DNA of 50,077 bases from Prevotella sp. (lineage in GTDB: Bacteria > Bacteroidota > Bacteroidia > Bacteroidales > Bacteroidaceae), in the NCBI GenBank assembly GCA_017623155.1, contig JAGAPR010000098.1, forward strand, positions 70,601-120,677. Direction: 5' to 3'. Both the position numbers and the translations under genes were made by a program. A model generated the notes under the pieces. It worked only from the letters and a program-made list of their open reading frames with translations. It had not been told where the DNA came from and ran no database searches. Numbering within the stretch: position 1 is the stretch's first letter; every line of letters starts with the position of its first letter. Positions 1 through 50,077 of this stretch are shown here, in pieces.

Positions 1-823
1 CTATGACGGTCATCAATTCAGAGCGTGCTGTGCCTGTCTCGCGCTCGGCGACAACGCGCTCATAGTTTTGCAACCAGTTGTAAATTTCCTCGTTGATGAC
101 CGTGCCGTTGTCAACGATGGTCTCGTTTTTGACGATACGTCGGTTGGGGGCTTTGGCTTCACCTATGGCTTGGTTGAGTATTGATGTGTTGAGGTCGGTG
201 TCATAGACCATGGATTCGGTCAACACGCCATTGACACCCGAGTTGATGAGTATCGGGTGACAGTTGTATCGGGTGGCGGCTTTGTCAAGGCGCTCATATA
301 GCTTGGATGGCGTGAGCACCGAGTCGACGGCGACTTTGGTGAGCTCGGTGGGCGACGAGGCTATCTTGATATATTTTTGTTTGGTGGATTGGGCGTTGGT
401 AGTATTCTCGGAGTAAACACCGGTCTTGTATGCAGCCAGCAAGATGTTGTTTACTTCTTTGATAAACGGAGCGGTGTCGGGATATTTGAAGAATCCGCCG
501 AATGCTACCGAGTCGGGGACCTTCATTATAAGGCTGTCGACTTGTTTTATCATTGAATTGACATCAATGGGGCGGGGGGTGTACACGGGGATGTGGGAGG
601 CTCGTATTGAGTCGACACGTTTGCTGACAGTCAGTGAATCGGGGTAGATGTCGATGTCATATGGGGCCACAAGTTTGGCATAATTCCATACTTGCCCTAC
701 CTTGTATTTATATCTGTTGGTGGAGCCGTGGGGATAGCAGTATACCACGAGTGCAGTGACTGCCAATGTCACTATTATAATCAGGGCATTGCCTGCAGGG
801 AGTCGAGATGGTTTGTTCAGCAT
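1..823 (-). CDS. PgpH-like 7TM-HD family protein, N-terminal part only (gene runs off the window)
   Basis: The first 274 codons are visible; the C-terminus lies beyond base 1. Residues about 11-24 form one membrane segment. The rest is a soluble region containing GQVWNYAKLVAPYDIDIYPD and later RRIVKNETIVDNGTVINEE, which resemble the extracytoplasmic 7TMR-HDED domain of PgpH-type proteins. In that family this domain precedes seven membrane helices and a cytoplasmic HD domain that hydrolyses cyclic di-AMP. The membrane helices and HD domain are outside the window, so the enzymatic role is inferred from the N-terminus alone. The start is the ATG at 823, just before the membrane segment. It lies 106 bases downstream of rsh on the same strand with no clear promoter between, so co-transcription is possible, linking two nucleotide second-messenger enzymes. 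Confidence 0.75.
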   Translation of the reverse strand, partial: MLNKPSRLPAGNALIIIVTLAVTALVVYCYPHGSTNRYKYKVGQVWNYAKLVAPYDIDIYPDSLTVSKRVDSIRASHIPVYTPRPIDVNSMIKQVDSLIMKVPDSVAFGGFFKYPDTAPFIKEVNNILLAAYKTGVYSENTTNAQSTKQKYIKIASSPTELTKVAVDSVLTPSKLYERLDKAATRYNCHPILINSGVNGVLTESMVYDTDLNTSILNQAIGEAKAPNRRIVKNETIVDNGTVINEEIYNWLQNYERVVAERETGTARSELMTVI

Positions 824-929
824 TGGCTTGTAATTTATATAGTAACGTTTATGAGAGGGGAGATATTGTTGTTGTCGGCTTTATTGGCCGGCTCGGTGTG
901 TTGGTGTTGGAGTTAGGCGATATGGGTGT

Positions 930-3242
930 CTATTGTATACGCGAAGCCGAGATGACGCCGTCAACTTTTTTCAGACGGGTGCATAGTTCGGTGACCACGG
1001 CGACATCGGCGACGCGCACCTGTATGTCGGAGTGAAATACCTCGTTGTCGGCTTTTATCTCGAGTTGCCTCAGGTCTATAGACTTCTGAGTGGCAATCTG
1101 TTGGGTTATTTCTTGAAGGATGCCGTGTCGGTCGATACCCTCGACGTGAATGTTGGCGAGGAATTTGCCGGAGACGGCGGCCCATCGTGTAGCGACAATG
1201 CGATTGCCGTATCCGGCTTTGAGAACCAGGGCACGTGGACAGTTCAGGGCGTGTACCACGACACGACCGTTGTCATCGATAAATCCCATGACGTCATCGC
1301 CCGGGATGGGACAACAGCAGTCGGCCATGACAAAATTGGCTTTATCATCGTCATAGCGCAGGATGTAGGGTTTCTTGGTGTCAATCGGAGTGGGCGGATT
1401 GGCGACCTTTTCGTTTTGGGGTTCTTTCGGGAGGCCTTTATCGGTGTTGTCAGAGTCGTCATTGGAGCGTATCGAGACACCCGGAATAAGATTGACGGTG
1501 GCGCCTAAGATTTTGCCTAATGTGAATCGGCTTTTTCCCTTGGACTTGTTTTTGAGGAAGTCGGCGGCAGCCTGGTCGAGGGTTATGTCTCCTGTATCAA
1601 CGGCCACGGCCAGCTCGTCACGGTTGGGTTGGCCATAGTGACGGAGAAGACGGTTGAGGCTTTCGTCTGAGAGCGTCATGCCGTTGACAGCGAGGAAGTT
1701 GGCGATAGCTTCCTTGCCACGGGTTATAGACTGTTGCCTGAGGCGGTTGAGAGCCTGGCGCAGTCTGGTGCGGGCTTTGGAGGTTTTGATGAATGACATC
1801 CACTCGGGGTGGGGAGTCTGGGACTGGGAGGTGAGTACCTCAACCTGGTCACCGCTCGAGAGGCGGTGGGACAGAGGTACGAGACGATGGTTGACCTTGC
1901 CGGCAATGCAGTGGAGGCCCAGGTGGGAGTGGAGGGTGAAAGCCAGGTCAAGGACAGTGGACTCGGCCGGAAGGGTGATGAGCTCGCCCCGTGGGGTGAA
2001 TACTACAATCTCTGAGGCAAACAAATTAAGCTTCAGTGAGTCAAGAAAGTCCATGGCGCTGGGCTCGGGGTTGTCCAGAAGGTCTTTGATGGTTTTTAGC
2101 CACACGGTGAGCTCGCTCTCTTCATCGCCTTCGCCAATCTTGTAACGCCAGTGGGCGGCAAATCCTTTTTCGGCAATCTCGTCCATGCGTCGGGAGCGTA
2201 TCTGAACCTCAATCCAGTTGCCGTCGGGGCCCATGACGGTCAGGTGCAGGGCTTGATATCCGTTGGCCTTGGGAACCGAGATCCAATCGCGTGTGCGCTC
2301 GGGGTGCAGACGGTAGAGGTCGGTGATGGCCGAGTATATAGACCAGCATATTTCTTTTTCTTTGGCCATGTCGTCACACTCAAATACGATGCGCATGGCG
2401 TATAGGTCATATACTTCTTCAAACGGGATGTGCTTTGTTTCCATCTTGCGCCATATCGAGTATACCGATTTGAGCCTTGCCTTGGCTTCATACTTGAGGT
2501 CCATGTTTTCGAGGCGTTCCTTGATAGGGGCCGAGAAGTCGCTGTATACTGCTTGGCGTCGCGACTCGCTCTCTTGTATCTGGCGTGATATGCGCTCGTA
2601 TGCCCCGGGGTGCTCATACTTGAAGCTGAGGTCCTCGAGCTCGGTCTTGATGGCAAACAGGCCAAGGCGATGGGCCAGTGGAGCATATATGTATAGTGTC
2701 TCACCCGCAATCTTATATTGTTTGTTGGGAGCCATTGACCCAAGGGTGCGCATATTGTGGAGTCGGTCGGCCATTTTGATGAGCACCACGCGTATGTCCT
2801 CGCACATTGTCAGCAGGAGCTTACGGAAGTTCTCGGCCTGTACCGAGGCCTTGTCGCCAAAGATGCCACCCGAAATTTTTGTCAGCCCCTCGACGATCAT
2901 TGCTATCTTGTCACCGAATTGGCGACGTATATCCTCGACGGTGAAGTCGGTGTCTTCGACCACGTCATGCAACAGAGCGGCACAGATGCTTGTCGATCCC
3001 AGGCCTATCTCACGGCTGACAATGCGCGCTACGGCGATGGGGTGCATGATATATGGCTCGCCCGAGCGACGACGCACACCGGCATGAGCTGCCTTGGCAA
3101 ACCTGTAGGCTTGCTTTATTATCTCGACTTTCTTGCGGTGGTTGCTCGCAAGATATCCGTTGAGAACGTCATTGAAAGCGTCCTCGACTATCTGTTCTTC
3201 GATGAGAGCCTTATCGTTGAGTGAGTCCATGTTAGGCGTCAA
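930..3242 (-). CDS. rsh: bifunctional (p)ppGpp synthetase/hydrolase, RelA/SpoT family
   Basis: Makes and degrades the stringent-response alarmone (p)ppGpp. The 770 residues have the full long-RSH layout. The N-terminal HD hydrolase has MHP at 66-68 and the metal motif HDVVEDT at 92-98. The synthetase domain spans roughly 240-370, with RTRD at 316-319, GYQALH at 328-333 and EVQIR near 345. A TGS domain follows at about 405-470, and a C-terminal ACT domain at about 690-765. The basic RxRD in place of the acidic ExDD of monofunctional RelA fits a bifunctional enzyme, and both active sites look intact. The length is normal. A strong promoter sits about 25 bases before the start. The ATG at 3230 is an alternative start. 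Confidence 0.96.
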   Translation of the reverse strand: MTPNMDSLNDKALIEEQIVEDAFNDVLNGYLASNHRKKVEIIKQAYRFAKAAHAGVRRRSGEPYIMHPIAVARIVSREIGLGSTSICAALLHDVVEDTDFTVEDIRRQFGDKIAMIVEGLTKISGGIFGDKASVQAENFRKLLLTMCEDIRVVLIKMADRLHNMRTLGSMAPNKQYKIAGETLYIYAPLAHRLGLFAIKTELEDLSFKYEHPGAYERISRQIQESESRRQAVYSDFSAPIKERLENMDLKYEAKARLKSVYSIWRKMETKHIPFEEVYDLYAMRIVFECDDMAKEKEICWSIYSAITDLYRLHPERTRDWISVPKANGYQALHLTVMGPDGNWIEVQIRSRRMDEIAEKGFAAHWRYKIGEGDEESELTVWLKTIKDLLDNPEPSAMDFLDSLKLNLFASEIVVFTPRGELITLPAESTVLDLAFTLHSHLGLHCIAGKVNHRLVPLSHRLSSGDQVEVLTSQSQTPHPEWMSFIKTSKARTRLRQALNRLRQQSITRGKEAIANFLAVNGMTLSDESLNRLLRHYGQPNRDELAVAVDTGDITLDQAAADFLKNKSKGKSRFTLGKILGATVNLIPGVSIRSNDDSDNTDKGLPKEPQNEKVANPPTPIDTKKPYILRYDDDKANFVMADCCCPIPGDDVMGFIDDNGRVVVHALNCPRALVLKAGYGNRIVATRWAAVSGKFLANIHVEGIDRHGILQEITQQIATQKSIDLRQLEIKADNEVFHSDIQVRVADVAVVTELCTRLKKVDGVISASRIQ

Positions 3243-3268
3243 GAGGTTGGTTTAATCAGTTCATTTTA

Positions 3269-3299
3269 CAAAGATAACAAAAACCTGTAACACTACAAA
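3269..3299 (-). promoter_or_regulatory. promoter of rsh (TTTG-N19-TATCTTTG)
   Basis: Read on the minus strand, TTTG (3299-3296) and TATCTTTG (3276-3269) are 19 bases apart, matching the Bacteroides -33/-7 consensus. The predicted transcript starts near 3265, giving a leader of about 22 bases. Confidence 0.8.
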
Positions 3300-3320
3300 T
3301 TTAACCAAAAATTTATCAGT

Positions 3321-3344
3321 AAAACAGGGTCTTCGCGACTCCTG
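3321..3344 (-). terminator. possible intrinsic terminator of the 3357-4304 glycosyltransferase
   Basis: On the minus strand CAGGAGTC and GACCCTG pair with one bulged A around the loop GCGAA, followed by TTTT. It lies 13 bases past the stop codon and before the rsh promoter. The stem is short. Confidence 0.5.
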
Positions 3345-3356
3345 CGGGGCGTGATG

Positions 3357-4304
3357 TCAGATAAGAGGGTTGACGATGGTGGCGGCACCACGTCCTCCAA
3401 GACGTGTGTAGTGGTAAACAAGGGACATGAGCAGCTGCATGCGACGAGACTGCCCGGGACGATTGATCACGGCTGAATAGAGGTCGTGAGCCTGTTGGCC
3501 CGCGCCCTCGCGGGCATAGTGGGCGGCAAGAATGACACGGCGGTAGTCGATGAGGCGGTGGAGTGAGGCTTGGTCGCGGTGGTTGGCGGCGTCGATAATC
3601 ATGTCGGCTCGGTCAAGGGCATCTTCCCATAAGCGTGGTCGTGAAGAAAAGTCGGTAGCGGTGATTGACTCGACCTGGGAATAGATGTCGATGTAGGTTC
3701 CCGGCATGAAGTAGGCCTTGTCGGTGGCGAGCAATAGCCTTATGCCCAGTACCCAGTCGTCCCACCCACGCATATCGGTATCCCAGGCCCCGACACGACG
3801 TATCAGAGAGGTGTGGCAGGCATATCCGGCAGTCTTGAGGATGGAATGATAGATATGGTTGCGCAGTGGATGGTGTCGTGTAATCTTGAGTTTATAGGTG
3901 TTGCCTTTAAGGTCGTGGGTATAGGCGGCAGTATATATAATCTCAGCGTCGGGATGTCGGTTGAAGTGGTGGAGGTATTGTTCAACGAGGCCGGGGCGCA
4001 TGGTGTCGTCGCTGTCAAAGAACATTACCAGTGGTGTGTCAACCAGTGAGAGTCCGTGGTTGCGGGCGGCGGCAGCGCCTGGATGTGTCTCTGAGGTGAC
4101 GCTGACACTGAAGTCGGTGCTGTTGTGCTCGGTGGCCCATTGACTGACTATGGCCGCTGAGTCATCAGATGAATTGTTGTCAACAATTATCAGCGATATT
4201 GGCCTGTGGGTCTGGGCATAGATGCTGTCAAGGGTGCGCACGACAAGTTTTGCCCGATTATACACCGGTACGACAATCGTTATATCATGGTCCTTGGTTA
4301 GCAT
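3357..4304 (-). CDS. family 2 glycosyltransferase
   Basis: A 315-residue GT-A fold glycosyltransferase, expected to move a sugar from a nucleotide-sugar to a glycan or lipid acceptor at the inner face of the membrane. The N-terminus has the family opening ITIVVPVYNRAKLVVRTLDS (about 8-27). IIVDNNSSDDS follows at about 39-49, and the metal-binding DSDD at 97-100. WDDWVLGIRLL near 180-190 matches the acceptor-side region of GT2 enzymes. No membrane segment is evident. It faces another GT2 gene across 58 bases, so both may act on one surface polysaccharide. Donor and acceptor cannot be read from the sequence. A -7 box lies only four bases before the ATG. Confidence 0.85.
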   Translation of the reverse strand: MLTKDHDITIVVPVYNRAKLVVRTLDSIYAQTHRPISLIIVDNNSSDDSAAIVSQWATEHNSTDFSVSVTSETHPGAAAARNHGLSLVDTPLVMFFDSDDTMRPGLVEQYLHHFNRHPDAEIIYTAAYTHDLKGNTYKLKITRHHPLRNHIYHSILKTAGYACHTSLIRRVGAWDTDMRGWDDWVLGIRLLLATDKAYFMPGTYIDIYSQVESITATDFSSRPRLWEDALDRADMIIDAANHRDQASLHRLIDYRRVILAAHYAREGAGQQAHDLYSAVINRPGQSRRMQLLMSLVYHYTRLGGRGAATIVNPLI

Positions 4305-4308
4305 GACA

Positions 4309-4316
4309 CAAAGTTA
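4309..4316 (-). promoter_or_regulatory. -7 box TAACTTTG abutting the start codon of the 3357-4304 glycosyltransferase
   Basis: The box ends at 4309 and the ATG begins at 4304, so the predicted transcript would have almost no leader. No TTTG is seen at the expected upstream spacing, so this rests on the -7 box alone. Confidence 0.5.
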
Positions 4317-4327
4317 ATTGTTTTTTC

Positions 4328-4359
4328 TTTGGGGGTGTGGTGTTTTTGGATTAAATTTG
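4328..4359 (+). promoter_or_regulatory. promoter of the 4363-5151 glycosyltransferase (TTTG-N20-TAAATTTG)
   Basis: TTTG at 4328-4331 and TAAATTTG at 4352-4359 are 20 bases apart, a full consensus match. The expected start point, about four bases past the box, coincides with the A of the ATG at 4363. The message would be leaderless. Confidence 0.65.
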
Positions 4360-4362
4360 CGT

Positions 4363-5151
4363 ATGCAAGTGTTGATAAGTACATATGGGAGAGATGGCAT
4401 AGGCCGTGTGGTCGATGCCGCCCATCCGCGGGTCGATGGCGTGGAGTGGCTGGTGAGTTGGCAGAATCCCGAGGGGATTGAGGTCCCGCGGGAGTTGGTG
4501 CGCCCTGATATGGTGGTGATATCGCATGACAGCCGAGGATTGAGTCACAACCGCAATGTCTCGTTGCGCCATGCCACACACGCCGAGGTGGTAATCAGCG
4601 ATGATGATGTCTCCTATAGCCCTGAACAGCTGAGGACGCTAATAGCTATTTTTAAAGAGCATCCCGAGCTTGACATCTTTACATTCCGTTATTCAACGCC
4701 CGATGGAGGTCATGGCAGGGTGTATCCTGCCGGTGACTTTGATCTTGCTCACCCTAAGTGTGGTTACTATGTGTCGTCAATAGAGATGGCATTGAGACGC
4801 GAGCCGGTGCTTGGGTCAGGGGTGTGGTTTGATGAACGCTTTGGCATTGGTGGCCGGCTGTTTGTGGCCGGCGAGGAGAGTGTTTTCTTGTATCAGTTGT
4901 TGCAGAAAGGATTGAAGGGGCGTTTCTTTGACCGTATACTGTGTATCCACCACGGAGGCGCTACCACCGGCGAGCGCGATGATATTGCCGAGCAACTTGC
5001 CGAGGCCTCGGCGGCCTATCACTATATTGCCAACCGCCATACATGGAGGCTCAGGATGTTGTTGTACAGTATGCGTCAGCACCGTCTTTCCAAACAGGCT
5101 TTTATCCAAGCCTGGTGTCGCGGTGTCAGGAAAGTGAGGAGTGGCAGGTGA
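4363..5151 (+). CDS. glycosyltransferase, GT2-like
   Basis: The protein is 262 residues counted from the ATG at 4363. I chose this start because MQVLISTYGRDG begins the conserved first strand; the in-frame ATG at 4318 would add 15 unlikely residues across the promoter. LSHNRNVSLRHAT (about 66-78) and VVISDDDVSYS (about 83-93), with its DDD metal site, follow the GT-A pattern. FVAGEESVFLYQLLQKG fits the acceptor-side E/D region, and the C-terminus is basic. It is probably a cytosolic or membrane-associated sugar transferase, with donor and acceptor unknown. It is divergent from the neighbouring GT2 gene and converges on the lipoprotein gene ending at 5202. Confidence 0.75.
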   Translation: MQVLISTYGRDGIGRVVDAAHPRVDGVEWLVSWQNPEGIEVPRELVRPDMVVISHDSRGLSHNRNVSLRHATHAEVVISDDDVSYSPEQLRTLIAIFKEHPELDIFTFRYSTPDGGHGRVYPAGDFDLAHPKCGYYVSSIEMALRREPVLGSGVWFDERFGIGGRLFVAGEESVFLYQLLQKGLKGRFFDRILCIHHGGATTGERDDIAEQLAEASAAYHYIANRHTWRLRMLLYSMRQHRLSKQAFIQAWCRGVRKVRSGR

Positions 5152-5201
5152 GATGTTGCCTTTGCCTTATGTGTGCTGGTAATCTGACAGAACGGTATTG
5201 C

Positions 5202-6215
5202 TCACTGCTTTATATGTTTAGTGGCGGCTGTGATAGATGTGCCACGGTATAGCTGGTTGCCCGTCGAGTCGGATAGAATGACATATGGAAGACGAGGGAT
5301 AGCGAGATTGCTTATCGGGGTGGCCGAGATGGCACCGGCCATCCAGCCTTGTTCCCAGTTGGCCGAGTCGGTGTTGATATTGCGTGTCCATACCAGGGTG
5401 TCGGCATCGAGCGACAGGTCAAGGATGGCGACACGCGACTTGGCATATTTGGAGCGTGCCGAGCGTAGCGATGCCAGTATTGAGTCACTGCGTCCCGAGT
5501 TTTCGTCGCTGAAGACCAGAAGATTGTAGGCGTGACGTCGAGGATTGAAAGTTACCAAAGAGTCACCCCTGACACGGTAAAGCATGGCTGATATGCGTCG
5601 TGACGATGTCTTGGCGTCGACTGACGATGCTAAGGTCTTGTAGGCTTTGACAATGGCTTCGGGGCGAGCCGAGACATCGATACTTTCGAGCAGTCCCATG
5701 GCTTTTGAAGGATTGCTCGATGAGTCATAGGAGTAGACCAGCAAGAGTGTCGAAACGATATCCCGTGGATTGTTCCTGATGTATTTCTCGATTAAACCAT
5801 TGGCTTTGACTCGGTCACGGGAGTCGAGGACGCCGGCATTGGCTCTTGTCCAGTCGGCCCATCGCTTGGCGATGTCATTATCGCCCGAGACGGTGACGTC
5901 GGAGGGTGATTTGGGGTTGAGGGTGACTTCCAATTCGTCACCGCTGTTGACCCAGAAGCGGCCCACCGGGCGATAGTCATTGGTGTAAACTTGGATGACG
6001 GTTCCATCATCGGGTGCATTACCTGTTATTTCAAAGTCTCCTTTGTTGGTAGCCATGATGATTGTCTCGACAGTCGAGCCGTTGTTGTACATGATACGCA
6101 GGTTGGTTGTCGACTTGTCAGACAGGTGCCCCTTTATTTTAAAGGAGTTATCACTCGAGCAGGCGCTCATGACCAAGGTCGCGATAGTGATAAGAGCAAG
6201 ATATAGTTTTTTCAT
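5202..6215 (-). CDS. DUF4369-type lipoprotein with a thioredoxin-like tail
   Basis: A 337-residue lipoprotein. I chose the ATG at 6215 because MKKLYLALITIATLVMSAC is a clear lipobox signal (Cys19); the longer frame from 6266 has no signal at its start. Residues about 25-115 (FKIKGHLSDKS, TIIMATNKGDFEITGNAPDD) look like the N-terminal DUF4369 domain found in Bacteroidota thiol-disulfide proteins. The C-terminus (LPYVILSDSTGNQLYRG) resembles the end of a thioredoxin-like fold, but no CxxC is present, so redox activity is unlikely. It probably sits in the periplasm or outer membrane. It lies 105 bases downstream of sufS on the same strand; a functional link is not evident. Confidence 0.7.
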   Translation of the reverse strand: MKKLYLALITIATLVMSACSSDNSFKIKGHLSDKSTTNLRIMYNNGSTVETIIMATNKGDFEITGNAPDDGTVIQVYTNDYRPVGRFWVNSGDELEVTLNPKSPSDVTVSGDNDIAKRWADWTRANAGVLDSRDRVKANGLIEKYIRNNPRDIVSTLLLVYSYDSSSNPSKAMGLLESIDVSARPEAIVKAYKTLASSVDAKTSSRRISAMLYRVRGDSLVTFNPRRHAYNLLVFSDENSGRSDSILASLRSARSKYAKSRVAILDLSLDADTLVWTRNINTDSANWEQGWMAGAISATPISNLAIPRLPYVILSDSTGNQLYRGTSITAATKHIKQ

Positions 6216-6320
6216 AAAAAGTTTCTTATCAGGGATTGAATATTGGCCTGAGACCCGATGTATCAAGCATCGGTATCCTGTTAAGCCATACTGCCGGTAA
6301 TCCGGTATTATAGGGTGTCG

Positions 6321-7535
6321 CTAAACAAGCATTGGAGCTATGCGAGCCAGAGCGTTGGCGAGGGCCAGCATTTCTTGTTCGGTATTATATACTGCCATAG
6401 AGGCGCGGACTGTGCCTGGTATGCCGAGTACTTGCATGAGAGGTTGGGCGCAGTGGTGACCTGTGCGGACAGCAATGCCGAGTTTGTCCAGGAGCATGCC
6501 TACGTCATAAGGGTGAGCGTGACCGATATTGAATGACAGCACCGGAGACTTGTCGGGAGTGGTGCCATAGATAGTAATCCCGGGTACCTTCTCGGTAATG
6601 AGATCGGTGGCTACTTTCAGCAGATGATGCTCGTGTGCGGCGATATTCCCGAGGCCGACCTCGGCTATAAAGTCAAGCGCCGAGCCCAGTGCGGCGATGT
6701 CGGTATAGTCGGGGGTGCCGGCCTCAAATTTAAATGGCAGGTCGGCAAACGTGGTGCCATCAAACGAGACATGGGCAATCATCTCGCCACCACCCTGATA
6801 GGGAGGCATCTTCTCGAGCAACTCGCGTCGGCCATACAGCACTCCCACTCCGGTCGGTCCATACATCTTATGTGACGAGAAGGCATAGAAGTCGGCGTCG
6901 AGGTCCTGAACATCGATAGGGAGATGGGCCGAGGCCTGTGCACCGTCGATAACAGCTACGGCGCCGGCCCGATGAGCCATGGCGATAAGTTCTTTGACGG
7001 GATTGACGGTACCCAGGACGTTTGAGACATGGCACACGGCGATGAGGCGTGTGCGCTCGGTGATGAGGCTCTTGAACTGTTCCAGGTCCAAGGACCCGTC
7101 AGGGAGGATACCACAGTGCTTGATGACCAGTCCGTATTGCCGGGCGGCCATTTGCCAGGGAACGATATTGGAGTGGTGTTCCATCACCGTCAGAATGATT
7201 TCGTCTCCGGGAGTTAAGAGTCGGCTGTAGCTCGAGGCCACGAGGTTGAGGGCTTCAGTGGTGCCACGTGTAAAGATAATCTGCTCGTGGGAAGGAGAGT
7301 TGATATAGGCGGCGACACGAGAGCGTGTGGTCTCGAGGGTGTCGGTAGCCTCTTGAGACAGACAATGGACACCACGGTGTACATTGGCGTGGTGCTTGTA
7401 GTACATATCTACCACGCGGTCCACGACACGACGCGGAGTCTGGGATGTTGCCGTGTTGTCGAGATAAATCAGCGGCTTGCCGTAAATCTGACGGTCGAGT
7501 ATCGGAAATTGCTGGCGTATGGCTTGAATATCCAT
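6321..7535 (-). CDS. sufS: cysteine desulfurase SufS
   Basis: A PLP enzyme that removes sulfur from cysteine and passes it as persulfide to iron-sulfur assembly. The 404 residues match the usual SufS length. SSHKMYGPTG contains the PLP lysine (K223), TVMEHHSNIVPW holds the PLP-stacking His region, and C362 in RTGHHCAQPLM is the persulfide cysteine of the group II (SufS/CsdA) type. It is the last suf gene of the sufC-D-S run, 83 bases after sufD. A sufE or sufU sulfur carrier is not in the window. Confidence 0.95.
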   Translation of the reverse strand: MDIQAIRQQFPILDRQIYGKPLIYLDNTATSQTPRRVVDRVVDMYYKHHANVHRGVHCLSQEATDTLETTRSRVAAYINSPSHEQIIFTRGTTEALNLVASSYSRLLTPGDEIILTVMEHHSNIVPWQMAARQYGLVIKHCGILPDGSLDLEQFKSLITERTRLIAVCHVSNVLGTVNPVKELIAMAHRAGAVAVIDGAQASAHLPIDVQDLDADFYAFSSHKMYGPTGVGVLYGRRELLEKMPPYQGGGEMIAHVSFDGTTFADLPFKFEAGTPDYTDIAALGSALDFIAEVGLGNIAAHEHHLLKVATDLITEKVPGITIYGTTPDKSPVLSFNIGHAHPYDVGMLLDKLGIAVRTGHHCAQPLMQVLGIPGTVRASMAVYNTEQEMLALANALARIAPMLV

Positions 7536-7618
7536 TATAAATCAAGAATTAAAAAATTTGAACCTCATCGAATTCCCGATTTTTCGGGCCTTCGACGTTT
7601 CGGTACTTAGACACCATC

Positions 7619-8983
7619 TCAGCAAGCCCCACAGCGGTCGCACAGGGCGCGCCCGTCGGCGGTGGTATCGGTATCGGCCATGGTGGCGAGACGACGCTCT
7701 ATGAGGTGACGGAGACGGTCGCGCAGTGGCTCAAGGGTAACCTTGTCGAGAATGTCACACATAAAAGCTTGCATGAGCATCGAGCGGGCCTGTTCACGGG
7801 GAATACCGCGTGACTGCATGTAGAACAGGGCATCGGCGTCGAGCATGCCGGTAGCGGCTCCGTGGGAGCACTTGACATCGTCACAGTAAATCTCGAGCTG
7901 GGGGCGGGTGTGTATGCGTGCTGTGGGCGAAGCCACGATATTGCGGTTGTTCTGATAGGCCTCGGTGTGATGTGCTCCATATTCGACTCGTATGAGACCC
8001 TCAAATGCCGCGCGGCTGTCACCGTCGGCGACATATTTTATGAGTTGGTCACTGGTACAGTGGGGTGCGTTATGCTTGAGCGTCGATGATATATCGGCTA
8101 TCTGAGTGTCGGAAGTGGTGGCGAGACCATAGATGCGGCAGTCGGCCTGCCGACCGTTGAGCTCGACATTGATGTTGGAGCGAGAGCGTCCCGAGGTGAG
8201 AATGATAGGCGAGAGTGCCAGACGGGCCATGGTGTCGACACGGGCTTGGACGGTTGATATACGAGATGTCGTGGCGTTACTTTCCTCGAGGGCATAGAAA
8301 CGCAACGATGAGCCCGGAGCCAGGTCTATCTCGGTGACCTGGGAAATGGTAGAAGCTACCGATTGGGCGTGGGTGTGGTCACATGTAAGTAGCGTGCACT
8401 CGGCATCTTGTTCCAGGACAATCAGCAGGCGTCTTGACACCAGCATGGGTACTGAAGCAGCCAAGAGGTTGACCAACTGGATTGGACGCTGACAGTGAAC
8501 ACCGCGTGCCACATGGATAAGAATTCCGTCCTGACACAGTAGGGTGTTGAGGGCAACCGCGGGACTGCCGTTGTCGGCAATCATGCCATAATAGCGCTCA
8601 AGCACTCCGGGACACTCAGTCTCGGCCCGGGCAAAGGTACATACAGTGACACCATCGGGCAACATGTCAAGGCCACGTGTCTCCTGTAGCATGTCGTTGG
8701 TGATGATAATCTGGGAGGTAGAGATATTGGGGACGTCACACTTGAAAGCGCGGGCAACGTCGGCGTGAAATGGCACACGTGTGATATTGACACCCAGGTC
8801 GGGTGAAAACATCTCGTTGACATCGGTATACTTATATCCCTCGTCGCCGCGCCGTGGCAGGCAAGAACTCAGGAGCGTATTAAGGGCCGTCTCGCGCCTG
8901 TCGTTGATGACAGGCCGGGAGTGTTGCTCGATAATGGCATGGTGGGCCCTGTATAGGTCGATATATTGATTAATGGCACTCAT
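7619..8983 (-). CDS. sufD: Fe-S cluster assembly protein SufD
   Basis: A 454-residue scaffold subunit that partners SufB and SufC in the SufBCD complex. The SufB/SufD core beta-helix is recognisable in its second half: SRSNINVELNGRQADCRIYGL, then EYGAHHTEAYQNNRNIV, and CDDVKCSHGAATGMLD with the conserved H near 380. The C-terminus ends DRCGAC, a Cys-rich tail I do not recognise as standard. It follows sufC by six bases. Because sufB is missing here, I considered whether this could be SufB. The N-terminal half (helical and poorly conserved) and the order after sufC fit SufD better. Confidence 0.9.
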   Translation of the reverse strand: MSAINQYIDLYRAHHAIIEQHSRPVINDRRETALNTLLSSCLPRRGDEGYKYTDVNEMFSPDLGVNITRVPFHADVARAFKCDVPNISTSQIIITNDMLQETRGLDMLPDGVTVCTFARAETECPGVLERYYGMIADNGSPAVALNTLLCQDGILIHVARGVHCQRPIQLVNLLAASVPMLVSRRLLIVLEQDAECTLLTCDHTHAQSVASTISQVTEIDLAPGSSLRFYALEESNATTSRISTVQARVDTMARLALSPIILTSGRSRSNINVELNGRQADCRIYGLATTSDTQIADISSTLKHNAPHCTSDQLIKYVADGDSRAAFEGLIRVEYGAHHTEAYQNNRNIVASPTARIHTRPQLEIYCDDVKCSHGAATGMLDADALFYMQSRGIPREQARSMLMQAFMCDILDKVTLEPLRDRLRHLIERRLATMADTDTTADGRALCDRCGAC

Positions 8984-8989
8984 GGGACG

Positions 8990-9760
8990 TCAGTCGTTGT
9001 ATTGTTCCTTAATCCAGTCATAACCCTTTTCCTCAAGTTCAAGAGCGAGTTCCGGTCCTGCCGTATGTACGATGCGTCCCTTGTAGAGGATATGCACATA
9101 GTCAGGCTTGATATAGTCGAGAAGTCGTTGGTAGTGGGTGATGACTATAGTGGCGTTGTCGGGAGTCTTGAGCTTGTTGACACCCGAGGCCACAATCCTC
9201 AGGGCATCGATATCAAGGCCCGAGTCGGTCTCGTCGAGTATTGAGAGGCGAGGTTCAAGAACAGCCATCTGGAATATCTCGTTACGTTTTTTCTCACCTC
9301 CCGAAAACCCCTCGTTGACCGAGCGTGAGGCGAGTTTGGAGTCCAATTCCACGACCTGGCGTTTGACTCTCATGAGCTTTAGGAATTCGCTGGCCGAGAG
9401 AGGGTCCTGGCCAAGGTACTTGCGCTTGGCATTGAGAGCGGCACGCATAAAGTTGACCATGCTCACGCCCGGGATCTCTACCGGGTATTGAAAAGACAGA
9501 AACAGGCCCTCGTGGGAACGGTCCTCGGGCGAGAGTGACAGCAGGTCGACACCTCCCAGTGAGGCTGTTCCGCCGGTGACGGTATAGCGTGGATTGCCGG
9601 CAAGCACTCCCGAGAGAGTACTCTTGCCCGAGCCGTTGGGTCCCATGATGGCATGTACCTCCCCGGGGCGTACAGTGAGATTGATACCACGCAGGATTTC
9701 CTTAGTGTCTATTGAAGCACGCAGGTCGTTGACCTGTAACAATATATCGGGATTGTTCAT
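8990..9760 (-). CDS. sufC: Fe-S assembly ATPase SufC
   Basis: The ABC-type ATPase of the SufBCD scaffold. It has 256 residues counted from the ATG at 9760; an upstream ATG at 9832 would add 24 residues with no family resemblance. The Walker A GPNGSGKST is at 40-48. The signature region FSGGEKKRNE and the Walker B SILDETDSGLD carry the SufC-typical TDSGLD. There is no membrane domain, as expected for this soluble ABC protein. It is the first gene of the suf run, and the upstream neighbour pyrH is on the other strand, so sufB is not in its usual place. Confidence 0.95.
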   Translation of the reverse strand: MNNPDILLQVNDLRASIDTKEILRGINLTVRPGEVHAIMGPNGSGKSTLSGVLAGNPRYTVTGGTASLGGVDLLSLSPEDRSHEGLFLSFQYPVEIPGVSMVNFMRAALNAKRKYLGQDPLSASEFLKLMRVKRQVVELDSKLASRSVNEGFSGGEKKRNEIFQMAVLEPRLSILDETDSGLDIDALRIVASGVNKLKTPDNATIVITHYQRLLDYIKPDYVHILYKGRIVHTAGPELALELEEKGYDWIKEQYND

Positions 9761-9845
9761 TGTTAATAGTAGTTGTTGTTGTCCTTTAATTGAAGAAACA
9801 TTATTAGGGCATGAAGTGTTGAGAAATAACACAAAATGTCAATCA

Positions 9846-9853
9846 CAAAATTA
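9846..9853 (-). promoter_or_regulatory. candidate -7 box TAATTTTG for sufC
   Basis: Fits TAnnTTTG and would give a leader of about 80 bases. No TTTG is found at the right distance upstream. It lies back to back with the pyrH promoter. Confidence 0.35.
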
Positions 9854-9861
9854 GCCATATT

Positions 9862-9891
9862 TTTGTTAACTGAAAAATATTTGTAACTTTG
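9862..9891 (+). promoter_or_regulatory. promoter of pyrH-frr (TTTG-N18-TAACTTTG)
   Basis: TTTG at 9862-9865 and TAACTTTG at 9884-9891 with 18 bases between. The predicted leader is about 48 bases. Confidence 0.75.
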
Positions 9892-9942
9892 CGATATTAA
9901 ACCTAACCGACCCCTATCCATCCGGGTCAAGACCAGCTAACC

Positions 9943-10653
9943 ATGAATACAAGATATAACCGCATACTCCTGAAGTTGTCAGGAGAGTCGCTTGCCGCCG
10001 GACAAGGGCATGGCATCGATACAAAAAGACTTAATCAGTATGCCGAGCAGATCAAGCAATTACAGGATCAAGGCATACAGATAGCTATCGTTATTGGAGG
10101 AGGAAATATCTTCCGTGGTCTATCAGGAGCGGCCTCGGGTCTTGACCGCGTTACCGGTGACCAGATGGGCATGTTGGCCACAGTTATCAATGCACTGGCA
10201 TTACGCTCGGCAATCGAGGGTATCGGAGGTGCCGCCGAGTTGTTCACGGCTATCAACATGTACCCCATAGGCACTTACTACTCCAACCGCGTGGCCATCG
10301 AAGCCATGAAACGCGGACGCGTGGCACTGTTGGCCGGTGGCACGGGATGTCCGTTCTTTACCACCGACACCGGCGCCGCACTGCGCGCTGTCGAGTTACG
10401 TGCCGATGTCATGCTTAAAGGCACGCGTGTCGACGGTATATACACCGCCGACCCCGAGAAAGACCCCACGGCAACCAAGTTTGATCGCATAAGCTATGAT
10501 GAGGTCCTTGCGCGTGGTCTTAAAGTCATGGACCTTACAGCAACGGCAATGTGCAAGGTCAACAATATGCCGGTAGTGGTATTTGACATGGACACCCCCG
10601 GAAATCTCGAGCGTGTCATCGCCGGCGAGAACATCGGCACCACCGTATATTAA
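9943..10653 (+). CDS. pyrH: UMP kinase
   Basis: Phosphorylates UMP to UDP in pyrimidine nucleotide synthesis. The 236 residues match the hexameric bacterial UMP kinase of the amino-acid kinase fold. The N-terminal RILLKLSGESLAAGQGHGID binds the phosphates, GGGNIFRG is the conserved glycine loop, and DRVTGDQMGMLATVINALAL is the family signature helix. The C-terminal half has GTGCPFFTTDTGAALRAVE and DGIYTADPEKDP. The length is normal. It is followed 32 bases later by frr, a common pairing in bacteria. Confidence 0.97.
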   Translation: MNTRYNRILLKLSGESLAAGQGHGIDTKRLNQYAEQIKQLQDQGIQIAIVIGGGNIFRGLSGAASGLDRVTGDQMGMLATVINALALRSAIEGIGGAAELFTAINMYPIGTYYSNRVAIEAMKRGRVALLAGGTGCPFFTTDTGAALRAVELRADVMLKGTRVDGIYTADPEKDPTATKFDRISYDEVLARGLKVMDLTATAMCKVNNMPVVVFDMDTPGNLERVIAGENIGTTVY

Positions 10654-10685
10654 ATTGTATATTAATCGTCTAAAACATATACACC

Positions 10686-11246
10686 ATGACCGAACCTAAA
10701 ACCTATCTCGACCCCGCAGAAGAAAAAATGGAGCTTGCCGTCGCTTATCTCGACGAGTCCCTTGCCCGTATACGCGCCGGTCGCGCCAATCCCAAAATTC
10801 TTGACGGCATACGTGTCGAATATTACGGCTCGGCCGTACCCTTGTCCAACGTTGCCAACATCTCGACCCCCGATGCACGCACCATCGCCATCACCCCCTG
10901 GGAGAAGCCTATGTTCAAGGAGATTGAACGTGCAATCATCAACTCTGAGCTGGGTATCATGCCCGAGAACAATGGCGAAGTGATACGTATATCGATACCA
11001 CCTCTGACCGAGGAACGTCGCAAACAGCTGGTTAAGCAATGTAAAGCCGAGGCCGAACAAGCCAAGGTGAGTGTCCGCAATGCTCGTCGTGACGCAATCG
11101 AGGGTCTGAAGAAAGCCGTCAAAAAAGGCATGCCCGAGGATGTCGAGAAAGACGCCGAGACATCGGCCCAGAAAATCCACGACAAATTCATGAAGAAGAT
11201 TGACGAGATTTTTGCCGTCAAGGAAAAAGAAATCCTGACAGTATAA
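10686..11246 (+). CDS. frr: ribosome recycling factor
   Basis: Splits post-termination ribosomes together with EF-G. The 186 residues are the normal RRF length. The sequence shows [40 protein letters not shown] and the helical C-terminus [20 protein letters not shown], with the two-domain L-shape expected. It is the second gene of the pyrH operon. A strong intrinsic terminator follows about 90 bases after the stop. Confidence 0.97.
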
Positions 11247-11335
11247 AAAACGTCATGAACCACGCCGCCATGATGGTGGGTGAATAAGTCCCATAAGGGA
11301 TGGAATTCAAAAGCTAAACATAAAACATCCCTTGT

Positions 11336-11370
11336 AGACGAGGCTGTGGAAACACGGCCTCGTCTTTTTT
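11336..11370 (+). terminator. intrinsic terminator of pyrH-frr
   Basis: A 13-pair stem (11336-11348 with 11353-11365, one G-T wobble) closes a GAAA loop and is followed by a T run. A weaker AAGGGATG/CATCCCTT pair lies just upstream at 11294-11333. Confidence 0.9.
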
Positions 11371-11400
11371 GATTAAACGCCTTCCCAAATCGGGAATGTT

Positions 11401-11478
11401 GGATCAGCGGACAGGAGCGGCTGGCGGGAGGGGCTTGTAGCGTATACTGAGCCGTGAATGGCTCTTGTCCGCTGATCC
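11401..11478. repeat. 78-base inverted repeat, copy of a short dispersed motif
   Basis: The 18-base arms (11401-11418 and 11461-11478) differ at one position. Each contains TCAGCGGACA[A/G]GAGC, found again at 49849-49863. An inner CGGCT/AGCCG pair extends the fold. It lies between the convergent frr and der terminators, where no gene is seen (11247-11568). Its role is unknown: structured RNA, a spacer repeat, or a remnant. Confidence 0.6.
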
Positions 11479-11506
11479 ACGGCTTTGCGTAAAGTGTGTA
11501 TACTTA

Positions 11507-11544
11507 TAAAGGAAACGCTCCCACGGCGGGGGCTGTGGGAGCGT
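11507..11544 (-). terminator. intrinsic terminator of der
   Basis: On the minus strand the perfect 10-pair stem ACGCTCCCAC / GTGGGAGCGT closes a 10-base loop and is followed by TTCCTTT. It lies 25 bases past the der stop. Confidence 0.8.
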
Positions 11545-11568
11545 GAGGGGGTGATGTGGTTGGGAGTG

Positions 11569-12885
11569 TTATTTCTCGCGCATGAATATGTTGATGGGGG
11601 TGCCGTGGAAGTCCCATTTTTCTCTGATTTTGTTCTCGAGGTAGCGGCGGTAGGGCTCTTTGACCCATTGAGGCAGGTTGCAGAAGAAAATGAAGGTGGG
11701 TATTTGGGCTCCCTTGAGCATGGTGACATATTTGATTTTGATGAATTTGCCTTTGTTGCTTGGGGGAGGATAGGCCGAGATGACTTCCTGCATGTAGGTG
11801 TTGAGCTGGGATGTGGGTATTGTGCGACGCCGAGCCTCATATACCTTGACGGCGGTCTCGAGGACCTTGAAGATACGTTGTTTGGTCAGTGCCGAGGCAA
11901 AGACGATGGGAAAGTCGGTGAAGGGGGCAAAACGCTGTCGTATGGCATTTTCAAAGTGGGTGATGGCGGTCTGGGACTTGTCCTCGGCGATATCCCATTT
12001 GTTTATGACGACCACGAGGCCTTTTTTGTTACGCTGAATTAATGAGAATATGTTGACATCCTGAGCCTCGATACCACGGGTGGCGTCAATCATCAGTATA
12101 CATACATCAGAGGCCTCGATAGCGCGTATGGAACGTATTACCGAGTAATACTCGATGTCCTCGTTGACCTTGGCTTTTTTACGTATTCCGGCAGTGTCGA
12201 CGAGATAGAAGTCAAAGTCAAATTTGTTATATCGCGTATAAATCGAGTCACGCGTGGTGCCGGCGATGTCGGTGACGATGTGTCGGTCCTCGCCGATAAA
12301 GGCGTTGATAAGCGATGATTTGCCGGCGTTTGGACGGCCTACGATTGCAAATTTAGGTATATCGTCGAGCCCGGCGGTCTCATCATCCTCTTTGGGGAGG
12401 TCCTTGACAATCTCGTCCAGCAGGTCGCCGGTGCCATAGCCATTGATTGCCGACACGGGGTAGGGGTCTCCCAATCCCAGTGAGTAAAACTCGGGGACGT
12501 TATATAGCCAGTCGTTACCATCGACCTTGTTGGCCACGAGAATGACGGGTTTCTTGGATCGGCGTAGGATTTGGGCTACCGAGTCGTCAAGGTCGGTGAC
12601 ACCGTTCATGGCATCGACGACAAACAGGATAACATCGGCCTGTTCGATGGCCAGGTGTACTTGCTTGTTAATCTCACCTTCAAAGATGTCTTCGGAGTTT
12701 ACGACCCAACCGCCGGTGTCGACGATTGAGAACTCGCGACCGCCCCAGTCCACCTTACCGTATTGTCGGTCGCGTGTGGTGCCGGCTGTCGGGTCTACGA
12801 TAGCGGTGCGGCTACCGGTGAGGCGGTTGAAGAGAGTTGATTTGCCGACATTGGGTCGGCCTACGATTGCTACTAATTGTCCCAT
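11569..12885 (-). CDS. der: ribosome biogenesis GTPase Der (EngA)
   Basis: An essential GTPase for maturation of the large ribosomal subunit. The 438 residues hold two tandem G domains, unique to this family: GRPNVGKS at 9-16 with DTGG, and a second GRPNAGKS near 182 with [13 protein letters not shown] and NKWD are the two NKxD guanine-specificity motifs. A C-terminal KH-like domain follows (residues about 350-438). It is the last gene of the DUF177-rpmF-fabH-era-der series, 119 bases after era. No promoter box is visible in that gap. Confidence 0.97.
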
Positions 12886-13004
12886 TTATGTTGATTGGAT
12901 ATTGAAATGTTTAGGCGGTTGTTTAAAAATAAATCTGAAAGATGGAAGATAGTATAATCAGATGATAAATTTAAGCTCCGAAGTATCGATACATCGTCGG
13001 ATAA

Positions 13005-13913
13005 TCACTCGATGTATCCAAATTGTTTGAGTTTGTTCTCACGGTTGCGCCAGTTGGGCTCAATCTTGACAAACAGATCGAGGTATACGCTCTTGTCAAA
13101 GAATTTCTCGATATCCTTGCGTGCCTCGATGCCGACGCGTTTGAGCCGTTGGCCACCGTGGCCGATGAGTATGCCTTTCTGGGAGTCACGTTCTACATAG
13201 ATGACTGCCATGATATGTATCGAGTGTTCTTTTTCCTCAAATTTCTCAACGATGACCTCAGAGCTGTAAGGGACCTCCTTGTCATAGTTGAGAAGTATTT
13301 TCTCGCGAATGATTTCGGTTACAAAAAATCGCGCGGGCTTGTCGGTGAGAGCGTCTTTGCCAAAGTATGGTTGTCCTTGGGGGAGGAGTTGTACGATGCG
13401 TTGCATCAGAGTCGAGACGTTAAAATGCTCTTTGGCCGATGTGGGATATATCTCGGCGTTGGGCAGAAGTTGATGCCAGCGGTCAACAAGAGTTTCTAAC
13501 TCGTTCTGGCCTTTGAGCAGGTCAATCTTGTTGATGACAAGCAGGACGGGTATTTTTTCGTTGGCGACCTTGGTGAGGAATTCGGCGTTTTTGGTGGGGT
13601 CCTCGATAACGTCGGTGACGTATAGAAGGATATCGGCATCGGTCAGGGCGCCTTCCGAGAAATTGAGCATCGACTCCTGGAGCTTGTATTTGGGAGCGAG
13701 CACGCCTGGAGTGTCTGAGAAAACAATCTGATATTCAGGGGCGTTGACTATGCCCATGATGCGGTGACGCGTGGTCTGGGCTTTTGAGGTTATAATAGAG
13801 ACACGTTCGCCCACAAGGTCATTCATGAGGGTGGATTTGCCAACGTTGGGATTTCCAACGATGTTTACAAATCCCGAGCGGTGACTCGGACAAGTGTTAT
13901 TGCTGTCAGTCAT
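13005..13913 (-). CDS. era: GTPase Era
   Basis: A GTPase that binds the 3' end of 16S rRNA and assists small-subunit assembly. The 302 residues match Era. [16 protein letters not shown] near 17-32 is the G1 loop, SDTPGVLAPKYKLQESM is the G3/switch II region, and NKIDLLKGQ is G4. The C-terminal KH domain includes IYVERDSQKGILIGHGGQRL, the RNA-binding GxxG element. It is between fabH and der on the same strand. Confidence 0.97.
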   Translation of the reverse strand: MTDSNNTCPSHRSGFVNIVGNPNVGKSTLMNDLVGERVSIITSKAQTTRHRIMGIVNAPEYQIVFSDTPGVLAPKYKLQESMLNFSEGALTDADILLYVTDVIEDPTKNAEFLTKVANEKIPVLLVINKIDLLKGQNELETLVDRWHQLLPNAEIYPTSAKEHFNVSTLMQRIVQLLPQGQPYFGKDALTDKPARFFVTEIIREKILLNYDKEVPYSSEVIVEKFEEKEHSIHIMAVIYVERDSQKGILIGHGGQRLKRVGIEARKDIEKFFDKSVYLDLFVKIEPNWRNRENKLKQFGYIE

Positions 13914-13939
13914 GTATAGGTGTTTTATGTTAGTAAGTG

Positions 13940-13956
13940 CAAAGATAACAAAGATA
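13940..13956 (-). promoter_or_regulatory. two overlapping-spaced -7 boxes (TATCTTTG twice) before era
   Basis: TATCTTTG occurs at 13947-13940 and at 13956-13949 on the minus strand, nine bases apart. No TTTG box is seen at the normal upstream distance. The upstream copy overlaps the stem of the hairpin at 13951-13978. Confidence 0.45.
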
Positions 13957-13978
13957 GCACCGTAAAAGATGCTATCTT
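13951..13978 (-). terminator. hairpin between fabH and era, possible terminator
   Basis: A perfect 9-pair stem AAGATAGCA / TGCTATCTT with a 10-base loop lies about 75 bases past the fabH stop. The following T run is weak (TTGTTATCTTT). It could end part of the fabH message before era starts afresh. Confidence 0.45.
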
Positions 13979-14050
13979 CGTTAAATTTTACACTTTTTAG
14001 AGTCTCGACCTACGTTGATAAGTATTTATAGCGTCAAGAGAGCATATTCA

Positions 14051-15034
14051 TCACATATCCCAGACGAGATACATTGCACCCCAGGTGAAACCGGCACCAA
14101 AGGCAGTGAGGATGAGTTTGTCGCCTTTTTTCAGTATGTGCTTGTTCTCATCGAGGCACAGGGGTATTGAAGCGGCCGATGTGTTGCCACGGTACTGGAT
14201 GTTGACCAGAACCTTGTCCATTGGGACGCCGGCTTTGTCGGCGACGGCCTCGATGATACGCAGGTTGGCCTGATGGGGGATGAGGTATTTGATGTCGTCG
14301 GCGGTGAGGTTGTTGCGCTTCATGACATCGAGGCTCGAGGTGAGCATGTCTGTGACAGCGTGTTTGTAGACATGGCGACCATCCTGGAAGAGGTAGTGCC
14401 ATCCGTCATCAAATGTCTGTTGGGTAGTTGGATGAGCCGAGCCGCCGCCTTTCATGACAAGGTAGTCAAGGCCCACTCCGTCGACATGAAGGACAGCATC
14501 TTGAACGCCCATGCCCGGTTCTTCGGTAGGTTGTACCAGAACGGCTGCGGCGCCGTCACCAAACAGGGGACATGTCTGACGGTCTTTATAGTTGATCATC
14601 GAGGACATTTTCTCGGTGCATACGACGATAATGTTTTTATAGAGGCCCGAGCGTATGTAGGCGTTTGCGTCCTGTAGAGCAACAATGAAGCCGGCACATG
14701 CTGCTTGGATGTCATAGGCATATCCCGATGTGAGGCCACAGCCGTGATGGATTATCGAGGCTGTAGAGGGGAAGCGGTAGTCGGGGTTGGAGGTGGCGCA
14801 TATCATCAAGTCAACCTGGTCTTTGGCCAGCCCGGTAGACTCGAGCAGGCGGTTGACAGCGATGATGCCCATATATGACGACCCAACGTCCTTGTGCAGT
14901 ATGCGGCGTTCTTTTATGCCGACACGTGTTGTTATCCACTCGTCGTTGGTCTCTACCATGTTGGAGAGCATTTCGTTGTCCAGGATGTCATCGGGAATAT
15001 AAGAGGCGATGCCTGAGATGCGAGCGTTAATCAT
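14051..15034 (-). CDS. fabH: beta-ketoacyl-ACP synthase III (FabH)
   Basis: Starts fatty-acid synthesis by condensing acetyl- (or branched acyl-) CoA with malonyl-ACP. The 327 residues are normal for FabH. The catalytic triad is complete: C113 in QAACAGF, H254 in IPHQANLR and N284 in YRGNTSA. The N-terminal NDEWITTRVGIKERRI is the conserved CoA-binding signature. It lies in the DUF177-rpmF-fabH cluster, without the plsX often placed between rpmF and fabH in other phyla. Confidence 0.97.
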   Translation of the reverse strand: MINARISGIASYIPDDILDNEMLSNMVETNDEWITTRVGIKERRILHKDVGSSYMGIIAVNRLLESTGLAKDQVDLMICATSNPDYRFPSTASIIHHGCGLTSGYAYDIQAACAGFIVALQDANAYIRSGLYKNIIVVCTEKMSSMINYKDRQTCPLFGDGAAAVLVQPTEEPGMGVQDAVLHVDGVGLDYLVMKGGGSAHPTTQQTFDDGWHYLFQDGRHVYKHAVTDMLTSSLDVMKRNNLTADDIKYLIPHQANLRIIEAVADKAGVPMDKVLVNIQYRGNTSAASIPLCLDENKHILKKGDKLILTAFGAGFTWGAMYLVWDM

Positions 15035-15060
15035 ATTTTGTATGAGATTGTTTGATGTAA

Positions 15061-15207
15061 CTATAAGTTAGCGCGGGGCGCCTCGCCACTGACCATAGGT
15101 GTTGTCAGTGAGCCGAGACGGCCCGTACCGTAGATTGTTTGGGGTTCACACTTCAGATGAGCGTTCTTGGATGTTACCGTGTCGGAATTTTTGTCAAGGT
15201 CACTCAT
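15061..15207 (-). CDS. possible 48-residue protein between rpmF and fabH
   Basis: The frame from the ATG at 15207 begins MSDLDKNSDTVTSKN and ends GEAPRANL. It sits neatly in the operon, 14 bases after rpmF and 26 bases before fabH, and nothing else explains this 187-base gap. I do not recognise it. It has two prolines, one cysteine, no membrane segment and no signal peptide. Without it the gap would be non-coding leader for fabH, which is also possible; the support is position only. Confidence 0.3.
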   Translation of the reverse strand: MSDLDKNSDTVTSKNAHLKCEPQTIYGTGRLGSLTTPMVSGEAPRANL

Positions 15208-15221
15208 CGTATAGGTGGTGA

Positions 15222-15410
15222 TTAGAGAGCGGCCTCGCCTTTGACAATAGCTTGACGGCCACGATAGTAGCCACATTCGCCACATACGGTGTGATATACA
15301 TGCCATGCGCCACAGTTGGGGCAGAGTGCGAGTGTGGGGGCTACAGCTTTGTCGTGGGTACGACGTTTGGCGGTACGAGTCTTGGATTGTTTGCGTTTAG
15401 GATGTGCCAT
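15222..15410 (-). CDS. rpmF: 50S ribosomal protein L32
   Basis: A 62-residue ribosomal protein of the large subunit. The N-terminus MAHPKRKQSKTRTAKRR is the basic L32 opening. CPNC (30-33) and CGEC (43-46) form the four-cysteine zinc site, so this is the zinc-bearing form. It follows the DUF177 gene by 90 bases, the usual bacterial arrangement. Confidence 0.96.
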   Translation of the reverse strand: MAHPKRKQSKTRTAKRRTHDKAVAPTLALCPNCGAWHVYHTVCGECGYYRGRQAIVKGEAAL

Positions 15411-15500
15411 TGTTTTTTATCTTTTAGCTTGTTATTTGTTTTACTTGTATATATGAGAGGTGTGTGACCTTGTGGTCAACCTCTGGTGGATGTTCAGTTT

Positions 15501-16079
15501 TCAGTCCTCGGTGTTCAGTCCTTTGAGGGCATCCCAGCGAGGGTCGGTGGGAACATCGGCTGGGTCGTCGTCGATGCTGTCAAGGAGGTCTTCCTCGAGT
15601 TGGTCGTCATCATCGGGGAGTGTCGCTTTGTGGCGGTGCAACACGGCGCTCATCGCACGGTTGCATTGTCCCGACGGGTGGACGTGTTTAATGGGGATGG
15701 CTAATGAGACGGTATCATATATCATGTATGATACATTGAGTGTCGAGTCGCTCCAGGGTATTTCGATGAGCTCGTCGGAGTCGTCTTTATAGTCATCGCC
15801 ATATTTCACCATCACTTCATAATGGGCTTCGATGGGATATTGCATCTCGTCAAGGCATCGGTCACACAGTAGTGTCACCTCGCCCGTGATAACGAAAGCA
15901 AGTGAGTAGACCTCGTCTTTATAGACAACCGTGAGATGTACGTCAAGGTTGGCGTCACGGATATCGGCACTCTCCATGTTGACAAAAAATTGTTTGTCAA
16001 GATGGTAGTTAAACTCATGGGTGCCTGCCGTAAGAGTCTTGAGCGGGAGGTTAAACTCGGTGAATTTTCCCATAGCCAA
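15501..16079 (-). CDS. DUF177 (YceD family) protein
   Basis: A 192-residue protein of the DUF177 family, which sits upstream of rpmF in most bacteria and has been linked to large-subunit rRNA and ribosome assembly. The family mark VTLLCDRCLDEM is present with C72 and C75, a likely metal or structural pair. The C-terminus is strongly acidic (DDDDQLEEDLLDSIDDD), as usual in Bacteroidota members. It is the first gene of the rpmF-fabH-era-der series, with a strong promoter about 25 bases before the ATG. Confidence 0.88.
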   Translation of the reverse strand: MAMGKFTEFNLPLKTLTAGTHEFNYHLDKQFFVNMESADIRDANLDVHLTVVYKDEVYSLAFVITGEVTLLCDRCLDEMQYPIEAHYEVMVKYGDDYKDDSDELIEIPWSDSTLNVSYMIYDTVSLAIPIKHVHPSGQCNRAMSAVLHRHKATLPDDDDQLEEDLLDSIDDDPADVPTDPRWDALKGLNTED

Positions 16080-16104
16080 GGAGATTGAGGGTGAAAAAAC
16101 TGTG

Positions 16105-16135
16105 CAAAGTTAGGAAAAAGTGATTAAAGTCCAAA
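16105..16135 (-). promoter_or_regulatory. promoter of DUF177-rpmF-fabH (TTTG-N19-TAACTTTG)
   Basis: TTTG (16135-16132) and TAACTTTG (16112-16105) on the minus strand are 19 bases apart. The predicted leader is about 22 bases. Confidence 0.8.
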
Positions 16136-16333
16136 ATAATTGCCAAACTTTTTGATTTATCGGTGATTTAACAATGTTTAATGTCTGTATTGTGGCAGTT
16201 GATAGTGGAGGCGTGGCGGTTGATTTTGTATCCAGACTCCCGGGTGTGGATTTCATTAGTCTTTTAAGGCTATAAATTGGTCTATAAGGATGTTTGGGGG
16301 TATGAGGGGGTGCTGTTTCCCAATTTAATGTAT
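16136..16333. other. intergenic stretch with no gene seen
   Basis: This is the middle of the 361-base gap between divergent DUF177 and the PCMD-like gene. It is AT-rich at both ends with a GC-richer centre. No open frame, repeat or clear hairpin stands out apart from the two flanking promoters. Confidence 0.5.
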
Positions 16334-16341
16334 TAACTTTG
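16334..16341 (+). promoter_or_regulatory. -7 box TAACTTTG for the PCMD-like gene
   Basis: Gives a leader of about 95 bases. Upstream only TTTC at about 16315-16318 approximates the -33 box, and at a short spacing. Confidence 0.5.
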
Positions 16342-16440
16342 TGGGCTGTTTTTTAATGATGACAGTACTATTGGACTGATGTTGTCACGTATTGGTCTGA
16401 TATGTACATATTTATCAGCGAGTTTAAAAGATTATAAATC

Positions 16441-17376
16441 ATGTATAAGAAATTTTTATTGCCTGTAGCCGCTGTTATGGTCGCTATGGGAGTGCAAGCT
16501 CAGAAATTTGAGGCCATCAAATATGGTAATATGGACCAGTGGCTAACCCGTAATATCAAGGAGTCCAAGATACTTGGCGGTGCGACCAAGCAGGTATATG
16601 AGATAGCGCCTGCAGACACCGATAATACCGGTAAGGCTTATAGCAATCGTGGAGGTTCGCCATGGGCGACATCCAATGTTCTTGCCAAGCCGGCCGGAAT
16701 CACCAAGACATCCAATGCCGTGTATCCCGAGGCACGCGCCGGCCATGGCAAGTGTGCCAAGTTGGTGTGTGAATATGAGCATTGCAAGGCGGCCGGCATG
16801 ATAAATATTGATGTGATAGTCGGTGGCTCGATATTTCTGGGCGAGATGATCGAGCCTATCAAGTCGACCAACAATCCTTACAGCAAGATGAACATGGGCG
16901 TGGCATTTACGCGTCGTCCCAAGGCATTGAGATTTGACTACAAGGTACACATGCCCTCGAGCAATCAGCGCATATATTCGTCGGGGTTTGGTAAGAAAAA
17001 GACATTGGCGGGCAATGATAAGGCCGAGACAGTGGTTCTGTTGCAGCGTCGCGTCGAGGATGCCAAGGGTAATATCACGGCCTATCGAGTTGGTACGGCC
17101 CGCGAGCAATATACCCGTTCCACTTCGGGGTGGGTCAACAATCACTCGTTGCCCATCACTTATGGCCAGTCGTCGGCCAAGGGGTTGATACCCGCCAACA
17201 AGAGTTACTATGCCAAGAACAGCAAGGGCAAGATGGTGCCTGTCAAGGAAGTTGGTTGGGACCCCAATGGTACTCCCACCCACGCTATTGTGATGTTTTC
17301 GGCCGCCAGCGGCGAGCCATATATCGGCACGCTGGACCTGACCTTGTGGGTAGACAACGTCGGCTGGGTATATTGA
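16441..17376 (+). CDS. secreted PCMD-like (putative carbohydrate metabolism domain) protein
   Basis: A 311-residue exported protein. The first 20 residues (MYKKFLLPVAAVMVAMGVQA) are a type I signal peptide with cleavage before QKFEA; there is no lipobox cysteine. The body has GGSPWATSNVLAKP, KALRFDYKVHM and the C-terminal LDLTLWVDNVGWVY. This resembles the PCMD fold seen in Bacteroidota surface proteins, which is a beta-sandwich probably binding glycans. The assignment is by pattern only. It stands alone between its own promoter and a terminator and faces menA. A long antisense frame exists over it but has no family resemblance. Confidence 0.55.
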   Translation: MYKKFLLPVAAVMVAMGVQAQKFEAIKYGNMDQWLTRNIKESKILGGATKQVYEIAPADTDNTGKAYSNRGGSPWATSNVLAKPAGITKTSNAVYPEARAGHGKCAKLVCEYEHCKAAGMINIDVIVGGSIFLGEMIEPIKSTNNPYSKMNMGVAFTRRPKALRFDYKVHMPSSNQRIYSSGFGKKKTLAGNDKAETVVLLQRRVEDAKGNITAYRVGTAREQYTRSTSGWVNNHSLPITYGQSSAKGLIPANKSYYAKNSKGKMVPVKEVGWDPNGTPTHAIVMFSAASGEPYIGTLDLTLWVDNVGWVY

Positions 17377-17422
17377 AAAATAACAGCAAACAACAAGAGG
17401 TTGTTTAAAAATAAATGTGAAC

Positions 17423-17460
17423 AGTGAGGCAACTATCTGGATGACAGTGGTTGCCTCACT
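17423..17460. terminator. bidirectional terminator between the PCMD-like gene and menA
   Basis: A perfect 11-pair stem AGTGAGGCAAC / GTTGCCTCACT with a 16-base loop. The + strand follows with TTGTTGTT and the minus strand with TTTATTTTT after ten bases, so it may serve both convergent genes. Confidence 0.7.
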
Positions 17461-17482
17461 TGTTGTTAATGAATGTGTGGTG

Positions 17483-18364
17483 TCAGAAAGGTGGGAAGAC
17501 GGCGGCAATCAGGAGGCCGAGGCTGTATATGAGCATGGCCAGGGAGGTTGCGCCGAGCAGTGGGTTGAGACTGGTGCCACGGCGAGAGAGCAGGAGAAAC
17601 CACAGTAGGGTGTGGACCGCGGCATAGAAGCAAGGGAAAATCCATCGCCATGAGCCTAAAACACTCCAAACCGGGGTCATCAAGGCTACTGCAACCCAGC
17701 CGTTCAGCAGATACCAGGTGCTCATTGCCTTACGGCCGAGCACGACGGCGAGGGTGTGCTTGCCTACGGCCCGGTCGTCCTCAAGGTCCCGGTAGTTGTT
17801 GACGATGAGAACGTTGGCACCCATCAGCCCGATGCTTAGTGACCCATAGAATACTGCCGGGTCCCATTGCAGGGCCTGGAGGTAGTATGTCAGGTTGACG
17901 GGTATGATGCCAAAAAAGGCGATGACGGCAATTTCACCCAACCCATAGTGGGAAAGAGGAAATGGCCCCGTGCTGTAAGCCAGCACTCCCATAGCGATGG
18001 TGATGCCGGCGGCCAACAGCCACCAACCGCCCCAATAGATGAGTGAGCAACCGATGGCACAGGCGATGCCAAGGGTCAGGAATGTCGCCACGAGCATTGC
18101 TCGTGGTGTGATGTCGCCCTCGGTGACCCCGCGACGGGGCCCTACGCGCCCGGCACGGTCGAGACCGGCTTTGTAGTCAAAGTATTCGTTGGCAAAGTTG
18201 GATGCCACCTGAGCCAGAACGGCAAATATCAAACATAACACTGCGGGCTTCATGCTGAAGCTGTCATTCATCATCGCGTAGGCACATGCTGCCAGAACTC
18301 CTGATATTGATACGGGAAGTGTTCTGAGCCTCATGGCTTCAATCCAACATTTTATTCGGGTCAT
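17483..18364 (-). CDS. menA: 1,4-dihydroxy-2-naphthoate polyprenyltransferase
   Basis: A membrane UbiA-family prenyltransferase that attaches the isoprenoid tail in menaquinone synthesis. The 293 residues contain both aspartate-rich motifs: NEYFDYKAGLD at 59-69 and NNYRDLEDD at 189-197. About eight to nine hydrophobic segments are visible. The opening IKCWIEAMRLRTLPVSISGV is typical of MenA. It follows the antiporter by 63 bases; no other menaquinone genes are in the window. A different UbiA-family substrate is less likely given the motif spacing. Confidence 0.92.
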   Translation of the reverse strand: MTRIKCWIEAMRLRTLPVSISGVLAACAYAMMNDSFSMKPAVLCLIFAVLAQVASNFANEYFDYKAGLDRAGRVGPRRGVTEGDITPRAMLVATFLTLGIACAIGCSLIYWGGWWLLAAGITIAMGVLAYSTGPFPLSHYGLGEIAVIAFFGIIPVNLTYYLQALQWDPAVFYGSLSIGLMGANVLIVNNYRDLEDDRAVGKHTLAVVLGRKAMSTWYLLNGWVAVALMTPVWSVLGSWRWIFPCFYAAVHTLLWFLLLSRRGTSLNPLLGATSLAMLIYSLGLLIAAVFPPF

Positions 18365-18427
18365 AGTATTTATTTAGATGCTTTAGGAGGAGCAAGTGAC
18401 GGGTTGGCGGCAGGTTGCCGGTTTTAA

Positions 18428-20557
18428 TCAGGGGTGGAGACGGCGGGTGAGACCACGTATTTTACGCCACAGTGGAGATGGTGCCGATGAGATATCGCCG
18501 GCCAGAGGATCGACAAATGAGGTGAGAGGTACTTGCTCGCCGAATTGCTGAGGGTAGATGAAAGCGATATTGTGAGCGGCAAAGTAACGTTGAAGGAAGC
18601 CCGGAATCTGGGCGATGTCGTCGTTCCATGATACAGAGTTGACACGGGCGCCTATAATCATCAATAGGTCGTCTTCTTTGATATGGGAAGACATCGCGAT
18701 GAAGTCATCCCAATGTTCGGTAGTGCGGAATTCACATCTTATTCCATAGTTTTCCTGGTATATCACACCACGGATGAGGGGTTGAATGTCGTCGGGCGAG
18801 CAGAAGATTGCACGACACCCTATCTGACGGGTCAGACGTGCTATGGCGCGTACCCAACGGCTGAATCCGGTCTCGTACTGGGCTTTGGGCGGCACATAGA
18901 TGATGATGCGTGTGATGGTGTTGACGGGCGAGAACATGCGCGTGATGATTATCATGCGGTTGGTCGCGCGCAACAGCTGTTCGACTTTGGCTCCGAAGAA
19001 AGAGTCGATAACTCCGGCACGGCGGTGTAGCCCGAGGAAAACCTCGGTGATGTCGCGTTCCTCGATAGCGTTGAGCACGCCGGTGACGGTGTTGAGGTCA
19101 TATCGGTCGAGAGTCTCTATGGCAACATTGGCGGCGGTGGCAGTGCGTCGTGCTGTCAGAAGTGTGCGTCGTGCTATGTCACGTGCGGCCGGCGAGTTGT
19201 CATTACGGACATGCAGGGCATAGAATTCGTGGCGTCCAACCTCAGAGCGCATCAGTACAGCCATCTCTACCAGCGATACGGCACTCTCGACGTTGGCTAT
19301 AGGGATGAGCGTATTGTTGACGCGTGCCCGACGTGAGCGTGTCAGATGGGAGTCAGCCTCCTCGTCCTGCTGGAGCATGGCAATCTTGAGTCGTGGCGCG
19401 GCGGCCGCGGTGATGATGGGGGCTAAAGTGCAGGTGACGAGGATGACAAGAACTGTGGCATTCAGGATGCGCTCGTCAAACATGCCGAGCTGGTTGCCGA
19501 GTGTTACTACGGCCAATGCTACTGCGGTATGTGCCGTCGTCAGGCCAAACATGACATTCATGCTCGGCGAGTCGAGGCGTGCCGAGCGTCGTGTGATATA
19601 GGCCGGAAGCCATTTGCTCACCAGTGCTACGGTAAGCATTATGGCCGAGGTGATGAGGGTATCGCCCTCGAGGATGACGCGCATGTTGATCATCATACCT
19701 ACAGAAATAAGAAAGTAGGGGATAAACAGGGCGTTGCCGACAAATTCAATCGAGCCCATGAGCCCTGATGATGCCGGTATATAGCGGTTGAGGACAAGAC
19801 CGGCGATAAAGGCGCCTAATACCGGCTCGAGGTTGATGAGCGAGGCAAGCCAGGCTGCCATGAGCATCACGGCCATGACATAGACATATTGGGTGACGCG
19901 GTCAGAGTAGTTTTTGAAAAACCAGCGTGTCAGACGTGGGTAGAGATATAATATGCCGAGACAGTAGATGATGAGCAGCCCCACGAGGCGTCCCATGGAC
20001 AGCCATGAGAACTCGCCGTCGTGACGGACGTTGACAACGCCCGCAATCACCAGAAGGGCACCGATGACGGCGATGATGGTGCCAACGATGGCGATGAGGA
20101 CAGCCGGTGACTTGGTGATGCCAAAGCGCACGGCTACGGGATAGGAGATGAGTGTGTGGGAGGCATACATGGCGCCTAACATCATCGAGGTCAACCAGTC
20201 AAGATGAAAGATGTAGACGCTTGTAAATATGCCTATCAATAGAGGTATGACAAGGGTAAGGATACCAAATGCCATGCCTCGCTTGAGGTTGAGCTTGAGG
20301 TGGAACATGTCAATCTCGAGTCCCGCCAGAAACATCAGGTATAGCAGTCCTACCTGGCCGAAGATGGCAAACGATGAGTCGTTGTCCAGAATGTTAAGAC
20401 CATAGGGGCCGATGACAATACCGGCCACTATCATGCCTATGATGTGGGGTATCTTGAGGCGGTTGAACACCAGTGGCGTTACAAGGATAATCGCCAGCAC
20501 GATAAAGAATATTGTGATGGGATTGGTGACGAGGGGTGTTGTGGCCGCGAGAAACAT
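18428..20557 (-). CDS. CPA2-type cation:proton antiporter with C-terminal USP-like domain
   Basis: The 709 residues fall in two parts. Residues 1 to about 390 are a Na+/H+ exchanger domain with about twelve hydrophobic segments, including PHIIGMIVAGIVIGPYGL and FLAGLEIDMFHLKLNLKRG. Residues about 430-700 are soluble and contain two universal-stress-like repeats (MAVLMRSEVGRHEFYALHVR and IIIYVPPKAQYETGF). This is the architecture of Bacteroidota Kef/NapA-like antiporters without a TrkA domain. It probably exchanges Na+ or K+ for protons, with the cytoplasmic tail sensing a nucleotide or the energy state. The transported ion cannot be told from the sequence. It is 127 bases downstream of asd. 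Confidence 0.88.
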   Translation of the reverse strand: MFLAATTPLVTNPITIFFIVLAIILVTPLVFNRLKIPHIIGMIVAGIVIGPYGLNILDNDSSFAIFGQVGLLYLMFLAGLEIDMFHLKLNLKRGMAFGILTLVIPLLIGIFTSVYIFHLDWLTSMMLGAMYASHTLISYPVAVRFGITKSPAVLIAIVGTIIAVIGALLVIAGVVNVRHDGEFSWLSMGRLVGLLIIYCLGILYLYPRLTRWFFKNYSDRVTQYVYVMAVMLMAAWLASLINLEPVLGAFIAGLVLNRYIPASSGLMGSIEFVGNALFIPYFLISVGMMINMRVILEGDTLITSAIMLTVALVSKWLPAYITRRSARLDSPSMNVMFGLTTAHTAVALAVVTLGNQLGMFDERILNATVLVILVTCTLAPIITAAAAPRLKIAMLQQDEEADSHLTRSRRARVNNTLIPIANVESAVSLVEMAVLMRSEVGRHEFYALHVRNDNSPAARDIARRTLLTARRTATAANVAIETLDRYDLNTVTGVLNAIEERDITEVFLGLHRRAGVIDSFFGAKVEQLLRATNRMIIITRMFSPVNTITRIIIYVPPKAQYETGFSRWVRAIARLTRQIGCRAIFCSPDDIQPLIRGVIYQENYGIRCEFRTTEHWDDFIAMSSHIKEDDLLMIIGARVNSVSWNDDIAQIPGFLQRYFAAHNIAFIYPQQFGEQVPLTSFVDPLAGDISSAPSPLWRKIRGLTRRLHP

Positions 20558-20684
20558 ATTTATGAGTGAGTGGTGAGCATGTGGGTCGATTTACTTGACT
20601 TAATCTAATAAATCGAGGGTGTTATGATGGTCGGGAGTATAGGGGGAAATGTCAAGATATAGCGGGAATATGAGCTGTATCCTG

Positions 20685-21701
20685 TCACTTGTCACTGTTG
20701 TTTATGATGTATTGGGCAATCTGGACGGCGTTGAGGGCGGCTCCTTTTTTAATCTGGTCGCTGACACACCAGTAAGTGATACCGTTAGGGTCGGCGATGT
20801 CGGCGCGTATGCGTCCGACATATACGGGGTCTTGTCCGGTGAGAGTCAGTGGCATGGGGTAGGTGCGTGATGCTGGGTCATCAAGGACGATTATGCCGGG
20901 GGCCTGAGCCATGGCCTGACGGACGGCCTCAGGGGTAAGGTGCTCGGCCGTGTGTACCCATACGGCCTCAGAGTGGGCTCTAAGCACCGGTACACGCACA
21001 CACATGGCGCTGACCTCAATCTCGGGGGCGTGCATGATTTTGCGTGTCTCGTTGTACATTTTCATCTCTTCTTTGGTGTAGCCGTTGTCGGTGAAGACAT
21101 CAATCTGGGGAATAACGTTGTAGGCCAGTTGATAGGCAAACTTGTCAACGGTGACGGCATCGCCCGAGACGATTTCACGATTTTGCTCTACAAGTTCTTC
21201 CATAGCAGCGGCTCCGGCTCCCGATGCAGCCTGGTATGTGGCGATATGCACGCGCGTGATGGGTGACAACCGGTGGATGGGGGCGAGAGTCACTACCATC
21301 TGGATGGTGGTGCAGTTGGGGTTGGCGATGATATTGCGTGGGGCGTTGAGGGCATCCGTGCCGTTGACTTCGGGAACTACCAGCGGGACATCGGCGTCCA
21401 TGCGGAAGGCACTTGAGTTGTCAATCATCAGGGCGCCATGGCGAGTGATTGTGTCGGCATAACGGCGCGATACGTCAGCGCCTGCCGAGACAAATGCAAA
21501 GTCGATACCGCGGAAGTCGTCTCCCTCCTTGAGTTGATGTATGGTGTATTCTTGCTCGCGGAAGGTTGCTATCTTGCCGGCACTGCGTTCCGAGCCAAAG
21601 AGTCTGAGCTCTCCTATGGGAAAGTCTTGTTGGTCAAGGACTCTGAGAAATTCCTGACCTACGGCGCCACTGACGCCTACTATTGCTACGTTATATTGCA
21701 T
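20685..21701 (-). CDS. asd: aspartate-semialdehyde dehydrogenase
   Basis: Reduces aspartyl phosphate to the semialdehyde for lysine, threonine, methionine and diaminopimelate synthesis. The 338 residues have [11 protein letters not shown] at 9-19 (NADP binding). The active cysteine is C130 in ANPNCTTIQ, and the histidine lies in [19 protein letters not shown]-type substrate residues such as DNSSAFRM near 94-101 are also present. The length is normal. It has its own -7 box and starts the asd-antiporter-menA run. Confidence 0.96.
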
Positions 21702-21732
21702 TTTAAATTGGTTCTAAGTCAAATTCCTGATG

Positions 21733-21740
21733 CAAAATTA
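21733..21740 (-). promoter_or_regulatory. -7 box TAATTTTG for asd
   Basis: Predicted leader about 28 bases. No TTTG at the expected upstream distance. Confidence 0.5.
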
Positions 21741-21815
21741 CAAATTAATTTTATAACTATCATCTTGCATCGCCTCTAAGTCTCGGAGCATTAGTCGCCT
21801 CTCGGGCTCTCGGAG

Positions 21816-22460
21816 TCATTTTCTACCGAAGTCGGCCGGTATTTCGCCCCAGCGGTCGGTATCCCATTTGAGGATCGGGTTGGGAATGGAATGTGTTGCA
21901 AGCCAAGCATCGGCTCGGTCGAGGATTTCTCTGAGCCGTACATTTTCGGTGGTAGGGGTGAGTTTGGTATTGGAGTGTCCGCGTTTTATCCAGGAGCGGG
22001 CGGTCTTGGAGTCGCTGTATATTGGACGTGAGTTGTCCCCCGAGCGGGCGAGCAAGGCGGCACAGTGGATGATAGCGAGATATTCGCCGATGTTGTTGGT
22101 GCCACCCTCGAGGGGTCCTACGTGGAACAGTTGGGTGCCGTCATCAACGAGAACACCACGGTATTCGACAGGGCCCGGATTACGGCTACAGGCGGCATCC
22201 ACGGCGATGGCGTCAAGTCGTATTTCGGGAAAGGCACTGTAGTTGATGACGGGATGAGACGCGCGTTTTGACATGGCGCGGAAAAGGCCGAGTTGTTCAG
22301 CGGGGTTGCCTCTAAAGGCTACAGTCGCGCTTTCGAGGTCGTTATAGGATTTAAATTTGGCACCGGGGAAGCCATCAATCTGGTCTTGACATTCTTCCCA
22401 TGAGTCATAGATGCCGGGGGCCCGGCCTTCCCAGACAACATAATACTTGTTTTTTTTCAT
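21816..22460 (-). CDS. ribonuclease H with N-terminal viroplasmin-like domain
   Basis: Cuts the RNA strand of RNA-DNA hybrids, for example primers and R-loops. The 214 residues start with a viroplasmin-type module (KYYVVWEGRAPGIYDSWEEC, about 5-48) that binds hybrids, as in RNase H1 of eukaryotes. The catalytic domain has D88 in AVDAACSRNPGP, E126 in NNIGEYLAI and D150 in YSDSKTARSW, plus the C-terminal WDTDRWGEIPADFGRK. All catalytic acids are present. The ATG is three bases past the end of the upstream gene, so it closes the aroK operon. Confidence 0.93.
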   Translation of the reverse strand: MKKNKYYVVWEGRAPGIYDSWEECQDQIDGFPGAKFKSYNDLESATVAFRGNPAEQLGLFRAMSKRASHPVINYSAFPEIRLDAIAVDAACSRNPGPVEYRGVLVDDGTQLFHVGPLEGGTNNIGEYLAIIHCAALLARSGDNSRPIYSDSKTARSWIKRGHSNTKLTPTTENVRLREILDRADAWLATHSIPNPILKWDTDRWGEIPADFGRK

Positions 22461-22463
22461 AAG

Positions 22464-23642
22464 TCAAGAGAATTGTATCAGGAGTCTCACGTTGATGGCG
22501 TGGCAGCCGCAGTGACGAGCGAGGTCGGCATTTGTGACACGTCCCATCATGGTGAGTACGGCGTCTTGCATGCCGGGATTGAGATGAATGGCATTGTTTA
22601 TGCCGTCAGAGGCGGTGAGGATGTCGCGAGTCATTGCAACAAAGGCGTTGGACATGGCCATGGCCATTGTGCGGCGCACGTGAGAGCCCGGATTGGTATA
22701 GCATGTGCGTTGTTGTGGGCTGTCGGATTGTTTTGGTGGGGAGGTGGCCAGGTCGTGATATCTGATGTGCCCAAAGACTTTGGAGCGGGTGTCGCTCAGG
22801 TCGAGGATTATGGCACCGGTTTTCATGGCGTCTATGGCCGAGCTGTCGATTAGAGTCGGGACGGCGGTGGGGGTGGCGATGATGACGTCGGCGGTGCGCA
22901 GGGCCGATCCTAATACCCGGGGGTGCATGGCCGAGGTGATGACACCGGCTCCGAGGATGCTCTGGGCCTGGCATAGGCCATAGGTGTCATCGTCAAACAG
23001 GTGAACGATGGCCCCCATGCCGATAGCGGCCTGAGCGGCGGCTATTGCCGACATTCCCGAGCCGAGGATGGTGACTTCACAGGGGATAACTCCCGGTACG
23101 CCACCTAAAAGTATGCCCTTGGTGCCTTGGGGGTCGGCCAGGAGAGAGGCGGCGATGGTGACAGCGGCACGTCCGTCGACGCGGCTTATGACGTCGGCAA
23201 AGGTGCGGTGCCCGGCACGGTCGCTCACCAGGTCGAGGGCGACTGATATGATGTTGAGCTTGAGATAGGTCTCGATTGTGGCGGTCGAGTGACGATAGGG
23301 ATTGGAGAGGGTGAGTACTATTGCTCCGCGATGAAGGCGGGATGCGTCACGAGGCGTCATTGGCGAGGGGTGCAGGACGATGTCTGAGCCGAGAGTTGTA
23401 TCGTGCTCGGTGATGCGTGCACCGGCGGCGGCATAACGGTTGTCGTCATAGTGTATCGATGTCCCGGCACCTCGTTCAACCCTGACTTCGAGACCGCGGT
23501 CGACAAGCATGGCGACAGCTTCGGGAGTGAGCATGAATGTCTTGGCACCGGTGTCGGCGGTCGATGGCAGGCCAAGGGTGATGACTCGCCGGCTTGATAG
23601 TGCCGGGGCAGGTTGCTCGAGTGGAGTGTGTTGGGATGTCAT
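22464..23642 (-). CDS. alanine dehydrogenase/transhydrogenase-family protein lacking catalytic residues
   Basis: The 392 residues align by eye over their length with alanine dehydrogenase and the alpha subunit of NAD(P) transhydrogenase. LTPEAVAMLVDRGLEVRVE and GAGTSIHYDDNRYAAAGA are the family N-terminus. GGVPGVIPCEVTILGSGMSA at 181-200 is the Rossmann glycine loop, and D217-D219 are placed to hold the NAD ribose. The substrate residues do not fit. In place of the arginine of KNNEFRVAITP there is lysine (AKTFMLTP), the KVKEP lysine region reads HPSPM, and the FLHLA histidine region reads LSNPY. It may bind NAD without alanine dehydrogenase activity, or use another substrate. It overlaps aroK by four bases. 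Confidence 0.7.
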   Translation of the reverse strand: MTSQHTPLEQPAPALSSRRVITLGLPSTADTGAKTFMLTPEAVAMLVDRGLEVRVERGAGTSIHYDDNRYAAAGARITEHDTTLGSDIVLHPSPMTPRDASRLHRGAIVLTLSNPYRHSTATIETYLKLNIISVALDLVSDRAGHRTFADVISRVDGRAAVTIAASLLADPQGTKGILLGGVPGVIPCEVTILGSGMSAIAAAQAAIGMGAIVHLFDDDTYGLCQAQSILGAGVITSAMHPRVLGSALRTADVIIATPTAVPTLIDSSAIDAMKTGAIILDLSDTRSKVFGHIRYHDLATSPPKQSDSPQQRTCYTNPGSHVRRTMAMAMSNAFVAMTRDILTASDGINNAIHLNPGMQDAVLTMMGRVTNADLARHCGCHAINVRLLIQFS

Positions 23643-24187
23643 AATTGGTTGACTGTCATGTTGATGAATGATTGGGCTGACTTTCTGATCTGATCGGTGT
23701 CTTCGAGCTGTGATGAGTCAAAACGGTAGTGGGCACGAGAGTAAAATGGGTCGCGGGCCTTTAGGTTAGTGGTGACATATTCCTGGATGGATGCCTCAGA
23801 TAGGTTGTCAATCAGTGGGCGTTGGCCGGGTGTCAGTCTAAGCCGTTCGATCAGACGCGGTATCGGTGCCTCTAACAGTACGGTGAGTCCCGAGGCGTTC
23901 ATCAGGTCCATATTGTCGGCGTGGCAGGGAGTGCCACCACCACATGCTATAATCATCTTGCCCGGCATGGAGGCGACGCGTCGCAGGGTCTCGCGCTCGA
24001 GAGCGCGGAAGTGGACCTCGCCGTGGAGACGGAATATGTCACTGACTCTCATGCCGGTGTCTTGCTCGATGAGTTGGTCGAGGTCTATGAATGACCATTT
24101 AAGACACATGGCCACCGCACGACCAAGGGTGGTCTTGCCGGTGGCCATGTAGCCTATGAGATATATCTTGTCTTTACTCAATTTCAA
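23639..24187 (-). CDS. aroK: shikimate kinase
   Basis: Phosphorylates shikimate in chorismate synthesis. The 182 residues match the family. GYMATGKTT at 12-20 is the P-loop, and DLDQLIEQDTG is the DxD shikimate and magnesium site. RALERETLRR and GGGTP near 79-83 contribute shikimate binding, and RPLIDNL is in the lid region. It starts 26 bases after mscL. The four-base overlap with the next gene implies translational coupling. Confidence 0.95.
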   Translation of the reverse strand: MKLSKDKIYLIGYMATGKTTLGRAVAMCLKWSFIDLDQLIEQDTGMRVSDIFRLHGEVHFRALERETLRRVASMPGKMIIACGGGTPCHADNMDLMNASGLTVLLEAPIPRLIERLRLTPGQRPLIDNLSEASIQEYVTTNLKARDPFYSRAHYRFDSSQLEDTDQIRKSAQSFINMTVNQL

Positions 24188-24212
24188 AATAACCGCTTAG
24201 GTTGGTGGTCAG

Positions 24213-24629
24213 TTATTTCTTTGAGGCGATGTCTTTGGCGAGGAGGTCACGTATTTCGGTGAGCAGTTGTTCCTGGGAGGGTCCGGCGGGAGCGGCTTCT
24301 TCGACGGGTTTCTCGCGTTTGAGTTTATTGATAAATTTGATTGCTACAAATATACATAGGGCTATGATTATAAAATCAAGGATTGTCTGTACAGTGTTGC
24401 CCCAGGTGATATAAACGGCATCGGTAGCGCCTTCGACGCCTTTGATGAGTACTTTCTGGTCGGCAAAGTTGGCACCACCGGTAAGGACGCCTATGGCGGG
24501 CATTATGATGTCGTTGACCAGTGATGTTACAATTTTACCAAATGCGGCACCGATGATAACACCGACTGCCATGTCAATAACGTTGCCCTTGACGGCAAAT
24601 TCTTTAAATTCTTTCAGGAAGTTGGCCAT
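24213..24629 (-). CDS. mscL: large-conductance mechanosensitive channel
   Basis: Releases solutes on hypo-osmotic shock. The 138 residues match MscL. The N-terminal helix and first membrane segment read [20 protein letters not shown], with the pore-lining [16 protein letters not shown]. The second membrane segment is [18 protein letters not shown], and a charged C-terminal bundle follows. It is in the U32-FtsB-membrane protein-mscL-aroK run, 70 bases after the small membrane protein gene. Confidence 0.96.
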
Positions 24630-24699
24630 AGTAGAGTTGATGTGTTTAAGTCAGTTTTTGGTGAGTTGATGGGATATTTGGTAAACGCGTGTGGCGATG

Positions 24700-25083
24700 T
24701 TATTGTTTCTTTGTGGAATTGTCTTTTTGTAGTGATTTTTTGATAGCGCCGGGCAGGGCAAAGGATATATATAGTTGTATGAACGCGCCTGCCAGGACAA
24801 ATACAATCCAATCGCTTGGAGTGTTGGATGTCCAGATGAAGTAAGCGCCGACACCAAAGGCAATCGGTGACCATCGGAGCATGGCATAGAGTCGTTTGAC
24901 GCGGAAATCATTACCCTTGTATGGCGAAAATATGCGGCCGACAAACAGGAGAACAGCACCGGCGGTAAGTAGTATTTTGGCGGGGAGGGATGTGGGACCG
25001 TAGAATATTGGCATCAGCATCGATGCGGCCACTAAGAGTAGTCCGAGGATGCTCAGGGCTTCCATTATCTTGTTTTTAGTCAT
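24700..25083 (-). CDS. four-helix membrane protein of unknown function
   Basis: The 127 residues contain four hydrophobic segments, at about 8-26, 34-49, 70-86 and 91-110. A short basic stretch (YKGNDFRVKRLYAMLRW) lies between the second and third, and the tail is lysine-rich. I do not recognise the family. The segment pattern and its place beside the FtsB-like gene in an operon of conserved genes suggest a conserved inner-membrane protein, not a chance frame. No catalytic motif or signal peptide was seen. Confidence 0.65.
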   Translation of the reverse strand: MTKNKIMEALSILGLLLVAASMLMPIFYGPTSLPAKILLTAGAVLLFVGRIFSPYKGNDFRVKRLYAMLRWSPIAFGVGAYFIWTSNTPSDWIVFVLAGAFIQLYISFALPGAIKKSLQKDNSTKKQ

Positions 25084-25138
25084 TTGGAGTAGTATTGTTG
25101 GTGTTGGATTGTAATTGGTCGGGGTGTGCCGGACAAGA

Positions 25139-25435
25139 TTAATCAGAGAGATATATGTCCTCGTTGGGGAGGGTCATGGAGTGGTGCTCGCGCACTATGC
25201 GCTCGATAATCCGGGGGTCATGATTGTCAAGTAGCACGTTGAGGTTGTGGTAATATTCCATGGTGTCCTCGTTTTGTTTGATGGCTACCTCGAGGGAGTC
25301 AATTTGCTTTTTGTTACGGTATATGCGTGCCACCGAGTTCTCTTGGAAGAATAGGATATAGATTATGGCACCGGTAAGCAGTAGACCGGTGATGGAGATA
25401 TATCGGCGGCACCATTGTAAGGCAGAGTTGGACAT
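25139..25435 (-). CDS. FtsB/DivIC-like septum formation initiator
   Basis: A 98-residue single-pass protein of the divisome, expected to bridge FtsL and FtsQ. I chose the ATG at 25435; a longer frame to 25666 overlaps the U32 gene and adds low-complexity residues. Residues about 10-29 form the membrane anchor (SITGLLLTGAIIYILFF). A coiled coil follows, RIYRNKKQIDSLEVAIKQNE. The DPRIIERIVREHHSM motif is the family's conserved end. It starts 34 bases after the U32 gene stops. Confidence 0.85.
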   Translation of the reverse strand: MSNSALQWCRRYISITGLLLTGAIIYILFFQENSVARIYRNKKQIDSLEVAIKQNEDTMEYYHNLNVLLDNHDPRIIERIVREHHSMTLPNEDIYLSD

Positions 25436-25469
25436 AGGGTCTGGTGGGTAGAGGGTATGGGGAAAGTGT

Positions 25470-26735
25470 TCAGAAACGTTTGTGTCGTGGGGCTTGGTCG
25501 ACGGGACGCCAGCGGTATAGACGGTCTGAGGGGCGTATTTTGGCCGGGACAGCGATAGAGAAAGAGTCACCCTTGACAGCCTTGGGCACGCTTTTGAGGT
25601 CGACGCGTATGTCTTGGACGGTGAGTATGAGGGCTCCGGTTGTGGGTCCGGTAATGACGATTTCATCGCCTACACATAGTTCGCCGGCCTCCATGAGAAA
25701 TTCGCCGACGCCTGAGCGTGAGAAGTATTTGACTCCCTTGGCGCAGTAGTCTTTGACGCGTGTTGCCGAGCTTCCATAGTGGGAAGACCATTCGCCCAGA
25801 CGTTGGCCGAGGTAGTAGCCGTTCCAGAAACCGCGATTGAATATTTTGTCGAGCCGATTGTCAAGCGAGGCTATAAGCTTGTCGTCGAAGGTGTTGTCAC
25901 AGATTGCATCGAGTGCTTTCGAGTAGCATGCGACGGCCTCGCTGACATATTCGGGCCCACGGGCACGTCCTTCAATCTTGAAGACGCGTACACCGGCATC
26001 AACCATCTTGTTGAGGAAGTGGATGGTCTTCAGGTCTTTGGGAGACATCAGGTAGGGGCCGTCGACTGTAATTTGTTCGCCGGTCTCGCGGTCGGTGAGG
26101 TCGTATGCCCGGCGGCATATCTGGGTACAGGAGCCGCGGTTGGCGCTGGAATTCATCTCGTGGAGCGAGAGGTAACACTTGCCTGAGGTAGCCATGCACA
26201 GGGCGCCGTGGCAGAACATCTCGATTTTAATCAATTCGCCGGCAGGCCCGCGCAGGTCTTGGGCTTTGATGAGGTCATGTATTGCGGCAACTTTTTCCAT
26301 GGTCATCTCTCGGGCCAGTACCACGACATTGGCCCACCGGGAGTAGAATTTCAGGGCCTGGAAGTTGGTGATGTTGGCTTGGGTGGAGATATGAACTTCG
26401 ACACCGAGTTGGCGTGCCATCTCGATGACAGCGATATCGGCGGCGATGATTGCCGAGACACCGGCCTCGCGAGCTGCCAGCAGGGCCTGGCGTGAAGGCT
26501 CGAGGTCCTCGTCAAACATCACGGTGTTGAGGGTGAGGTAGGACTTGACGCCTGCCCGGTTACAGGTATGGGCTATGGTCTTCAGGTCGTCAAGCGTGAA
26601 GTTGAGTGATGAGCGGGCACGCATGTTGAGATGCCCCACACCAAAGTATATGGAGTCGGCACCGGCATTGATTGCCGCATGGAGTGACTCAAATGAGCCT
26701 ACCGGGGCCATGATTTCAAAATCACTGCGTTGCAT
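25470..26735 (-). CDS. U32 family protein, TrhP/YegQ-like tRNA hydroxylation factor
   Basis: The 421 residues carry the U32 signature EMFCHGALCMATSGKCYLS at 172-190. Cysteines C180, C187, C203 and C207 have spacing close to that of the iron-sulfur site described for TrhP and RlhA. The N-terminal half is a TIM-barrel-like domain (IMAPVGSFESLHAAINAGAD). The family was first annotated as collagenase-like peptidase, but characterised members hydroxylate tRNA U34 (TrhP, using prephenate) or 23S rRNA (RlhA). I favour the tRNA role from length and start. Its leader contains a strong 12-pair hairpin. It follows secG in the same direction. Confidence 0.85.
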   Translation of the reverse strand: MQRSDFEIMAPVGSFESLHAAINAGADSIYFGVGHLNMRARSSLNFTLDDLKTIAHTCNRAGVKSYLTLNTVMFDEDLEPSRQALLAAREAGVSAIIAADIAVIEMARQLGVEVHISTQANITNFQALKFYSRWANVVVLAREMTMEKVAAIHDLIKAQDLRGPAGELIKIEMFCHGALCMATSGKCYLSLHEMNSSANRGSCTQICRRAYDLTDRETGEQITVDGPYLMSPKDLKTIHFLNKMVDAGVRVFKIEGRARGPEYVSEAVACYSKALDAICDNTFDDKLIASLDNRLDKIFNRGFWNGYYLGQRLGEWSSHYGSSATRVKDYCAKGVKYFSRSGVGEFLMEAGELCVGDEIVITGPTTGALILTVQDIRVDLKSVPKAVKGDSFSIAVPAKIRPSDRLYRWRPVDQAPRHKRF

Positions 26736-26768
26736 AGGAGTGGTGTATGTTGGCTATAAACAGTTAAT

Positions 26769-26796
26769 GGCCAATAGGCCTGAAGGTCTATTGGCC
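26769..26796. repeat. 28-base GC-rich hairpin in the secG-U32 gap
   Basis: GGCCAATAGGCC and GGTCTATTGGCC pair over 12 positions with one wobble around TGAA. It is 33 bases before the U32 start on the minus strand and lacks a T run there. It could be a weak terminator after secG or a leader structure. Confidence 0.6.
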
Positions 26797-26907
26797 CTTG
26801 GGCCTGTATTGGAGTTATTTTTCTCTTGCCGTGAAGTTGTGCTCCGACAGAAGCATGGCAGGCGGCATGGGCCGTCTATGATGCTTGAGGGTTGGTTGAC
26901 GCTTAAA

Positions 26908-27264
26908 TTATTTGGCGTCGGCAGGTGTTCCTTTGGTGGCGGGAGTCGAGGCCTTGTCGGCGGGTGTAGCTTGGTTGTTAAATTTGTTGGCACCCTGAGC
27001 GGCAGTTGTATTCTCGGTCTTGGTGCGGATGTTGCTGCCGGCCTTGGGAAGGGTGTAGGCTGAGGCTACTGAGAATACAAGGATGAGAATGGCGAGTGTC
27101 CAGGTTGCTTTCTCGAGGAATGAGTTGGTGCCACGCACGCCAAGCACTTGGTTGCCACCGCCAAACTGTGATGACAGACCGCCTCCCTTGGATTTCTGTA
27201 TCAGGACGATACCAATAAGAAGAACTGCGACAATGAGTGTGAGTACAATAAATACTACGTACAT
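26908..27264 (-). CDS. secG: preprotein translocase subunit SecG
   Basis: A small subunit of the SecYEG channel in the inner membrane. The 118 residues have two membrane segments (about 2-22 and 54-73). Between them is the conserved QKSKGGGLSSQFGGGNQVLG with the following RGTNSFLEKATW. The tail from about 80 is rich in alanine, threonine and proline, as in other Bacteroidales. It lies 33 bases after the TPR gene. Confidence 0.93.
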   Translation of the reverse strand: MYVVFIVLTLIVAVLLIGIVLIQKSKGGGLSSQFGGGNQVLGVRGTNSFLEKATWTLAILILVFSVASAYTLPKAGSNIRTKTENTTAAQGANKFNNQATPADKASTPATKGTPADAK

Positions 27265-27297
27265 GATAAATTGTTATGTTTATATTTTATTGATGTT

Positions 27298-28005
27298 TCA
27301 TTTACCGGTGCGCTCACTCAACGCTATTAGCTTGTTGAGAAAACGCAATTGGTCTGCAAAGTAAACACTTTTTTCCGGATATTTCAAATTTAAGTCAGAT
27401 ATAATTTCATAAGCACGACGATAACGGCCTTGTTTGATGTATATTTTGGCCAGTGATTCGTTGAGCGATGAGGGTGTGGGGTCTGAGGTGTGTGGTGTTT
27501 TGGAGGGGGTGGTTGGAGAGAGATGTGTGGAGTCTTGGGGAATGTTGGTTGCCGGTGTTTCTATGGGAGCTGTCGGTTCAGGTGTTGTCATCGGTGTTGT
27601 CTGATGAGCGGCCATGAATGAGTCTATGCGAGAAGACGTCAGGTCGGGAGTGGCTGACGGGTCTTCTTGTGGGTCTCGGGCCTCGAGGACGGCTGAGTAG
27701 TCGGGGGTTGGGTTGAATATGAGGCGTTCGAGCAGGGCGTCTTCTTCAGGGGATGCGTGTCCATAGGTCTCAAGGAATGTGTCGATTGCCGAGGTGGTTG
27801 ACACCCGGGGTTGTCGGGTAGGGGGGTATATGTTTGCCCAGTCGTCACCCGAGATGTCGGCGGCGAGGACTGCTGCTCGTGGATCGGCGCTGTTGAGGAT
27901 TACTCGTGCTTTAAGCATGGCCCGGGTGTCGGCATCGAGAGCGTCGTAGTTGTCCTTGAGGCTGATGAGTTGGTCGAGTATGTCGTAGCGTGGTTGGTGG
28001 TTCAC
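27298..28005 (-). CDS. proline-rich protein with C-terminal TPR-like repeat
   Basis: The frame is open up to 28137, but no ATG lies outside the overlap with lptE. I chose the GTG at 28005, giving 235 residues starting VNHQPRYDILDQLISLKDNY and a 49-base gap from lptE. Residues about 10-100 are mixed helical. Residues about 120-185 are a low-complexity Pro/Thr/Ser linker. The C-terminus (NESLAKIYIKQGRYRRAYEI) is a tetratricopeptide-like helix pair. Such a protein sits between lptE and secG in other Bacteroidales; its function is unknown. A scaffold role in envelope assembly is possible from context only. Confidence 0.7.
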   Translation of the reverse strand: MNHQPRYDILDQLISLKDNYDALDADTRAMLKARVILNSADPRAAVLAADISGDDWANIYPPTRQPRVSTTSAIDTFLETYGHASPEEDALLERLIFNPTPDYSAVLEARDPQEDPSATPDLTSSRIDSFMAAHQTTPMTTPEPTAPIETPATNIPQDSTHLSPTTPSKTPHTSDPTPSSLNESLAKIYIKQGRYRRAYEIISDLNLKYPEKSVYFADQLRFLNKLIALSERTGK

Positions 28006-28054
28006 GGTGTTTTTGTGATGGTTTGTTAGGTTGTGGTGGATTGATGGCGGTGTA

Positions 28055-28579
28055 TTACCAGTTGCCGAGTGTGGCGTTAAAGATGAGGTTGACGAGTTCC
28101 TTGGATATTTCCTGGCATAGTTGGTCCTGAACGTCAATCAGAAGTTCTGAGGCGTCAAAGTCGCGGTAGGCGCTGAATGTCTGGTCTATGTCGTTGTTTG
28201 GGTTGCGGGTGTCGGTATATTTGACGCGCACGCCGATTGTCAGGCGTGTCTTGGATGCATAGGCGTCTTCGGTGACGGCTTGTGGCGTGAGGGTGTAGCT
28301 TGTAATCTCGCCTTCGAGTCTGATGTCGGCATTACCGGTGTCGATGGTCTGTAGGCGGGTGTTGCGTGAGATGTAGTCTGAGAGCTCGAGCTCAAAGGTC
28401 TGTTGCAGGGGTGCATAAACCAGCGCAGCGCGTATCGGGAAGTTGCCTACATATATGGTCTTGTACACGTTGTAGTCGAGGACGGCGCCGTTAAATGTAT
28501 ATTTGACACATGATGAAGGTACTGCCATGGCGATGAGTAGCAGCAGGGTGATGAGGATAGATTTGGGGGATGGTTTCAT
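28055..28579 (-). CDS. lptE: LPS-assembly lipoprotein LptE
   Basis: The outer-membrane lipoprotein that plugs the LptD barrel during LPS insertion. The 174 residues start with a lipobox signal (LLLLIAMAVPSSC, Cys24). They then show the Bacteroidota LptE pattern: YTFNGAVLDYNVYKTIYVGN, ADIRLEGEITSYTLTPQAV, and a repeat-like C-terminus ending in TLGNW. Overlaps the sigma-54 activator gene by four bases, an arrangement common in this order. LptD is not in the window. Confidence 0.9.
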   Translation of the reverse strand: MKPSPKSILITLLLLIAMAVPSSCVKYTFNGAVLDYNVYKTIYVGNFPIRAALVYAPLQQTFELELSDYISRNTRLQTIDTGNADIRLEGEITSYTLTPQAVTEDAYASKTRLTIGVRVKYTDTRNPNNDIDQTFSAYRDFDASELLIDVQDQLCQEISKELVNLIFNATLGNW

Positions 28580-29787
28580 TCGAGGCCGTATTCTTTGATT
28601 TTGCGGTAAAGTGTTCGTTCAGAGATGTTGAGGTCGCGGGCGGCGTCTTTACGACGTCCGTCGTTGTTGCGCAGAGCTTGTTCGATTGTTAGTCGCTCGT
28701 TGTCCTCGAGAGTGGATGGTCGGGATGGTAAATCGGTGTCAGGAGAGGTGTGTGGTATGTCAAAGACTTCGACTGTATCGGTGATTGGTGGTAACAGCTG
28801 GTGGTTGTCGGGATTTTGACCGTCAAGGCGTGCTTGAAGTCGGTCGATGCGTGAGCGCAGGTTGAAGATGAGGTTGAACAGCATCTCGCGTTCGCGGCTG
28901 TAGGAGTGGGTGTCGGTAGTCGTGTCATTGTCGGCACGCATCATCGGCAGGGCGGTGTTGGGAGGGAGATATTGGGCGAGGGTGGTGTCGCTGACTTCGG
29001 TGCCGGCTTCAAAGAGTGATATTTGGTCGATGATGTTTTTGAGTTGACGCACGTTTCCGGGCCAGGGGTATCTCAGCAGTAGCTGACGTGCGGCCGGTGA
29101 GAATGATATTTCGGGGGTCATATATCGCTCGGCAAAGTCAGAGGCAAATTTGCGGGCCAGCAGTGTTATATCGTTGTTGCGGTCGCGCAGTGGAGGCACG
29201 GTAATCTGGACTGTGGACAGTCGGTAGTACAGGTCTTCGCGGAAGCGGCCGTGGGCTATAGCTTGCCGCAGGTCGACGTTGGTGGCGGCGACGATACGTA
29301 TGTTGGTCTTCTGGGCGGTAGATGACCCTACCTTGAAGAACTCGCCGGTCTCGAGAACGCGTAGCAGTCGCGCCTGGGTGGTCAGTGGCAATTCGGCAAC
29401 CTCGTCAAGAAAGATGGTGCCACCGTCGGCTTCTTCAAAGTAACCCTTGCGGGTGGCTACGGCGCCTGTAAAGGAGCCTTTCTCGTGCCCGAACAGCTCT
29501 GAGTCAATGGTGCCCTCGGGTATGGCGCCACAGTTGACGGCGATATAGCGCGCATGTTTGCGGTGGGAGTAGGCGTGGATGATTTTAGGGAAAAACTCCT
29601 TGCCGGTGCCGCTTTCGCCGGTGACCAGGACCGAGAGGTCGATGGGAGCCACACGCACGGCGCGTGAGACGGCGCCTATGAGTGCCGGGGCGTTGCCCAC
29701 GATGCCATATCTCATCTTGGCTTGCTGTATCTCGCCGGAGATGTCGACACCGGTGGCGGGTGATAGCTGTGTGGTGAGTTTTTTCAT
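28576..29787 (-). CDS. sigma-54-dependent activator (AAA+ and Fis-type HTH, no receiver domain)
   Basis: A transcription activator that uses ATP to open sigma-54 promoters. The 403 residues begin almost directly with the AAA+ domain. Walker A is GESGTGKE at 57-64, the sigma-54 contact loop is GSFTGA at 104-109 (consensus GAFTGA), and Walker B is GTIFLDEV at 123-130. PWPGNVRQLKNII is the conserved end of the domain. The C-terminal ERLTIEQALRNNDGRRKDAA leads into a Fis-type helix-turn-helix (NISERTLYRKIKEYGLE). There is no N-terminal receiver or sensor. It overlaps both neighbours by four bases, so it is translationally coupled to the acyltransferase and lptE. No -24/-12 site was identified nearby. 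Confidence 0.93.
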   Translation of the reverse strand: MKKLTTQLSPATGVDISGEIQQAKMRYGIVGNAPALIGAVSRAVRVAPIDLSVLVTGESGTGKEFFPKIIHAYSHRKHARYIAVNCGAIPEGTIDSELFGHEKGSFTGAVATRKGYFEEADGGTIFLDEVAELPLTTQARLLRVLETGEFFKVGSSTAQKTNIRIVAATNVDLRQAIAHGRFREDLYYRLSTVQITVPPLRDRNNDITLLARKFASDFAERYMTPEISFSPAARQLLLRYPWPGNVRQLKNIIDQISLFEAGTEVSDTTLAQYLPPNTALPMMRADNDTTTDTHSYSREREMLFNLIFNLRSRIDRLQARLDGQNPDNHQLLPPITDTVEVFDIPHTSPDTDLPSRPSTLEDNERLTIEQALRNNDGRRKDAARDLNISERTLYRKIKEYGLE

Positions 29788-30656
29788 CGTCGGTCGCGCA
29801 GTTTGTAGGTTTGGGCTTTAAGAAATTCGCCAAGCTCGTCGATAGATGAGGCATGGGCTCGTTGCTCATCGACGCTGATAGGGTCGCCGACGCTGACGTG
29901 GAGGGTGGTATGGCACTTGCGCCAAACCTCGGAGGGCAGACGCAGTGTGCGCAGTTGCCAGCACACGACACCCAGGAAGTTGAAAAACCAGCTGTTGGAG
30001 CCGTGGAAGTAGATGGGGATGACAGGGACCTTGAGCTTGTCGATGAGACGTATCACCGAGTCTTGCCACTTACGGTCTACCAGACGTCCGCGCCAGTTGA
30101 CCTTGCTGACGGCTCCGGCAGGAAAAAATCCCAGCGGTCTGCCTGACTTGACTTGGTTGATACATTCTTTGATGCCTTTCATTGAGACGGCTTTTTTGGC
30201 GGGGTCGTCCGAGGCGAGGGCATCGACTTTGATAAAGTTGGGGTTCATGGCGGTGATGCGTCCGAGCACCATGTTTACCATGACTTTATATTCGGGGCGG
30301 CGTGATGCCACGAGGTCAATGAGTGTGATACCGTCCAGTGCACCGAACGGGTGATTGGATACGGTGATGAAAGCGCCCTCGGGTAGATTGTCGAGCACTT
30401 CCTGACCGTCAACTCTTACCGTGATGTCAAAGTCCTTGAGTAACGAGTGGACAAACTCGGGCCCCGGGGTGTCAAAGTATTTGTCGTGCACGGCGTTGAC
30501 CTTGTCAACGCTGAGCCAGTGTAGTGCTCGGTTGACAAGTTTCTCATGGCCTTTGAGCCGTGGTACCATGGTGATGACATCCTCGACGTCAAGGACAGTG
30601 CGTTTGACCGGGGTGTCGGTAGGTTGTTTGTCAGGAGTAAGGTTATCGGTGGTCAT
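29784..30656 (-). CDS. lysophospholipid-type acyltransferase
   Basis: The 290 residues contain the acyltransferase core. SNHPFGALDG at 100-109 is the catalytic His-Asp motif in the longer HX5D form seen in ornithine/glycine lipid acyltransferases. MNPNFIKVDA, GRPLGFFPAGAVSK and PVIPIYFHGSN correspond to the later PlsC-family blocks. It probably transfers an acyl chain to a membrane lipid precursor at the inner membrane. It might be the O-acyltransferase of glycine lipid synthesis rather than the general PlsC, but the sequence does not settle this. It is the first gene of the run towards lptE and secG. Confidence 0.8.
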   Translation of the reverse strand: MTTDNLTPDKQPTDTPVKRTVLDVEDVITMVPRLKGHEKLVNRALHWLSVDKVNAVHDKYFDTPGPEFVHSLLKDFDITVRVDGQEVLDNLPEGAFITVSNHPFGALDGITLIDLVASRRPEYKVMVNMVLGRITAMNPNFIKVDALASDDPAKKAVSMKGIKECINQVKSGRPLGFFPAGAVSKVNWRGRLVDRKWQDSVIRLIDKLKVPVIPIYFHGSNSWFFNFLGVVCWQLRTLRLPSEVWRKCHTTLHVSVGDPISVDEQRAHASSIDELGEFLKAQTYKLRDRR

Positions 30657-30689
30657 AATAAAAGTCTTTATCGGGTGGGTGCAACGGGA

Positions 30690-30727
30690 CTATTCAATCA
30701 AATTAAACGAATAAGCCGATTGAATAG
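30690..30727. repeat. 10-base inverted repeat in the acyltransferase leader
   Basis: CTATTCAATC (30690-30699) and GATTGAATAG (30718-30727) are perfect inverted arms 18 bases apart. They lie between the -7 box and the start codon, so they could form an RNA stem or an operator. A second imperfect pair, AATGAGTC/GAGTCATT, lies just upstream. Confidence 0.5.
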
Positions 30728-30752
30728 AATGAGTCGTTTAAATCGAGTCATT

Positions 30753-30760
30753 CAAATATA
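30753..30760 (-). promoter_or_regulatory. -7 box TATATTTG for the acyltransferase operon
   Basis: Predicted leader about 93 bases, containing the inverted repeat at 30690-30727. No matching upstream TTTG. Confidence 0.45.
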
Positions 30761-30792
30761 AGTATCCGATGTCACCCCGGGAGGGTATAAAG

Positions 30793-30830
30793 AAAAAAAG
30801 CTCCGAAGTCGTTGAGGAACTTCGGAACTT
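30793..30830 (-). terminator. terminator of the tRNA-Asn pair
   Basis: On the minus strand a 12-pair stem (AAGTTCCGAAGT / ACTTCGGAGCTT, one wobble) with a 9-base loop is followed by seven T residues. It begins four bases past the tRNA end. Confidence 0.92.
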
Positions 30831-30833
30831 AAG

Positions 30834-30907
30834 CGCTTCAAGATGGACTCGAACCAACGACCCTCTGATTAACAGTCAGATGCTCTAACCGACTGAGCTA
30901 TTGAAGC
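30834..30907 (-). tRNA. tRNA-Asn(GTT), copy 2
   Basis: 74 bases fold into a full cloverleaf: acceptor GCTTCAA / TTGAAGC, anticodon loop CTGTTAA with anticodon GTT, T-loop GGTTCGAGTCC and discriminator G. CCA is not encoded. It differs from the copy at 31011 by one D-loop base (TCGG versus TTGG). Confidence 0.97.
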
Positions 30908-31010
30908 ATGATGTGATATGTTGGCTTATTATCCTTAGTCGCTGGAGGTATAAACTATCACGATTTATAGCGACGTGGTATCTTGGTTAAAAAGATTAGG
31001 ATTAATATTG

Positions 31011-31084
31011 CGCTTCAAGATGGACTCGAACCAACGACCCTCTGATTAACAGTCAGATGCTCTAACCAACTGAGCTATTGAAGC
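31011..31084 (-). tRNA. tRNA-Asn(GTT), copy 1
   Basis: Same cloverleaf as the copy at 30834. It is the first of the pair in transcription order, 54 bases after a -7 box. The two are separated by 103 bases of AT-rich spacer. Confidence 0.97.
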
Positions 31085-31137
31085 ATTGCTGAAGACTCTC
31101 GCTCGAGTCACTAAAGCCTTTTGGGGCTTTTGCGGTG

Positions 31138-31145
31138 CAAAGTTA
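31138..31145 (-). promoter_or_regulatory. -7 box TAACTTTG for the tRNA-Asn operon
   Basis: The leader to the first tRNA is about 50 bases and holds a short AAAGCC/GGCTTT hairpin. No upstream TTTG. Confidence 0.6.
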
Positions 31146-31241
31146 ATGATTAATTTTTAATTGCACAACAGTTGGCGGCTATTTTGTTGAAAAATTATTG
31201 GACATTCTTGAACTGACATTTTTCAATAACCTTCAACAACC

Positions 31242-31832
31242 TCAATAGTCTCTAAGGAGGTAGTTAAGGGCTTCGTCGGGACCGATATTGAACAGGAGGT
31301 CGAGGATTGAGAGGTTGTCGGGGAGAGGTAGGGGATAGGGACGGGCGCGCCAGTAGTTGTTGGTGAGTTGTTGGTAGTGTGCAGTGGACAGACCAGCGTT
31401 GTCATTGTTAAGCAGGGGAGACGCCTTGGCTGTAACCGGGGTGGTCAGGCCGAGGATGTGGCGTATGGTGGCGTCGAGGTCGAGGATGAGGTCGAGGAGG
31501 TGTCGTCCCACGGCGTTCTCGCTGATCAGGGGCGATAACAGTGGGTAATAGTGTTCAAAGAAAGGAGTGCGACCGTATGCGGCCTCGATGGTGAGACGGT
31601 GTATGCGATGCCAGTTGCCGTGACCCGAGATGACGAGACGGTCGAGGGGAGTGCCCGTGGGGGCGTGTTCGACAGGAATGGTCATGGTGACTTCGCCCCG
31701 GGTGTCGAGGATGGTTGCACGGCGCACATATTTGTCACGCTTGGTGACCGGTGACTCGAGGTCATAGACGCCGAGGTCGCTATGTGCCAGCTCGCGGTAC
31801 CATGTTATCGGTGCAAGATAACGGGGTATCAT
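31242..31832 (-). CDS. WbqC family protein
   Basis: The 196 residues match the WbqC family, found near surface-glycan genes and predicted to be enzymes, possibly acetyl- or aminotransfer-related, without firm characterisation. Visible family features are YLAPITWYRELAHSD, KRDKYVRRATILDTRG, GHGNWHRIHRLTIEAAYGRT and PFFEHYYPLLSPLI. It overlaps lepB by four bases and so is probably translated with it. No signal peptide or membrane helix. Confidence 0.8.
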   Translation of the reverse strand: MIPRYLAPITWYRELAHSDLGVYDLESPVTKRDKYVRRATILDTRGEVTMTIPVEHAPTGTPLDRLVISGHGNWHRIHRLTIEAAYGRTPFFEHYYPLLSPLISENAVGRHLLDLILDLDATIRHILGLTTPVTAKASPLLNNDNAGLSTAHYQQLTNNYWRARPYPLPLPDNLSILDLLFNIGPDEALNYLLRDY

Positions 31833-33298
31833 TTGTCGGGATTGGCTGAGCTGAAGATGCGATTCCAGCGTATGCCGCCGTTAAAGATGGAGCGGTCTTT
31901 GTCAAACGAGATGAGAACAAACATGGGGGTGCCCACGATATGGTCTTCGGGTACAAATCCCCAGAAGCGAGAGTCTTGGGACATGTCGCGGTTGTCGCCC
32001 ATCATGAAGTAGTAGTCCATGGTAAAGGTGTATTGATAGGCGGGGAAACCGTTGATATATACTACACCGTTGTTGTTGAGGTAGGCTGTCGGATGGTTTT
32101 CGTAGTTACGGATACATCTGTCGTATAGAGCCCAGGTGTAGCTGTTGAGTGGAATAGTGAGACCTTTCTTGGGTATCAGTATGCCATCGGGGCCACCATA
32201 GTTGGAGAGTGTCCAGTCTTGAGAGAGTGTTTGGGGGAAGAGGTTGGTGTCGCCATTGAGGGGTGTGCGCGAGACTTTGATGTAGTCCTTAAGCTGACCG
32301 GTGGCTGTCATTGTTTTGATCATCTGACCGGTTAGAGGCAGGACATAAATCGAGGATTGGGCGGAAGCTTGGGGAAGGTAGTTGCGGATTTCTTCGAGCA
32401 GATTGTTGTCGACGGGTACGGGAGCGACTTCATCGATTGTGATGCCGAGTTCGTGGCATGTTTCTTCGGTGAGAGGGCGTGACATGGCGGCGAGGTAGCG
32501 GAATTGAACATTATCGGGCTGGGGCTGGGGCTTGCCGTTGATGTAAATCACGTCATCGACGATTTTGAACCGTTGTCCCGGGAGTCCGACGGCGCGTTTT
32601 ACAAAGTTGGTGCGTCGGTCGACGGGGCGATAGATGACTTTGCCAAATTTATCGGGGTTTTCCTTGATGTATTGGCGTCCATATTGTTCGACCAGAAGGT
32701 CATAGTATTCGGGAGATTCCTCGTATTTGAGGGCCACGGTATCACCTGCCGGGAAGTTGAACACGACGATGTCGCCCGATTCTACCGAGCGCAGTCCGGC
32801 CAGACGGTGATAGTCAAGGGTTGGAGTCTCGAGATATGAGCGGGTGCCGATGAGGGGCATGGTGTTGTGTACCAGAGGGAAGTGGATGGGTGTCATGGGC
32901 ACGCGAGGGCCGTAGGTGACTTTGTTGACCCATAGATAGTCGCCGGTAAGAAGTGTTTTCTCGAGTGACGAGGATGGTATCTGGTAGTTCTGTCCGATGA
33001 AGTTGAATATAAAGTAGACCAGTACTAAAGCATAGACTATAGCATCGACCCAGGACATGATGGTGCGTGTGGCGGCGCTTTTGGAGTTTTTCCACCATGT
33101 CAGTGGTATGTAGGAGGTGATATAGATGTCAAACAACAAGGGGAGTCCGAGCAGTAGCCAGGCGTTGCCCATCCATATTACCCACAGGAGGTAGATGGAT
33201 GTCACGATGCCAAAGCGCCACCAGCGTGATTTTTTGATGGGTTGGCAACGTTGTTTGATGTCTTTTATGGAGCGGTGATACAGGTCTTTGATATTCAT
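31829..33298 (-). CDS. lepB: signal peptidase I (long Bacteroidales form)
   Basis: Cleaves signal peptides at the outer face of the inner membrane. The 489 residues are much longer than E. coli LepB, as usual in Bacteroidales. Two hydrophobic segments (about 30-65 and 85-101) anchor it. The catalytic serine is S111 in IPSSSLEKTL, and the lysine is K234 in NFVKRAVGLPGQ. MGDNRDMSQDSRFWGFVPED near the C-terminus is the conserved box E. A large insert (about 260-400) separates the boxes. All catalytic residues are present. Confidence 0.96.
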   Translation of the reverse strand: MNIKDLYHRSIKDIKQRCQPIKKSRWWRFGIVTSIYLLWVIWMGNAWLLLGLPLLFDIYITSYIPLTWWKNSKSAATRTIMSWVDAIVYALVLVYFIFNFIGQNYQIPSSSLEKTLLTGDYLWVNKVTYGPRVPMTPIHFPLVHNTMPLIGTRSYLETPTLDYHRLAGLRSVESGDIVVFNFPAGDTVALKYEESPEYYDLLVEQYGRQYIKENPDKFGKVIYRPVDRRTNFVKRAVGLPGQRFKIVDDVIYINGKPQPQPDNVQFRYLAAMSRPLTEETCHELGITIDEVAPVPVDNNLLEEIRNYLPQASAQSSIYVLPLTGQMIKTMTATGQLKDYIKVSRTPLNGDTNLFPQTLSQDWTLSNYGGPDGILIPKKGLTIPLNSYTWALYDRCIRNYENHPTAYLNNNGVVYINGFPAYQYTFTMDYYFMMGDNRDMSQDSRFWGFVPEDHIVGTPMFVLISFDKDRSIFNGGIRWNRIFSSANPDK

Positions 33299-33373
33299 CG
33301 TTTAACTTGTCAGTAGGTTTGGGTCGTTTCTAAGTTGGGGGGCTGTCGTTGGGTAAGGGGAGAGGGGTGGATG

Positions 33374-33413
33374 TTTAAAATGAGTCGGCCGTTTGGGACC
33401 GACTCATTTTAAT
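33374..33413. terminator. terminator after the M6 metalloprotease gene
   Basis: A perfect 12-pair stem AAAATGAGTCGG / CCGACTCATTTT (33377-33388 with 33399-33410) closes a 10-base loop. The terminal A/T runs make it usable on either strand. It lies 20 bases past the protease stop and before lepB. Confidence 0.8.
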
Positions 33414-33430
33414 TTAGTTTGTGGGTTGTA

Positions 33431-35917
33431 TTATTTAATGATAACCTTGCGTGCGTTGGAGCCACGGCGCTCGATATAGAGGCCGGGAGTAAGCTCGGTG
33501 GCGCGTACTTTCATGCCCTGGAGGTTGAAGTACTCGGCGGGGGTGTTGTCATCGCCATCGGCGATAATGTCATCGACGCCTTGGTTGTTGAGTGTGACCT
33601 CGATGGGGTTGGAGTTGGTAGAGCGTTGACCGGTAGAGGTGTTGACGGCAACGACGGTATAAGAGTACTTGGAGATACCGGGGATGGCTTTGACTTGCAT
33701 AGAGGTCTGACCGCCGGTAGAGACATCGTTGTGGTCGGGGTGTATGTATGGGATTGAGCCGACGACAATGACTACGTCATCGATTGCGACGTTACCAAGA
33801 TTTTTGTTATAGATAAACTTGACGGCAACCACCCCGTTGGGTATGTTGGTGATAGATATTGTCTCGCCGGCTTTGTTGTAGTTGTCAACTGTGTATGTGC
33901 CGAGTGTGACGGTTGAGCCTGTATTGGTGGTGCCTTGGACGGTGAGTGTTGAATTGATGGAGTTGTTGCCTTTTATCCAGAATTTTATGGAGTTGACGCT
34001 GGCGTCAAACTCGGGAGATTGGAGGTAAGCACCGTTTTTGGCGAGTTTAAGCGATGGAGCAGCCTGTCCGTAGTTGCCGGTAGTGTTGTATCCATCGGTG
34101 GTGGATGAAGACCAGTTCTGTGGCAGGTTGCATACTTTATCGCTTGAATTTCCTTGGAAATCAGCTGTGTGGGTTTCTGATTTTCCATCGGGGATTGCGG
34201 TTACGGTAAGTCTGTAATCGTCGGCGCCGGTTACAGGTTGCCAAGCGGCGGTAAAGCTGTCTTTGAAGATATCGGTGGCAGTGTTGGCAGTGGGAGGATC
34301 CAGGAGAGCGCCGCCACCCGAGACGTTGAGTGTGATGATGCCGTTGGCCTCGGTGATGTCGGTGAGGGGGCAGTTGATGGCGCGGCCGTTCCAGTCGCTA
34401 AGTTCGGGGTTGGTTTCGGCCGTCAGGTTGGTTACATTGCCTGTACCGGGGAATGGGTATTGGGCCATTACGGTCTTGTTCTGGTTGTTGGCATAGCCTC
34501 CGGCTTCGATGATGTCCACATATTGGTGTGTGGCATCGTTGTTGACAATGTTGCGACGGAAAACGGTGGGGTTGGTGTAGTCGATATGCCATACCAGGAG
34601 GCCGTGACCGGGGACGTATTTGTCCCATCCGCTCTGTTGACGGTTCTCGAGGAGGAAGAATTCGGCTTTGTTCTGGGTGGGGATGAGATATACCTGGTTG
34701 GATTTCTCGATGTGGGAGAGAGATATGGTGAGACCCACGTTTTCCTGAAGGACGATGGGCTCGGTCCAGCCCATGGCGTTGCGCTCGTAGGCCGAGTATA
34801 TGGGAGGAGTGCAACCGTCGTTGTTATAAGGTCCGTAGTCGAGAACGTCCCATGCGCCGGGTGTGAGTTTGGATGCTGAGCCGTTGTAGTCGGTGGTGTA
34901 GAGGTCGGGGAGTCCCATGACGTGGGAGAACTCGTGGATAAAGGTACCGACACCGTCGGGACGACTTTTCTCCCATTCGTTGGTACAGGCATAGTGGTTG
35001 ATTTTGACGCCGTCGACGACAAATGTTTTGCCGGCACCGGCAAGTGACCATGAGTGGGGCCATACCGACTCGTCAGGGCCATAGGAGGCTTCGCCTTGAC
35101 CGGCGTAGAATATAAATATGTTGTCAACCTCGCCGTCGCCGTCCATGTCATATTTTGAGAAGTCAACGGTATCGTCAAGAATATTGACAGCGTCTACAAC
35201 CATGTCTTCGGGGGCGAAGTCGTCACCGTTGGAGTCGTTGCCTCCATAGTAGTCGCGATTGTTGGGGAGGGTGATGGGCCCGAGTACATCAAATGTGGGG
35301 CGGAATTGGTTGTTGGAGCTGAGACGGAAGTATTCGGCGGCACATCCGGTGGCGTTGTATTGGCTGAAGCCGTCTTTGTTGAGCATGTCGGTGAAGTACT
35401 GGCCGGCATCGTAGGCTGTATTAAACTTGACATCTTGGTATTCGACGAGGATTACGAGGCCGCGTACATCGCCTTTTGGGGGGAATGTTGACCCGGTGTG
35501 TCCCATGCCGTTATAGGCACTGGCACGTGTGGCGGGTGCTTTCATTACACCGGCGGGCTCGATGCCGCGTTTTTGTCGGGCTTTAACGTTGAGCTCGGTT
35601 GTGTTAAGCTGGGATATGTTCTGTTTGACGCTTTTGGCGAGGTGGGAGTCGGCGTCAATGTTGGCGCGGACGGTAGTTGCTGTACGTACACCGTTGGCAT
35701 CGACGCGTCCATAGCATAGATAGCCGTTGGCGTCACGGACGAGGATGTCTCCTTGTTCGTTGAGTGTATAGTGGGTAAACTCATCACCAACAACTTTCAC
35801 CTGGATGGTGGTGCCATCGGGCTGGGTGACTGTGCGGAAGCCTTGACGGGCGGGAACGGCCCAGGCGGTGGTAGACATCATGGCGGCTACGGCACCTACT
35901 ATAAGCTTATTGTTCAT
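33431..35917 (-). CDS. secreted M6-family zinc metalloprotease with C-terminal sorting-like domain
   Basis: An 828-residue exported protease. Residues 1-20 are a signal peptide (cleavage AWA-VP). The M6 catalytic domain runs from about 140 to 520. Zinc ligands are in HEFSHVMGLPD (H328, E329, H332, D338), and the DMDGDGEVDNIFIFYAG block just before is typical of immune-inhibitor-A-like enzymes. Residues about 555-790 look like fibronectin- and jelly-roll-type beta domains. The last 65 residues (NLQGMKVRATELTPGLYIER then RKVIIK) resemble a type IX secretion sorting domain. It is monocistronic, with a -7 box and a strong terminator. Its target is unknown, likely host or dietary protein. Confidence 0.9.
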   Translation of the reverse strand: MNNKLIVGAVAAMMSTTAWAVPARQGFRTVTQPDGTTIQVKVVGDEFTHYTLNEQGDILVRDANGYLCYGRVDANGVRTATTVRANIDADSHLAKSVKQNISQLNTTELNVKARQKRGIEPAGVMKAPATRASAYNGMGHTGSTFPPKGDVRGLVILVEYQDVKFNTAYDAGQYFTDMLNKDGFSQYNATGCAAEYFRLSSNNQFRPTFDVLGPITLPNNRDYYGGNDSNGDDFAPEDMVVDAVNILDDTVDFSKYDMDGDGEVDNIFIFYAGQGEASYGPDESVWPHSWSLAGAGKTFVVDGVKINHYACTNEWEKSRPDGVGTFIHEFSHVMGLPDLYTTDYNGSASKLTPGAWDVLDYGPYNNDGCTPPIYSAYERNAMGWTEPIVLQENVGLTISLSHIEKSNQVYLIPTQNKAEFFLLENRQQSGWDKYVPGHGLLVWHIDYTNPTVFRRNIVNNDATHQYVDIIEAGGYANNQNKTVMAQYPFPGTGNVTNLTAETNPELSDWNGRAINCPLTDITEANGIITLNVSGGGALLDPPTANTATDIFKDSFTAAWQPVTGADDYRLTVTAIPDGKSETHTADFQGNSSDKVCNLPQNWSSSTTDGYNTTGNYGQAAPSLKLAKNGAYLQSPEFDASVNSIKFWIKGNNSINSTLTVQGTTNTGSTVTLGTYTVDNYNKAGETISITNIPNGVVAVKFIYNKNLGNVAIDDVVIVVGSIPYIHPDHNDVSTGGQTSMQVKAIPGISKYSYTVVAVNTSTGQRSTNSNPIEVTLNNQGVDDIIADGDDNTPAEYFNLQGMKVRATELTPGLYIERRGSNARKVIIK

Positions 35918-36011
35918 TATGATGAAGGGTTAATGTTGATATTTAGTGTATGATTGGAGGTACTCGTGTCTTTAACAGGCGCTGATGTGGCCTATGTGGC
36001 ATGAGTAACCG

Positions 36012-36019
36012 CAAATATA
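36012..36019 (-). promoter_or_regulatory. -7 box TATATTTG for the M6 metalloprotease
   Basis: Predicted leader about 90 bases. No TTTG at the proper spacing. Confidence 0.5.
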
Positions 36020-36113
36020 CAACTTTTCACTCATTATATGTCACCTAATGTTAGCTTTTTAAGCTAATTTAGCAAATAAAGAATTTAGGAATTGAAAATG
36101 GGGGTGGTCTCTA

Positions 36114-36139
36114 AGAGGTTGTATTTTTAAACAGCCTCT
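36114..36139 (-). terminator. weak hairpin after the DUF4834 gene
   Basis: An 8-pair stem with one mismatch (AGAGGCTG / CAACCTCT) lies four bases past the DUF4834 stop. The loop motif TGTTTAAAAATA also occurs at 17401 and 12917, so this is a recurring 3'-end sequence. No T run follows. Confidence 0.4.
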
Positions 36140-36143
36140 AAAA

Positions 36144-36500
36144 TTACAGGTCTTCCCATTCGACGTCAGTGATGCGTGACTCGCCGGTGGTTGTAGTCTT
36201 AGTGGTGGTGTGGGGTGTTGACCCTTGGCCGGTGTCGGTCGATGACTCGGTTTTGGTCTCGGTTTCGGTAAATTCTTCAAATTCTACATATTCGCCTATC
36301 GAGGGGTCGATTTTCTTGGGCTTGGGTGTGGGTTGTTGCTGCTGTTGCCGGCCGGTGTGGCCTGAGGCTGTGGAGTTCATCTGCTCGAACATACTGCGTA
36401 CGCGACGACGTGCGCGGTGATAGAATATCACAAAGCGGATGATAGGTATGATGATAAAAAATATGAGAAACAGCAGTAGTAGTGTCTCAAAAAATCCCAT
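36144..36500 (-). CDS. DUF4834 family membrane protein
   Basis: A 118-residue protein with one membrane segment at 4-29 (FETLLLLFLIFFIIIPIIRF). A basic stretch (YHRARRRVRSMFEQM) follows, then a polar tail with a QQQQQ run and Thr-rich end finishing DVEWEDL. This matches the Bacteroidota-specific DUF4834 family, of unknown function, commonly placed after pssA. The IDPSIGEYVEFEE block is the conserved soluble motif. Confidence 0.8.
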   Translation of the reverse strand: MGFFETLLLLFLIFFIIIPIIRFVIFYHRARRRVRSMFEQMNSTASGHTGRQQQQQPTPKPKKIDPSIGEYVEFEEFTETETKTESSTDTGQGSTPHTTTKTTTTGESRITDVEWEDL

Positions 36501-36562
36501 TCTTGTATTTTAGTTGGTAAATGTTGATGGCTGTATTGTAATGATAGTGGTAGTGGGGCTGT

Positions 36563-37270
36563 TCAAGCGTTGCGGTGAGGGTCGCGGGTAAGCATTGACA
36601 GCAGCAGGTAGAACGCGATGGTCCATAGAAGTCCGCTGAGGCCATATAGGATGACAAAGCTGATGGCAGCGAGAATAATAACATAGCGGCGGAAGTTTTC
36701 GCGCAGGTCTAAGTTTTTAAATTTCAGCGAGAACATAGGTATGCGGGAGACCATGGCCAAGGAGATGATGACCAGGAGGATTGCCATGATGAGCGGTTGG
36801 GGGTAGGTATAGGAATTAATCCATCCGGCCATGCCGATCCAGAATATGGCGGCGGCGGGTATGGGTAGGCCACGGAAGGTTGTCATGCCGGCATCCATGA
36901 CGTTGAAGCGGGCGAGTCTAAGGGCTCCGCACACGGGGATGAACAGTGCCAGGTAGTTGACCCAGCAGTTGGGGCAGTGGGATTGCATGATGTTGTACAT
37001 CATTAGTCCGGGTGCCACGCCAAAGGATACGAGGTCACTCAGTGAGTCGAGCTCTTTGCCGATATCGCTGTAGGCTTTGAGCAAGCGTGCTACGGCTCCG
37101 TCAAGGAAGTCAAATATGGCAGCGGCGCCAATAAATATACAGCACCATTCCCACCCCATGAGTTGTCCGACGGGTTCGAGACCATGGAACGCCATGATGA
37201 TGGCGATGCATCCCGAGAGAAGATTGAGACAGGTGATGGTGTTGGGAATATTGGAGGTGATGGATTTCAT
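36563..37270 (-). CDS. pssA: CDP-diacylglycerol-serine O-phosphatidyltransferase
   Basis: Makes phosphatidylserine from CDP-diacylglycerol and serine in the inner membrane. The 235 residues hold the CDP-alcohol phosphotransferase motif with D57 G58, A61 R62, G71, D75 and D79 all present (DFLDGAVARLLKAYSDIGKE). About six to seven membrane segments are visible. It overlaps psd by four bases, so substrate and next enzyme are translated together, giving phosphatidylethanolamine. Confidence 0.95.
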   Translation of the reverse strand: MKSITSNIPNTITCLNLLSGCIAIIMAFHGLEPVGQLMGWEWCCIFIGAAAIFDFLDGAVARLLKAYSDIGKELDSLSDLVSFGVAPGLMMYNIMQSHCPNCWVNYLALFIPVCGALRLARFNVMDAGMTTFRGLPIPAAAIFWIGMAGWINSYTYPQPLIMAILLVIISLAMVSRIPMFSLKFKNLDLRENFRRYVIILAAISFVILYGLSGLLWTIAFYLLLSMLTRDPHRNA

Positions 37271-37956
37271 AGTGAGGATTGCTTAATTTCGGGGTGTAAA
37301 AGGCCCACCTGGGTGACGCCACCGATGGTTTTGTCTCCGATGTTTACATATATGTCGGTGCCTAAGGGGAGGTAAAGGTCGACGCGTGAGCCAAATTTGA
37401 TAAATCCCATGTGGTCTTCAATCGATGCTTCGACGCCCGGTGTGGCATAGGTGACGATGCGGCGTGCGACGGCACCTGCTATCTGGCGCATGAGTATGCG
37501 CTGTCCGTGCTTGGTGACAATCTCGACTGTCGAGCGCTCGTTTTCGGTTGATGATTTGGGCAGGTAGGCGGCCATGAAGCGGCCTTTATGGTGCTTTACC
37601 AATGTGACTTCGCCATCTACCGGAAACCAGTTGGCGTGAACATTGACGATGCTCATGAATACTGACAGCTGTATGCAGCGGCATTTGAGCACCTCGGGTT
37701 CATATACCTCCTCGATGGCTACCACTTTACCATCGACCGATGATACCACGGCGTTGATGGGGTCGCCACGGAAACGTCGGCGCGGACTGCGGAAAAAGTT
37801 GACTACCAGCAGGTATAGGACTCCCCATATTGCTGTTGACACGATGGCAATGCTTATCGGGGGCACCCACAGCCATAGTGGCACATTGATTGCCGCCACT
37901 AATAGTAGCAGCGCTATAAGGATATTGGTGCCTTCGTGATGTATTTTAACTCGCAT
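37267..37956 (-). CDS. psd: phosphatidylserine decarboxylase proenzyme
   Basis: Converts phosphatidylserine to phosphatidylethanolamine. The 229 residues are the short, soluble-type Psd. The self-cleavage site is G189-S190 in FIKFGSRVDLYLP, where the serine becomes the pyruvoyl group. HANWFPVDGEV and YLPKSSTENER are the other family blocks. Two N-terminal hydrophobic stretches (about 11-53) attach it to the membrane. It is the first gene of psd-pssA-DUF4834, with a strong promoter. Confidence 0.95.
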   Translation of the reverse strand: MRVKIHHEGTNILIALLLLVAAINVPLWLWVPPISIAIVSTAIWGVLYLLVVNFFRSPRRRFRGDPINAVVSSVDGKVVAIEEVYEPEVLKCRCIQLSVFMSIVNVHANWFPVDGEVTLVKHHKGRFMAAYLPKSSTENERSTVEIVTKHGQRILMRQIAGAVARRIVTYATPGVEASIEDHMGFIKFGSRVDLYLPLGTDIYVNIGDKTIGGVTQVGLLHPEIKQSSL

Positions 37957-38042
37957 GCAAGGTCAAGGTTGTTAGGGCGTGGAGATGGATTGATTGCTCC
38001 ACATATATTGTTATATCCGTAAGTAGCCGGGTGTTCAATATG

Positions 38043-38074
38043 CAAAGGTAGGTTATTCCTGTCAAATATCCAAA
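38043..38074 (-). promoter_or_regulatory. promoter of psd-pssA-DUF4834 (TTTG-N20-TACCTTTG)
   Basis: TTTG (38074-38071) and TACCTTTG (38050-38043) are 20 bases apart on the minus strand. Predicted leader about 83 bases. Confidence 0.8.
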
Positions 38075-38131
38075 AAAACTTTAAATCATAGGTTATGGGG
38101 TGTGAGGAAATCGTGTGAGGAAATTAGGCGG

Positions 38132-38161
38132 GACTTGCCCCGGAATAAACCGGGGCAAGTC
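38132..38161 (-). terminator. terminator after the alkaline phosphatase gene
   Basis: A perfect 12-pair GC-rich stem GACTTGCCCCGG / CCGGGGCAAGTC around AATAAA lies six bases past the stop. The trailing T stretch is short. Confidence 0.75.
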
Positions 38162-38167
38162 GAGGTG

Positions 38168-39610
38168 TCAGGGGTGTTGTATGGTGAGCTCGCGAAGGAT
38201 GGGGGCGATGTCGGTGTTGTCGTGCAGGCCGTTGAAGCGCTGAGAGCCGGCGCCGATGGCAAACAGAGGCACGGGGTTGCCGGTATGGGAGGTGGTAGTA
38301 AAGCCCAGGGATATGGCGTTGTTCACAAGGTTGAAGACATCGACCGCAAAGGCGTTGAACGAGGCATAGAGGGTCTTTTGGTCCGAGGATTGCAATTGGA
38401 TGAAGGTTTGGTCAAATTTATCTTTGAGGGTTTGTTCCTGTTGTTCGGTTACGGGGATGTGGGTGAACAGTCCGAGTCGGTCGGTGAGGTACTCTTTCAT
38501 GTCTTCCCATGTATATGTGCGTCGGCTCTTGAGCAGGCTTTTGCAGTATTCGCTGAATTCTTCTTTTGAAATGCGCTGGTAGTCGACCAAGGGGAAGTTG
38601 GCTTTGTATCCGTGCCGGCCGGCGCCGACGCTCATTCCGCCGGTGTCGTGGTCGGCGGTGACGATGATGAGTGTCTCTTGGGGGTGGGCCCGGTAGAAGT
38701 TGTAGGCAACCTTGATGGCTTCGTCAAAGTTGATAATCTCCTTGATTGAAGCCGGGCCGTCGTTACCATGGAGCGCGTGGTCGATATTGCCGCCCTCGAC
38801 CATCATGAAGAAGCGCTCGGGGGTGTTGCGCTCGAGATGTTTGAGACATGCCTCGGTCATGAGTGGCAGTGTGAGGTTGTCGGGTATAGAGTCGATGGTG
38901 TAGCCGATGTTCCAGGGATAACAGCCATCGGGACCCAGTAGAATTATTTTTTTATCCGAGACGATAGAAACAGAGTCGGCACCGTCACGTCCGCGCAGTA
39001 TGCGCACCTCGTTGTCGGCTATTACCTGTAACAGGTCGGTGTCTTTGCCGTTCTTGTCCTTGTATCCGCGGAAGTCGGCTCCGGCGATGAAGTCATAGCC
39101 CGATGTGGCAGCCTGGCGACCTATCTCATAGTACATCGATCGGTTAGGGACATGGGCGTAGAAAGCGCCGGGTGTAGCATCATCGGGTGCTACTGAGGTG
39201 ACGATACCTACGCCCCAACCTGAGTCTTTAAGTTGGCGTGCGATAGAGTTGACCGGGATGGTGTCGGCGTTCATGCCGAGCATGCCGTTGCGGGTCTTGG
39301 AGCCGGTAGAGAGAGCGGTGCCGGCAGCTGCCGAGTCGGTGATGGGGGTTGATGCTGAGTAAGTGGTGAGTATCGAGCCAACGGGGAAGGTGGACATGGT
39401 GAGTTGTTCACTGTTATTGTGGGTGAGCCTGAGGTAGTCGAGTGCTCCCATCACAGGACCCATGCCCATGCCATCGCCTATGAAGTAGAAGATGTATTTG
39501 GGCTCAGGCATTATGGCGCGTATTTTTTTGGGTGCGGCCTCGGGTGCGGCCATGGCGGGTGTGATGGCGATGGTGGCCGCGATTGAGAGTGTCAGGATGT
39601 GCTTTATCAT
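38168..39610 (-). CDS. alkaline phosphatase
   Basis: A 480-residue periplasmic phosphomonoesterase. I chose the ATG at 39610 because it begins a signal peptide (cleavage near AMA-AP); the frame up to 39742 overlaps the GH3 gene. IGDGMGMG (44-51) holds the metal aspartate, and S93 in TDSAAAGTAL is the nucleophile. MMVEGGNIDHALHGND and IVTADHDTGGM give the remaining zinc ligands. Both metal sites appear complete. It is 29 bases after the GH3 gene, and probably supplies phosphate from organic esters. Confidence 0.93.
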   Translation of the reverse strand: MIKHILTLSIAATIAITPAMAAPEAAPKKIRAIMPEPKYIFYFIGDGMGMGPVMGALDYLRLTHNNSEQLTMSTFPVGSILTTYSASTPITDSAAAGTALSTGSKTRNGMLGMNADTIPVNSIARQLKDSGWGVGIVTSVAPDDATPGAFYAHVPNRSMYYEIGRQAATSGYDFIAGADFRGYKDKNGKDTDLLQVIADNEVRILRGRDGADSVSIVSDKKIILLGPDGCYPWNIGYTIDSIPDNLTLPLMTEACLKHLERNTPERFFMMVEGGNIDHALHGNDGPASIKEIINFDEAIKVAYNFYRAHPQETLIIVTADHDTGGMSVGAGRHGYKANFPLVDYQRISKEEFSEYCKSLLKSRRTYTWEDMKEYLTDRLGLFTHIPVTEQQEQTLKDKFDQTFIQLQSSDQKTLYASFNAFAVDVFNLVNNAISLGFTTTSHTGNPVPLFAIGAGSQRFNGLHDNTDIAPILRELTIQHP

Positions 39611-39639
39611 GTTTTTTGGAGACTTATATTTGTTGGGTA

Positions 39640-41160
39640 TTATTGGTTGTTCATTGAGAGCATCGGGTCTATGAATCGTCGGTCGTTGGCGAGGCGGGGT
39701 ACTTTGCGTTGACCGCCGAGCTTGCCTGTCGAGGCGAGCCAAAGGTCAAACAGACCATTTTGGGCCGGGGTGATAGAAAGTCGGTCGAGGAATATGGAGT
39801 GGGAACGTTTGGCTTGGTAGTCGGAGTTGAGTGCCTGTAGCGCCATGTCGAGGCTCTCGGCAAAGGCTTCGGTATCTTGAGGTGGGGTAGTCCATTCGAT
39901 GAGCCATTGGTGGTGGCCATGGCGTCGGTCATCGGCAAATACTGGAGCCACTGTGTAGTTGGCGACCTGGCAGTGGTGTTTATCACAGGCCTCGGTTAAG
40001 GCCCGGTCGGTATTCCATACCATTACTTCTTCTCCAAAGGCGTTGATGTAGTGGCGTGTGCGACCGGCGATTGCTATTCTCAGCGGGTCGTTGGAGATGA
40101 CTTTGACTGTATCGCCTATGCGATATCGCCACAGGCCGTTGGGGGCTGTGATAATCAATTCATAGGTGTGTCCGGGCTCTACTTTCCATGCCGGTAGTGT
40201 CTCAACGTCAGGGTTGTCGGCCTGGCCGAGTGGGGCAAATTCATAGAATACGCCGCGGTCGAGTAACAATAGCATTGACCCGGGGTCCCGCAGGTCCTGG
40301 GCGGCAAAAAATCCTTCTGAGGCATTGTATGTCTCGATGTAGCGCATCTTGGAGGTGTCGGTGATGGCGGCATATTGGGAGCGGTAGGGATCCATGGATA
40401 TGCCTCCATGAAAAAAGACTTCGAGGTTGGGCCACACTTGATGGATGTTGTCGGCGCCGGCACGGCGGATGACTTCCTTGAGGATGGTGAGAAACCATGA
40501 TGGCACGCCCGAGATGTTGGTTATATTGGCGTTGATTGAGGCATTGACCAGTGCCGGAACTTTGACTTGCCAGTCTTCGATGAGGGCTGTGGTCTTGTCG
40601 GGGATGCGCACGAGGTTTACCAATGGGTTGATGGCGTCGATGAGGTTGGCCGAGAGGTCGCCGACTTTTACTCCGGGCTTCAGGTCGAGGTTGTTGGCAA
40701 AGGATCCGCCGAGGATAAAGCCCTTGCCGCCGAACATACGGCTGTCGGGGTACATGTCGAGATAGAAGGCTACGGCGTCGGTAGCGCCCGGGTAGTGGTT
40801 GATTTTCAGTGAGTCGTCTGTCACGGGGATGAATTTGGAGCGGCCGTCGGATGTGCCCGATGACTGGGCAAACCGACGTGTCACCCCCGGCCACAGGATG
40901 TCTCTCTCTCCGGCTACCATGTCCATGACGTCGTGTCGTATGTCGGAGTATGAGCGCGTGGCAATCATGCCTTTAAATGCCTCAAAATCGTCGGTCGGCT
41001 TCAGCGATGATTGATGGCCGAAGCGGGTCTTGGCTCCACGCGAGGTAAGGTATTTCAATACGTGGCGTTGAATATTCTCGATACCGTCACCGCGCCAACT
41101 GAGTGATTGACGTACATGGCGTGTCATGAAAAGCCGGGCCAGGGGTGTCAGGTTTATCAT
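39640..41160 (-). CDS. GH3-family acyl-adenylating protein
   Basis: The 506 residues belong to the GH3 family, whose plant members conjugate amino acids to hormones through acyl-adenylates. The bacterial role is unknown. Visible blocks are FAQSSGTSDGRSKFIPVTDD (nucleotide-binding motif 1), YNASEGFFAAQD (motif 2) and YELIITAPNGLWRYRIGDTV (motif 3). The INAFGEEVMVWNTDRALTEA block is also present. All three ATP motifs are intact, so it is likely an active ligase. It overlaps the 41157-41678 gene by four bases, suggesting paired function. Confidence 0.88.
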   Translation of the reverse strand: MINLTPLARLFMTRHVRQSLSWRGDGIENIQRHVLKYLTSRGAKTRFGHQSSLKPTDDFEAFKGMIATRSYSDIRHDVMDMVAGERDILWPGVTRRFAQSSGTSDGRSKFIPVTDDSLKINHYPGATDAVAFYLDMYPDSRMFGGKGFILGGSFANNLDLKPGVKVGDLSANLIDAINPLVNLVRIPDKTTALIEDWQVKVPALVNASINANITNISGVPSWFLTILKEVIRRAGADNIHQVWPNLEVFFHGGISMDPYRSQYAAITDTSKMRYIETYNASEGFFAAQDLRDPGSMLLLLDRGVFYEFAPLGQADNPDVETLPAWKVEPGHTYELIITAPNGLWRYRIGDTVKVISNDPLRIAIAGRTRHYINAFGEEVMVWNTDRALTEACDKHHCQVANYTVAPVFADDRRHGHHQWLIEWTTPPQDTEAFAESLDMALQALNSDYQAKRSHSIFLDRLSITPAQNGLFDLWLASTGKLGGQRKVPRLANDRRFIDPMLSMNNQ

Positions 41161-41678
41161 CTCAGTCTGTTTAGGAGGTCAGATATTTCGGTCCCTGACA
41201 AGTGGCGATTTCTGACGAGGTTGTCGGCTATCGAGCGTGTCACGGTGGCTACTGTCGAGTGGGTGAACAGTTGGTCGAGGAAGTTGTATGTCTTGGCATA
41301 AATGCTTTCTACCTCGTCCTCGTCGAGTTCACACATCTGTCGGCCACGGCTGTAACACAGTTGTTTGAGAGTGTGGGCGCGCGATGAGTCGATGGCGCGC
41401 GATTGGCCTATATAGGCACGTGACATTGCGTTGGCCAAGAGCATGGCTGAAGTCAGTTCGTATAGTTTGAGTTGGGAGTGCCAGACGATTTTGGCCGATA
41501 TGCGTGGGCTGTTGATGATATAAAATTCGGGAGCCAACTCGACGCCTTCGCCGAGGTCGTTGTCGAGGGACAGGGCCGTGACATAGTGTTCGCCGTCATA
41601 GGCATACATGGCGATTGCCATGCCTGAAAGACCTATGGCACGGTCGGTTTCGTCTTGATATTTAAGAGTATTTTTCAC
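41157..41678 (-). CDS. conserved-looking protein of unknown function, coupled to the GH3 gene
   Basis: A 173-residue soluble protein that I do not recognise. The first half is beta-like (GMAIAMYAYDGEHYVTALSL); the second half is helical (YELTSAMLLANAMSRAYIGQ onward) and ends NRHLSGTEISDLLNRLR. There are two cysteines and no signal peptide. The four-base overlap with the GH3 gene implies translational coupling and a shared pathway. Confidence 0.6.
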   Translation of the reverse strand: MKNTLKYQDETDRAIGLSGMAIAMYAYDGEHYVTALSLDNDLGEGVELAPEFYIINSPRISAKIVWHSQLKLYELTSAMLLANAMSRAYIGQSRAIDSSRAHTLKQLCYSRGRQMCELDEDEVESIYAKTYNFLDQLFTHSTVATVTRSIADNLVRNRHLSGTEISDLLNRLR

Positions 41679-41707
41679 TGTCTAAAGGCTTGTTGTTGGG
41701 GTTATTG

Positions 41708-41835
41708 GACCGGTCGGGCCAAGTCGCGCCGGTCAGGCCGGTTATTATTCCGGTGTGTCAAGGGTTTTTGTTGGAGATTATTACATAGTTCCGAGCAACT
41801 TAGCGTCGCTGTCGGGCGACGTATCAGTTGCTCGG
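41708..41835. other. cluster of stem-loops between the FKBP gene and the 41157-41678 gene
   Basis: Three foldable units: GACCGG/CCGGTC (41708-41734), CCGG/CCGG at about 41737-41753, and a two-tier hairpin at 41791-41835. The last has an outer 10-pair stem CCGAGCAACT / AGTTGCTCGG and an inner CGTCGC/GCGACG (41804-41821). It starts 18 bases past the FKBP stop, so termination or mRNA 3'-end protection is likely. T runs are absent. Confidence 0.6.
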
Positions 41836-41853
41836 GTATGTGGGGTAGTGATG

Positions 41854-42795
41854 TTATTGAATGTTGGTGGTGGGTTCAGTTTGGATAGGGAGGCTGGGAG
41901 GTGTGGAGTCAGCTTCTCCGATGATTTCGATGTCGAGTATTGTCCATTCCTGGGGTTCGATGTCCATCTCGGGCAAACCCAGGGTGCCAAATCCGAGCTC
42001 AGGAGTGAGGTAGAATGTGCCTTTACCGCCGATGCCAATCAGGCCAAGGGCTTCTTGCACGCCTTTGAATTGTTGGTTGGGTAGTATCTGTACGGCGTCT
42101 CCGGCGTTGATTGTTTTGCCGTCGATGTGTTTGAGGGAGATATTGACGAGGTAGCGTTTGTTGGGGTCGATTTTGCCACTGCCGGGGTTCTGAATGTTGG
42201 CAACGAGCCCCGAGGCTGTGCGAGTCGCACCGGCTTGTACGGCTTTGTCAGCGATGGCTTGTCCGGCGTTGTAGTTGGCCTGAGCCTTTGGTGTGGCTTT
42301 GGCGCGTTCTACTTCGCGACGTTCGAGGGTCTTGTTGAGACTTTCCTGAAGTTTCATCATTGTGTCCTGGTAGGCCTTGTAGCTTTTTTCGTCAACCGAG
42401 TCTTGGAGGACGAGATTTCTGACAAGAGTGAGGATTTCCTGACGGTTGAGGGCTGTTCCTTGGTTGGCGTAGTTCTTGAGGTCTTTCTGGATCTGGACAC
42501 CGGCCATCACGCCGGCAAAGAAGTCTTCGCTATAGTCATCGCTGAGAACGAGTTGCATACCTTTTATGAAGTCTTGTCGGTTGATGACGATTGTAGAGTC
42601 GGTGCGCTCGGTATCGCATATGCTTTTGTTGAAATATGCGCCCATGAGTTTGCCATAGGCTTGGGACAGTGAGTCAATGGTGGTTTGGGCTACAACTGTA
42701 TCGTTGGCGGTCTCGGCATCGCCCGAGCCACATGAGTTGAATGTTAGGCCCGCGGTCAGGCTCAGAGCAAGTATGGGAATCAGTGTTTTTTTCAT
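41854..42795 (-). CDS. FKBP-type peptidyl-prolyl isomerase lipoprotein
   Basis: A 313-residue envelope foldase. It has a lipobox signal (LTAGLTFNSC, Cys22). An N-terminal helical dimerisation region of the FKBP_N type spans about 40-190, including a long coil QDTMMKLQESLNKTLERREV. The C-terminal FKBP domain spans about 205-295 (INAGDAVQILPNQQFKGVQE, LIGIGGKGTFYLTPELGFGT). The alanine/tyrosine pattern of the canonical active site is altered, so isomerase activity may be reduced. It is probably a periplasmic chaperone-isomerase like FkpA. It lies 72 bases after upp. Confidence 0.88.
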   Translation of the reverse strand: MKKTLIPILALSLTAGLTFNSCGSGDAETANDTVVAQTTIDSLSQAYGKLMGAYFNKSICDTERTDSTIVINRQDFIKGMQLVLSDDYSEDFFAGVMAGVQIQKDLKNYANQGTALNRQEILTLVRNLVLQDSVDEKSYKAYQDTMMKLQESLNKTLERREVERAKATPKAQANYNAGQAIADKAVQAGATRTASGLVANIQNPGSGKIDPNKRYLVNISLKHIDGKTINAGDAVQILPNQQFKGVQEALGLIGIGGKGTFYLTPELGFGTLGLPEMDIEPQEWTILDIEIIGEADSTPPSLPIQTEPTTNIQ

Positions 42796-42867
42796 TTGGA
42801 TGGATTTATTAATTGTTATTGGGGATGGTCGAGAAGGTTATCAGCGGTAATGATAAATTGTGCTGAA

Positions 42868-43521
42868 TCAGTCTTTGGTGCCGTAGGCGAGGTCACCGGC
42901 ATCTCCGAGACCGGGGACGATGTAGGAATGGGCGTTGATCTCGGCATCGATAGCGCCTACCCAAACGGTTGTGCGGTCTTCGGGGAATGTTCGTGCGATA
43001 TAGTCGATTGCTGTCTGGGAGGCTATGACCGAGGCCACATGGATGTGAGCCGGCATGCCCTTGGTAATCAGGGCGCGGTAGCTGAGCTCCATGGATGCTC
43101 CTGTAGCGAGCATGGGGTCACACAGGATGAGTGTCTTGCCGTCGAGACGTGGTGAGGCGAGGTATTCGATGCACACATCAAAGTTTTCTTTCTCTTTATA
43201 CTTGCGGTAGGCCGAGACAAAGGCGTTTTCGGCACGGTCATAGAAGTTGAGGAAGCCTTGATGGAAGGGGACGCCGGCACGGAAGATAGTCGCCAGCACT
43301 ACTTGTTCGTCGATGACAGGGCATTGGGCCTTGGCCAAGGGGGTGGTGACCTCGATGGTGGTGTAGTTCAGGTGTTTGGAAATCTCGTATGCCATAATCT
43401 CGCCGGTGCGTTCAAGGTTGCGACGAAATCTCAGAGGGTCGTTCTGTATGGTCGTGTCGCGCATCTCGGCAAGGTATTGACTTACCAATGAGGGTGAGTC
43501 TTGAAAGTTGATAATTTTCAT
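42868..43521 (-). CDS. upp: uracil phosphoribosyltransferase
   Basis: Salvages uracil to UMP using PRPP. The 217 residues match UPRTase. LILCDPMLATGASMELSYRA is the PRPP-binding loop. FRAGVPFHQGFLNFYDRAEN and IDAEINAHSYIVPGLGDAGD are the uracil-site regions, the last being the family's C-terminal signature. A -7 box lies about 20 bases before the start. Confidence 0.95.
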   Translation of the reverse strand: MKIINFQDSPSLVSQYLAEMRDTTIQNDPLRFRRNLERTGEIMAYEISKHLNYTTIEVTTPLAKAQCPVIDEQVVLATIFRAGVPFHQGFLNFYDRAENAFVSAYRKYKEKENFDVCIEYLASPRLDGKTLILCDPMLATGASMELSYRALITKGMPAHIHVASVIASQTAIDYIARTFPEDRTTVWVGAIDAEINAHSYIVPGLGDAGDLAYGTKD

Positions 43522-43542
43522 CGTGTAATAATTTTATTATGG

Positions 43543-43550
43543 CAAAGGTA
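43543..43550 (-). promoter_or_regulatory. -7 box TACCTTTG for upp
   Basis: Predicted leader about 18 bases. It lies immediately past the T run of the eno terminator. No upstream TTTG. Confidence 0.55.
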
Positions 43551-43553
43551 CAT

Positions 43554-43586
43554 AAAAAAACGCTATCGGGAGTAGTAAAGCGTTTT
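43554..43586 (-). terminator. intrinsic terminator of eno (distal)
   Basis: On the minus strand the 8-pair stem AAAACGCT / AGCGTTTT with a 14-base loop ends in seven T residues. Confidence 0.85.
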
Positions 43587-43624
43587 ACAGATGTTTTTTA
43601 ACCTTTATTAAGTGCCATAACAAC

Positions 43625-43663
43625 AGTGATGGACATGCCACCACGGGGGGCTTGTCCATCACT
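43625..43663 (-). terminator. proximal hairpin after eno
   Basis: An 11-pair stem AGTGATGGACA / TGTCCATCACT, extended by GCC/GGC inside, begins 24 bases past the eno stop. It has no T run and may stabilise the message upstream of the distal terminator. Confidence 0.55.
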
Positions 43664-43687
43664 CGATGATTTTATGATGTCGGGAAA

Positions 43688-45031
<1,344 letters not shown>

Positions 45032-45087
45032 TCAATGTTATACGCTGGAGGCGTCAATCCATGGCGCCGTCGGTGCTAAAAGCACCG

Positions 45088-45120
45088 CAAAGGTACAATT
45101 TTTCCGTGACTTACCCCAAG
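45088..45120 (-). promoter_or_regulatory. promoter of eno (CTTG-N21-TACCTTTG) with a leader hairpin
   Basis: TACCTTTG (45095-45088) lies 21 bases from CTTG, one base off the TTTG consensus. The leader is about 100 bases. A perfect hairpin CGGTGCT/AGCACCG (45070-45086) overlaps the predicted start point and may protect the 5' end. Confidence 0.6.
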
Positions 45121-45141
45121 CTGTAATGATTAATTCTTCTT

Positions 45142-45169
45142 AAAAAAACATGGGCCGGGTTAACCCGGC
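45142..45169 (-). terminator. terminator of purD-membrane protein-pdxB
   Basis: The palindrome GCCGGG-TTAA-CCCGGC (45154-45169) is followed on the minus strand by CCATG and seven T residues, 18 bases past the pdxB stop. Confidence 0.85.
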
Positions 45170-45187
45170 TGTAGGGAGGGGTGTTGA

Positions 45188-46255
45188 TCAGTCGATGATG
45201 GCCTGACGCGGCTCGGGTCTCAGGTCATAGGTGTTGCGGGCGCGTTCAAAGAGGGTGGGGGTGAATGTTGTCATCATCTTGAGTGATGCTTTATCCTCGA
45301 TGGGATTGTAGGAGTCTTTAAGTGTGCTGATTGAGACTGTATCGGCATGATGTTCGGGGGTGAGTCGATGTCCGTTGCTGTCAACGGGATGGGTTATGGG
45401 CAGGTCCAGGGAGTTGCAGACAGCCCGGAGGGCGGCAACGGTGGCGCGTATCTTGCCCGAGCGTGAGTAGCCGGCGATGTGGGGAGTGGCGATGTCACTG
45501 AGTGTCAATAGGTCGCGGTTGATGTCGGGCTCGTTTTCCCAGCAGTCGATGACCAGGTGGGACACCAGGCCTTGACGGCGCGCCATAACCAGAGCGGTGT
45601 TATCCACGACCTCGCCGCGTGCTGCATTGATGATGATGGGGGCTCGGCGGGCGAGTGCCAGGCGTCGGCTGTCAAGAAGGTGGTAGGTAGCATCATCACC
45701 CTCGCGGGTCAACGGGGTATGAAAGGTTATAATGTCGGCCTCGGCCATGGCTTGGTCGAGTGTTGTCCAGTCATCGCCGCCCTCGGCACGTTGACGGGGA
45801 GGATCGACACGCAGGACTTTCATGTCCAGTGCACGTGCCCAGCGCTCGACTATAGTGCCCACGTGGCCGACACCCACGATTGCAAGCGTGTGCTGGCCTA
45901 CGGGCCGGTTCATCAGGGTTATAATCGAGCACATGACATACTGGGCCACGGCTTGGGCGTTGCACCCCGGGGCGTTAAACACTTGTATGCCGTGGGTGGC
46001 ACAGTAGTTGAGGTCGATATGGTCAGTGCCAATGGTGGCGGTGGCTATGACCTTGACATTGGTGGCGTCGAGCAGGGTGGCGTCACAGCGGGTGCGGGTG
46101 CGCACAATCAGTGCGTCGGCTTCACGCACATTCTCGCGTGTGAATTCTCCGGCCGGAAGTTTTATAACGCGGGCTCCGGCGATGGAGCCTATATAGGGCA
46201 CCTTGTCCTCGACAAGTATCAGTGGCTCGCGCCGGGTCAATAGCTCAGTCTCCAT
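45188..46255 (-). CDS. pdxB: 4-phosphoerythronate dehydrogenase
   Basis: Oxidises 4-phosphoerythronate in pyridoxal phosphate synthesis. I chose the ATG at 46255, giving 355 residues; an upstream ATG at 46342 would lie deep inside the preceding gene. LVEDKVPYIGS is the PdxB opening. VGVGHVGTIVERWARALDMK is the NAD Rossmann loop, INAARGEVVDN holds the catalytic arginine, and DCWENEPDI and TPHIAGYS carry the Glu and His. The C-terminal PdxB dimerisation domain is present. It overlaps the membrane protein gene by 19 bases. Confidence 0.94.
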   Translation of the reverse strand: METELLTRREPLILVEDKVPYIGSIAGARVIKLPAGEFTRENVREADALIVRTRTRCDATLLDATNVKVIATATIGTDHIDLNYCATHGIQVFNAPGCNAQAVAQYVMCSIITLMNRPVGQHTLAIVGVGHVGTIVERWARALDMKVLRVDPPRQRAEGGDDWTTLDQAMAEADIITFHTPLTREGDDATYHLLDSRRLALARRAPIIINAARGEVVDNTALVMARRQGLVSHLVIDCWENEPDINRDLLTLSDIATPHIAGYSRSGKIRATVAALRAVCNSLDLPITHPVDSNGHRLTPEHHADTVSISTLKDSYNPIEDKASLKMMTTFTPTLFERARNTYDLRPEPRQAIID

Positions 46256-47226
46256 AGATATAACAGTAGATAGATGGATATCAGGATGATTAGGGGTATT
46301 GATGATTTGTTGGCGCGCTGGTGGTTGGAGAAGGTGTGGCATAACTGGAATGATGTGACCATAAACAGCACGGGGGCGTAGACGCTCACCGACTCATAGT
46401 CGATGCAAACGGCAAAGAGTGTGACCAAGCCCATGACTGACAGTGTGCCCATGTAGGCTCTCATGTGGGAGTTGTATGAAATCATCTTCATGAAGTTGGC
46501 CATCCATCCTGTAATCAGTAGCAGTGAGGTGAAGGCGATGATGGCAAATACATGCAGGATTTCCATCTCGCTGAATGATGAGTAGACCGGTATATATCCG
46601 GTGATGTGGAAATCGGAGGGGGTGGATATGCCAAGACCGAACACAACCCACCATGGTGTCGCCAAGCCTAAAAGTGTGGCAATGACGGTGCGCATACATA
46701 GTATTCTCATCTGTCCGAGACTCAGTATGAATACCGGGATATAAACCACATAGCAGTACTGGGTCATCGAGCAGGTAGACAGAATGAGGAACACGAGATA
46801 GACATTGCCCGTGGCCGACCGGTTTCCATAAGTGTGGAACATTAGCAACATGCATGTTAGCAGTACAATCACCATTACCGGACCGGTGTCAAACTGGCAC
46901 AGTATATTGGGTATGGACAGTGACATCACCAGAAACAATGTGATGGCGAGGTGGCTGGAACTGCGCAGCATGTTGTAGGTGTTGTTGAGGGTTACCATCA
47001 ACAGTGCTCCTACAAGGGTCAAGACACAGTCGGCCCACATGCCGAGCTCGCCGGGGCCTATCCACAGGTTGGCCGATGGAAACAATAGTCCTCGGTCTCC
47101 GATGATATATAGGATACGGTGGGTGTGGAACATGAGCCATGCCCCGGCCAGCATCACGACTGCCATCAGTATCGACAACCATCGTGAGTGGAGAGCATTG
47201 GCTAATTGTATCTTGTTTATCTTCAT
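46237..47226 (-). CDS. multi-pass membrane protein of unknown function
   Basis: The 329 residues form about nine to ten hydrophobic segments with short loops, beginning near residue 15 and ending RLSY. No conserved catalytic motif is recognised. It is rich in methionine, tyrosine and leucine and lacks a signal peptide. It lies 31 bases after purD and overlaps pdxB. A gene of this kind is often beside purD or pdxB in Bacteroidales, but I cannot assign a family. Confidence 0.65.
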   Translation of the reverse strand: MKINKIQLANALHSRWLSILMAVVMLAGAWLMFHTHRILYIIGDRGLLFPSANLWIGPGELGMWADCVLTLVGALLMVTLNNTYNMLRSSSHLAITLFLVMSLSIPNILCQFDTGPVMVIVLLTCMLLMFHTYGNRSATGNVYLVFLILSTCSMTQYCYVVYIPVFILSLGQMRILCMRTVIATLLGLATPWWVVFGLGISTPSDFHITGYIPVYSSFSEMEILHVFAIIAFTSLLLITGWMANFMKMISYNSHMRAYMGTLSVMGLVTLFAVCIDYESVSVYAPVLFMVTSFQLCHTFSNHQRANKSSIPLIILISIYLLLYLWRLSY

Positions 47227-47257
47227 GTATAATTATTATAGTCTTTGATGGCCGGCG

Positions 47258-48556
47258 TCAGTCGTTGTTGGCCAGTGCCAGGAGGTCTTGACCGATATCA
47301 TGACGGAAAAAGCGGCCTTCAAAGTCAAATTCGCTCATCGAGTCATAGCTCATCTTGAGAGCATCCTTGACCGTCTCACCCAATGAGCTTACAGCTATGA
47401 CACGACCGCCCGAAGTGACAAGGTCGCCGTCGGTATTTATCTGTGTACCGGCATGGAAGAGTGTTGAGTTGGTGGGGTTGAGGTTGCCGGTAATGGTTTT
47501 GCCCTTGGAATAAGCGCCGGGATAACCGCCCGAGACGGCAATCACGGTAACAGCGGCTTTGTCACTGTGTGTGACTCTGATATCTCCCAGGTCACCGTTG
47601 GCTGCCGCCAAACACAACTCAACCAGGTCTCCCTCCAGTCTCATCATCACAACCTCGGTCTCGGGATCGCCCATCCTGACGTTATATTCGATTACCATCG
47701 GCTCGTCACCGACTTTGATAAGCCCCAGGAATATAAAGCCACGGTAATCGATGCCATCGGCTATCAAGCCTTTAACAGTAGGGCGCACGATGCGTTCCTC
47801 GACTTTGGTCATAAACTCATCGTCGGCGAACACTACCGGGCTCACGGCTCCCATGCCACCGGTATTCAAGCCTTTGTCTCCGTCCAAGGCTCGTTTGTAA
47901 TCTTTGGCTACAGGAAGTATGCGATAACCACCATGTCCGTCTGTAACCACAAATACCGAGCACTCGATACCTGAGAGGTATTCCTCGATGACAACCGTCG
48001 ATGATGAGGCACCAAACATGCCGTCAAGCATCTCGGCCAACGACTTGCGTGCCTCGTCAAGTGAGTCAATAATCAGCACTCCCTTGCCGGCGGCCAGACC
48101 ATCGGCCTTGAGAACATACGGTGGCTGAAGGGTTGCCAGAAAATCTTGTCCTTCGGCAAGTGTCTCGCGGGTAAAGCTACGGTAGCGTGCGGTGGGTATT
48201 CCGTGGCGCGTCATGAAATCTTTGGCAAAGTCTTTAGAACCTTCCAAGGCGGCACCCGCTTTCACCGGTCCCATGACCGGCACCTCGGGAAGATGTGTGG
48301 CAAGATAATCGCTGAGCCCGGCTACCAACGGGTCTTCGTTGCCCGCGATGACCAGGCCTATAGACTTGTCTTTGATGGTTTGGGTAATAGCTGCAAAGTC
48401 CATCGGTGACACCGCGAGGTTTTCTCCCCACTGTCCGGTACCTCCATTGCCGGGTGCAATATATAGTTGACCCAACAATGGGCTTTGAGATAATTTCCAG
48501 GCAAGCGCCGACTCTCGGCCACCGCTCCCTAATAACAATACATTTACCTTGTCCAT
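47258..48556 (-). CDS. purD: phosphoribosylamine-glycine ligase
   Basis: The second step of purine synthesis: ATP-dependent joining of glycine to phosphoribosylamine. The 432 residues are standard. LLLGSGGRESALAWKLSQSP opens the N domain. LKADGLAAGKGVLI, EEYLSGIECSVFVV and EYNVRMGDPETEVVMMRL are ATP-grasp blocks with the metal-binding Glu and Asn. It is the first gene of the purD-membrane protein-pdxB operon, with a consensus promoter. Confidence 0.97.
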   Translation of the reverse strand: MDKVNVLLLGSGGRESALAWKLSQSPLLGQLYIAPGNGGTGQWGENLAVSPMDFAAITQTIKDKSIGLVIAGNEDPLVAGLSDYLATHLPEVPVMGPVKAGAALEGSKDFAKDFMTRHGIPTARYRSFTRETLAEGQDFLATLQPPYVLKADGLAAGKGVLIIDSLDEARKSLAEMLDGMFGASSSTVVIEEYLSGIECSVFVVTDGHGGYRILPVAKDYKRALDGDKGLNTGGMGAVSPVVFADDEFMTKVEERIVRPTVKGLIADGIDYRGFIFLGLIKVGDEPMVIEYNVRMGDPETEVVMMRLEGDLVELCLAAANGDLGDIRVTHSDKAAVTVIAVSGGYPGAYSKGKTITGNLNPTNSTLFHAGTQINTDGDLVTSGGRVIAVSSLGETVKDALKMSYDSMSEFDFEGRFFRHDIGQDLLALANND

Positions 48557-48632
48557 AGCGTGATGTCGTGATTATCAATATTAATGGTCTCGGGTCGGTC
48601 GACTATATGTCGGACGAGTCCACGAGTGCCGA

Positions 48633-48664
48633 CAAAGTTAAGGTATTTCCACCTAATCACCAAA
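48633..48664 (-). promoter_or_regulatory. promoter of purD (TTTG-N20-TAACTTTG)
   Basis: TTTG (48664-48661) and TAACTTTG (48640-48633) are 20 bases apart. Predicted leader about 73 bases. It is divergent from the tRNA-Pro promoter. Confidence 0.8.
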
Positions 48665-48713
48665 AAACTTAATTTTTAACCTCCAAAAAGACTCGGGGTA
48701 AGAAAAAAAATAT

Positions 48714-48721
48714 TACCTTTG
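48714..48721 (+). promoter_or_regulatory. -7 box TACCTTTG for tRNA-Pro
   Basis: The leader to the tRNA is about 53 bases. No TTTG is seen at the proper distance upstream. Confidence 0.6.
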
Positions 48722-48777
48722 CAGTCACCAACGGCAGGTCGTCGCTTGACAGGACGATTTTGTCACACCTATAAGTT

Positions 48778-48850
48778 CGGGGTGTAGCACAGTTGGCAGC
48801 GCGCCACGTTCGGGACGTGGAGGTCGGAAGTTCGAGTCTTCTCACCCCGA
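48778..48850 (+). tRNA. tRNA-Pro(CGG)
   Basis: A 73-base cloverleaf: acceptor CGGGGTG / CACCCCG, anticodon stem CCACG / CGTGG with loop TTCGGGA and anticodon CGG, T-loop TTCGAGT, discriminator A. CCA is not encoded. Its last 14 bases plus two more are repeated at 49762-49777, so its 3' end appears to have served as an integration site. Confidence 0.97.
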
Positions 48851-48852
48851 CT
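48837..48852 (+). repeat. attL-like copy: 3' end of tRNA-Pro
   Basis: TCTTCTCACCCCGACT, identical over 16 bases to 49762-49777. Confidence 0.75.
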
Positions 48853-48863
48853 CTTTAAGAGTT

Positions 48864-48898
48864 AAATCCTTGCAGCTCACAGAGTTGCAAGGATTTTT
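48864..48898 (+). terminator. terminator after tRNA-Pro, inside the element
   Basis: A perfect 11-pair stem AAATCCTTGCA / TGCAAGGATTT with an 11-base loop and trailing T residues. Confidence 0.85.
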
Positions 48899-48908
48899 CA
48901 AAATATGC

Positions 48909-48926
48909 CGGGACAGATTCGGGACA
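48909..48926 (+). repeat. CGGGACA double motif, copy 1
   Basis: Two CGGGACA units 11 bases apart, one DNA turn. Identical over 18 bases to copy 3 at 49670. Confidence 0.8.
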
Positions 48927-48965
48927 TGTCGTTTTATTTAAATTTTCGATTTGCAAGCACAATAT

Positions 48966-48996
48966 TTTGAAGTACAGTGTTTTATTTATATATTTG
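48966..48996 (+). promoter_or_regulatory. promoter of mntA-hepT (TTTG-N19-TATATTTG)
   Basis: TTTG (48966-48969) and TATATTTG (48989-48996) are 19 bases apart, a full consensus match. The predicted start is near 49000, so the leader of about 29 bases contains motif copy 2. The repeat AAGTACAGTG (48970-48979) fills the spacer. Confidence 0.75.
48970..48988 (+). repeat. AAGTACAGTG repeat, left copy
   Basis: AAGTACAGTG followed by TTTTATTTA; the right copy at 49687-49705 has AATTATTTA. 17 of 19 positions agree. Confidence 0.6.
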
Positions 48997-49008
48997 CAAA
49001 CGACTAAC

Positions 49009-49026
49009 CGGGACAAAATCGGGACA
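49009..49026 (+). repeat. CGGGACA double motif, copy 2 (in the mntA leader)
   Basis: Same two units at 11-base spacing, with AAAA in place of GATT's first bases between them. It lies between the predicted transcript start and the mntA ATG, an operator-like place. Confidence 0.8.
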
Positions 49027-49028
49027 AC

Positions 49029-49334
49029 ATGAAAATAATCGAATTAAATCTTCATAAGATAATAGATATCTGCAAGCGCTTCCACGTGCGTAAGCTATGG
49101 GTGTTTGGTTCCATATTAACGTCTCGTTTCAACGAAGATAGCGATGTCGATTTTTGTGTCGACTTTGAGTGGGATAAAATCCCCATGCTTGATTCGGCAA
49201 ATAATTTTTTTGGATTTCAAGAAGCCCTTGAATTACTCCTTGAACGCAAAATAGACCTCACCGATGACAGCGCTGTACGTAATCCATATTTCCGCGAAGA
49301 ATTAAACGAAACACGCCAACTCATCTATGGATAG
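49029..49334 (+). CDS. mntA: MntA-like minimal nucleotidyltransferase (antitoxin)
   Basis: A 101-residue minimal nucleotidyltransferase. The motif GSX10DXD is exact: G27 S28, then D39 and D41 in FGSILTSRFNEDSDVDF. A third acidic residue is D76 in KIDLTDD. In the MntA-HepT systems, MntA adds AMP to a tyrosine of the HepT RNase and so silences it. All catalytic residues are present, so this gene looks functional. The last 8 bases overlap hepT, the usual coupling. Regulation by the CGGGACA motif in its leader is possible. It is foreign in composition compared with purD. Confidence 0.88.
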   Translation: MKIIELNLHKIIDICKRFHVRKLWVFGSILTSRFNEDSDVDFCVDFEWDKIPMLDSANNFFGFQEALELLLERKIDLTDDSAVRNPYFREELNETRQLIYG

Positions 49335-49697
49335 GAAAATTCAAAAATCATTATATGATATCCTTCAGTGCGTCGAAGAAGTCGAATCATATTTTGATTC
49401 GGTTCCTCGCAGATTTGATTACTATTATGAAAATGCACTCCTGCGAAGCGCAATTCATATGAATATATCTATAATCGGCGAAGCGACAAATAGAATCCTG
49501 AAAATAGACCCGACTATTGCAATATCCAATGCCAAAAAATAGTTGGCACTCGTAATTATTTAATTCATGGTTACGATAGCTTGAGGTTGGAAATGATATG
49601 GGCTATAGTTATAAACGATTTGCCAAAACTTAAGCAAGAAGTTTTATTTATATTAGGCCAAGACGGAAACGGGACAGATTCGGGACAAGTACAGTGA
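49327..49697 (+). pseudogene. hepT: HepT-like HEPN toxin, frameshifted before its catalytic motif
   Basis: The frame from ATG 49327 stops at TAG 49540-49542 after 71 residues, ending DPTIAISNAKK. In the -1 frame, reading continues IVGTRNYLIHGYD and on to TGA 49695-49697, for about 123 residues in all, a normal HepT length. The break lies at a run of six A (49534-49539); seven would restore the frame. R (49551), H (49566) and Y (49572) of the RX4HXY RNase and AMPylation motif fall after the break. As written, the toxin is inactive. A sequencing error, true mutation, or slippage on the A run would each explain it. The 3' end overlaps motif copy 3. Confidence 0.75.
49670..49687 (+). repeat. CGGGACA double motif, copy 3 (inside the hepT 3' end)
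   Basis: Identical to copy 1. In the restored hepT frame it encodes part of the C-terminal tail GNGTDSGQ. Confidence 0.8.
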
Positions 49698-49705
49698 ATT
49701 ATTTA
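49687..49705 (+). repeat. AAGTACAGTG repeat, right copy
   Basis: Pairs with 48970-48988, 717 bases apart in direct orientation. It adjoins motif copy 3. Confidence 0.6.
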
Positions 49706-49761
49706 CGTTAAACGCAGTCTTCTAATTGAGCGCAAAAATGGTAAATTACGGGGGCTAACTT

Positions 49762-49777
49762 TCTTCTCACCCCGACT
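49762..49777 (+). repeat. attR-like copy of the tRNA-Pro 3' end
   Basis: TCTTCTCACCCCGACT, identical to 48837-48852. The rest of the tRNA is not present here. Confidence 0.75.
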
Positions 49778-49788
49778 AAATTTCAATA

Positions 49789-49822
49789 AATGGGTCTAAC
49801 TCATCGAGTTAGACCCATTTTT
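49789..49822 (+). terminator. terminator past the right repeat
   Basis: A perfect 14-pair stem (AATGGGTCTAACTC / GAGTTAGACCCATT, loop ATC) runs into TTTTT. It was probably the tRNA-Pro terminator before insertion, now 940 bases away. Confidence 0.85.
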
Positions 49823-49831
49823 CGCAATGAG

Positions 49832-49914
49832 GCCGGGTTAAATCGGGGTCAGCGGACAAGAGCTACCAACCGTTCCTGTCTACAGAACCTAAAACCCCGG
49901 CGTCCCATTGGTTT
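49832..49914. other. foldable intergenic block sharing the TCAGCGGACAAGAGC motif
   Basis: GCCGGG near 49833 can pair with CCCGGC near 49908. Inside, GACAAGAGC and GTTCCTGTC form an imperfect stem, and GTTCCTGT/ACAGAAC offers an alternative. The motif at 49849-49863 is shared with 11401-11478. No open frame was found from 49823 to the window end. Confidence 0.4.
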
Positions 49915-50038
49915 AATCTGCGTCTAACATATTATAAGCACGGCTCTTTCATTTAAAATTTAAATAAGCGCATAATACCCTTACCCGATTCATTTCGAGT
50001 CAGGTAAATCTTTATGAGCTGTATGTTAGTTATTTATC

Positions 50039-50071
50039 TTTGGTTTGAAAGATAAAAATTCATTATTTTTG
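50039..50071 (+). promoter_or_regulatory. promoter reading out of the window (TTTG-N21-TATTTTTG)
   Basis: TTTG at 50039-50042 and TATTTTTG at 50064-50071, 21 bases apart. Its gene lies beyond the window. Confidence 0.6.
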
Positions 50072-50077
50072 TGATAA

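Follow-up and report, generated by a model that had tools for sequence, protein, structure and literature searches.

The 3′ end of a tRNA-Pro(CGG) gene near the right end of the 50,077-bp stretch analyzed here (the window) raises the question of whether a 925-base segment that carries little besides a toxin-antitoxin (TA) pair is a mobile unit and, if so, what could move a unit that has no integrase. As the original prediction had stated, the last 16 bases of the tRNA region recur 925 bases downstream. The repeat, TCTTCTCACCCCGACT, is exact (48837–48852 and 49762–49777), and no third copy was found when both strands of the window were searched. The longest downstream match to the tRNA is 16 bases, whereas shuffling the region 2000 times with a first-order Markov model gave matches of at most 12 bases, a length reached in three shuffles. 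The contig ends 300 bases past the right repeat, which is the limit of readable sequence on that side. The target gene and the two cores are as follows.

48778..48851, + strand: tRNA-Pro(CGG), the target gene, whose 3′ end is the left core (ARAGORN; Rfam tRNA, 58.9 bits)
48837..48852, + strand: left core (attL), 16 bases, exact repeat
49762..49777, + strand: right core (attR), 16 bases, exact repeat

The only recognized genes inside the unit are mntA and two pieces of hepT, accompanied by a putative promoter element and a hairpin; a second hairpin lies just past the right core.

48864..48896, + strand: hairpin with T-run (inverted repeat I3, 93%), probably a terminator that came with the element as a replacement
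48989..48996, + strand: TATATTTG, putative −7 box of a possible TA promoter
49029..49334, + strand: mntA, 101 aa, minimal nucleotidyltransferase antitoxin with the motif GSX10DXD (Pfam PF01909; PADLOC PDC-S09)
49327..49542, + strand: 5′ piece of hepT, 71 aa, ending at an early stop (Pfam PF01934)
49509..49697, + strand: 3′ piece of hepT in another frame, with RX4HXY as RNYLIHGY (ORF reading)
49788..49820, + strand: hairpin with T-run past the element, seen by eye in inverted repeat I1 and similar in related loci; native terminator or end of an older element

Passages of PMC7641770 describe the MntA/HepT (HEPN-MNT) pair as having the MNT gene first, GSX10DXD in MntA and RX4HXY in HepT. The window likewise has the MNT gene first, and both motifs are encoded, but it differs in that hepT is spread over two frames, so that no intact HepT with RX4HXY is present, and in that integrase-type arm sites flank the pair. 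The 5′ HepT-like piece scores 21.5 bits against PF01934, below the cut-off of 23.5, and the remainder of the gene lies in a different frame, so "broken hepT" is correct for this assembly; a full-length HepT relative is present in genome G592. Because its hepT is frame-broken, the copy in the window is probably losing its addiction function. No integrase-sized ORF appears between the cores in the ORF list, and integrase or virion ORFs of the kind found in Nixviridae-like prophages (see below) are absent there. ORFs, Pfam matches and the hepT frames thus agree with the original description of a segment that holds mntA, a broken hepT and short repeats and that lacks an integrase. The TATATTTG sequence we take to be a Bacteroidetes-type −7 box. 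A stricter terminator scan called neither hairpin, and the promoter and terminator scans were close to shuffle level. Both hairpins that had been proposed as terminators, an original one beyond the right copy and a replacement within, are seen, but the "original" status of the right one is less certain: integrase-bearing elements can have the same hairpin type as their left end, as in L167 and L224, so an older element may end in the right flank. Behind the right hairpin, CCGGGTTAAATCGGGG (49833–49848) resembles, by eye, a degenerate arm pair and could likewise mark an older element's end.

Three paired sites of the form CGGGACA-N4-CGGGACA, at 48909, 49009 and 49670, make up the short repeats.

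48909..48926, + strand: P′ arm pair, +67 from the left TCACCCCGAC
49009..49026, + strand: extra arm pair, beginning 20 bases ahead of the mntA ATG
49670..49687, + strand: P arm pair, −97 from the right TCACCCCGAC and within the hepT 3′ codons

In the 2.74-Mb assembly to which the window belongs (G000), CGGGACA pairs with a gap of 3–5 occur four times, three of them in the window and the fourth on contig C79 (4.8 kb); the backwards control gave none. These pairs read as arm-type sites beside both cores, and as such they explain the element.

The same layout is found in phages that use tRNA-Pro. An IMG/VR scan for TCACCCCGAC followed by a CGGGACA-type pair returned 13 contigs, all with the pair at +66 to +69. 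In 11 of the 13 fetched stretches there follows a relative (41–78% identical) of P0001, the 406-aa integrase behind tRNA-Pro in G552 (Pfam; PHROG integrase); the other two stretches, L233 and L234, end 171 and 284 bases on. P0001-type integrase genes sit at tRNA-Pro 3′ ends. On the other side of the core, a second pair lies at −95, −96 or −108 (up to two mismatches allowed) in all seven of the 13 contigs that have a readable left side without a tRNA (L227, L228 and L231–L235), although L231, L232 and L235 share one left side and look like one phage; six genome junctions have a pair at these distances as well. With its pairs at +67 and −97, the window fits this arrangement, the right pair being one to two bases off the usual −95/−96. 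The Porphyromonas gingivalis phage BK068113 encodes an integrase 43.5% identical to P0001; one of its pairs lies at +68, and a second begins 91 bases short of the other end of its record. Passages of PMC10367356 place the tRNA-proline prophages of P. gingivalis in the proposed family Nixviridae and state that Nixviridae commonly encode TA genes; by its att site, BK068113 would be a member. The window has the same tRNA-Pro target, the core TCACCCCGAC and arm pairs at near-equal distances, so that its insertion has the att layout of these phages, but it lacks integrase, replication and virion genes and spans 925 bases against about 42–50 kb (record lengths). The original prediction had suggested looking for larger islands with the same repeats at this tRNA, and such phage-type sites do exist. 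In G796, for example, an integrase-bearing attL on the tRNA side is separated by about 50 kb from an attR-type junction on the same contig, a full-size counterpart of the 925-base unit.

The host of the window must be considered before related loci are compared. Its last 2,820 bases are identical to JAGASI010000021.1, from the Muribaculaceae MAG RGIG8729 (water-deer colon), and G000 contains purD twice (59% alike) as well as a duplicate tRNA-Pro(CGG); G000 looks chimeric, with the window (contig G000:C80) apparently misbinned there. The relatives of G000's nominal genus are therefore misleading for comparison, and their tRNA-Pro (at most 87% over the whole gene) and PurD (55–63% at full length) are distant. 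The nearest PurD relatives among named genomes are 62–70% alike (L042–L063 and L065), and most of their genomes contain tRNA-Pro(CGG) at 97–100%. PurD synteny was abandoned as a guide, since none of 30 related loci scanned has tRNA-Pro beside purD. The tRNA-Pro locus carries an integrase gene in the relatives L128, L167 and L197. An empty site, with the tRNA end followed directly by the terminator, had been named as proof of insertion; L132/L160 and L138/L165 do have tRNA-Pro and a similar hairpin without arms, but these are other species, and the data compared hold no empty site of the same species. A search of the window's own assembly with P0001 (E 1e-40) gave a sole match, 35% identical, and no close integrase. 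This gene was rejected as a helper, its flank reading by eye like a tRNA-Ser end and no tRNA having been found there. On the window's contig but outside the window, locus L214 (G539:C44:109087-110157) has the 35%-identical integrase and an arm-like pair, TCGGACAAATTCGGGACA.

Units of this kind recur. Among 397 family genomes, 35 contain a total of 41 attL-type sites (control, 0), which tblastn and ORF reading divide into 18 with an integrase, five with TA genes only, one with a lone HTH antitoxin-like gene (G559; it resembles the gene beside HicA), five unreadable because of a contig end or Ns, and 12 with neither integrase nor TA; the last group, left ends that stand alone next to other genes, indicates that remnants are frequent at the tRNA-Pro site. 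The TA-only sites are those of the window, G818, G589 (contig C48), G576, whose zeta pair is broken, and G874. The pattern missed three more units: G592, with mntA and full-length hepT; G555, with a zeta-type pair and then mntA, a similar left end standing ahead of each; and G558, with a left end and an mntA that by eye is internally deleted. The TA cargo of the other Muribaculaceae units is MntA-HepT, a zeta-type pair or HicA. Pfam supports the zeta toxin, HicA, nucleotidyltransferase and HepT assignments; the gene adjoining HicA matches HTH_3 alone, which makes its HicB role putative, and the small gene before zeta has no Pfam match. In G589 the 5′ part of hepT was not found. On contig C48 of this genome the MntA unit follows directly on a right end of phage type, made up of an HTH gene, a pair at −95 and the core; the integrase-bearing tRNA-Pro(CGG) end of G589 is on contig C11 (L197), which the assembly does not join to C48. 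In G689, G728, G796 and G745, too, a right end of this kind stands ahead of the core. Of the G689 right-end proteins, PHROGs matches one to a transcriptional regulator and another to a family whose function is unknown; it has no match for the right-end HTH gene, and in the G728:C12 prophage it identifies a tape measure protein. The second core agrees with the 16-mer of the window at 15 positions in G818 and at 12 in G592, against all 16 in the window itself, and nine of 12 tRNA-Pro-linked mntA loci lack one in the stretch examined with up to four mismatches allowed. Among 22 loci with 1.1–19 kb readable past tRNA-Pro (up to two mismatches), a second core was seen only in the window and, as a single minus-strand match, in L162. 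The unit is one of a recurrent kind, bounded by phage att sites, without integrase and with TA cargo; a partial literature search recognized no integrase-less TA-only units at phage att sites.

The arms and the TA genes fit together closely. In G818 (arm at +824, ORF 483–849) as in the window, the 3′ codons of hepT contain the P arm. An extra arm pair stands 20 or 21 bases ahead of the mntA ATG in four of 19 MntA loci (L313, L314, L317 and L327), and in G576 it stands 20 bases ahead of the ATG of the zeta antitoxin. This tight fit argues against random deletion, and the position of the extra arm at the start codon suggests control by an arm-binding protein. Within the set of 41 sites, the extra pair occurs at three of the five TA-only sites and at two of the 12 sites with neither (L275 and L291). 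The left end of L291, 86% identical over 281 bases to that of the integrase-bearing L292, seems to be what is left of a broken phage and so speaks against a strict link between extra arm and TA. None of 30 phage-type sites, 28 of them with an integrase hit, has a separate extra pair, two candidates there overlapping the first pair.

Relatives of MntA are present in 149 of the 397 family genomes (E at most 1e-20), and the surroundings of 30 loci among these matches were examined. Of the 19 closest (68–100% alike, the window included), 12 lie within 1.3 kb behind tRNA-Pro(CGG), one behind a phage-type junction and six behind neither; two of the 12 tRNAs stand at a contig start and escaped ARAGORN, but their sequence identifies them. 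Close MntA relatives also lie directly behind what by eye is an L-serine dehydratase gene, not a tRNA, in L318, L319 and L321. Seven of the next 11 (56–62%) stand behind tRNA-Ala(GGC), namely L333, L334, L336, L337, L338, L340 and L341, six of them 65–74 bases after it, and neither a tRNA repeat nor arms were recognized at these loci. The MntA tree clusters the locus labels, and neither group forms one clade. Viral contigs yielded no close MntA; the best match in phage records is 34.7%, and plasmid records (11) contain relatives at 51.5% or less. Comparison with one host marker, PurD, gives a conflicting picture of relatedness. PurD of the four unit-bearing species is about equally far from that of the window (65–67%), whereas MntA is 90% identical to it in G592 and 70–72% in the other three. 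For the window and G592, MntA is 90% identical (85% in nucleotides) against 67% and 62% for PurD, and for G589 and G818 the values are 98% (89%) against 69% and 65%; the units of the latter two align over 796 bases at 85%, from the P′ arm onward. Misbinning cannot account for the hosts of the window and G818, where purD is on the contig that carries the unit, though it could account for those of G592 and G589. Fourfold sites (window/G592: 15 of 31 in mntA against 100 of 152 in purD) are less decisive, so the exchange is not very recent. The conflict between MntA and PurD suggests that the unit moved between species.

We think it probable, though by no means assured, that the segment is a non-autonomous integrated mini-element, in which the phage-type attL and attR of a Nixviridae-like tRNA-Pro phage surround one TA operon that stands where the phage genome would otherwise be. 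This reading draws on the cores, the arm spacing, the lack of an integrase, recurrence with varied TA pairs, the tandem with a phage and the host-marker conflict, and mobilization in trans is likely, at least in the past. When present, the cognate phage integrase would bind to the arms and carry out recombination between the 16-base cores, and excision would release a circle of 925 bases, closed at an ordinary phage-type attP; alternatively, the circle could insert at another tRNA-Pro. The TA pair would meanwhile keep the unit in the chromosome by addiction. The original prediction left the choice between a remnant and a helper-moved unit, and both survive; the latter is strengthened by a likely helper family, by repeats that match its arm spacing and by the recurrence of TA-only units.

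A less probable but still serious competitor is that the segment is dead, the remnant of an internal deletion in a TA-carrying Nixviridae-like prophage, and never moved as a 925-base unit. TA genes are common in Nixviridae according to passages of PMC10367356, nine of the 12 relatives tested have no recognizable right core, 12 of the 41 attL sites are lone ends and the left end in G558 adjoins the mntA that looks internally deleted; however, a deletion does not readily account for a compact layout that recurs with different TA pairs, several with the arm 20–21 bases before the antitoxin start, for a P arm inside the hepT 3′ codons in both the window and G818, or for units in conflict with the host marker. 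It is considerably harder to believe that the TA pair is a vertically inherited chromosomal neighbor of tRNA-Pro around which phage ends gathered. MntA does lie 75–79 bases behind tRNA-Pro(CGG) with no recognized arms in L316, L320 and L323, and the loci behind tRNA-Ala(GGC), seven of 11, show no repeat, yet the arm pairs on both sides put the window's TA genes inside an att pair, and MntA and PurD disagree in similarity. That the repeat is a coincidence and there is no element has the shortness of the core in its favor and nothing else; shuffles never exceeded 12 matching bases and the arm spacing is near that in phages, and in our view these two observations refute it.

If the segment is such a mini-element, it resembles but does not coincide with known classes. 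CIMEs (cis-mobilizable elements), according to passages of PMC5704250, have lost their integration genes, keep attL and attR and occur in tandem with other elements. The unit likewise keeps attL and attR, has no integration or transfer genes and has counterparts in tandem, but CIMEs are defined by decay of ICEs or IMEs, whereas the ends here are of phage type, not of ICE/IME origin, and the TA-only layout recurs; it would work like a CIME, and we do not file it as one because its ends match phage att sites. Similarly, it would need a phage for its movement. Phage satellites (PICI, P4-like) depend on a phage in this way and carry their own integrase or packaging-interference genes; the unit differs from them in that no integrase, regulator or packaging gene of its own was recognized.

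A further and rather unlikely idea is that these are mobile TA cassettes of less than 2 kb that use a phage attachment site as an alarm. Integrase bound to the extra arm would shut off the TA operon and would also excise the unit as an unreplicating circle, so that arrival or induction of a tRNA-Pro phage would strip the cell of its antitoxin source and free the toxin, and different toxins (HepT, zeta, HicA) could be swapped within the same frame. The occurrence of the extra pair in a broken integrase-type left end as well makes this slightly less likely still.

If the mini-element reading is right, temperate phages of Bacteroidales would have minimal hangers-on that consist of a TA pair between phage attachment ends, and TA pairs could have a concrete way of passing between species that needs neither plasmids nor complete phages. 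The response of TA pairs beside phage landing sites to phage integrase would then become directly testable.
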